From a virus: 37,265 nucleotides of DNA. Where the stretch lies: the IMG/VR virus record IMGVR_UViG_3300010885_006157, positions 1 to 37,265 of that record. One strand, given 5' to 3'. This document shows positions 1 to 37,265 of the stretch, piece after piece (position 1 is the first letter of the stretch; the number at the start of each line of letters is the position of its first letter). Position numbers and translations under genes: made by a program. Below the pieces are notes generated by a model. That model was not told the origin of the DNA and searched no databases. It saw only the letters and a list, made by a program, of their open reading frames with translations.

Positions 1-143
1 TTCCTCCGCCCAAACTTAGGTAGGGGTGATTGTTGAACTGGTATCTACTCTAATCCAAATCCATTTTTTCAAAAAATATAAAAAATTTTTTTTTATTTTT
101 TTTAGCTATAAATTCACTCTTTAAAAAAGTACTTAAAAATAAA
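1..143. other. Non-coding, AT-rich upstream region
   Basis: No convincing reading frame is present; all three forward frames of the first 60 bases hit stops. Bases 1-63 are clearly richer in G and C than what follows, so they may be the end of a structured RNA or of an upstream feature, but I could not fold them into a tRNA or any RNA family I know. Bases 64-110 are runs of T and A, including TTTTTTCAAAAAA. An AAGTACTT palindrome sits at about 127-134, just upstream of the first promoter. Confidence 0.5.
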
Positions 144-175
144 TTTGCATATTAAATATATACTTTTTACTTTTG
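144..175 (+). promoter_or_regulatory. Bacteroidota-type promoter, P1
   Basis: TTTG (144-147), a 20-base spacer, then TACTTTTG (168-175): an exact match to the Bacteroidota primary sigma factor pattern TTTG-N19..21-TANNTTTG. Transcription should start near 180-184. No convincing gene follows until 548, so the promoter appears to serve a non-coding RNA or a very long leader. The match is seen directly; activity is inferred. Confidence 0.7.
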
Positions 176-182
176 CTCCCAG

Positions 183-470
183 TTCACAATTAACTATTGT
201 ACCAGAGGTTAAAGATAAGAGTAATTAACTTATAATACCTTTTAGAAGTTGGATAGTATGAGTATGGTGAGTTGCCAAATAACTATTGGCCCTGTCATCC
301 AGAAAAGAGGTTTCTCCAATAGAACTAAAAAGAAAATTTCTGATGTTTAAGAAGATCTAATTAGCTACAAAAGTAGTCCGAAGAAGTTACCGGGGATCTG
401 AGGTAAGTGGAAGTATTCTATAGACGGCTTAAATAAAGGAGATTTTTGAATTATTAAAATTTCAAAGGGC
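183..470 (+). ncRNA. Candidate structured RNA or long 5' leader
   Basis: This stretch lies behind a consensus promoter, is richer in G and C than the coding DNA around it, and lacks a believable gene. Simple helices visible by eye: ACAAT/ATTGT around a 5-base loop near 187-201; AGAGGT with ACCTTT enclosing ATAAG/CTTAT near 206-244; TGGAT 250-254 with ATCCA 297-301, enclosing a perfect 5-bp stem GCCAA 274-278 / TTGGC 286-290 with a 7-base loop; AGATC and GATCT enclosing a GCTAC/GTAGT hairpin with an AAAA loop near 353-398; TTACC/GGTAA near 388-407; and TTTGAA 445-450 / TTCAAA 461-466. The word TAACTATTG occurs twice, and either copy could pair with CAATAG at 317-322, giving alternative folds. 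I could not assign a known family. The ends are approximate. Confidence 0.4.
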
Positions 471-494
471 TAATTGTGCCTAATTCAAAATAAA

Positions 495-526
495 TTTGGT
501 TTATAATTTTATTTGTTACAGATTTG
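495..526 (+). promoter_or_regulatory. Bacteroidota-type promoter, P2, with inverted repeat
   Basis: TTTG (495-498), a 20-base spacer, then CAGATTTG (519-526), one mismatch from TANNTTTG. Its start site near 531-535 would give the gene at 548 a leader of only about 15 bases. A perfect 6-bp inverted repeat, TTGTTA (513-518) and TAACAA (530-535), brackets the -7 box with an 11-base spacer and could be an operator. It probably drives the run of small genes and the packaging genes behind it. Confidence 0.6.
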
Positions 527-547
527 TACTAACAATTAGAGTTATAA

Positions 548-895
548 ATGACAATTAATATACAAACAGAAAAAGCTAAGATTTATATACATTATTTAAA
601 TGTAGTTAATTACTCTTTACCTAAATCTTTAACTGGTAATGAAATTAAAGTATTAGCTACTATGATGTATATAAGGAATATTTACTCACATGTTAAAGAT
701 GTTAATAAGTTAATATTCTTAACTTCTACTAAGAAAAGGATTCAACAATCTTTAAAGTTAAGTGTACCTGTATTTAATAATACTCTTTCTTCTCTCAGAA
801 AAAAGAAGATTTTTATTAGTAAGGATAAATTGTTATTAAAAGAGCCGGTAGTAAATAATGAAATTAATATAAATTTTAAAATAAAAATAAAATGA
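548..895 (+). CDS. Small helix-turn-helix-like hypothetical protein
   Basis: 115 residues, first gene of the late run, 21 bases behind promoter P2. I do not recognise a named family. The middle (about residues 25-100) is basic and helical, and the order of elements (LTGNEIKVLATMMY, then TKKRIQQSLKLSVPVFNNTLSSLRKKKI, then a short strand pair) resembles a winged-helix DNA-binding domain in which SVPVFNNTLSSLRKKK would be the recognition helix. A role in regulating late transcription would suit its promoter-proximal place, but that is inference. Its stop overlaps the next start by 4 bases (ATGA), implying coupled translation. Confidence 0.6.
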   Translation: MTINIQTEKAKIYIHYLNVVNYSLPKSLTGNEIKVLATMMYIRNIYSHVKDVNKLIFLTSTKKRIQQSLKLSVPVFNNTLSSLRKKKIFISKDKLLLKEPVVNNEININFKIKIK

Positions 896-1179
896 ATACA
901 GTAAATTTTGGAACTGCTTTAGAAGCTTTAAAACAAGGAAAAAAAATTGCAAGATTAGGTTGGAATGGAGCTAATATGTTTGCTATCTATTCTCCTGGAT
1001 CAAATAAACCTTTAAAAAATGAAGATTGGTTTTCTCCAGCTATGAGAGAATATACTAAAGATGGTAAAGAGTTAAATGTTAGACCTTCATTGTTATTAAA
1101 AACAGCTCAAGAGGATGTGGCTTATTGGGCCCCTAGTGGATCTGATTGTTTAGCTGAAGATTGGGTTATTTTAGACTAA
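892..1179 (+). CDS. DUF2829 / Tad2-like protein (candidate anti-Thoeris)
   Basis: 95 residues, close to the usual length of the DUF2829 family. It shows the family's N-terminal signature, F-x2-AL-x2-L-x-QGKKIARLGWNG (about residues 6-26), then a strand around MFAIYSPG, the SLLLKTAQEDVAYWAPS segment, and a C-terminal LAEDWVILD ending typical of the family. Tad2 proteins of this family act as sponges that bind the cyclic ADP-ribose-type signal made by Thoeris ThsB and so stop ThsA activation; some bind other cyclic nucleotides. Family membership is convincing. The anti-defence role is inferred, since not every DUF2829 protein has been tested. It overlaps the upstream gene by 4 bases and precedes the next by one base, so it is made with the structural genes. 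Confidence 0.8.
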   Translation: MNTVNFGTALEALKQGKKIARLGWNGANMFAIYSPGSNKPLKNEDWFSPAMREYTKDGKELNVRPSLLLKTAQEDVAYWAPSGSDCLAEDWVILD

Positions 1180-1180
1180 T

Positions 1181-1402
1181 ATGAACAGTAAATACGAAGA
1201 TAAAATACTTACTGAAATTGCTAAAGAGATGAGTTTAAAACCTGAAGTTATTAATTCTGTTATTAAAACTACAAACAGATTTTTAATAAAAGAAATAGGT
1301 GAAGGATCTATAGATGAAATAGATAAATTACAAACAATCTGTTTACCTGTGTTAGGTAAATTTATTCCTAAAAAAAATTTAAAAAAATGGAGCCAGAAAT
1401 AG
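1181..1402 (+). CDS. Small hypothetical protein, possibly HU/IHF-like
   Basis: 73 residues. The order of a helical N-terminus (ILTEIAKEMSLKPEVINSVIKTTNRFLIKEI), a turn, and LQTICLPVLGKFIPKK resembles the first part of HU/IHF-type DNA-binding proteins (two helices, then a strand with LG-x-F), but the C-terminal DNA-binding arm is short or absent, so the link is weak. The gene ends with TAG, the only TAG stop I found among the window's genes, followed two codons later by an in-frame TAA. The next gene starts inside its 3' end. Confidence 0.6.
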   Translation: MNSKYEDKILTEIAKEMSLKPEVINSVIKTTNRFLIKEIGEGSIDEIDKLQTICLPVLGKFIPKKNLKKWSQK

Positions 1403-1779
1403 AAATAATTTTAAATACTATAGTATTTAAAGAAGAGAAGAAAATTATTCAACCTAGTATTGTAAAATTATATCCTACTCACGGTGAATTTTACTTAAAT
1501 TTTGATTATAGCCATTCATTTAAAATTAGTACTGGAGATGATTTAATGGATAAACTTAAACCTCAATATGAAACTAGTGCTAAAAAGATTATTGAAACTT
1601 TATATATAGAAAAAGATAGTATTACTTTGTTTACAGCTTCTGAAGAAGTATCACCTGATGGTACTATAGCTTTATTAACTATAGAAAGTGAATGTACTCA
1701 AATTAATTTATTAGTTAGTACTTACAACGAAGCTTTAGAAATTATTAATTTATTTAGAAAGTGGAAATATGGACATTAA
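1387..1779 (+). CDS. Hypothetical protein
   Basis: 130 residues, acidic, predicted mixed alpha/beta with several amphipathic strands (IVKLYPTHGEFYLNFDYSH, SITLFTASEEVS, IALLTIESECTQINLLVS) and a C-terminal helix. I see no signal peptide, membrane segment or known motif. It overlaps its neighbours by 16 and 11 bases within the tight cluster ahead of the packaging genes, so it is co-expressed with them. Function unknown. Confidence 0.65.
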   Translation: MEPEIEIILNTIVFKEEKKIIQPSIVKLYPTHGEFYLNFDYSHSFKISTGDDLMDKLKPQYETSAKKIIETLYIEKDSITLFTASEEVSPDGTIALLTIESECTQINLLVSTYNEALEIINLFRKWKYGH

Positions 1780-1987
1780 TTTAAAGGAAATAGCTACTGG
1801 TTGGTTTAACTTAGTTACTGGTAAAGAAAGAGAAACTGCAGAATTAAAGTTAAAAACTTGTTTTGAATGTAATTATAACTCAACTCCTAAAAAGATGAAA
1901 GTTACTAGTTACTGCCTTTTGTGTAGTTGTCCTTTAAAAGCTAAAACAAGAAACCCAGATAGTAAATGTCCAGCAAACAAATGGTAA
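1769..1987 (+). CDS. Small zinc-ribbon protein
   Basis: 72 residues. Cysteines lie at C31-x2-C34 and C49-x2-C52-x-C54, with a further C67, in the context CFEC...YCLLCSCPLKAKTRNPDSKCP...KW. Two CxxC knuckles indicate a zinc ribbon. Short proteins of this layout (GW near the start, CGCPL-x-AK-x-R and a terminal KW) recur next to structural genes of Bacteroidota phages, but I know no function for them. A nucleic-acid or protein-binding adaptor is possible. It overlaps the preceding gene by 11 bases. Confidence 0.7.
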   Translation: MDINLKEIATGWFNLVTGKERETAELKLKTCFECNYNSTPKKMKVTSYCLLCSCPLKAKTRNPDSKCPANKW

Positions 1988-2175
1988 ATTTTTTTAAGAG
2001 TTGGTTTAGTAAAACAGAAAGAAGTTTATATACTTTAATATTAGCCACTATAATAGTGTATAAAATAGATGATCATTATCATAATTTATTTACAAATACA
2101 ATGTGTATGATATTCTTAATTATTTGGGCTAGTTTATTCAGTTTTCAAATGTATAATGTAATTAAAAATAGATAA
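1981..2175 (+). CDS. Small membrane protein
   Basis: 64 residues from the ATG at 1981, which overlaps the previous stop by 7 bases; an upstream ATG at 1966 would add five residues with a larger overlap and is less likely. There are two hydrophobic stretches, about residues 16-27 (LYTLILATIIVY) and 41-57 (MCMIFLIIWASLFSFQM), with basic ends. It is probably an inner-membrane protein with one or two spans. I cannot assign a function; a holin-type role is possible but it is far from the lysis genes. Confidence 0.6.
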   Translation: MVNFFKSWFSKTERSLYTLILATIIVYKIDDHYHNLFTNTMCMIFLIIWASLFSFQMYNVIKNR

Positions 2176-2176
2176 T

Positions 2177-2494
2177 ATGACAAATTTAATCCCTTTTACA
2201 CCATTTAATAATGGTATTATTATTGAAAGTCCTAAAATAGAAGATGAGAAAGTACTATCTTCTGGTATAGCTTTACCTGATGGTATGAAAGCTTCAGACT
2301 TTGAACAAAAAGAATTTAAAGGCTACAAAGTTTTAGCTGTAGGTCCAAATTGTACACAAATTAAAGTAGGAGATGTAGTTATGTTTAACTCAAATGCTAC
2401 TCCTGATGGATTTATGTATAATAAAGTATTATATGCTGTATTTAGAGAACATCATGTAGTAGTAATTAATAACAGTGTAGAAGAACTAGCTTAA
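2177..2494 (+). CDS. GroES-like co-chaperonin (Cpn10 fold)
   Basis: 105 residues, near GroES size. The segment GYKVLAVGPNCTQIKVGDVVMF (split here as residues 49-58 and 61-70) matches the Cpn10 core in which a KVLAVG strand is followed by VKVGDKVLF, and the later VLYAVFREHHVVVI matches the GroES ending in which the strand 'y-x-v-v-R-E-x-D-i-x-a' precedes the C-terminus. The mobile loop region (about 20-40) is present but divergent. Phage co-chaperonins such as T4 gp31 replace host GroES so that the capsid protein can fold in GroEL; placement beside packaging and capsid genes fits that. Fold assignment is fairly good; the role is inferred. It meets the next gene through TAATG. Confidence 0.65.
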   Translation: MTNLIPFTPFNNGIIIESPKIEDEKVLSSGIALPDGMKASDFEQKEFKGYKVLAVGPNCTQIKVGDVVMFNSNATPDGFMYNKVLYAVFREHHVVVINNSVEELA

Positions 2495-3036
2495 TGAAAT
2501 TATTTGAGTTAGTTAATCAACAACCTATTATAACAACAGAAGCTTTACTGATTCCTGTATTTAAAAAAATATGGGATTCAGATAAGTCTAAAGATAAAGG
2601 TTTGGCTATTAAAGAATTAGCTTATGTGTATTTATCTACAGATTACAAAAGTGTTTATGCTGCTTTCCCTCAAGATATTAAAATAGTTACTATTATTAAA
2701 GATTTATTTGGAGGTAAATATACTCCTAGTAAAGATGTAGTAGAAGCTATTAAAAAATATGAGGAATTACAAGATACTTTTAACATGAGGTTTTTAAAAT
2801 CAGCTAAATCTGCTGCTGAAAAAACTATGGGTTATTTTGATAGTATAGATTATGAAGAAAGAGACGCTAAAGGAAATTTAGTTTATAAAGTAAAAGAAGT
2901 AACTAGTGCATTAAAAGATTGTGCTGGTATTATAGAAACTTTAGATAAGCTAATTGAAAAAGTAAGTAAGGAACAAAAACTAAAAGAATCTAGAACTAGA
3001 GGTGGAGGAGAAGGATCTTGGTTTGAAAATACATAA
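2494..3036 (+). CDS. Candidate terminase small subunit
   Basis: 180 residues, mostly helical, ending in a charged tail with a glycine-rich GGGEGSW motif. It sits three bases upstream of the terminase large subunit, the usual place for the DNA-recognising small subunit. Residues 105-165 are rich in Lys and Glu and look like a coiled coil that could hold a ring together. I see no clear helix-turn-helix, and small terminase subunits share little sequence, so the call rests on position and character. It may instead be another head-associated protein. Confidence 0.5.
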   Translation: MKLFELVNQQPIITTEALLIPVFKKIWDSDKSKDKGLAIKELAYVYLSTDYKSVYAAFPQDIKIVTIIKDLFGGKYTPSKDVVEAIKKYEELQDTFNMRFLKSAKSAAEKTMGYFDSIDYEERDAKGNLVYKVKEVTSALKDCAGIIETLDKLIEKVSKEQKLKESRTRGGGEGSWFENT

Positions 3037-3039
3037 TAA

Positions 3040-5094
3040 ATGAATATAATAGATATTAATGAATGGACAGCTGCTAGACAACACTTTGATGAATATAAAG
3101 TGTACACCAAGTTATTGCCTGGAACTTCTCAATGGATAAAATTTTGGGAAGAAGAAAGAAAAAGATGTTTATTTGGGTATCATACAGGTAGAGATTTTAT
3201 ACCTGGATATTTTTATGATTATTTAAACTATTCTCCAATCATGAAATCAGAGGAAGTTAAATCAGACCCTAGTGGATTAATATTACCACCAACTGATATT
3301 GTTATTACAGGTAATGTACAAGCTGAAAGGATTGAAGGATTTCCTAATTTTTGGGATGGAGATTATGATTGGTTTCATTATTTAGATGAGTCTGAAAAAA
3401 TGGCTGAACATGCTTTCTTAGGTGGAAGTCGTGGTAAAGGTAAATCATTTAAAGCTGGTAGTATGCTATGCAGAAACTACTTTCATATAGAAAAATCTAA
3501 ATCATTTGCTTTTGCTTATTCTCTAGAATTCTTAACAGGTGATGGTATTATAACTAAAGCCTGGGATATTATGGACTTCAGGGATACATATACTCCTTGG
3601 GGTAAAAGAAGACATTTTAAAAATACAGATTTACATAGAAGATCTTCATATCAAGAAATAGATTCAGAAGGTTTAAAGATTGAAAAAGGTTGGAAGTCTG
3701 AAATCATTGGAGTTACTGTAGGTGATGATATTGATAAATTAAGGGGTAAACGTGGTAAGTTAATTATCTTGGAAGAAGCCGGTAACTTTAGAAAACTAGG
3801 TACTGGTTGGAATATTCTTAGACCTAGTATGGAAGACGGTAAAAGAACTTTTGGTTTAATTTTAGGTATAGGAACTGGAGGTACAACAGGAGCAGCAAGT
3901 GCTGGTTTTGAGGAACTATTTAGAAATCCTAAAGCTTATAGAATTCATGCAGTAAATAATAAATGGGAAGCTGGTAGAGAGAATACAGTTTGTAGTTATT
4001 TTTGGAGTGCAGCAGTTAATTATTCAGGAGCCTATGATGAAGCTACAGGTGAAAGTCATATAGAAACAGCTACTAATGTAATTATGGAAGATAGAAAACT
4101 AGTAGCAACAGGTTCTGACCCACATGCACTAGTTAGAAGAAAAGCTGAATTACCTTTAAATCCATCAGAAATGTTGATGAGAATTACTGGTACTCAATTT
4201 CCTGTTGGATTACTAAAAGAACAAGAAGCTGAAATATTTACTAAAGCACATATATATGCTGATGCTGATTATATTTGTAAATTTGAGTTAAATAGAGAAA
4301 CCCAAAAGTTTGAATTTAAATTAGATTTTGACAGTACACCTATATTAAAGTTTCCTCATTCAGATAACAAAAATATGCCAGGTGCTATAGTTATGTATAA
4401 AAAAAGGATTACAGATGAACCTCCTTTTGGTAGATATGTAGCTGGTATAGATAGTTATGACTTTGATGAAAGTACAACTACCTCATTAGGATCTTGCTAT
4501 GTAGCAGATTCATTTACTGGTGAAATAGTAGCTGAATATACAGGTAGACCAGAAGCTAAAGAGTTTTATGAAAATTGCAGAAGACTATTACTATACTATA
4601 ATGCACAAGTAAATATTGAAAATAGTAATAAAGGTATCTTTGATTATTTTGACAGCAAGAACTGTGGATACTTAATCTGTGAAGAACTAAATATTGTAAG
4701 AGAAGCTACTCAAGATAACGGTAAAAAAACTGGACATAGAAGAAGAGGATTTACACCTAGTCAACCTTTAAATGCTTATGCTAGAGGATTAGTAGCTCAA
4801 TGGTTAAAAGAATCTACTAATGATGAAGAAAAGCCAGAAGAATTAAGAGTACACACATTTAGATGTTTACCTGCAATTCAAGAGATGATTTTATGGAACA
4901 TGGATGGTAACTTTGATAGGGTATCTGCTTTAGGTGCTTTAATGTTATTATATTATGACCGTACTAAATATCCAGTTGAAGAAAGATTTAAAGAAGATCC
5001 TATTGATGAGTTTTTTACTAGACATTTTAATGTAAATAGCTATTTAGAAATCAGAAATAATTCTGGAGAATCAAACCCCTTAATTAATTTTTAA
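3040..5094 (+). CDS. terL: Terminase large subunit (TerL)
   Basis: 684 residues, typical of crAss-like terminases. It is the ATP-driven motor that threads DNA through the portal and cuts concatemers. Residues 128-136, GGSRGKGKS, form the Walker A loop; residues about 240-247, KLIILEEA, are Walker B followed by the catalytic glutamate. The RNase H-like nuclease half begins near residue 467 with YVAGIDSYDFDES, whose first Asp (about 471) is the expected metal ligand; NIENSNKG (about 529-536) supplies a second acidic residue and the C-terminal region around RVSALGALMLLYYD a third. It lies between the candidate small subunit and portal on the same strand. Function is secure. Confidence 0.93.
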   Translation: MNIIDINEWTAARQHFDEYKVYTKLLPGTSQWIKFWEEERKRCLFGYHTGRDFIPGYFYDYLNYSPIMKSEEVKSDPSGLILPPTDIVITGNVQAERIEGFPNFWDGDYDWFHYLDESEKMAEHAFLGGSRGKGKSFKAGSMLCRNYFHIEKSKSFAFAYSLEFLTGDGIITKAWDIMDFRDTYTPWGKRRHFKNTDLHRRSSYQEIDSEGLKIEKGWKSEIIGVTVGDDIDKLRGKRGKLIILEEAGNFRKLGTGWNILRPSMEDGKRTFGLILGIGTGGTTGAASAGFEELFRNPKAYRIHAVNNKWEAGRENTVCSYFWSAAVNYSGAYDEATGESHIETATNVIMEDRKLVATGSDPHALVRRKAELPLNPSEMLMRITGTQFPVGLLKEQEAEIFTKAHIYADADYICKFELNRETQKFEFKLDFDSTPILKFPHSDNKNMPGAIVMYKKRITDEPPFGRYVAGIDSYDFDESTTTSLGSCYVADSFTGEIVAEYTGRPEAKEFYENCRRLLLYYNAQVNIENSNKGIFDYFDSKNCGYLICEELNIVREATQDNGKKTGHRRRGFTPSQPLNAYARGLVAQWLKESTNDEEKPEELRVHTFRCLPAIQEMILWNMDGNFDRVSALGALMLLYYDRTKYPVEERFKEDPIDEFFTRHFNVNSYLEIRNNSGESNPLINF

Positions 5095-5095
5095 A

Positions 5096-5103
5096 TAAAT
5101 TTG
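5096..5103 (+). promoter_or_regulatory. Possible -7 box before the portal gene
   Basis: TAAATTTG matches TANNTTTG exactly and continues with TAAG as in other late promoters here, 20 bases before the portal start. No TTTG is found 19-21 bases upstream, so this is at best a weak or activator-dependent promoter, or chance in AT-rich DNA. Confidence 0.25.
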
Positions 5104-5123
5104 TAAGTTAATACCATAAATAT

Positions 5124-7661
5124 ATGAATTTTACAGCGAGCTTAAAACCAATGCCTAAACAAAAATTACCTGATTCTCAGAAAACTGAAGAATGGGCTAA
5201 AAATTGTATAGATTCTGCAGAAGGTTTAGTACTAATGTATAATGATAACATTAGAATGAACAGGTTAAATAAAGAAACTAATTATAACCTTGTTAATGGT
5301 GTTCTTAATGTTAATGATATAGAAAAAATACAAAATCCTAATACAATCAGAAATGCTACCTTTCCAGCAACTCCTAAAAATTATCCATTAGTAAATGCTT
5401 ACTTAAAGTCTTTACTTGGAGAAGAGTTAAAAAGAAAGTTAGATTATCATGTGGCAGTTGTTAACCCAGATGCAATATCATCTAAACAACAACAAAAACT
5501 AGAAATTATAAAAGCTCAAGTTGAAGAAGCATTTACTCAATCTCTACAGGCTACACCTGAACAGATGGAAGATCCTCAATTTCAGCAACAAATGCAAAAA
5601 CAACTTCAAGATAAACTTGACAGTCTTTTAGAATTTAGAGAAACAAGAGAGTTAGCAGCTACTTATATCCTTGAATATTTTACTAGAAAATTAGAATTAA
5701 GAGAGATGTTTGCTAAAGGTTTTGAAGATGCATTAATTTCTGGTGAAGAAATTTACTGTGTTGATGAATTTAATGGAGAGCCTACAGTAAGAAGATGTAA
5801 TCCATTAATGACTTACTTTTTAACTAATCCACATTCTAATAGGATTGAAGATTCAGATGTAGTAGTAGAAGAACAGTATATACCATTATCTGAAGTAGTA
5901 GATAGATACCACACAGAGTTATTACCTAAAGATATTGATTACTTAGAAACTAGAAGTGGGTATAACTCATCTACTGGTCAACAGTTAATTAATTATAGTC
6001 CGCCAGTAACTTATTTAGATTACACAGATACAAACTTAACAAGTAACTTAAATACCTCACTTAACAGAGGTTGGGATAGTAATAACAATATCCGTGTTAT
6101 GAGGATTGTATGGATGTCTAAAAGAAAGATTAATGTCCTTTACTACATAGATGAGAATGGTGATCAACAAAAGACTTATGTAGATGAAACATACAAAGCA
6201 GATAAAACTAAAGGTGAATATTTGGAGCCTTTATGGATTAATGAATGGTGGGAAGGTACAAAAATTGCTAATGCTATTTATGTAAAAATTAAACCTAGAA
6301 GTATCCAATTTACAGAGATGAATAATCCTTCTATTTGCCAAAGTGGTTATGTAGGATCTGTTTATAATACTAACTCTAGTAGAGTACAATCATTTGTTGA
6401 TATAGTAAAACCTTATCAATATTTGTTTATTTTACTAATGTATAGAACTGAATTAGGCTTTCTAAAAAGTCATGGTAAAATTGGAGTAGTAGATAAAGCT
6501 CTTATACCAGATGGTATGGATGTTGATAAATGGATGTATTATGCAACTATGACAGGTTGGGCTGTACAAGATTCATTTAAAGAAGGTAAAAAAGGAGCAG
6601 CTACCGGTAAACTAGCAGGTAATTTATCAGGACAAGCTAGAGAGATGGATTTAGAACAAGGTAGATATATTGAACAACATATATCTATGATGCAATATAT
6701 TGAAAGTCAAGTAGATAAAGTAACTGGTATAACTCCTCAAAGAAGGGGTCAAATAGCAGCAGATGCTGGATTAGGAACTACACAAGAAGCTCAAGCAGCT
6801 TCAGCTACTATTACTGAATGGTATTTTAAAGCTCATGATTCTATTAAACTTAGAGTATTAAAAGCTTTATTAGAAACTAGTAAATATTGTTTAAAAACTG
6901 GTAATACTGTATTTCAGTATTTTATGGATGATATGTCTATGAATATTTTTAGTGTAGAACCTGAAGAATTTGTAGAAGCTGATTATGGTATTATGATCAG
7001 TGATGGTACTAATGATATAGAAACTTTAGCAAGTTTAAAACGTGCTATGGAGATGGCTATACAAACTGGTAAAACAGATGTTAATCAATTATTGACTATT
7101 ACTTCTAATGCTAGTATGAGCTCTATTAGACATAAGTTAAAACAAGAAACTAGAAAAGGTCAAGAGGCTGCTCAACAACAATTTGAAGCTGAACAACAAG
7201 CTAAACAAAAAGAGATTGAAGCTAAAATGCAAATAGAGCAATCTAAATTAGATCTTGAATATGAGAAGTTAAATAGAGAAGATATTAATAAACAGTTAGA
7301 TAGAGAGAATAAAATTGAACTTGAAACTCTTAGAGCTTATGCTATAGATGAAGGTACTAATATACCTGAAATAGATAATACAGCAGAACTGGCTTTAAAA
7401 CAATCTGACATTAATCTTAAACGAATGACAGAAGCTAATAAAATAGCTTTACAAGATAGACATAAAATAATGGATAAAATGTTGAAAGAAAAAGAGTTAT
7501 CTATGAAAAAAGAAATAGAAGATAAAAAGATCAGAGCTATCGAGGTACAAAATCATTCTCAAGAGTTAATGCAAAATAAACAAATAGCATTAGAAGAGAA
7601 AAAATTAAAAGCACAAGAAAAAATTGAACGTATTAAATTAAGAGCTAAACCTAAGAAATAA
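5124..7661 (+). CDS. Portal protein
   Basis: 845 residues, the size expected for crAss-like portals. Twelve copies would form the head vertex channel through which DNA enters and leaves. Support: position right after TerL and before scaffold and capsid genes; N-terminal alpha/beta part (EKMYNDNI-like helices, then YFLTNPHSNRIEDSDVVVEEQYIP); a middle region around residues 400-560 (SFVDIVKPYQYLFILLMYRTELGF ... GITPQRRGQIAADAGLGTTQEA) typical of the portal stem and crown of this group; and a long charged Gln/Glu/Lys-rich coiled coil from about residue 680 to the end. Its stop overlaps the next start (TAATG). Confidence 0.88.
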   Translation: MNFTASLKPMPKQKLPDSQKTEEWAKNCIDSAEGLVLMYNDNIRMNRLNKETNYNLVNGVLNVNDIEKIQNPNTIRNATFPATPKNYPLVNAYLKSLLGEELKRKLDYHVAVVNPDAISSKQQQKLEIIKAQVEEAFTQSLQATPEQMEDPQFQQQMQKQLQDKLDSLLEFRETRELAATYILEYFTRKLELREMFAKGFEDALISGEEIYCVDEFNGEPTVRRCNPLMTYFLTNPHSNRIEDSDVVVEEQYIPLSEVVDRYHTELLPKDIDYLETRSGYNSSTGQQLINYSPPVTYLDYTDTNLTSNLNTSLNRGWDSNNNIRVMRIVWMSKRKINVLYYIDENGDQQKTYVDETYKADKTKGEYLEPLWINEWWEGTKIANAIYVKIKPRSIQFTEMNNPSICQSGYVGSVYNTNSSRVQSFVDIVKPYQYLFILLMYRTELGFLKSHGKIGVVDKALIPDGMDVDKWMYYATMTGWAVQDSFKEGKKGAATGKLAGNLSGQAREMDLEQGRYIEQHISMMQYIESQVDKVTGITPQRRGQIAADAGLGTTQEAQAASATITEWYFKAHDSIKLRVLKALLETSKYCLKTGNTVFQYFMDDMSMNIFSVEPEEFVEADYGIMISDGTNDIETLASLKRAMEMAIQTGKTDVNQLLTITSNASMSSIRHKLKQETRKGQEAAQQQFEAEQQAKQKEIEAKMQIEQSKLDLEYEKLNREDINKQLDRENKIELETLRAYAIDEGTNIPEIDNTAELALKQSDINLKRMTEANKIALQDRHKIMDKMLKEKELSMKKEIEDKKIRAIEVQNHSQELMQNKQIALEEKKLKAQEKIERIKLRAKPKK

Positions 7662-7960
7662 TGCAAATACCTAAAAGTTTTAATTTATTTGGACAAGTTA
7701 TTACAGTAGAATATAGAAAGTCTATGTTTAAAACACATAAAGCATGTGGATTATGGATAGCAACAGAGAATAAAATACTTTTACAAGAAAGTACTAAATA
7801 TTATCCTACTACTCAATTGCAAATAGAACAAACTTTTATACATGAAGCTATACACGCATGTTTAGAGCTACTTGGATATACTGATTTAAATGCAGATGAA
7901 AAACTTGTAGATAATTTAGCAGCGTTATTGCACCAAATGTTAAGTACTCAAAAATACTGA
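7661..7960 (+). CDS. Small zincin-type metallopeptidase-like protein
   Basis: 99 residues. FIHEAIHACLELLGY contains H61-E62-A-I-H65, the zinc-binding HExxH helix; a following helix, NADEKLVDNLAALLHQM (residues 77-93), supplies possible third ligands (E80, D84 or H91). The N-terminal beta sheet (NLFGQVITVEY ... KILLQES) fits the short SprT/minimal-gluzincin folds found in phages. The active site looks intact. It is coupled to the portal gene and ends just before the scaffold promoter, the usual slot of a head-maturation protease in many phages, so processing of scaffold or head proteins is a reasonable guess. The substrate is unknown. Confidence 0.7.
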   Translation: MQIPKSFNLFGQVITVEYRKSMFKTHKACGLWIATENKILLQESTKYYPTTQLQIEQTFIHEAIHACLELLGYTDLNADEKLVDNLAALLHQMLSTQKY

Positions 7961-7997
7961 ATTAGCTATTTAGAAATTTAAAAAATAAATATAAACC

Positions 7998-8029
7998 CTT
8001 GCAAATGTCAAAACATACATGGACATTTG
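7998..8029 (+). promoter_or_regulatory. Late promoter P3 with an 8-bp inverted repeat
   Basis: CTTG (7998-8001), a 20-base spacer, then GACATTTG (8022-8029): one mismatch in each box of the Bacteroidota pattern. The -7 box is one arm of a perfect inverted repeat, CAAATGTC (8002-8009) with GACATTTG (8022-8029), whose arms are 20 bp apart centre to centre, two helical turns, as expected for a dimeric regulator's operator. The start site would be about 8034-8038. That decides the scaffold start at 8046, because the in-frame ATG at 8019 lies inside the promoter. Confidence 0.6.
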
Positions 8030-8045
8030 TATAACATTTAAAATT

Positions 8046-9128
8046 ATGTTGGACAATACAGAGATTAATGTAGATGATTTTACAAAGGCTTTTAGTGAGC
8101 TTGAAGTTGATAACTTAGAAGAAGTTCCAATTTTAGAAACAGCTAAAGAAGAAGAAGAAGAGCCTGAGAATAAAGCAGATACTAAAGAGACGGTTACAAC
8201 AAAAGAAGATGACAATCAGGTAAGTACAACAACTACTGATGCAGAACCCACAATTTATAGTGGTATTATAAATCTAGTAAAAGAAGAAGCTGGATTATTT
8301 AGTTCTTTGGAAGCTGATAAAATTACAGATGCTACTCAATTAGTAGAAGCTATTAGATCAGAAATTGTAGAAGGTGTAGAAGATTATAAAAATTCTTTAC
8401 CTGATGCTGTAAGAAGTCTTATACAAAACTACGAAGATGGAGTTCCATTAAGAGATTTAATTGAACTACAATCTAATGAAACTGAATTAGATTCTATTAC
8501 AGAAGATGATTTAGAAGATAAAGATCTTCAAAAAAGAGTTTATGCTCAATATTTAAGGTCTACAACTAAGTTTACTGACGCTAAAATTGAGAAAGAAATA
8601 AACAAACTAGATGATCTAGATGAGCTAGGAGAAGAAGCTAAAAATGCTTTAGAAGAGTTAAAAGAATTAACTAAAGCAGATAGAGAAGCTTATATAGCTG
8701 AGTCTAAAGCTGCTAGAGAAGCAGAAGAAAAATCTAGACAAGAACAAATTCAAAATCTTAAAAAAGATATTGATAGTACTCAAGAGATTATACCAGGTGT
8801 TAAGTTAAATCAAAAAGAGCAAAGTGAGTTATTTAAATTAATGACTACTCCAATTGGTTTTACTAGAGATGGTTCACCGGTTTCTAAAGTACAAGAAGTA
8901 AGAGCTAAAGACCCAGTTAACTTTGAAAAAACTTTGAATTATTTAGTAATGAAAGGTGTATTTGAAAAAAACTATGATCTTTTTAAAGCAGTAGAAGCTA
9001 AAGGTAAAACTAAAGCAATCTCTGAATTTGAAAAAACAGCTAGAAGAGCTGTAGAGGCTAGACAAAATGGATTACCAGCTAAAGCAGGAGCTTCTGGATT
9101 ATCTAAAGATATATTAAACGCATTATAA
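8046..9128 (+). CDS. Capsid scaffold-like acidic protein
   Basis: 360 residues from the ATG at 8046 (MLDNTEINVDDF). An ATG 27 bases earlier is in frame but falls within promoter P3. The protein is strongly acidic, rich in Glu, Lys and Ala, predicted largely helical and coiled-coil (for example ELGEEAKNALEELKELTKADREAYIAES around residues 190-230), with a more folded, basic C-terminal part (GFTRDGSPVSKVQEVRAKDP ... KTARRAVEARQNGL). This composition and the place directly ahead of the major capsid protein are those of a procapsid scaffolding protein whose basic C-terminus touches the capsid protein. No sequence family is recognised; the role rests on context and composition. Confidence 0.7.
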   Translation: MLDNTEINVDDFTKAFSELEVDNLEEVPILETAKEEEEEPENKADTKETVTTKEDDNQVSTTTTDAEPTIYSGIINLVKEEAGLFSSLEADKITDATQLVEAIRSEIVEGVEDYKNSLPDAVRSLIQNYEDGVPLRDLIELQSNETELDSITEDDLEDKDLQKRVYAQYLRSTTKFTDAKIEKEINKLDDLDELGEEAKNALEELKELTKADREAYIAESKAAREAEEKSRQEQIQNLKKDIDSTQEIIPGVKLNQKEQSELFKLMTTPIGFTRDGSPVSKVQEVRAKDPVNFEKTLNYLVMKGVFEKNYDLFKAVEAKGKTKAISEFEKTARRAVEARQNGLPAKAGASGLSKDILNAL

Positions 9129-9154
9129 ACTTTAAAACAATTAATTAATAAAAC

Positions 9155-10660
9155 ATGTCAAAAATTTCAAATTTACAAATTAGGGACGCCCAAAGTTTTG
9201 GTGGCTTGGTAACTGAAAATAACTTAGGTTATTTAGGTATGATCCAACCTCAAAAAGCGAGCAATTTAATTTCCCAACTATTTACCATGACTCATGGTAT
9301 GGATTTGGATACTTATCTAAATCAATTTCCAGCTTTGTATCTAGATGATGATACCCCATTTCAATGGAAACTTCAAGGTGCTTCTGAAAAGAATGTTCCT
9401 TTAATTGAAGCTCGTTTAACAGCTACAGGATCTGCTGTATCAGCAACTGATAAAGTAGGTGTAGGAGTTTCACGTTTTTACTTGGTATTCCCAGAGCAAT
9501 ATTTTTATGACACTGAATTAATCGTTGGTGAAAAAAATGAATTGTATCCTATTCAAATTAAATCTGATCCAGTTTCTGATGGAACTAATTGGGTTTATGA
9601 GTGTGAACTTTTAACAGGTGATACTGCATTATTTATCCCATTTGAAGAAATTCAAGCTGGTAAGCGTTTCTCTAAAGAATGGAGTCCAGTAGCTCGTACA
9701 ATGTCAAACAAAGGTGGAGGTATGAATTATGTAACTCCAATGACAATGCAAAATTCATTTACTTATATGAGATTGGAAGATACTCGTCCAGGTAACATGA
9801 TTGATAAGCCATTGGCATTTGACTTTATGGGTACAGATGGTAAAACATATACTACTTGGATGCAATATGCTGATTTTGAGATGGAAGCTCGTTTCCGTCA
9901 AATGAAAAACAGATATTATATGTTTGCTACTCCAAACAAGACAGAGCAAAATACTTATCTTAATAAAGATACTTCAGGATTTACAATTGAACAAGGAGCT
10001 GGTATCCGTTCTCAAATGAATCCTTCTAATATTGAGTACTTTAACAAACTTGATATTGACTGGTTAACTTACACATTGTTAGGTCTATCAGTAAACAAAT
10101 TACCAATGGACAAACGTAAGTTTATCTTGAGAACTGGTGAATATGGTATGGTTGAGTTTTCTAAAGCTCTTGAAAACAAAGCTTATGGTTATGTAAGAGT
10201 TGTTCCTTCAGGTTCAAATGATCAAGCTATTTCTAGAGTTGTAGATAACAACCGTATTTCAATCTCTGGTAACAAGCTTACTTTCAAAGGTCAGTTCTTA
10301 GAATACATTGGTCCAAATGGTATTGAGATTACAGTTATGCACGAACCTCTTTATGATAATGTAGTTCGTAATAAAGTATTACATCCAAATGGTGGTCCTG
10401 CTGAGTCTTACAGATATGACATCTTAGACGTAGGTACTTCTAATGGTGAGCCTAATATCCGTAAGGTATTTAAGAAAGGTATGGAAGATATTACCAGATT
10501 TATCCCTGGTTTGCGTGATCCTTATCAATTAGGTAATAAAGCTCCTCAATATGCAGCTAATTCAGTTGATGCTTATGCTGTACATAGAATGAGTATTTGT
10601 GGTGTTATGATCAAAAATCCTACATCATGTTTACAACTTATTCCAAATATTTTGGCGTAA
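9155..10660 (+). CDS. Major capsid protein (HK97 fold)
   Basis: 501 residues, matching crAss-like major capsid proteins in length. Position after portal and scaffold, lack of signal or membrane segments, and segments such as FSKEWSPVARTMSNKGG, FMGTDGKTYTTWMQYADFEMEARFRQMKNRYYM (split over residues about 225-257) and GNKLTFKGQFLEYIGPNGIEI fit the HK97-fold capsid protein of this group. It forms the icosahedral shell. Codon use is distinct: of 22 arginines I counted 13 CGT, 8 AGA and 1 AGG, whereas neighbours use nearly all AGA, a sign of selection for very high expression. Its last codons hold the -33 box of the next promoter. Confidence 0.87.
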   Translation: MSKISNLQIRDAQSFGGLVTENNLGYLGMIQPQKASNLISQLFTMTHGMDLDTYLNQFPALYLDDDTPFQWKLQGASEKNVPLIEARLTATGSAVSATDKVGVGVSRFYLVFPEQYFYDTELIVGEKNELYPIQIKSDPVSDGTNWVYECELLTGDTALFIPFEEIQAGKRFSKEWSPVARTMSNKGGGMNYVTPMTMQNSFTYMRLEDTRPGNMIDKPLAFDFMGTDGKTYTTWMQYADFEMEARFRQMKNRYYMFATPNKTEQNTYLNKDTSGFTIEQGAGIRSQMNPSNIEYFNKLDIDWLTYTLLGLSVNKLPMDKRKFILRTGEYGMVEFSKALENKAYGYVRVVPSGSNDQAISRVVDNNRISISGNKLTFKGQFLEYIGPNGIEITVMHEPLYDNVVRNKVLHPNGGPAESYRYDILDVGTSNGEPNIRKVFKKGMEDITRFIPGLRDPYQLGNKAPQYAANSVDAYAVHRMSICGVMIKNPTSCLQLIPNILA

Positions 10661-10681
10661 TAAAATAAAGTTATATATTTG
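10651..10681 (+). promoter_or_regulatory. Bacteroidota-type promoter, P4
   Basis: TTTG (10651-10654, inside the last codons of the capsid gene), a 19-base spacer, then TATATTTG (10674-10681): an exact match in both boxes. The start site near 10686-10690 falls within a perfect hairpin and serves the gene at 10727 and those behind it. Confidence 0.7.
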
Positions 10682-10708
10682 TACCTAGATTAATTTCTAG
10701 GTACAAAT
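10677..10708 (+). terminator. Perfect 13-bp hairpin after the capsid gene
   Basis: ATTTGTACCTAGA (10677-10689), loop TTAATT, then TCTAGGTACAAAT (10696-10708): a flawless 13-bp inverted repeat 17 bases after the capsid stop. No T-run follows, so it is not a standard factor-independent terminator. It may protect the 3' end of capsid mRNA, act as a processing or partial termination site, or be an operator, since its left arm overlaps the -7 box of promoter P4. Only read-through RNA from upstream can form the whole hairpin; RNA started at P4 lacks most of the left arm. Confidence 0.6.
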
Positions 10709-10726
10709 TATACAAATAATAAAAAT

Positions 10727-11551
10727 ATGAGTTATTCAAATTTAAGAACTAAAAAAATTTCAGTAGTACCAATCAAACGTGAGGGAGGTTGGTTAAAAGG
10801 AAATCATGATGGTGCTTTTATGTTTACAGGAGCTCATGCTAATATTGTAACTCCATTTAAATTAGGTGGAAATATGATTTTAGTTGATCCTTTAGAAGAA
10901 TTAAATCCATCAGAAAAAGAGTCGTTAGCAAAAGAGCTTTCAGTAAAAATGGAAGACTTGAATGTAAATAATAAAGAATCAAATATTTTTTATAAGCATA
11001 GAGTAAATCTTGATAAAGGAGTTAAAATTTTAAACTTACAAAATCCTTGGGAATTTATTGATTATTGTGTTTTAAAATCCAATAAAAAAATAATTGCTCC
11101 AAATGATAGATTGAAATTTGATTTACCAACCTATCGTTGGGCGTTAGTAGATAATGAAGAAGTAGTTCAAGAAAAAGCTAAAACTACAGCAACTAGAATG
11201 GAAGCTATTATTAAATTAGCTGATTATAAAGGATCTGTAGATAAGTTAACTGGATTATTAACTGTATCAGGTATGGTAGTACCAACTAATGCATCTCCAG
11301 ATTGGTTGTTTGCTGAAGCTTATAAATTAGCTGAAAATAACCCGACTAAGTTTTTAGAATTAGCAACTGATTCAGATTTTGATATTAAACTAATTATCAA
11401 TAAAGCTATTGATAAAAAAGTGATTGTTAAAGTAGGTAAAGAGTACGGTATTGAAGGTGGTAAAACTATTGGAAATAAAGAAGAACTAGTTACTTATTTA
11501 TCATCACCAGAAAATACAAAAGAGTTAGCTTTTATTAAAGCAAAAATATAA
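10727..11551 (+). CDS. Probable virion protein downstream of capsid gene
   Basis: 274 residues, no named family. The N-terminus has a basic, glycine-rich segment with REGGWLKGNHDG (about residues 19-30) that resembles the EGGWLDK motif of the large internal virion protein at 30656. Residues 60-180 look alpha/beta (NIFYKHRVNLDKGVKILNLQNPWEFIDYCVLKSN ... PTYRWALVDNEEV). The C-terminal 100 residues are helical and end in a segment resembling a SAP-like or winged fold (KVIVKVGKEYGIEGGKTIGNKEELVTYL). The place between major capsid protein and head-tail genes suggests a head protein. It has its own promoter (P4). Codons are mostly AGA, unlike the capsid gene. Confidence 0.6.
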   Translation: MSYSNLRTKKISVVPIKREGGWLKGNHDGAFMFTGAHANIVTPFKLGGNMILVDPLEELNPSEKESLAKELSVKMEDLNVNNKESNIFYKHRVNLDKGVKILNLQNPWEFIDYCVLKSNKKIIAPNDRLKFDLPTYRWALVDNEEVVQEKAKTTATRMEAIIKLADYKGSVDKLTGLLTVSGMVVPTNASPDWLFAEAYKLAENNPTKFLELATDSDFDIKLIINKAIDKKVIVKVGKEYGIEGGKTIGNKEELVTYLSSPENTKELAFIKAKI

Positions 11552-11554
11552 ACT

Positions 11555-12238
11555 ATGACAAAAACAATTAATTCTCTTTCTGGTATTTATAAAATTTTAA
11601 ATAAAGAGAATAATTATATTTATATAGGGAGTTCTAAAAATATGTCTAGAAGATGGTCTATACATACTAGAGAACTTAAAAAAAATCTACATAAAAATAA
11701 TTATCTTCAGAAAGCTTTTAATAAGTACGGGAAAGAGAATTTTATTTTTGAAATAGTTGAAGTAGTAAGCGATTTTAATAATTTAATTATTAGAGAACAA
11801 TTTTATATAGATATTTTAAAACCAAAATATAATATTAGAAAAATAGCTGAAAGTAATTTAGGATTATCACATTCAAAAGAAACTAAAGAAAAAATATCTA
11901 ATAAATTAATTGGGAGATGTTTAACCGAAGAACATAAATTAAATGTAAGTATTTCTAAAAAAGATAAACCACAAACTGTTGAAGCTATTATGAATAGACT
12001 CTCAGCTAGAGAAGGATACAAACATTCAGAAGAAACTAAGAAAAAAATTGGATTATCTAATAAAGGTAAAAAACATATAAATCGTAAATTATCTGATAGC
12101 CATAAAGAAAAATTAAGTTTGGTGCATAAAAATAAAACATTATCTTTGGACACCAGAAAAAAAATTTCTGAAAGTAAAAAAGGTAAACCTTGGACTATAA
12201 ACAGGATTAATGCTCAAAAAATAAAAACTAATGACTAA
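11555..12238 (+). CDS. GIY-YIG homing endonuclease with NUMOD3 repeats
   Basis: 227 residues. The catalytic domain starts with G10-I-Y12 and Y23-I-G25, then R32/R33 in the following helix, LQKAFNKYGKENFIFEIVE, and the metal-binding Glu in REQFYIDIL (about residue 89), so the active site looks complete. From about residue 105, repeated segments of the form LSHSKETKEKISNKLIG / KHSEETKKKIGLSNKGKK / LSLDTRKKISESKKGK are NUMOD3 DNA-binding modules. It cuts specific DNA sites and spreads its own gene. It lies freestanding between two head-tail genes, 4 bases after one and overlapping the next by 8, apparently without breaking either. Confidence 0.9.
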   Translation: MTKTINSLSGIYKILNKENNYIYIGSSKNMSRRWSIHTRELKKNLHKNNYLQKAFNKYGKENFIFEIVEVVSDFNNLIIREQFYIDILKPKYNIRKIAESNLGLSHSKETKEKISNKLIGRCLTEEHKLNVSISKKDKPQTVEAIMNRLSAREGYKHSEETKKKIGLSNKGKKHINRKLSDSHKEKLSLVHKNKTLSLDTRKKISESKKGKPWTINRINAQKIKTND

Positions 12239-12947
12239 ACAAGAATTTTTGACACGTTTTTATTTAGAAGCCGACAAAATATCTACATTAAGTGGACCTG
12301 GTTATAAACCTTCTGAAATAGAAAAATTTGCAACTATAGCTCAAGAAGCTTTAGTACTAGATAGATATAATCCCTCTAATAAATCTAGAGAAGGATTTGA
12401 AGAAACAGAAAAAAGAGTACAAGATTTAGGAGAACTTGTAACTATTAAAAAAATAACTCCTAGCGCAACTAGTTCTTTGAATTTTCCAAATGGTGTTTTT
12501 TGTACTTTACCTAATACTCAATTGGTTGATCCTACAGATTTTTCAGATGTATTTTGGCTACCTGTTTTAGAATATGTAATAACAAAATCTTCTGACTCTT
12601 GTAAGAATAATCAACGTGTACAAGTAAAAGATATTAAACATGTGGAATTAGAACAATTACTTTTAGATCCTTTTAATAGACCTTCTATTGAATGGGTATT
12701 TAGAGTAAGAGTAACTGGATTAAAACATGAATTAATTACTGATGGTACTTTTACTGTTAAAGAATATCATGTAAGATATATTCGTAAACCTATACCAATA
12801 GATTTACAAAATAATTTAACAAATCAAGTAAGTGAGTTAAGTGATCATGTACATCAAGAACTACTAGAAAAAACTATCATGATGATTTATAAATCAAATG
12901 ATGAACAACAAAAATTAGTAAATCAAATACAATTAGAAACAAATTAA
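12231..12947 (+). CDS. Probable head-tail (ring/adaptor) virion protein
   Basis: 238 residues. The start MTKQEFLTRFYLEADKI, then PGYKPSEIEKFATIAQEALVLDRY and FEETEKRVQDLGELV, is a helical N-terminus seen in structural proteins of Bacteroidota podophages; the rest is beta-rich (NGVFCTLPNT, VKDIKHVELEQLLLDPFNRPSIEWVFRVRV, FTVKEYHVRYIRKPIPIDL) with a C-terminal helix. I know no named family. Length and order suggest a connector or ring protein like the 293-residue protein at 24964, which also starts with helices and has a beta middle. Its first bases overlap the homing endonuclease gene, so that gene probably landed exactly at this junction. Confidence 0.55.
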   Translation: MTKQEFLTRFYLEADKISTLSGPGYKPSEIEKFATIAQEALVLDRYNPSNKSREGFEETEKRVQDLGELVTIKKITPSATSSLNFPNGVFCTLPNTQLVDPTDFSDVFWLPVLEYVITKSSDSCKNNQRVQVKDIKHVELEQLLLDPFNRPSIEWVFRVRVTGLKHELITDGTFTVKEYHVRYIRKPIPIDLQNNLTNQVSELSDHVHQELLEKTIMMIYKSNDEQQKLVNQIQLETN

Positions 12948-12980
12948 ATTTTTTTATATTAACAATTAAATCAACAATAA

Positions 12981-14567
12981 ATGACAAATCAAAGAAATGT
13001 TAGGAATTTAATCCTAGGAAAAACAGCCTCAGTAGGTACTGGTGTACCAGCTGTGGACACTCAAGTAGAGCCATCTAATATGGCTGATGGTACAGTAGTA
13101 ATTACTGCTACTAATGGTAAGCGTGTTTCTACACTTTCAGGTGTTTCTGAATTCTGTGTAGTACAAGGTCAAGGTCCTGATAAACCACTTATCAAAAACA
13201 CAATTAAAGCAGCTAATATTACAAGTATTAGTTCTAAACCATTTGTTGCTGCTAATGAGCAAGTATCTTATATTGGTTCAAATGGAACAAGTGGAAGTTT
13301 ACCAGCAGGCGGTGTAGATACTACTTACTATGGTGCAGTAGTTCTTCAAGGAGAGTTTTTAACTTTTGGTGCCCGTGAGATGAAGAAAACATTTGATTAC
13401 AAATGTACAACTTCTGATTCTACAGCTGATGTTGCTGCAGGTTTAGCTTTAAGTATTTATAATGGTGTAGCTAAAATGGCTGATCCTTATTATAAAGTAG
13501 AACGTGTAGCTACTACAACTTCTGTAGCTGCTTTTACCGGTACTAGTACAGCTATTAAATTATCAAAAGGTTCTAAAACAGTTGCTTTTGTTACTGCTAC
13601 TGGAGCAGCTTCAACTGGAACTATTGCTGATGGTGATGTAATTAGTATGCCATCAACTAATGGTAGTTCATTTAGTTTTTCAGCACCTTCAGATACATCT
13701 GGAACTTGTACTTTAATTATTGGTAGCACTATTTATAGTATTACAATGGCAACAAGTGCTACAAATAATGGAACTCTTTTAGCTGCTGCTATTAATGCAG
13801 GTACTCAAGCAACTGCTACAGGTACTACTACAGTAACAGTTACATTGTTACCAACTATTAAACCTACTACTTTAAGTGTATGGAATGGTAATGGAAGTGG
13901 TACTCCAGTAGCAATTGCTGTAACAACTTTAGTAGGAGATTCTACAGCTGTAAAATATAAAGCTGTAGGTGCAGTTTCTGCTGCTGCTAGTTTTACTTTA
14001 GATTTACCTTGGACAGGAGAATCTTGTATAGTGTTTGAAGGAACTACTGCAGGATCAGCTGGTGTAGCTACTTTAACTGGTTCAACTCCTTGGGGTCTTA
14101 AATTAACAGGACAACCTCGTACTTACAATGATATTACTTTTAGATTTTACAAAATCCGTTTTGCTGTAGAATTATTTAACATGGGATCAACTACTTCAAC
14201 TTTATCTGTTGCAGCAAGTGAAGGTTCAGGTATGTCAGAAGCAATTCAGTGGATAGAATCTTTCATGGTTGGTAACGAAGGTGCTTACTATGTAATTCAA
14301 CCAGAGATGCCTTTAGCAAGACGTAAAAACTCTTTAAACTACTTAGGAACATCACAAGGTTGGAATTTAATTACAATCAACTACTATGATGTTACTACTA
14401 ACAACATCATCGGAGGTCAAAAGATGGAAAAATCTTTAACTATCGCAGGTGCAACTGGTACTAGTACAGCATTTACAGGTTCAGGAGGTGTAATTCCAGT
14501 TTTAGAAACATTGACAATTAATGGAACTAATCCAGATTTATTCCCTTCAGGTAGTGCTTGGGTATAA
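12981..14567 (+). CDS. Abundant virion protein, possibly capsid-associated
   Basis: 528 residues, rich in Thr, Ser, Gly and Ala. Outer parts (residues 1-160 and 370-528) look like one folded domain: QGEFLTFGAREMKKTFDYKC and later PRTYNDITFRFYKIRFAVELFNMG ... ESFMVGNEGAYYVIQPEMPLARRKNSLNYLG. The middle, about 170-360, is a low-complexity, beta-rich, Ig-like insertion with repeated TxTxT patterns. Arginine is coded mostly by CGT (6 of 10 that I counted), shared only with the major capsid gene and marking very high expression. That supports a multi-copy shell or tail protein, such as an auxiliary capsid or tube protein. No family recognised. A terminator follows its stop. Confidence 0.6.
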   Translation: MTNQRNVRNLILGKTASVGTGVPAVDTQVEPSNMADGTVVITATNGKRVSTLSGVSEFCVVQGQGPDKPLIKNTIKAANITSISSKPFVAANEQVSYIGSNGTSGSLPAGGVDTTYYGAVVLQGEFLTFGAREMKKTFDYKCTTSDSTADVAAGLALSIYNGVAKMADPYYKVERVATTTSVAAFTGTSTAIKLSKGSKTVAFVTATGAASTGTIADGDVISMPSTNGSSFSFSAPSDTSGTCTLIIGSTIYSITMATSATNNGTLLAAAINAGTQATATGTTTVTVTLLPTIKPTTLSVWNGNGSGTPVAIAVTTLVGDSTAVKYKAVGAVSAAASFTLDLPWTGESCIVFEGTTAGSAGVATLTGSTPWGLKLTGQPRTYNDITFRFYKIRFAVELFNMGSTTSTLSVAASEGSGMSEAIQWIESFMVGNEGAYYVIQPEMPLARRKNSLNYLGTSQGWNLITINYYDVTTNNIIGGQKMEKSLTIAGATGTSTAFTGSGGVIPVLETLTINGTNPDLFPSGSAWV

Positions 14568-14587
14568 TTAATAAATTAACTTTAACT

Positions 14588-14625
14588 AAAAAGGCTACAG
14601 TTTGAAAATAGCTGTGGCCTTTTTT
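14588..14625 (+). terminator. Factor-independent terminator
   Basis: AAAAAGGCTACAG (14588-14600), an 11-base loop, then CTGTGGCCTTTTT (14612-14624) plus one more T. The stem is 13 bp with a single G-U pair and a GC-rich core, and a T-run on the 3' side. The A-run on the left could make it work on the other strand as well, though no minus-strand gene reaches it. It closes the capsid/head block; no consensus promoter follows before 14639. Confidence 0.85.
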
Positions 14626-14638
14626 AATATATAAAACA

Positions 14639-15238
14639 ATGGCATTAGCTTTAAATTTTTGTTATAAACCAGCACCTTCTTGTGATTCTATTTTATTTAA
14701 AGAAAGCACAGGAGCTTATGATTCTGTTACTAACCCAAATGGTTGGGGAGCTCCTAATACAGAGCTAGAAGATATTGTAGCAGCTGTTTTAATTATTACT
14801 AAACCTGATGATACACAGGTTACAATAGATGTTTGGGATACTTTTCCTACTACTAACACTGAATTAATTTGGCAAATTACAGCTGAAGATTTAGGTTACA
14901 CTACAACAATAGAAGATGGTTTATATACAATAACATATAAACTAACTACTGATACTACTACTTACATTCATGTAACAAAAACATTATTATTTTCATGTAC
15001 ATTAAATTGTCAAATTAAAAAGATTTTAGCTGATTCAGTTAAATTTCAAATGAACTGTGATGATTGTAATAGTGATATAAATGAAAATATTTTAGAAGCT
15101 ATTAAACTCTCAACTATGTTTAACGGTTTATTATACATGAGTGAATGTGGTACATCAACAATTAAAATTAAAAATGCTTTAGAAAATTTGCAAACTTTAG
15201 TATCAGAATATGATGTTGAAAATTGCAATTGTCGATAA
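14639..15238 (+). CDS. Cysteine-rich virion-associated hypothetical protein
   Basis: 199 residues. The first 120 are beta-rich with alternating hydrophobics (VAAVLIITKPDDTQVTIDVWDTFP, LYTITYKLTTDTTTYIHVTKTLLFSC), like an immunoglobulin-type or fibre-base domain. The C-terminus is helical with six Cys in CTLNC, CDDC, SECG and CNCR contexts. Proteins of this layout sit next to fibre genes in Bacteroidota phages, but I know no function; attachment of fibres to the head or tail is a reasonable idea. It is the first gene after the terminator. Confidence 0.6.
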   Translation: MALALNFCYKPAPSCDSILFKESTGAYDSVTNPNGWGAPNTELEDIVAAVLIITKPDDTQVTIDVWDTFPTTNTELIWQITAEDLGYTTTIEDGLYTITYKLTTDTTTYIHVTKTLLFSCTLNCQIKKILADSVKFQMNCDDCNSDINENILEAIKLSTMFNGLLYMSECGTSTIKIKNALENLQTLVSEYDVENCNCR

Positions 15239-15258
15239 TTTAAAAAACTAAAAATAAT

Positions 15259-16689
15259 ATGTGCATAGATTGCTCAAATACAATAAATACTTTACCTACA
15301 GGTAGCTCAGGTTTAGATGGAGATAGTTCATATATTTATGTAGCTACTGCAACTGATTCATCTGGAACTGATTTTGCTTTATATGAAGATGAACCTACTC
15401 AATGTTGGAAAGCTATAAAAACTTCTACTACACCAATAAGTCCTATTAATGCTTCTGTTTTTGATGGCTTATGGTTTGATACTTGTGGAACAAATGGAAA
15501 TAATGGTACAAATGGGACTAACGGTAGAGAAGGTGTAGATGGTACTGTATGGACTACAGATACTGGAAATCCTACTTCTGGCAGTGCTAATAATGGTGAT
15601 TACTATATTAATGAAACTAATGGTCAAGTTTGGCTATATGATGAAGGATGGATATATCAAGGTTTTAGTTTAAAAGGTGCTAATGGTAACAATGGTGCAA
15701 ATGGTGCTGATGGTAATATTTGGATAAATGGTTCAGGAGATCCTAGAGGAGAAGTTACTGGTACTACTATTGGAGATTTATATCTTGATAATACTACTGG
15801 TGATGTTTATAGTTGGGATGGTTCTCAATGGAATATAGTAACTACTATTATGGGTCCAAAAGGTGATACAGGTGATACTGGAGCTACCGGACCTGCTGGT
15901 GATCCTCAAACAATAACATCTGTAGATGATAGTATAACTATTACTGAACCAAGTACAAATACTTATAATCTAAGTGTAAATTATGCTGATAGTTGGAAAT
16001 ATATACCATTTGATGATTCTAATTATCCTTTTGATGGTTCTGACACAGGAACTAATGGTAGATACACTTTAGAACCAGACTGGGCTACAATGACTGGTAC
16101 TTATACTCTTGGAGCTGATGCTAGAACTTTTTATATGTATGCTTATAACGCAACTGGTGGTTTTACTGCTAGTACAGCAAATTCTGCAAGATTGCAATAT
16201 AAAAAAAATAAAGATAATACAATTCATGTAAAAGGTATTTTAAGATCAGTTGTAAAAACTAATAATTCAGGAACTTTAAATTTTCAAGCTTTAAGCACAG
16301 GAGTTACTGTATCTGGAACTACAACTGAAAATGGTACTCTTCAAGGAACTACAATAGATAATTCATTAATATGGATGTACCCTATGGTAGGTTTAAATTT
16401 ATCAGATATTACAAAAGCTGGTTTTATACCTTGCACTATATTAATAGATACTGAAACAAGTGCAAGTCTAAATAATTACAATTTAGCTAGTAGTACTAAA
16501 GTAGGTCAAGTAGAAGGTCTTTTTTATTTTTCAAAAAACTCTTTAAGATTATACAGTGCTGCAGTCATCAATGGTAGTTCTACAATTTCAGTAACCGGTG
16601 GAGGTGGTGGCTCTATAACAATACCAGGTGTTTTAACTGCAAACACTGAATATACAATGACAATTTTTATAAATGGTTTAGCAACTTAA
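15259..16689 (+). CDS. Fibre protein with collagen-like segments
   Basis: 476 residues. Three short collagen-type (GXY) tracts are visible: GNNGTNGTNGREGVDG (about residues 78-95), GANGNNGANGADGN (about 140-153) and GPKGDTGDTGATGPAGDP (199-216). Between them are NGDYYINETNGQVWLYD and GDLYLDNTTGDVYSWDGSQW repeats, common in phage fibres where they trimerise between collagen-like stalks. The C-terminal 240 residues are beta-rich with a glycine patch (GGGGGSITIPG) and probably form a trimeric head or receptor-binding end. Nothing enzymatic is seen. It is likely a homotrimeric tail or head fibre. Confidence 0.75.
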   Translation: MCIDCSNTINTLPTGSSGLDGDSSYIYVATATDSSGTDFALYEDEPTQCWKAIKTSTTPISPINASVFDGLWFDTCGTNGNNGTNGTNGREGVDGTVWTTDTGNPTSGSANNGDYYINETNGQVWLYDEGWIYQGFSLKGANGNNGANGADGNIWINGSGDPRGEVTGTTIGDLYLDNTTGDVYSWDGSQWNIVTTIMGPKGDTGDTGATGPAGDPQTITSVDDSITITEPSTNTYNLSVNYADSWKYIPFDDSNYPFDGSDTGTNGRYTLEPDWATMTGTYTLGADARTFYMYAYNATGGFTASTANSARLQYKKNKDNTIHVKGILRSVVKTNNSGTLNFQALSTGVTVSGTTTENGTLQGTTIDNSLIWMYPMVGLNLSDITKAGFIPCTILIDTETSASLNNYNLASSTKVGQVEGLFYFSKNSLRLYSAAVINGSSTISVTGGGGGSITIPGVLTANTEYTMTIFINGLAT

Positions 16690-16700
16690 AAACTAAAAAA

Positions 16701-17051
16701 ATGAATATATCAAATCAAGGCTTAACAGTCCTAAATAAAATTTATGCCTCTATTTACAATAAAGGTGTAGCTATAGGTAAACAAACTATTACAGTTTCAG
16801 CCCTATCAACTTTAACAATACCTACTACACAAGAAGTTAATTATTGTAAAATATCTATTAGTACAGCTAATATCAGTTATTGGTTAGATGGTTCAACTCC
16901 AACTTCTACTGAAGGTTTAGTAGGAGTAGCTGGTACTACTATAGAAATTTACGGTACAACTAACATTGAAAGATTTAAATGTATAGCTGTTTCAGGAACT
17001 CCTGTTATCAATATACAATATTTTAATATAGATATTCCTAGACATTATTAA
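16701..17051 (+). CDS. Small beta-rich fibre-associated protein
   Basis: 116 residues between two fibre genes, 11 bases after the first and 2 before the next. Predicted nearly all beta (QTITVSALSTLTIPTT, VNYCKISISTANISYWLDG, TTIEIYGTTNIERFKCIAVSGTPVINIQYFNI). Small proteins of this type near fibre genes often cap or decorate the fibre. I recognise no family, and there is no signal peptide or membrane segment. Confidence 0.6.
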   Translation: MNISNQGLTVLNKIYASIYNKGVAIGKQTITVSALSTLTIPTTQEVNYCKISISTANISYWLDGSTPTSTEGLVGVAGTTIEIYGTTNIERFKCIAVSGTPVINIQYFNIDIPRHY

Positions 17052-17053
17052 AT

Positions 17054-20000
17054 ATGCTACCTTCAGAAATCACATATAAAGATTTACAGGTAAGACTACA
17101 AGTACTCGGATGTTGTTTAGCTGATAAAACTGCTTTATATAATGAAGCTTTAGAGTTAGGTAAAAACTGCGAAGATAAATTAGAAAAACTAGCTTATGCT
17201 AATTCATTGTTTAAAACAATGATGGAGTATAACACAAGTCTAGTTTTAATACCTGAAATTACAGTAGATAGCGTAGTTATCCAAGAAGAAGTAGTTTATG
17301 AATCACAAGCAGATAATAACTGTATATCAATAGAACAAGCTGATATTATATTTCAGTATTTGCAAGATTATTGCCATGATTGTTTTAGAGAATATGGTTA
17401 TTATGATACAGGCATCTTACCATCAAATGATTCTGGAGGGTGGGTGGGAAGTTCTGGAATCTATGTAGTTTCCAGACAAGTTCAATCTAATTGGACACAA
17501 ACAGACATTGATGCAGTAGATTATATTAAAAATAAATCTATTAATGGATATATTGAAGAAGGTAATAATATTACAATTACTGGTCAAGGTACTTTAGATG
17601 ATCCTTATGTTATAACTTCTTCTGGAGGTGGAGGTCCAGCAGATACTGGAGATATTAGATTTCAAGGTTCTTGGATTAAGAATGTAGATACAGGTAGTAT
17701 TTATATGAGTCCTCAAGATGGTACTACTTGGTTAAATTTACCTAGTGATACACAAGCTGCAGCAGGTTCTTATGTACAATTAGCTTCTGTAGATACTAAT
17801 AGTGGAGGAATTTATTTAACTACAAATAATGGTACTTCTTATAATAATTGGGAATTTAAATCTGATGCTACAGTAGTATTTCCAAATAATGCATTAAATG
17901 CTGGTACTAATAATATAGATATTAAGAGTAGTGATTGGGCTGGATTATGGTTTCATGGTATAGATACTGTATGGCAAGCAGATATTAACTCAAGTCAAGA
18001 TAATTATATTTGGACAGATTCTAATGGATCTTATATTCAAAGTTATCGAGGAGCTGATGGTAACAGTGGTCCTGAATGGAATAATCAGTGGAATTTTAGA
18101 AATGATGGAATTTTAGAAGCTCCAGGAAGAATATCATTTGGTAATATAAATTTTCAAAGTATTGGTAAAGGTAATGTATCTGCTCATGCAGGTTATTATG
18201 GTATATCTTTATATTGTTCAGTAGGTTATGAGTTAAACTGGCAAGAAGGTTATCTTGCAGCTAGACAACCTAATAGTCCTTATGATTTAAGACCAATCTA
18301 TATAGATTCTTTAATGGAATATTCTTCAGATTTATCTGGAGATTATACTAATAGAAGTCTTGTAGATAAAGAATATGTAGATAATCTTATACCTTCAGTT
18401 GGTACTTGGGCTGGATTAAATTATCCTACATGGACTTCAGGTACTCCATTTGTTAAAATGGATGCTGCTGGTTCTTTTATTCTTGATAATAATACATATT
18501 TAACATCTGCTGTTACAAGTGTTGGATTAACTATGCCTGCTGCTTTTACTGTAACAAATACTCCAATTACTTCAAGTGGTGATATAGATGTAAGAGGGGC
18601 AGGAACATCTAGTCAATATATTAGAGGAGATGGTTCTTTAGCCACATTTCCAACAACAAGTGGTGGCGGATCTTCTGTTTCTTATTATTTAAATGGTTCT
18701 ACTAATCCAAGTCCTACTATTACAGGATATAGACAAATGAGTAAAACACCTATTAATGGTGCAGGAACTAATTTTACATTAACAAATACAACAGGATTTG
18801 AATTAATAGCTGCATTTGCTACAAATGCAAATGATCCTTCATTATTAAGTATTCCTGCTGGTGCATGGGATATTAATTTTTACTTTGGAGTTAATAACAA
18901 TAATGGAGCTCCTAAATTTTATGTTGAGTTATTAAAATATGACACAGCAACTACTACATTTACATCTATTGCTTCTAATAGTGCAACACCAGAAAGTATT
19001 ACAAATGGAACTACTATAGATTTATATACAACATCTATTTCTGTTCCATTAACAACTTTAACAATTACAGACAGACTTGTAATTAAAGTTTATGTAGATA
19101 CTAGCGGTAATAGAACAGTTACTTTTTATACAGAAGATAATCATTTAGCTCAAATTATAACCACTTTTTCAGCAGGTTTAACTTCATTAAACGGATTAAC
19201 TGCTCAAGTACAAACATTTGCTACACCTGGAACTACAGGAACAACACCTAATTGGAGTTCAGCAACTTCTATACATACATTAAATATTCCATTAGCTAAT
19301 GCTACTGGTGTTACTGCTGGTCTTATAAGTAAAGCACAATATGATGTTTTTAATGGTAAACAAGATGCTTTAAATGGAACAGGATTTATTAAAGCATCAG
19401 GAACTAGTATATCTTATGATAATAGTACATATATTACTGGTAATCAATCTATTACTCTTACTGGAGATGTAACAGGATCTGGAGCTACAAGTATCTCAAC
19501 TGCTATTGGTAATAATAAAGTAACTAATGCTATGTTAGCTCAAATAGCTACAGCTACATTTAAAGGAAGAACTACAGCATCAACTGGTAATGTTGAAGAT
19601 CTTACAGCTACTCAAGCTACAGCTTTATTAGATACTTTTACATCATCATTAAAAGGATTAACTCCTAGTTCAGGTGGTGGTACAACAAATTTTTTAAGAG
19701 CAGATGGAACATGGGCTGCTCCATCAAGCGGTAATGTAAATACAATAAGAGTTAGTGGAGCAAATGTAACAACTACGTCTACTTCAGGTTCTACAATAAC
19801 AGGATTAACTATAACACCAACAGCAAATAAAAGTTATGAGTTTTGGGGTTTTTTAATATTTTCAAACACTACTGTTGGAGGTACAAAATTTGGAATAGTT
19901 ACTACTAGTAATAGTATTCAATTAAATGTAATAGGAGCAAGTACAGGAGGTACTTTTGCAACAGCTTATACTACAAGTCAATCATTAACAGGTCAATCAT

Positions 20001-20149
20001 TTGGTAATGCTACTACTTATTCTACTTATGTTTTTGGTAAAATTGTTGTAGGCGCAAATACTAATGCTATAAACTTTCAATTTGGCGTAGGTGTAGGTGG
20101 GACAAGTACTATTTTTGATGGTTCATGGATTAAATATCAAGAAATATGA
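17054..20149 (+). CDS. Large tail (or head) fibre protein
   Basis: 1031 residues. The N-terminal 130 are helical (ITYKDLQVRLQVLGCCLADKTALYNEALELGKN) and probably anchor it to the virion. A long beta-rich shaft follows, with fibre-type modules: GNNITITGQGTLDDPYVITSSGGG (split around residues 177-197), GYYGISLYCSVGYELNW, NRSLVDKEYVDNLIPSVG near 440-460, then GLISKAQYDVFNGKQDALNGTGFIKASG and ITGNQSITLTGDVTGSG near 755-820, motifs repeated in many Bacteroidota phage fibres. The C-terminal 130 residues (GLTITPTANKSYEFWGFLIFSNTT ... GSWIKYQEI) look like a globular receptor-binding tip. It joins the next gene through ATGATAA. Confidence 0.8.
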   Translation: MLPSEITYKDLQVRLQVLGCCLADKTALYNEALELGKNCEDKLEKLAYANSLFKTMMEYNTSLVLIPEITVDSVVIQEEVVYESQADNNCISIEQADIIFQYLQDYCHDCFREYGYYDTGILPSNDSGGWVGSSGIYVVSRQVQSNWTQTDIDAVDYIKNKSINGYIEEGNNITITGQGTLDDPYVITSSGGGGPADTGDIRFQGSWIKNVDTGSIYMSPQDGTTWLNLPSDTQAAAGSYVQLASVDTNSGGIYLTTNNGTSYNNWEFKSDATVVFPNNALNAGTNNIDIKSSDWAGLWFHGIDTVWQADINSSQDNYIWTDSNGSYIQSYRGADGNSGPEWNNQWNFRNDGILEAPGRISFGNINFQSIGKGNVSAHAGYYGISLYCSVGYELNWQEGYLAARQPNSPYDLRPIYIDSLMEYSSDLSGDYTNRSLVDKEYVDNLIPSVGTWAGLNYPTWTSGTPFVKMDAAGSFILDNNTYLTSAVTSVGLTMPAAFTVTNTPITSSGDIDVRGAGTSSQYIRGDGSLATFPTTSGGGSSVSYYLNGSTNPSPTITGYRQMSKTPINGAGTNFTLTNTTGFELIAAFATNANDPSLLSIPAGAWDINFYFGVNNNNGAPKFYVELLKYDTATTTFTSIASNSATPESITNGTTIDLYTTSISVPLTTLTITDRLVIKVYVDTSGNRTVTFYTEDNHLAQIITTFSAGLTSLNGLTAQVQTFATPGTTGTTPNWSSATSIHTLNIPLANATGVTAGLISKAQYDVFNGKQDALNGTGFIKASGTSISYDNSTYITGNQSITLTGDVTGSGATSISTAIGNNKVTNAMLAQIATATFKGRTTASTGNVEDLTATQATALLDTFTSSLKGLTPSSGGGTTNFLRADGTWAAPSSGNVNTIRVSGANVTTTSTSGSTITGLTITPTANKSYEFWGFLIFSNTTVGGTKFGIVTTSNSIQLNVIGASTGGTFATAYTTSQSLTGQSFGNATTYSTYVFGKIVVGANTNAINFQFGVGVGGTSTIFDGSWIKYQEI

Positions 20150-20625
20150 TAACAGTAAATAATATAAACGGTAGTCCTGAGTTTATACCTGAAACGTATA
20201 AACAACAGCACTTTGATGGTAACTATTTTTATTTTTTAAAAACAAATGAAGAAGTAACTTTATTTCAATCTTTAAAAATACCTATAGTAGTTAATGGTGA
20301 ATTTGTTGAAGGATCTACTCAACAAGATTTAATACAAGAACAAATAGATGCTGAGTATATTTTATATCTTAAAAGACAAAAAGATGGTCAAGATTATCAT
20401 TTAAGAATTTGTGCTGAACTAAGAATAATGAAACTTAATGGTAGTATTAATCAATCTCAATATGATGTTATATACACTATTTTAGGACCTACTAGAAATG
20501 AAGTAGTAACTGGTAACTGGCTTAGTGGATTAAAAGAACTTGAAAAAGTACAGTCATCTTTAAGTCGTACTTTATATGATAGACTACATTTAGATATTAG
20601 TACATATATATCAGAAAACTATTAA
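20146..20625 (+). CDS. Fibre-linked hypothetical protein, possible chaperone
   Basis: 159 residues, overlapping the big fibre gene by 4 bases. The N-terminus is beta-like (YFYFLKTNEEVTLFQSLKIPIVVNGEFVEG); residues 60-159 are helical (DLIQEQIDAEYILYLKRQKDGQDYHLRICAELRI ... VVTGNWLSGLKELEKVQSSLSRTLYDRLHLDISTYISENY). A small, partly helical protein coupled to the fibre gene is where fibre-assembly chaperones usually sit, but I see no known chaperone signature. A short structural protein is the alternative. Confidence 0.55.
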   Translation: MITVNNINGSPEFIPETYKQQHFDGNYFYFLKTNEEVTLFQSLKIPIVVNGEFVEGSTQQDLIQEQIDAEYILYLKRQKDGQDYHLRICAELRIMKLNGSINQSQYDVIYTILGPTRNEVVTGNWLSGLKELEKVQSSLSRTLYDRLHLDISTYISENY

Positions 20626-20626
20626 A

Positions 20627-20962
20627 ATGGAATTCCTAGGTCTATTTTTATTTCAATTAACAATAGTTCTATTAGTTTTAATAGAATGGATTAACTTTTT
20701 TGTTGTACTATTTGATAAAAATACATCAATAAAAGGATATTGGAGATCTGCTGCTATAGATATAGATAAATTTGGTAATAGACATTTTAGAGCTTTATTT
20801 AATAAAACATTTATAAAATCTAATGGATATAAATTTGGTAATATAGAAGAAACAATTAGTGCAGTTTTAGGTTGGAATATTAAAAATAATACTTTAACTT
20901 TAGCGGGAAAAATTTTAGTATTTATATTAACAGAAAAACATTGCTTAAATAGTATAGAATGA
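20627..20962 (+). CDS. Small membrane protein near lysis genes
   Basis: 111 residues. One N-terminal membrane segment (about 4-29, LGLFLFQLTIVLLVLIEWINFFVVLF), then a soluble part with GNRHFRALFNKTFIKSNGYKFGNIEETISAVLGWNIKNNTLT and a hydrophobic GKILVFILTEKHC. The 'G-x-x-ET-I-S-x-V-L-G' segment recurs in small phage proteins close to lysis genes, without a function that I know. Its stop shares ATGA with the next small gene. Confidence 0.6.
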   Translation: MEFLGLFLFQLTIVLLVLIEWINFFVVLFDKNTSIKGYWRSAAIDIDKFGNRHFRALFNKTFIKSNGYKFGNIEETISAVLGWNIKNNTLTLAGKILVFILTEKHCLNSIE

Positions 20963-21114
20963 AAACAATAATTAAATGGTCAAATGCCTTTATAGGTACA
21001 ATTTTAGGAGCTTCACTTAATGAAGTATTCAACCACACAGGTCCACTAAGTATTTTAGCAATAAGTGGAGTATGTGGATTAGCACTAATAATATTAAATC
21101 AAAATGAAAGTTAA
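20959..21114 (+). CDS. 51-residue membrane protein
   Basis: Starts in ATGA with the preceding stop and ends in TAA one base before the next start. It reads MKTIIKWSNAFIGTILGASL..., with a GPLSILAISGVCGLALIIL membrane segment (about 29-47) and a possible weaker one at 9-20. It fills an otherwise empty gap with both junctions in the style of its neighbours, which supports a real gene. It could be part of a holin pair with the next protein; that is a guess. Confidence 0.6.
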   Translation: MKTIIKWSNAFIGTILGASLNEVFNHTGPLSILAISGVCGLALIILNQNES

Positions 21115-21115
21115 T

Positions 21116-21331
21116 ATGACAGAGCATCACAATCTACTAGCAGATTACCCTATACTAGGATTCATATCAACTTTAGCAATTTATGGATTTAATCATTTAA
21201 CTATTACTAGTTTTCCAGATTTACCTATAGAAATTATACATTGGTTAGACGGACTTAGTAAGCTAGCAATAACAATTACAGCTGCTTTAACAATGATTAG
21301 TTGGTATAAGAAAAATAGAAATAAAAAATGA
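21116..21331 (+). CDS. Small two-span membrane protein, holin candidate
   Basis: 71 residues from the ATG at 21116, which leaves the TAATATG junction used at 1181 and 2177; an ATG at 21104 would add four residues and overlap the previous gene. Two hydrophobic spans (about 11-27, YPILGFISTLAIYGFNH, and 47-62, LSKLAITITAALTMIS) with a highly basic C-terminus (KKNRNKK) match class II holins. It lies about 1.5 kb before the endolysin, separated by a membrane protein and a mobile endonuclease gene. Holins are recognised mainly by size, topology and place. Confidence 0.5.
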   Translation: MTEHHNLLADYPILGFISTLAIYGFNHLTITSFPDLPIEIIHWLDGLSKLAITITAALTMISWYKKNRNKK

Positions 21332-21837
21332 TAGCATTAAATATATTTTTAATTTTATTAGCAAGCACATCTGATGCTATAATGGATACTATTAGTAGCC
21401 ATTTTCCAACAAGTGTTTTTAGTAATTCTTCTAATTGGAAGATTGTTAAAAGTTGGTCTAATGTTAGAAAATTAAAACTATATAAATGGCTTAATCCTTA
21501 TTATAGTTGGAAAAATAAATGGTTATTAATAAATAATCAATTAGTTTTTAACAATAAAAAATACTGGTATTATTTATGGATATATAAACCTAAATACAAA
21601 GAGAAATTCCCATATAGTTCTACTATATTGGTAAGATTTACAGATTTATGGCATACTTGTAATTCTATTCAACTAACTTGTTTAATAACTTTTGGGTTAT
21701 TAAATCCTATTATTTTTGTATTTAATAATTTTTATTTATCTTTGTTAATAAATTATCTAGTGTATATGTTAATTTATACTATAAATTTTGAAATTTGGCA
21801 TAAGTATATATTAATAAAAAATGAAAAAAATAACTAA
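21328..21837 (+). CDS. Membrane protein of unknown function
   Basis: 169 residues, overlapping the previous gene by 4 bases. Hydrophobic N-terminus (IALNIFLILLASTSDAIMDT), an aromatic, basic middle (WKIVKSWSNVRKLKLYKWLNPYYSWKNKW), and two or three hydrophobic stretches toward the end (LTCLITFGLLNPIIFVFNNFYLSLLINYLVYMLIYTINFEIWH, spread over about 113-157). It also contains two possible metal-binding His (WH). Integral membrane protein in the lysis region; the role is not known. Confidence 0.6.
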   Translation: MIALNIFLILLASTSDAIMDTISSHFPTSVFSNSSNWKIVKSWSNVRKLKLYKWLNPYYSWKNKWLLINNQLVFNNKKYWYYLWIYKPKYKEKFPYSSTILVRFTDLWHTCNSIQLTCLITFGLLNPIIFVFNNFYLSLLINYLVYMLIYTINFEIWHKYILIKNEKNN

Positions 21838-22582
21838 AGAAGAGTTTATTAAAAAAGCTATTGATATACATGGTAATCAATATAACTACGATGAAGTAAA
21901 TTATATAAATAGTTTTACTAATATAAAAATATTATGTAAAAAGCATAATACTTATTTTTATCCAAAACCTAATAATCATCTACATAAAAATAAACCAACT
22001 GGTTGTCCTATATGTAGCTATGAATTAAGAAGTAATCAATGTAAAACATCGTTAGAGAATTTTATAAATAAAGCTAATCAAATACATAATTATAAATATA
22101 ATTATTCTCAAGTAAATTATTTAACTGCAAGAAAAAATGTAATTATAATATGTCCTTTACATGGTAAATTTAATCAAGTTCCAGATACTCATTTATCGGG
22201 TTCCGAATGTAAAAAATGTGGATTAAATAAAATAAAAAAATATCATGAAGAGAATCCAATAGGTTGGACAATTACTAATTGGAAACAATCAGCATTAAAA
22301 TCTAAAAATTTTGACTCTTTTAAAATATACATAATTAAATGTTTTAATGAATTTGAAACATTTATTAAAATAGGAAGAACTTACTCTACTATAAATCAAA
22401 GGTTTAATAATAAATATTTACTTCCATATAATTATAAAATTTTATATTATATTTCTGGAGATGCTGAAACCATTTTCAAATATGAAAATAAATTAAAAAA
22501 TTACAATAAACAATTTAAATATATTCCTAAATTAGAATTTGGAGGCAGATTTGAATGCTTTAAAGAAGTAGAACTTATTTAA
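21821..22582 (+). CDS. DUF723 / GIY-YIG-type mobile endonuclease
   Basis: 253 residues. Two tandem DUF723-like modules come first, each of the form 'YNYDEVNYINSFTNIKILC-x-x-H ... CPIC': ligands C39, H42, C62, C65 and then C111, H114, C130, C133, so two zinc ribbons for DNA contact. The C-terminal domain (about 167-253) is GIY-YIG-like: KIYIIKCFNEFETFIKIGRT (residues 168-187) with K-I-G-R, an acidic helix AETIFKYENKL (215-225) and FGGRFECF (240-247), as in the T5orf172/Mug113 branch. It is likely a freestanding homing endonuclease, inserted between a membrane gene and the endolysin; it overlaps the former by 17 bases. Confidence 0.75.
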   Translation: MKKITKEEFIKKAIDIHGNQYNYDEVNYINSFTNIKILCKKHNTYFYPKPNNHLHKNKPTGCPICSYELRSNQCKTSLENFINKANQIHNYKYNYSQVNYLTARKNVIIICPLHGKFNQVPDTHLSGSECKKCGLNKIKKYHEENPIGWTITNWKQSALKSKNFDSFKIYIIKCFNEFETFIKIGRTYSTINQRFNNKYLLPYNYKILYYISGDAETIFKYENKLKNYNKQFKYIPKLEFGGRFECFKEVELI

Positions 22583-22610
22583 ATGACTATAAACTAATTA
22601 AAAAGAAACT

Positions 22611-23126
22611 ATGGATCAAGTAACACTTAATAGAATAAATACTTCTCATCCTAAATTAAGGAAAGAATTATTTCAGATTTATAATGAAATATGTTCTGTA
22701 TTAGGACAAAAATCAGGTTGCAGATTTTCTTATGTACTTAGAACTAAAGCTGAACAAGATGAGTTATATGCTCAAGGAAGAACTAAACCAGGTAAAATAG
22801 TTACTTGGGCCAAAGGATTAGAATCTTACCATAATTTTGGTTTAGCAGTAGATATTGTTTTACTTGGGGACTTTAATGGTGATGGTATTAAAGAAGTATC
22901 TTGGGATACTTTAAAAGATTTTGATGGAGATCATGTTTCTGATTGGCGAGAAATAGTAAATATTTTTATTAAATATGGCTGGACTTGGGGAGGAAATTGG
23001 AATAAACCTAAAACTGATAATCCTCATTTTCAAAAAACATTTGGTAAGTCAATTAAAGATTTACAAGAAATCATAAAATATGATCAAACTATACTTGATA
23101 ATAATTACAAATATCCTATTATATGA
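22611..23126 (+). CDS. Endolysin, M15-family L-Ala-D-Glu/D-Ala peptidase
   Basis: 171 residues. The zinc site of M15 peptidases is complete: SYHNFGLAVD gives H74 and D81 (spacing of 7), and TDNPHFQ gives catalytic D136 and third ligand H139; R44 in LRTKAEQ is the conserved substrate-side residue. The WGGNW-x-K ... NPHFQ ending is the same as in T5-type endolysins, which cut the peptide stems of peptidoglycan. Residues 87-99 (D-F-N-G-D-G-I-K-E...D) and 103-111 (D-F-D-G-D...D) are EF-hand-like loops inserted between the ligands, suggesting calcium dependence. No signal peptide, so it needs a holin. It sits in the lysis cassette before the spanin. Confidence 0.88.
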   Translation: MDQVTLNRINTSHPKLRKELFQIYNEICSVLGQKSGCRFSYVLRTKAEQDELYAQGRTKPGKIVTWAKGLESYHNFGLAVDIVLLGDFNGDGIKEVSWDTLKDFDGDHVSDWREIVNIFIKYGWTWGGNWNKPKTDNPHFQKTFGKSIKDLQEIIKYDQTILDNNYKYPII

Positions 23127-23371
23127 AAATAAAAAGAAAAAACTTTAAAACTGTTCAAATTATATTAAGATTAATTAAAGCTTTCTCCGGTGCTATTGGA
23201 GCAACTTTTGTAATTACAGATTATAAATGGACAGGTTTAATAATTATAGCTGTGGGAGCTATAGCAAATGAAGGTTTAACAATAATAAAAGAAGAAGATG
23301 AAGAAATTAATAATACTATTACTGGTCCTAGTATCATGCAGTCCAATCAAGAAACTGGAGACAGCTGTTAA
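23123..23371 (+). CDS. Small membrane protein, second holin candidate
   Basis: 82 residues, starting in ATGA with the endolysin stop. Basic start (MKIKRKNFK), then two spans: about 14-32 (ILRLIKAFSGAIGATFVIT) and 36-54 (WTGLIIIAVGAIANEGLTI), and an acidic soluble tail (KEEDEEIN). Topology and direct coupling to the endolysin suit a holin or antiholin. Its last 74 bases overlap the spanin gene in another frame, as is common for lysis genes. Confidence 0.55.
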   Translation: MKIKRKNFKTVQIILRLIKAFSGAIGATFVITDYKWTGLIIIAVGAIANEGLTIIKEEDEEINNTITGPSIMQSNQETGDSC

Positions 23372-23798
23372 AAAAGTAGGAGTTAAAGAATCTATAGAAC
23401 ATTTAACTGAAAAGTATCCTGAATATTTTGCTATAAAATACCAGGATGTTGTTATATTTCAAACAGATACAGTATTTGTACAACCTAAAGATGGTACTAT
23501 AGTTAGTACTATTATACATGATACTATCTTTTTTAAAGATGAAAATATAGATATTAAAGTAAATAAAAATACAGGTAAAGGAACTTATAAATTACCAAAA
23601 GATACTATTTATAAACGTGATACTATCAGATTAACTGTAGCTAGTAAATGTCCTGAAGTATTTATACAACAAAATAAGATTAAAGAATTAGAATTAAAAC
23701 ATTTAAAGTACAAAAATAAAATTACTTGGACTATTGTAATATTAAGTTTTTTATTATCTTTGTCAATTGTATATTTTATCTTTAAAATTCTGAAATAA
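23298..23798 (+). CDS. Predicted unimolecular spanin (lipoprotein with C-terminal anchor)
   Basis: 166 residues. The N-terminus MKKLIILLLVLVSC is a lipoprotein signal with lipobox L11-V12-S13-C14 and Ser at +2, directing it to the outer membrane. A periplasmic part (about 15-140) is followed by a single span at about 142-163 (ITWTIVILSFLLSLSIVYFIF) and a short basic end. A lipoprotein N-terminus combined with a C-terminal inner-membrane anchor is the defining build of u-spanins (such as T1 gp11), which fuse inner and outer membranes in the last step of lysis. Placement right after endolysin and holin candidate, overlapping the latter by 74 bases, agrees. Sequence similarity cannot confirm it; topology and context do. 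Confidence 0.7.
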   Translation: MKKLIILLLVLVSCSPIKKLETAVKKVGVKESIEHLTEKYPEYFAIKYQDVVIFQTDTVFVQPKDGTIVSTIIHDTIFFKDENIDIKVNKNTGKGTYKLPKDTIYKRDTIRLTVASKCPEVFIQQNKIKELELKHLKYKNKITWTIVILSFLLSLSIVYFIFKILK

Positions 23799-24502
23799 TG
23801 AACGGAGAAATTACACCATCTTTAAATGAATTAACTTTTGCTTGTATGAATACTATTAGAGCTAAATCTAATAGTAATGATCCTATTAGTACTAGACTAA
23901 TAGAATTTCATATTAAAAACGCAAGATCTTTTTTAATTAGACAAGATTCTAATAAAAGCTATGTACCAGATACTAATATTGTACAAAGATTAGTTACTGA
24001 TGTTATTAAAGTAGACTCTGCAGATAGTTGTGTAATTAACAGTGGTTGTTATACATTTAGAACTAAAGTTAAAATACCTTCTATTATAGAAACTAGTCAT
24101 AGTCAATTATTAACTAGAATAGGTCCAGTAGATTTAAAGTCTAAACCATTTAGTTTAATCCCTATTGCTAGAGTACCATTTGTATCTTTTAATAGATTTA
24201 ATACTAATCAAATATTTGCTTATTTAGATAACGGTTATATATTTTTTATTAGTAAAAGTTTAATATTATTAAAGAAAATAACTGTATCAGCTGTATTTGA
24301 AGATCCTGAATTGTTAGCTAATTTTGCTTGTGGAGATGATAAATGCTATTCTAAAGATAGTGCTTTCCCTATTAAACATAGTATGGTAAATGCTATTAAA
24401 GATATAGTAATTAAAAATTATTTAAATGAAACTGGTCAAGCATTTATGGATTTAAGTAATGATGCTAAACCTAACTTTGAACCTAATAGAGTAAATGGAT
24501 AA
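23798..24502 (+). CDS. Probable tail ring / connector protein
   Basis: 234 residues. The helical start (SLNELTFACMNTIRAKSNSNDPISTRLIEFHIKNARSFLIRQD) followed by beta-rich segments (SGCYTFRTKVKIPSIIE, TRIGPVDLKSKPFSLIPIARVPFVSFNRFNTNQIFAYLDNGYIFFIS) recurs in structural proteins of Bacteroidota podophages beside the tail ring and muzzle genes. In the crAss-like tail several small ring proteins join the portal to the muzzle; this is a good candidate for one. A short C-rich loop (FACGDDKCYSKD) is present. It joins the spanin gene through TAATG and the next gene by an 8-base overlap. Confidence 0.6.
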   Translation: MNGEITPSLNELTFACMNTIRAKSNSNDPISTRLIEFHIKNARSFLIRQDSNKSYVPDTNIVQRLVTDVIKVDSADSCVINSGCYTFRTKVKIPSIIETSHSQLLTRIGPVDLKSKPFSLIPIARVPFVSFNRFNTNQIFAYLDNGYIFFISKSLILLKKITVSAVFEDPELLANFACGDDKCYSKDSAFPIKHSMVNAIKDIVIKNYLNETGQAFMDLSNDAKPNFEPNRVNG

Positions 24503-24977
24503 GAGAGTTCATAAAGTACATACTGATAAAGGAGTTTTTGACGCTTATAAATTCTATAAAGAAAATGTAGTTCAAAAAGGTAGTTATAAATTAACTAGAA
24601 CTCAATTTAGTCAGGTATTAAAGAAATATTATACCGCTAGATTATTAGCAGTAATTTATGAAAACAGGTCATTAAAAATAGGTAGAGCAGGAGAAATAAA
24701 AATCATGAAATACAAGCATGAGCCTAAGATAGATAAAAACGGTAAATTAAAATATACAATTATAGATTGGAAAAAAACTAAAGAATTAGGTAAACAAGTA
24801 TTAAATTTTAATGAACATTCAGATGGATATTTATTTAAGTTTAAATGGATTAAAAAATTACCTTTTAAAAACAAAGCTTTATACAGATTTAAAGTTAGTA
24901 GAGATATAGGAAGAGCTTTACCAAAAGCTTTAAAAAAAAATAAAAATTTAAATTTCGAGGAATATGGTAGGAGATAA
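24495..24977 (+). CDS. HU/IHF-like protein linked to tail genes
   Basis: 160 residues, basic. Residues 30-75 (YKLTRTQFSQVLKKYYTARLLAVIYENRSLKIGRAGEIKIMKYK) follow the HU/IHF layout: a helix, a second helix 'i-x-x-x-i-x-x-g-x-x-v-x-l', then strands with G-x-I-x-I. The long basic remainder could carry the DNA-binding arm or a virion-binding part. crAss-like genomes carry IHF-subunit-like genes next to the tail ring genes, which is where this is. DNA bending during packaging or a virion-internal role are both possible. It overlaps both neighbours (8 and 14 bases). Confidence 0.5.
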   Translation: MDKRVHKVHTDKGVFDAYKFYKENVVQKGSYKLTRTQFSQVLKKYYTARLLAVIYENRSLKIGRAGEIKIMKYKHEPKIDKNGKLKYTIIDWKKTKELGKQVLNFNEHSDGYLFKFKWIKKLPFKNKALYRFKVSRDIGRALPKALKKNKNLNFEEYGRR

Positions 24978-25845
24978 ATATATAAGCAGTTATCAAATTA
25001 TAGATAAGTTAATCGCAGATGCTGATTATACTCAAGCTGATTTTAATGAAATTGATTTAATTACCTGGATAGGAGATTGTTTAGACTTTATTAAAGCTCC
25101 TAATCAATTAAAACCTCTTATTACAATAATTAATGTAAAAAATAACAAAGGTGCTTTACCTTGTAATTATTATGAAAGAATTCAATTAGCTGGTTTAACT
25201 TCTGCCGGAATACAGTTTCCAATGAGAGAAACTACAGGAACTTTTCATCCTTTATTTACAGCTCCAACATCTGCTGGTCAAACACAGGTATTAGATATGC
25301 CTATTTATACAGATGCTAATGGTAATCCAGCTTTTAACTTTAATAATGCAAGTAATGTATCTTTTAACTTTGCTAATATAGCTGGTAATACATCTTTATC
25401 AACTAATGATGCTTTAGGTACTTACAAAGTAAATGATAACTATATATTTACTAATTTTGATACTGGAAGATTATTGTTAGCTTATTATGCTTTTCCTTGT
25501 GATGATCAAGGTTATCCTTTAATACCAGATGAAGTAAGTTACAGAGAAGCTGTATATTCTCATCTAAGATGGAAACTAGATTATAAGCTTTGGAGAAAAG
25601 GTAAAATAGCTGATAAAGTATATCAAGATTCAGCTAGAGAAAGAGATTGGTATATAGCTCAAGCTCAAGGTAAATCAGTTAATGCTCACAATATAGATAC
25701 TTTAGAATCATGGAAAAATCAAACTTTACAATGGATTCCTAGAGTTAATGCACACGATAACTTCTTTAATTCATTAGGCCAAGCATCTCAAATGACTTTT
25801 GGAAATAGAAATATTATTAATGGTAATTCAACCACAGTAAGATAA
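24964..25845 (+). CDS. Tail ring (tail tubular-like) protein
   Basis: 293 residues. Helical N-terminus (YISSYQIIDKLIADADYTQADFNEIDLITWIGDCLDFIKAP), a beta sandwich (TIINVKNNKGALPCNYYERIQLAG), an Asn/Phe-rich insertion (NPAFNFNNASNVSFNFANIAG), and a helical YREAVYSHLRWKLDYKLWRKGKIADKVYQDSARERDWYIAQAQGK near 195-240. The order matches gatekeeper/tubular proteins of short-tailed phages, and the gene directly precedes the muzzle gene, as for ring proteins of crAss-like tails. It overlaps the next start through TAATG. Confidence 0.7.
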   Translation: MVGDKYISSYQIIDKLIADADYTQADFNEIDLITWIGDCLDFIKAPNQLKPLITIINVKNNKGALPCNYYERIQLAGLTSAGIQFPMRETTGTFHPLFTAPTSAGQTQVLDMPIYTDANGNPAFNFNNASNVSFNFANIAGNTSLSTNDALGTYKVNDNYIFTNFDTGRLLLAYYAFPCDDQGYPLIPDEVSYREAVYSHLRWKLDYKLWRKGKIADKVYQDSARERDWYIAQAQGKSVNAHNIDTLESWKNQTLQWIPRVNAHDNFFNSLGQASQMTFGNRNIINGNSTTVR

Positions 25846-28800
25846 TGGCTCAAACTAAAAATACTTTTACTAAGTTAAATCAAGATTTAGCTAAAAATAA
25901 AATATCACAAGAATTATATTTTGATGCTTTAAATGTAAGGTTAATTACAGATGAAGGTTCTTCTTCTGGAGCAATAGAAAATACTAAAGGTACTAAGATT
26001 GCTTTTAAATTACCTGATTTAACATCAGCTACTTATGAATTTCAAAGTCAATATGGTAGTATAACTGTACCTGCATTGACTAATTTAACTATTATAGGTT
26101 GGTGTAATGTAAACAATAAAATTGTTTTATTTACTAAAAGTTATGCAAATATTAAAACTGTATATAATCAAATCTGGATGTTTGAGTTTAATGAAACTAC
26201 AGATGAGATTGTAGGTTTAAATAATGGTTATTTAGTTCAATCTGTACATTTAAGATACAATAGAAAGTTAGGTATTACTAATAAAGTTAAATGCTTTGGT
26301 ATTCAAGAATCTACTAAATTTTTAAGAGTTTATTGGACTGATACTATAAATAGTTTAATGTCAATTAATTTAGCTAATCCTAATTCATTAAATATACCAC
26401 AAAGAACTTTACCTATTAACAGTAATGTTGATATGACTATACCTACAGTAGAAGAATTAGGTTTAGGTAATTTACCTAATGGTTGTATTCAATATTTTTA
26501 TAGGTTAATACATAAAGACGGAGCTATAACTAATTTTAGTCCTTTATCTAATTTATTCCAATTAAATAATGGTAATGAAGAAGGTGAGTGGAAGGATTAT
26601 CCAGCTATTGTTCTTGATAGATATAATGATAAATCAGAAGCTGAAAATCAAGAAAGATTAGATGCAACTTCTGAAAATGGTTGTATGATTAAATTTGATA
26701 ATGTAGATAAAGATTATGATTATATTCAAATAGGTTATGTACATTGGAAATTTAAAGATTCTCCTACTTTCTATTTATTAGATATGGAACCTTTACAAGT
26801 AGATAATACTACAAAAGATAAATCATTTACTTATTATCATGATGGTTCTGAAACTAAATCTTCTATTACACAAGAAGAATTTAATAAACTAGTTACTGTA
26901 TGGGATAATTGTTATACTTTAGAAACTAAAGATAATATACTTTATGTAGCTAATACTAAAGGCTCTCAATTTGATATTGATAGATTAGCAGATGAATTAA
27001 GACAACAAAGGTGGGATGCTAGAGCTTATAGATTTGACAACAATAGAGTTTGTAATATTTATAAAGCTAACGGTGATTTAGAAGCTCAATTTAGCTATCC
27101 ACAATTTCCAGATGTTACAACTGAATATAGTTATGATGCTATTAATCCTGATACTTCTGAACATGAAGATAATCCTATAAATTATGATAACAGTTATAAA
27201 TATAACCCATCATTTTCAAGTTCAGCAGGATACAGATATGGAGGAGTAGGTCCAAATGTAAACTATATATTTACTAATAATTCAATGGTAGTAGATACTG
27301 ATGTACCTATTACTACACCTTCTTTTTATGCTACTTTACAAGGGATAGGATCGATGGGAGGGATATTCATAAGCAACAAAGAAACAGTACCATTAGGATT
27401 ACCATTAACTAAATTACCTAGAGCTACAGCAAGTAATATACCTATTCCTGTAGGAGCTATTGGTTCTACAACAGACAGACAAGATAAATCTTGGTCTGAT
27501 TTTAAAAATCCTTATTTAGCTAGTAAGATAGCTACTCATCAACATGGAGAAACTTATAGATATTGGATTACATTTTACAATAAAAAAAATCAACCATCAT
27601 TTGCTAAATGGATAGCTGATATTAAAACACCTGAATTTAATGATTCTGATATAGCAGCTACTTACAAGTTAAGTGATTTTTATGGTAATACAATGACTGT
27701 TGATACTATGGGTATAGAATTTAAAATATCTATACCAACTTGGTTAGCGCAGAATATTAGTGGATTTTCTATAGGTAGAACTGAAAGACAAGAAGAAGAT
27801 AAAACTAGATTAGGTACTGGTATTACCGGTAGATTTTATAAACAAGAAACTGAGCAATTAACTTTTGAAGGTTTTAAAAATGCTTTAATGGGATTAGCTT
27901 TTGAGTTTTTAATTAATTCAACTAATAATGCTTCAGGTTTATTAGGATTAGGTTCAGCTCTTAGTAATGTTGTAAATGATTTTATAGATGAAACTTTTAA
28001 AAACTTTAGAAAATCTGTAGAAAGAAAACTTACTGAAAATTTAACTGAAGAAAATTTACGACAAATAATTAAAGGTATTTTTGATCATGCTACAACTGGA
28101 GGCAGCGGACTTAATATTTTACCTGCTTTTAAAATCTTTGGCCCTTTAATAGAGCCATTAGTTGAAAACTTAGTAGTTAACATGTTAGAGATTGTTAAAT
28201 ATAAAATAGGTTGGATTGATGAAAAAATGTATTCTTTAGGCACTAGTTGGGGAGATTATAATTATCACGATAAAGCAATTTATTCTATATTCCCAGCTCA
28301 ACAGTTTGATAAATATAATTATAAAACAGGTGATTATATTACATGTGTTCAAAAATTTAATTTACTTTATGATTATACTAATAATTTCTTTTTACAAGAT
28401 AAGTTAGTAGATTGTATCCATGAATATACTAATACTGGTTTATTAAACAGGACTAATAGTTCTTCTATTTTAAGAAAATGGTATAGAGGAAATATATTAA
28501 GACCTAGTACTGGAGGATTAAGAACTAAATATGCTATTGATAAAGAATTAAGTTTTGATGAAGGAGAAATTCTTAAATCTAATTTTGTAGATAATACTAC
28601 TGGAACTTTTACTAACTCTTATGTGGGTTATATGGAGAGGTATGATTATGTTAATAGATATTTAGGAGAAGGAGCTATTCCTGATACTGTTACTGGAGAT
28701 GCTAGAAAACTTGCTTTAAATGCTATTAAACCTTTATCTCAAAAAAAGAAAGTATTAGGTTTAGGAGATCGTAAACATATATTAGTATTAGATAGTGCTT

Positions 28801-30656
28801 TTATAGCTCCTAATTTTGATGCAGTTATGATAGATGGTCAAAATACATTAGGTAAGGTTGATCAAGATAATTCTTTTAATGTTAACAAAGCTTTAATTTG
28901 TACTAACATCGGATCCTGGGGAGACGGATCAGAATTCTTTAGAAGTAGTGCTGTATTTACAGCTCATTTAGATCCAGAAGATGATAGTAATAGACTTTAT
29001 TATGAAGGTAATAATATTAGTAAACCTAGATTAATAGATACTGATGGTGATTGTATTATATCTTATAATAGAGTAGTAAATAAACAGTATGGAGGAAATT
29101 CTATTGCTGAAAGAAATAATAATACTGTAATAGAATTATCATTTGTTAAAACTACTGATACAGCTAATGTTTATACAACTAATCCTATAGGAGATAGTTA
29201 TGTAGGTTTATATGCAGCTGTTAATTATAACTATTACTTTGAACAGTTTGGTCCTTATGAACCAGCTAATAAAACTAAGAAAGCTATGATTGAAATCTTT
29301 CCTACAGAGCAATCATTTAACTTTAATCTTAGAGAAGGTAGGCATGTATTTAATAGTTTATCTACAGCTGATTTAGATACTACAGAACAAAAAACTAAAC
29401 GCTTAGTTAGAAGGGCTAAAAGAAAGGCTAGAAGATTTGGTATAAATGAACAATCTTTAACTAATTTTGTATTACCTAAAAGGTTTATATTTGATGAGTT
29501 TAAATTTGATGATGTATATACTCAAGAAAAAAATGCTAAAATCTTAGTACCTAAACCTATTATAAATACATTTGTTGATACTAATACTAATAGGATATGG
29601 AAATCTAAACCTAAACAGAATGGAGAATTAATAGATTCATTTAGAGAGTTTAAAGTTTTAGATTATTTAGATGTTGAAGCTAACAGAGGTCCAATTAGAG
29701 ATTTAGTAAACTTTAAAGGACAGTTAATATTTCTACAAGATACTGGTATAGGTATTGCAACTACTAATGAGAAATCATCTGCTGCAACATCAAATGGTAC
29801 ATTTGCATTAATTAGTTCTACACCTTTATCTAGGTATGATTATTTATCTAAAGAGTCTGGAACTAATCAAAGATTTAGTACTGTTATTACAGATAGCTTT
29901 TTTAGTTATTTTGATACTAATAAAAAGAAATTAATAAAATTTGGTGAAGGTTTAGAACCTTTATCAGATGTTGAAGGATTATCAGGTTATTTTAGAACTC
30001 GTATTAACTCACAGTATTATACACAAGATGATATTATTGTAGGAGGATATTTCCCTGAATACAATACATTGTTTTATACTTTTAATAATATTGAATCTCC
30101 ATTTACTATATCTTATAACTTATTACAACAAGGATTTGAAAGTTTTCATAGTATTCAACCAGAGTTATATTTAAAGTTAAATAATAGATTATTAATTGCT
30201 AATGAAGGTCAAGGTTATCAAGTGTTTAAAGGAGAAAGAGGATTTTTTTATGATATATATCAACCTAGTTATATAACTGTTGTAACTAATGAAAATTCAA
30301 ATAAATTTAAAATATTTGATAATATCTCTTTTTTTAGCGAAGTTTACGACTCAAATAATGTAAACTTGACTAATCAATCTATAAATAAAATACAATGTTC
30401 AAATGATTATCAAGATACTGGTGAAGTATCTCTGACTGTAAGTAATTACTCTTTATATACTGATCCTACAAATAAGATTAAAAGGTTTGATAGAGAATGG
30501 AAATTAGATGTTCCTAGAGATATTAATACTCCAGCTTATACTTCTATTCAAGCTAGAATGAAAGATTATTATTTAAAGACTAAATTAATCTTTAATAATA
30601 ATAATAATAAGAAGTTTATACTTCAAGATATATTAACAACTTATAGAATTAACTAA
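25845..30656 (+). CDS. Muzzle-type tail protein (tail stabilisation / nozzle)
   Basis: 1603 residues, the largest gene here. The start, TKNTFTKLNQDLAKNKISQELYFDALNVRLITDEGSSSGAIEN (over residues 4-46), is typical of nozzle proteins of short-tailed phages, in which the chain 'N ... D-A-x-N-x-R ... G-x-x-x-N' opens a beta-propeller-like barrel. The C-terminal half returns to the same fold (RGPIRDLVNFKGQLIFLQDTGIGIATTNE; LIKFGEGLEPLSDVEG). In between is a big insertion with a helical part (about 670-790) and a basic RLVRRAKRKARRF stretch near 1186-1198. It would form the distal tail tube and its closed muzzle, homologous in role to the muzzle of the crAss001 tail. Order and size make this secure. 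Confidence 0.8.
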   Translation: MAQTKNTFTKLNQDLAKNKISQELYFDALNVRLITDEGSSSGAIENTKGTKIAFKLPDLTSATYEFQSQYGSITVPALTNLTIIGWCNVNNKIVLFTKSYANIKTVYNQIWMFEFNETTDEIVGLNNGYLVQSVHLRYNRKLGITNKVKCFGIQESTKFLRVYWTDTINSLMSINLANPNSLNIPQRTLPINSNVDMTIPTVEELGLGNLPNGCIQYFYRLIHKDGAITNFSPLSNLFQLNNGNEEGEWKDYPAIVLDRYNDKSEAENQERLDATSENGCMIKFDNVDKDYDYIQIGYVHWKFKDSPTFYLLDMEPLQVDNTTKDKSFTYYHDGSETKSSITQEEFNKLVTVWDNCYTLETKDNILYVANTKGSQFDIDRLADELRQQRWDARAYRFDNNRVCNIYKANGDLEAQFSYPQFPDVTTEYSYDAINPDTSEHEDNPINYDNSYKYNPSFSSSAGYRYGGVGPNVNYIFTNNSMVVDTDVPITTPSFYATLQGIGSMGGIFISNKETVPLGLPLTKLPRATASNIPIPVGAIGSTTDRQDKSWSDFKNPYLASKIATHQHGETYRYWITFYNKKNQPSFAKWIADIKTPEFNDSDIAATYKLSDFYGNTMTVDTMGIEFKISIPTWLAQNISGFSIGRTERQEEDKTRLGTGITGRFYKQETEQLTFEGFKNALMGLAFEFLINSTNNASGLLGLGSALSNVVNDFIDETFKNFRKSVERKLTENLTEENLRQIIKGIFDHATTGGSGLNILPAFKIFGPLIEPLVENLVVNMLEIVKYKIGWIDEKMYSLGTSWGDYNYHDKAIYSIFPAQQFDKYNYKTGDYITCVQKFNLLYDYTNNFFLQDKLVDCIHEYTNTGLLNRTNSSSILRKWYRGNILRPSTGGLRTKYAIDKELSFDEGEILKSNFVDNTTGTFTNSYVGYMERYDYVNRYLGEGAIPDTVTGDARKLALNAIKPLSQKKKVLGLGDRKHILVLDSAFIAPNFDAVMIDGQNTLGKVDQDNSFNVNKALICTNIGSWGDGSEFFRSSAVFTAHLDPEDDSNRLYYEGNNISKPRLIDTDGDCIISYNRVVNKQYGGNSIAERNNNTVIELSFVKTTDTANVYTTNPIGDSYVGLYAAVNYNYYFEQFGPYEPANKTKKAMIEIFPTEQSFNFNLREGRHVFNSLSTADLDTTEQKTKRLVRRAKRKARRFGINEQSLTNFVLPKRFIFDEFKFDDVYTQEKNAKILVPKPIINTFVDTNTNRIWKSKPKQNGELIDSFREFKVLDYLDVEANRGPIRDLVNFKGQLIFLQDTGIGIATTNEKSSAATSNGTFALISSTPLSRYDYLSKESGTNQRFSTVITDSFFSYFDTNKKKLIKFGEGLEPLSDVEGLSGYFRTRINSQYYTQDDIIVGGYFPEYNTLFYTFNNIESPFTISYNLLQQGFESFHSIQPELYLKLNNRLLIANEGQGYQVFKGERGFFYDIYQPSYITVVTNENSNKFKIFDNISFFSEVYDSNNVNLTNQSINKIQCSNDYQDTGEVSLTVSNYSLYTDPTNKIKRFDREWKLDVPRDINTPAYTSIQARMKDYYLKTKLIFNNNNNKKFILQDILTTYRIN

Positions 30657-33475
30657 TGGCTGGTACTAGAAAAAAAGTTTATACTGATAAATTAGAATTT
30701 GATAGAGCTAATCAAGCTTATAATGATAGTTTAAAATATTCTCAACGAGGATTAGAACCAGACATGGATTTTTATATTGATACAGCAAAAACAAATAGAA
30801 TAAATAGATTAGGTGCTGATTTTTATACATTTCCAATAACAAAAAAATTAAAACAATTTTACATAGATAATGGGGTTACTAATCCTTCACCTTCTTTGTT
30901 TAGACTAAATGGTAATTTTTATACAGAAGATGAAGTTAAAGCATTAAGAAATAAAGGAGGTTTGGATGAAAATGAAGATTATTCAGGAAATCCAAGATAT
31001 ATAAAACCAACAACAGAACCTGTATATAAAGAATTAAAATCTTTTCAAAATTCACCTTATTTTCAAAAATATACAGCAGCAAAAGCATTACAATTACAGA
31101 ATAAACCTAGTGGTTATGTAAATGAAGGTAACAAACAAGGTAGAGTAGAATTAAAAACTGAGGGAGGTTGGTTAGATAAATTTGAAGATGGAGGTTTATT
31201 AAATGAACCAACTGAACCTCAAATATTACCTAAAGATAGTGTTCAATATAATAATGCATATAACGCTCCTTCAAATCAAGGTAGAGTAGGTTTTACTACA
31301 GAAAAAGATTATCTTAATAATTGGTTTAGTAGTCAGAGATTTAAAAATAAAATAGGAACAGCTGATCCTAATAGTGTTAGTAATGAAGCTGTTAATAAAG
31401 TTAAAACTTCTAAATTATTTTATAATCCTAATGATACTAAAAGTTCTATTGAGAATTATGTAGATATGCATACCAATACTAGTAAGCGTGATAAAAAAGA
31501 ATTATTAAAACATAAAGCTGTTGGTAAAAGTTATAAAGATAGTAACGATGCTATTATTACTAAAGTAGAAGGTCAAAATAATCCTAATAGTATTTCAATA
31601 CATGAATTAACTCATTTAACTGGTTTAGATGAATTAAATAGAAATAAATTTAAAGGTACTTTATATCAAAATAAATATGGTAATACTGTTCCTTTTAATA
31701 GAGGAGAAGCTTATCCTTCTTTAATGCAATTTAGATATGATAATAACTTTAAACCTGATCAGGTAATTACTCCTGAAGATATGATAAATATTAGGAATAA
31801 AGGATATAGAAATATATTAGATAATAAATATACAGATGATGAAATATTAAACTATCTTAATACTGTAGCTGATAATTCTAAAGCTAATCCTAATCAAATG
31901 GCTAAAGGTGGACTACTTAAAAGAGCTGATGGTTCTTATTCTAGACCAGGACTTTGGGATAATATCAGAGCTAATAAAGGTTCAGGTAAAGCTCCTACTA
32001 AACAAATGCTAGAACAAGAAAGAAAGATTAAAAATAAATATGAAGAAGGTGGTGAAGTAGATACAGCTGTTCAAGATAATACTGCAGTTAAGGTACAAAA
32101 ACCTAATTATAAAATAGCTACAACACCACAAGAAATATTTTTACATGATCGTAATAAAAGATTAAAAGAATTAGCAGATAACCCTCAATCTTATAATGTA
32201 AAAAATGACTATATTAAATTAGGAATTAATGAGCCAGGTTTAGAAAAACCTGTAATAGATCCTATTGATTTAGTAGGTACAGGTGTTTATAAAGGATTAG
32301 CTAAAGCATTAGGAGCTAAAGAAGTAGTTCAAGGAGCTAAAGGTTTAGTAAGTGATGCTGTTAAATATGCTGAGAAAAAAAGTGTTAAACCTATAACTCC
32401 AAGTTCTACTAATGTACAACAAGCAGGATTTATTAATACTAAAGGAGCTTTTCAAAAATATCCTAAAGGAAAATTAACTCAAGAAGAAATAGATACATTT
32501 AAAAATTCTGATTTTTATAAACAAGTTGAAAAAGAACATTTAGAATTAAAAAATAAATATGGTGATAATTGGACGTTACCTAATTATGCAGAAACTAGTT
32601 TGCAAGAAGCAATTGCAACTGGTAATAGAAGTAAAATAAACCCTATATTATATGGAGGTAAAAATTGGAGCGCTGCTGATTATATATTAGCAGGAGTTAT
32701 AGGAACAGCATATCCTGGTGTAGCATCTTTATACGGTTTAGTTGCAGCACCTCCTGCTGTTAGAAGTAAAGTATTAAAAAATATAGGTATACAAGGAGTA
32801 CCTGGTGGTTTAAGTTCTAGAGATACTATTATTGATTTGACTAATAGAAATATGGATTTTGCTAAAGTTAATCAAACAAAAGATGGTCAAGTTATTTTAG
32901 GTGGAGAGTTTATAGAAGATATTAATAATACAGTAAGAAAATCTAAAGATTGGTTAACTGCTACAGATACATATTCTGATAAAGAGTATCCATCAAAAGA
33001 TGTACAATCATTTTATGGTGTTGAAAATGGTAAATTTAAAGTAGGAAAAGCATCAGATTTTAATCCTGAAACAGAAATAGTACCAAGAAGATTTGGTGCT
33101 ATTAATATTAATAAAGCTGTAATGAATAATAAAGAAATGAGATTATTAGATAAAGACGGAAATCCTATTTATCAAAATACACCTAATACAGGTAAATTTA
33201 TTCTTTATTCTCCTTCTACAGGGAAAACTCAATTTACATATATTAATACAGGTAAAAGTGGTGTTGATAAAGTAAATAATTTTTTAAAGAAAAATAAAGA
33301 TGCTCAATATATCCATTTAGATAATGGTAGATATGAGTATTATGGAATAAATCCAGAAGGACTTACTGAACAAGATTTTAAAAATTATTATGAACAAGAT
33401 TTAAAAAGAGAAGGTAATCCTGGATATAATTTAATACTTAAATCAAACGGTGGTTGGTTAGATAACTTAAAATAA
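30656..33475 (+). CDS. Large internal virion (cargo/ejection) protein with HELTH motif
   Basis: 939 residues, after the muzzle gene, where crAss-like phages encode proteins stored in the virion and ejected with DNA. Residues 316-320 read HELTH within SISIHELTHLTGLDELN, a zincin-type HExxH helix with an acidic residue downstream. The stretch MAKGGLLKRADGSYSRPGLW with KQMLEQERKIKNKYEEGGEV (about 414-470) is a block that I associate with crAss-like cargo proteins. Hydrophobic helices occur near 675-700 (YILAGVIGTAYPGVASLYGLVAAPPAV). Double-glycine motifs recur: E169-GGW, D178-GGLL, and the C-terminal NGGWLDNLK. The C-terminal region (about 720-939) may be a separate alpha/beta domain (GKFILYSPSTGKTQFTY ... 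YIHLDNGRYEYYGINPEG). Catalysis is not shown. Confidence 0.7.
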   Translation: MAGTRKKVYTDKLEFDRANQAYNDSLKYSQRGLEPDMDFYIDTAKTNRINRLGADFYTFPITKKLKQFYIDNGVTNPSPSLFRLNGNFYTEDEVKALRNKGGLDENEDYSGNPRYIKPTTEPVYKELKSFQNSPYFQKYTAAKALQLQNKPSGYVNEGNKQGRVELKTEGGWLDKFEDGGLLNEPTEPQILPKDSVQYNNAYNAPSNQGRVGFTTEKDYLNNWFSSQRFKNKIGTADPNSVSNEAVNKVKTSKLFYNPNDTKSSIENYVDMHTNTSKRDKKELLKHKAVGKSYKDSNDAIITKVEGQNNPNSISIHELTHLTGLDELNRNKFKGTLYQNKYGNTVPFNRGEAYPSLMQFRYDNNFKPDQVITPEDMINIRNKGYRNILDNKYTDDEILNYLNTVADNSKANPNQMAKGGLLKRADGSYSRPGLWDNIRANKGSGKAPTKQMLEQERKIKNKYEEGGEVDTAVQDNTAVKVQKPNYKIATTPQEIFLHDRNKRLKELADNPQSYNVKNDYIKLGINEPGLEKPVIDPIDLVGTGVYKGLAKALGAKEVVQGAKGLVSDAVKYAEKKSVKPITPSSTNVQQAGFINTKGAFQKYPKGKLTQEEIDTFKNSDFYKQVEKEHLELKNKYGDNWTLPNYAETSLQEAIATGNRSKINPILYGGKNWSAADYILAGVIGTAYPGVASLYGLVAAPPAVRSKVLKNIGIQGVPGGLSSRDTIIDLTNRNMDFAKVNQTKDGQVILGGEFIEDINNTVRKSKDWLTATDTYSDKEYPSKDVQSFYGVENGKFKVGKASDFNPETEIVPRRFGAININKAVMNNKEMRLLDKDGNPIYQNTPNTGKFILYSPSTGKTQFTYINTGKSGVDKVNNFLKKNKDAQYIHLDNGRYEYYGINPEGLTEQDFKNYYEQDLKREGNPGYNLILKSNGGWLDNLK

Positions 33476-33483
33476 ATAATAAT

Positions 33484-35769
33484 ATGACAAAGAACGAAAT
33501 ACTTAAAAAACATGGTTTAACAGAGCAGGAGTTTTATGCTAAATACCCTACTCAAGAATCATATATGCAAGAGTTTGGTGAAGGTGGTACTATCCATATT
33601 AAACCAGAGAATAAAGGTAAGTTTACAGCTTATAAACAAAGAACAGGTAAGACTACAGAAGAAGCTTTACATAGTCCTAATGCTCATGTAAGACAAATGG
33701 CTAACTTTGCAAGAAATGCAGCTAAGTGGAAACATGAAAAAGGTGGAGTTGTAGATAATATTCAATTAGGTTTAGATGCAGCTCAATTTATACCTGGTAT
33801 TGGAGAAGCTGCTTATTTAGCTAGTTTACCTTTTACCACTTATGATGTAGCCAAAAATCTTTATAATACGAATTATAAACAAGCGGGTATGGATGCTTTA
33901 GGTTATATACCCGGATTAAAAGCATTTAAATATGGAGTAAAAGGAAACAAAATACTTGATACTACTAGTAAGTTAGCTAAACAATATAAAAAAGTAAATA
34001 ATGTAGTCAATGGAGTTAATCTGACAAATGATGCTAGAAAAAAAGCAGATGGTGGTATGATGAAGTCAAGTAGAATAACTCCTGAAATTACTAGACTAGA
34101 TAATGGTGGACAAATGAATTATTATAACAATCAGATTAATAAAGAAAATGCTTTAGCTACAGGATTACTTCAAACAGGACTAGGATTAGCTGGTACAGCA
34201 ATTGGAGGTCCAGCTGGAGGTATGGTAGGTAGTTCATTAGGTTCTGCAGTTGGTGGATTATTTGAACAAGGAGGTCCACTTACTAAATATAATGGATTAA
34301 AACATTCAGAAGGAGGTATTGCTTTAGGTAATACAGGTAACGAAGTTGAAGATAAAGAAACTAGAATAGGAGATTTTATTTTTTCTGAAAAACTAAAAGC
34401 TAATAAAAATACATCATTTGCAGATATGAGTAAAAAGATTGAAAAACAAACTGTAGGTAGAAGAGATAATGATAAAATATCTAAAACTACTTTTGATAGA
34501 AAAATAGGAGCTTTAGCTGAAAAACAAGAAGCTAGTAAAGCTGTTAATGGTATGTCAAATACTACAAATAAGTTTGAAGGAGGTACTAATAATTTAAGTG
34601 GTAAAAATCCTTACTCAAATCCTTACAGAGATAATAGTTATTTACAACCTTATACTTATAATAGTAAACCTTCATTTATGAATATACCAAGTAGTATAAA
34701 TACTCCGGTAGAACAACCTAATAATTCAAGATTTAATTTTGAACCTATAGAACCTAAAAATCCTATACTTATTATGGATAAAGCTCTTGTTAATCCTAAT
34801 TTTACACCTAAACCTTTAAATCGTATTATGCCTAACAGTATTCAAAATCCTGGTTTAGGTAAAATGCCTAATTATTCTCCATTAAACCCAGATGGATCTT
34901 TGTCAGTAAAAAGACCTTTTAAAAATATGCCTGGTAATAAATTATATTATAACTTTAATAATAAAGAGTATAATCCAGAATCTAAATATATAGAACCTAT
35001 TACAAAAAATCCTGCTACAAAAGATAAAAAACAAATGGATTTATCTTGGTTAAATCCTGCTTTACAAATGGGTCTATCTTCATTAGGTAATTACAAACCT
35101 TTGACTGTTAAAAACTATCAAATGAAACCAGACTTGTTAGATAGTACTCAAGCTAAGAAAGAAAACAGAGATGCTTTTTCTGGATTAAATTCAGACTTAG
35201 CTACAAGTGGATTAACTGGTGGACAATATTTAGCTAGTAGAATGGGATCTGCAGCTCAACAAGCAGGTGAAAATGCTAAAATTGATAATGTTTATAGAAC
35301 AGCTAATGTTGGTATTAAAAATCAATTTAAGCAAATGAATACTGCTACTGATAAAGAAGTTCAAGAATTAAATGCTAGAGAAATTGATGCAAGTAAAACA
35401 GCTAAACAATTTAGAAATCAAAATATTGCTTCAGCTCTTGGACAAGCTAGACAAGATAAAATAAGTGAATTAAAAGTATTAAATCCTGATTATGAGTGGA
35501 CTACAGATAGATTTGGAAGAAAGATCAATCAACGTAGAATTCCTGGTACACAAACTGAAACTCCTAATTATGCAAGTCAAAATCCTTTTAATAATAGTAC
35601 AAATACTACTACAAATACTACTACTACTACTGTAAAAGAAACTCCAGCTAGCGAAACTAAAAAATCAACTAGTCCTGCTAATCCTCCAACTGTAACTGCC
35701 TCAACTACTACAACTACTACTGGAGCAACAAAAAAGAAACCAAAAAACAACAAAACAAAAGGAAGATAA
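33484..35769 (+). CDS. Second large internal virion (cargo) protein
   Basis: 761 residues. The N-terminus, with GEGGTIHIKPENKGKFTAYK and TGKTTEEALHSPNAHVRQMANFARNAAKWKHEKGG (over residues 32-88), is a block common in crAss-like cargo proteins. Two hydrophobic regions follow: IPGIGEAAYLASLPFTTYDVA (about 102-122), and a glycine-zipper stretch at about 226-262 (GLLQTGLGLAGTAIGGPAGG...VGGLF) of the kind that inserts in membranes. Acidic- or basic-flanked GG motifs occur at 34-35, 87-88 and several later places. The last 60 residues are Thr/Asn/Lys-rich and probably disordered. It is likely a pore or conduit component delivered with the genome; no enzyme motif is seen. Confidence 0.65.
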   Translation: MTKNEILKKHGLTEQEFYAKYPTQESYMQEFGEGGTIHIKPENKGKFTAYKQRTGKTTEEALHSPNAHVRQMANFARNAAKWKHEKGGVVDNIQLGLDAAQFIPGIGEAAYLASLPFTTYDVAKNLYNTNYKQAGMDALGYIPGLKAFKYGVKGNKILDTTSKLAKQYKKVNNVVNGVNLTNDARKKADGGMMKSSRITPEITRLDNGGQMNYYNNQINKENALATGLLQTGLGLAGTAIGGPAGGMVGSSLGSAVGGLFEQGGPLTKYNGLKHSEGGIALGNTGNEVEDKETRIGDFIFSEKLKANKNTSFADMSKKIEKQTVGRRDNDKISKTTFDRKIGALAEKQEASKAVNGMSNTTNKFEGGTNNLSGKNPYSNPYRDNSYLQPYTYNSKPSFMNIPSSINTPVEQPNNSRFNFEPIEPKNPILIMDKALVNPNFTPKPLNRIMPNSIQNPGLGKMPNYSPLNPDGSLSVKRPFKNMPGNKLYYNFNNKEYNPESKYIEPITKNPATKDKKQMDLSWLNPALQMGLSSLGNYKPLTVKNYQMKPDLLDSTQAKKENRDAFSGLNSDLATSGLTGGQYLASRMGSAAQQAGENAKIDNVYRTANVGIKNQFKQMNTATDKEVQELNAREIDASKTAKQFRNQNIASALGQARQDKISELKVLNPDYEWTTDRFGRKINQRRIPGTQTETPNYASQNPFNNSTNTTTNTTTTTVKETPASETKKSTSPANPPTVTASTTTTTTGATKKKPKNNKTKGR

Positions 35770-35810
35770 AAAAAATAAATAGTAATAAATTATTTAAAAA
35801 AAATAAGTAA

Positions 35811-35842
35811 TTTGTTACTTTAAATTAATTAATATATATTTG
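35811..35842 (+). promoter_or_regulatory. Bacteroidota-type promoter, P5
   Basis: TTTG (35811-35814), a 20-base spacer, then TATATTTG (35835-35842): an exact match. The -33 TTTG is the loop of a perfect 6-bp inverted repeat, AAGTAA (35805-35810) and TTACTT (35815-35820). The start site would be within about 9 bases of the box, so the ATG at 35851 would have almost no leader. Confidence 0.7.
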
Positions 35843-35850
35843 CACAAACA

Positions 35851-37265
35851 ATGAGATACTTTCAACCTAAAGAATATCAATATGTAAGTCAATATACTCC
35901 AGCTATGATGGAGTTAGACTATAGAAAAGGGCAAGAACTTCTTAAACAAGAAGATGCTTTTAGTAAAGATTTATTTGATGCTAGTAATAATTATATAATT
36001 AGAAATCCAGGACATTTATCTAAACAAGAAGATGTAGATAAAGCTAATAATTTTTTTAAATCTAACTTAGATAAAATATCAACTGAAGTTAATTCAGGTA
36101 AATTAAATGCTAGAGAAGGAGTTAATAGAATTAAACAATTATCTGATTTTTATAAAACTGATAAATCAGTACAAGGTTTATTAATGGATAGTCAAGCTAC
36201 TTGGGGAGAAAAAGGTTTTGAAGCTCAAAGAAGTACTGGTAAACTCAAACAAGGAGTAGGAGCATTTGGGCCTCAAGGTAGACCTGGATCTGTTTATATT
36301 GATGAAAGTAATAATTTACATGTAGAAAAAGCTGATGCTTCTCAATTAAAAGATTTAGTAGGTGCAGGTGCTTATGGAGTTGAAATTCCTAAAAATGCTT
36401 TAGAAAAATATAAAGAGTTTTATAGTTATATTAAACCAGAAACTATTGCACAAGAAATTGAAAGACCTGGATTTAGTATTAATAAAGACGGTCAAAATTA
36501 TGTTTATTCTACAAATAAAGGATCTTTTACTAGAGAAGAAGTTACTAGACAAGCTTTAAGAAATTTAGCTACTCCTTTTGTAAATGCTAATATGGAAACT
36601 AATCCTGACTATGAATGGGATAGAAGAATAAATATGACAGATGTTTATGGATTTGATGCAGCTAAAGAAAAAGAAATTGATAGAGTAGTTGATAGTTTCC
36701 CTGGTTATTATAAAAAAGAAGAAACTAAAGATGAGGCTACAATTAATCCTTTTGGATCTACTTCTAGTGAGGCTGATAAAAAGAAGAGAGAAATAAGAAC
36801 ACCTGGAGTACCTAATGCTAATCCTGAAAAAACAATAGGTGTAGATATTAATGACTTTATACAACAAGTTCCTGTTAAATTACCATCTAGTTCTTCATTA
36901 ACAATGGGTACAGAAAATAATGAAAAATTACAAACTGAGCCTATACAAATTTTTAATTTACCTGAAGATAAAAGAAGAATAGCTTTAGAATATGCTAAAC
37001 AAAATCCTAAATGGAAAAATATAGTAAAAAATCCTAATAAAAGATATTCTAATTTAGATTCTTTTTATTCAGAAATGAATAATTCTGACTATTTTAAAAA
37101 TTTACAAAAGCATATTGTAAGATCAAATACTACTGTTACACCTATTAATCCTGGAGCAGATGATTGGAAACAATTATTTGGCGATAATAATACTGTATCT
37201 TTAGAAGATTTAACTACTAATAGCAATTTTGCTAATACTAGATTTTACAATTTACAAGATAAAAA
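35851..37265 (+). CDS. Large internal virion protein, N-terminal part (cut by window end)
   Basis: Open from the ATG at 35851 to the last base: 471 codons and no stop. The start MRYFQPKEYQYVSQYTPAMM resembles the conserved 'Y-V-S-Q-x-x-P' opening of large internal proteins in Bacteroidota phages, which supports this ATG over those at 35905 and 35908. The rest is helical and charged (ELDYRKGQELLKQEDAFSKDLFDASN; KQEDVDKANNFFKSNLDKIS) with GxFGPQGRPGSVYID near 135-150. In crAss-like genomes this position is followed by very large cargo and virion RNA polymerase genes, so it may be cargo or the start of that set. No polymerase motif is visible in this part. Confidence 0.75.
   Translation, partial: MRYFQPKEYQYVSQYTPAMMELDYRKGQELLKQEDAFSKDLFDASNNYIIRNPGHLSKQEDVDKANNFFKSNLDKISTEVNSGKLNAREGVNRIKQLSDFYKTDKSVQGLLMDSQATWGEKGFEAQRSTGKLKQGVGAFGPQGRPGSVYIDESNNLHVEKADASQLKDLVGAGAYGVEIPKNALEKYKEFYSYIKPETIAQEIERPGFSINKDGQNYVYSTNKGSFTREEVTRQALRNLATPFVNANMETNPDYEWDRRINMTDVYGFDAAKEKEIDRVVDSFPGYYKKEETKDEATINPFGSTSSEADKKKREIRTPGVPNANPEKTIGVDINDFIQQVPVKLPSSSSLTMGTENNEKLQTEPIQIFNLPEDKRRIALEYAKQNPKWKNIVKNPNKRYSNLDSFYSEMNNSDYFKNLQKHIVRSNTTVTPINPGADDWKQLFGDNNTVSLEDLTTNSNFANTRFYNLQDK

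Follow-up and report, generated by a model that had tools for sequence, protein, structure and literature searches.

A Tad2-family gene, candidate exchangeable cargo ahead of the packaging genes in a divergent crAss-like phage

A small gene at positions 892-1179 of a viral contig raises two questions: what kind of protein it encodes, and why a presumed counter-defence factor should be found next to the packaging genes of a crAss-like phage. The contig, an IMG/VR virus record of 37,265 bases, is referred to here as the window. A first-pass annotation had described the product as a candidate Tad2-like protein directed against Thoeris and its late position as unusual for an anti-defence gene. The left end of the window is organized as follows:

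144..175, + strand: host-type (Bacteroidota sigma factor) promoter, exact match to TTTG-N20-TACTTTTG, before the rightward operon
548..895, + strand: first gene of the operon, 115 aa, PHROG profile phrog_16323, left border of the cargo slot
892..1179, + strand: Tad2-like protein, 95 aa (PF11195, PDB sequence match, AF2 model, Foldseek, dN/dS)
1181..1402, + strand: 73-aa gene that bounds the slot on the right, of a family conserved in close relatives
1387..2175, + strand: three small genes of 130, 72 and 69 aa (ORF list, profile searches)
2177..2494, + strand: co-chaperonin GroES (Cpn10; PF00166, E 3e-5; phrog_3188, E 8e-9)
2494..3036, + strand: terS-position gene, 180 aa (phrog_16390), a small terminase by position only
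3040..5094, + strand: large terminase TerL (phrog_6681, E 3.9e-116)
5124..7661, + strand: portal protein (phrog_6547, E 7.6e-128)

Judged by its sequence, the window belongs to a divergent crAss-like phage. TerL and the portal protein have strong PHROG matches, and TerL, the portal protein and the major capsid protein (MCP) are homologous to, and collinear with, those of the Crassvirales. TerL and MCP are 35-40% identical to their counterparts in crAss-like phages, including phi14:2 and Azobacteroides phage ProJPt-Bp1, which points to a divergent member of the group. The crAss-like assignment made earlier is borne out by these matches. The gut origin proposed with it is not, as the two proteins reach this same low range of identity with both gut and marine phages. 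A gene for a GIY-YIG/NUMOD3 homing endonuclease lies amid the structural genes (11555-12238).

The start of the Tad2-like gene overlaps the stop of gene 548-895 by 4 nucleotides (ATGA), in agreement with the translational coupling noted before, and the ATG of gene 1181-1402 follows its own stop after 1 nucleotide. The earlier placement inside the virion operon is correct in that the gene is coupled to, and belongs to, the same operon. More exactly, it is the second gene and keeps company with small accessory genes ahead of terS, not with the structural genes. The gene order is repeated in two related records, L002, with an identical Tad2, and L003, with a Tad2 87% identical. Two further differences were seen in L003. 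Its operon contains a PhoH-like ATPase gene (1003-1662; PF02562, E 1.8e-49) that the window lacks, a further gain or loss at this place, and its TerL (3528-6749) is broken by a long in-frame, intein-like insertion that is missing from the TerL of the window.

The 95-residue protein matches the Tad2-like profile PF11195 (formerly DUF2829) with an E-value of 1.1e-21 and a score of 77.5 bits, the cut-off being 25. The match covers positions 2-73 of the 73 in the profile and is far past chance, and the family signature recognized in the first pass is thereby confirmed. The best PDB sequence match is ModTad2 (E 4e-22), followed at lower similarity by SptTad2 and HgmTad2. An AlphaFold2 (AF2) model of the monomer has a pLDDT of 95.2, and a Foldseek search with it identified the Tad2 fold: all 24 PDB matches with E < 0.001 are Tad2/AcrIIA7 chains, ranked with 9eib (ModTad2 with His-ADPR) and 8v3e at the top, then SptTad2, HgmTad2/AcrIIA7 and SPO1 Tad2.

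In SPO1 Tad2 the ligand pocket includes the beta1-beta2 loop; the segments that line the Tad2 pocket are this loop, the beta4-alpha3 loop and alpha3, and the cyclic-dinucleotide site is formed by the beta2-beta5 insertion (PMC12043709). Three segments of the window protein correspond to these elements or lie between them:

952..981, + strand: residues 21-30 (RLGWNGANMF), the strongly conserved beta1-beta2 segment, with R21, W24, N25 and G26 invariant in 43 homologues
997..1077, + strand: residues 36-62, a variable beta2-beta3 insertion, in the alignment longer than that of ModTad2 and shorter than those of SptTad2 and HgmTad2
1126..1164, + strand: residues 79-91 (WAPSGSDCLAEDW), the conserved C-terminal part of the predicted pocket, with a PSxSD motif as in ModTad2 and with W79, S82, D85, D90 and W91 invariant in the 43 homologues

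All 10 residues that are invariant across these homologues are kept, and the segments lining the predicted pocket, whose role is taken from PMC12043709, are conserved. Between the window and L003, dS for the Tad2 gene is 0.69 and dN is 0.09. Of the seven operon genes compared, Tad2 has the lowest resulting dN/dS, about 0.13, and the first 400 codons of terL come out slightly higher. Purifying selection on the gene is strong and maintains it for its protein, and the product is a real, selected member of the Tad2 family. Almost certainly, as far as sequence can tell, it is a protein of known type, a putative sponge that would soak up a bacterial alarm molecule.

The surroundings of the gene vary among relatives. 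In terL-bearing relatives that reach far enough upstream, a homologue of gene 548-895 usually occurs shortly before the genes in the 1181 and terS positions; it precedes the terS-position gene in L010-L014, L016-L020, L033 and L034. In L017, the gene at the position of 1181-1402 matches the HU/IHF DNA-binding family (PF00216, E 1.2e-5). The slot between the two borders is occupied by Tad2 in the window and L003, by an unrelated 130-aa protein in L010 and L011, and by a 65-72-aa protein in L013, L014 and L017, and is empty in L012, L020 and L033. The 130-aa protein belongs to a recurring family of 130-150 aa (YYTPTIEEFHVGFE...KNKSELIKLL; L010 384-779, L033 2672-3082, L031 7842-8297), which is found elsewhere in further relatives and is itself candidate cargo; its L010 member has no Pfam match.

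Among 23 related records, many of which are fragments, only L002 and L029 carry a Tad2 anywhere. In L029, whose TerL is 38% identical to that of the window, Tad2 ends 3 nucleotides ahead of the terS-position gene. It is a member of another Tad2 subfamily, and a joint clade with the window clade is rejected (p 0.0185). In L111, which is more distant, a Tad2 similar to that of L029 lies about 2 kb ahead of a terS-like gene. Tad2 has therefore probably entered this region of crAss-like genomes at least twice. A single acquisition ancestral to the crAss-like carriers was rejected on the same test for the window clade and L029, and in most crAss-like relatives, many of them represented by fragments, no Tad2 was seen.

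The closest characterized relative, ModTad2 of a Myroides odoratus prophage (PDB 9eib, 8v3e), shares with the window protein the family, the fold, a full-length alignment at about 47-54% identity depending on the method, the PSxSD motif, a Bacteroidota phage as carrier and a GroES gene about 1 kb downstream. It differs in that its insertion after beta2 is about 7 residues shorter, in its location in a prophage rather than in a crAss-like packaging operon, and in that binding of His-ADPR is demonstrated for ModTad2 and predicted for the window protein. SPO1 Tad2 (gp34.65; PDB 8sme, 8smf, 8smg) has the same family, fold and GWNG and AEDW motifs, but is about 35% identical, carries SQTD, binds gcADPR and comes from a Bacillus phage. 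SptTad2 and HgmTad2/AcrIIA7 (PDB 8wjd, 8kbi-8kbm) share the family, the fold and an insertion after beta2; they are about 30% identical, and their insertion is longer and linked to cyclic-dinucleotide binding, with a WLASQTD motif. The Tad2-like P015 of the lytic Sinorhizobium phage AP-20-A is ModTad2-like and has 97 aa (PMC13299392), similar in length to the window protein, but the phage and host are unrelated and the gene lies outside a crAss-like operon.

In the window, L003, L004 and the ModTad2 prophage of Myroides odoratus, a GroES gene follows Tad2 at no more than about 2.2 kb, joined in L004 by GroEL (chaperonin genes near Tad2: window 2177-2494; L115 9089-9373; L004 1561-3397). At most other Tad2 loci GroES was not seen nearby, and the chaperonin is therefore perhaps shared cargo of Bacteroidota phages.

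The ligand can be predicted from these comparisons. MoTad2 is reported to inhibit type II Thoeris through His-ADPR binding, and SPO1 Tad2 to inhibit type I through gcADPR binding (PMC13299392). In the alignment, the pocket segment reads PSGSD in the window protein, of the PSxSD form found in ModTad2, and SQTD in the SPO1, Spt and Hgm proteins. In a reduced tree the window clade falls on the side of ModTad2 (86/76), and a test of a joint clade with ModTad2 gives no rejection (p 0.39). Because ModTad2 is closer in sequence and fold, gcADPR was dropped as the default ligand, and a sponge for type II Thoeris appears likelier than one for gcADPR. His-ADPR is the likeliest ligand on this evidence, with about an even chance of being the right one. 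The weak deep forks of the Tad2 tree, a larger tree in which the window clade does not join ModTad2, the long stem of that clade and the insertion exceeding that of ModTad2 weigh against it.

The same evidence bears on two other assignments of the ligand. The protein may instead bind gcADPR and counteract type I Thoeris as SPO1 Tad2 does, with or without a cyclic-dinucleotide site like that of HgmTad2 and SptTad2. It belongs to the same family, SptTad2 and HgmTad2 match it in sequence and fold, the insertion at residues 36-62 is longer than in ModTad2, and a larger tree, built on few columns and with weak deep forks, does not group the window clade with ModTad2 and puts it weakly on the SPO1/Spt/Hgm side. 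Nevertheless, the similarity to these proteins is lower than to ModTad2, the pocket has PSGSD in place of SQTD and the insertion falls short of the length seen in SptTad2 and HgmTad2, and a gcADPR sponge is considered unlikely. A ligand new to Tad2 proteins, some other nucleotide-type signal of a different TIR or cyclic-nucleotide system, is suggested by the window clade itself (window, L003, L004), which is well supported (100/98), sits on a long stem and contains no characterized member; it is a rather improbable solution given that every segment thought to form the Tad2 pocket is conserved.

The late position does not set the gene apart from other members of the family. In a survey of Tad2 neighbourhoods based on a limited marker search, so that the counts are lower bounds, homologues of terL, portal or MCP genes occurred within 5 kb of Tad2 at at least 29 of 87 viral and at least 20 of 80 cellular loci, nearly all on the same strand. 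Tad2 lies between the minor head protein and the scaffold in phage SpaA1, and between the terL region and MCP in Vibrio phage 1.205.O. Late genes are thus close neighbours of Tad2 at no fewer than a quarter to a third of the sampled loci, and the idea that late placement is an anomaly had to be given up. The repeated occurrence beside head genes might alternatively reflect a structural role of the fold, the protein being a virion or assembly component or being packaged and injected. Packaging, one of the options of the first pass, gained no support, and a structural role appears very improbable, since Gundel_1 and IME_EC2 have Tad2 in accessory or replication regions, the gene is missing from most of the crAss-like relatives searched, and the members characterized so far are soluble sponges.

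When the gene is expressed can be judged from the promoter region. The host-type TTTG/TANNTTTG promoter ahead of the operon, which follows the Bacteroidota-type consensus, recurs in relatives: matches stand 47-57 nucleotides ahead of the first-gene homologue in L011, L017, L018, L020 and L034, while that of L033 is at -276; none was found before the first-gene homologue of L012. Matches with the -7 element number 3 in the intergenic stretches of the window, against 0.03 expected under a first-order Markov null. In addition to the one at 144-175, two exact host-type promoter matches with this element are intergenic:

10651-10681: before gene 10727
35811-35842: before gene 35851

E. coli-type sigma-70 promoters were no more numerous than in shuffled sequences. 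L002 extends further upstream and has small genes on the opposite strand there, including DnaA C-terminal-like and glucosaminidase-like ones, so that positions 1-547 of the window represent a divergent intergenic region. Between the promoter and the first gene lies an untranslated leader of about 370 bases (176-547); over 183-547 it had no Rfam match and a folding z-score of -1.06, and a known or strongly structured RNA was discarded. A different non-coding motif, roughly CAGGGGTCTTTGA...AGATGGTCC.CAC, is present upstream of the promoter in L013, L014, L016-L019 and L034. Host RNA polymerase is believed to transcribe the late genes of crAss-like phages, among them terL (PMC10136315). Together with the host-type promoter, this makes late transcription of 892-1179 likely and a fair inference.

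Based on these findings, the gene is probably best explained as interchangeable cargo near the start of the late (packaging and head) operon of a crAss-like phage, encoding a functional Tad2-family sponge that most likely acts against type II Thoeris. Host RNA polymerase, starting at the Bacteroidota-type promoter about 400 nucleotides upstream of the first gene, would read Tad2 together with terS, terL and portal, and ribosomes would reach the Tad2 gene from the first gene by ATGA coupling. The protein would probably form the Tad2 tetramer. The tetramer would hold an ADP-ribose-derived alarm molecule made by a host TIR protein, most likely the His-ADPR of type II Thoeris, and the membrane effector ThsA would stay untriggered while virions are built. 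Late production would make sense because ThsB1, a Thoeris sensor that has been studied, is reported to recognize the major head protein (PMC12043709), which is made late. A system triggered by the capsid would need no early sponge. To our knowledge, the head-protein trigger has been shown for type I Thoeris and not for type II. A broader proposal, distinctly unlikely as a whole, would make the front of the crAss-like late operon a counter-defence slot in which sponges that differ in specificity are swapped. The window clade would then be a Tad2 subfamily with a specificity of its own (His-ADPR together with another signal, or else a novel TIR-derived one), and its timing would match the phase in which the capsid triggers Thoeris.

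Thoeris of both types is present but uncommon in the Bacteroidota sampled. Of 297 genomes, 3 contain the type II effector domain ThsA_Macro, a rarity that counts against the preferred reading. In one of the three, L200, a ThsB-TIR gene lies next to the effector gene, and the two match PADLOC models for Thoeris; a complete type II pair is thus seen in one Bacteroidota genome, which speaks for that reading. The type I STALD domain scored above the cut-off in 2 of the 297.

A literature search, the reach of which stopped short of the main Tad2 papers, found no report of Tad2 in a crAss-like phage. What is new is Tad2 as swappable crAss-like cargo, probably connected with type II Thoeris, a modest and testable advance. 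If the sponge works, crAss-like phages would meet Thoeris-type immunity in their Bacteroidota hosts, and the likely type (II, His-ADPR) would be open to a defined binding assay. More counter-defence genes could then be sought in the variable slot that the two conserved genes enclose. The case would also speak against looking for such genes in early regions alone, as a late sponge may suffice against a capsid-triggered system.
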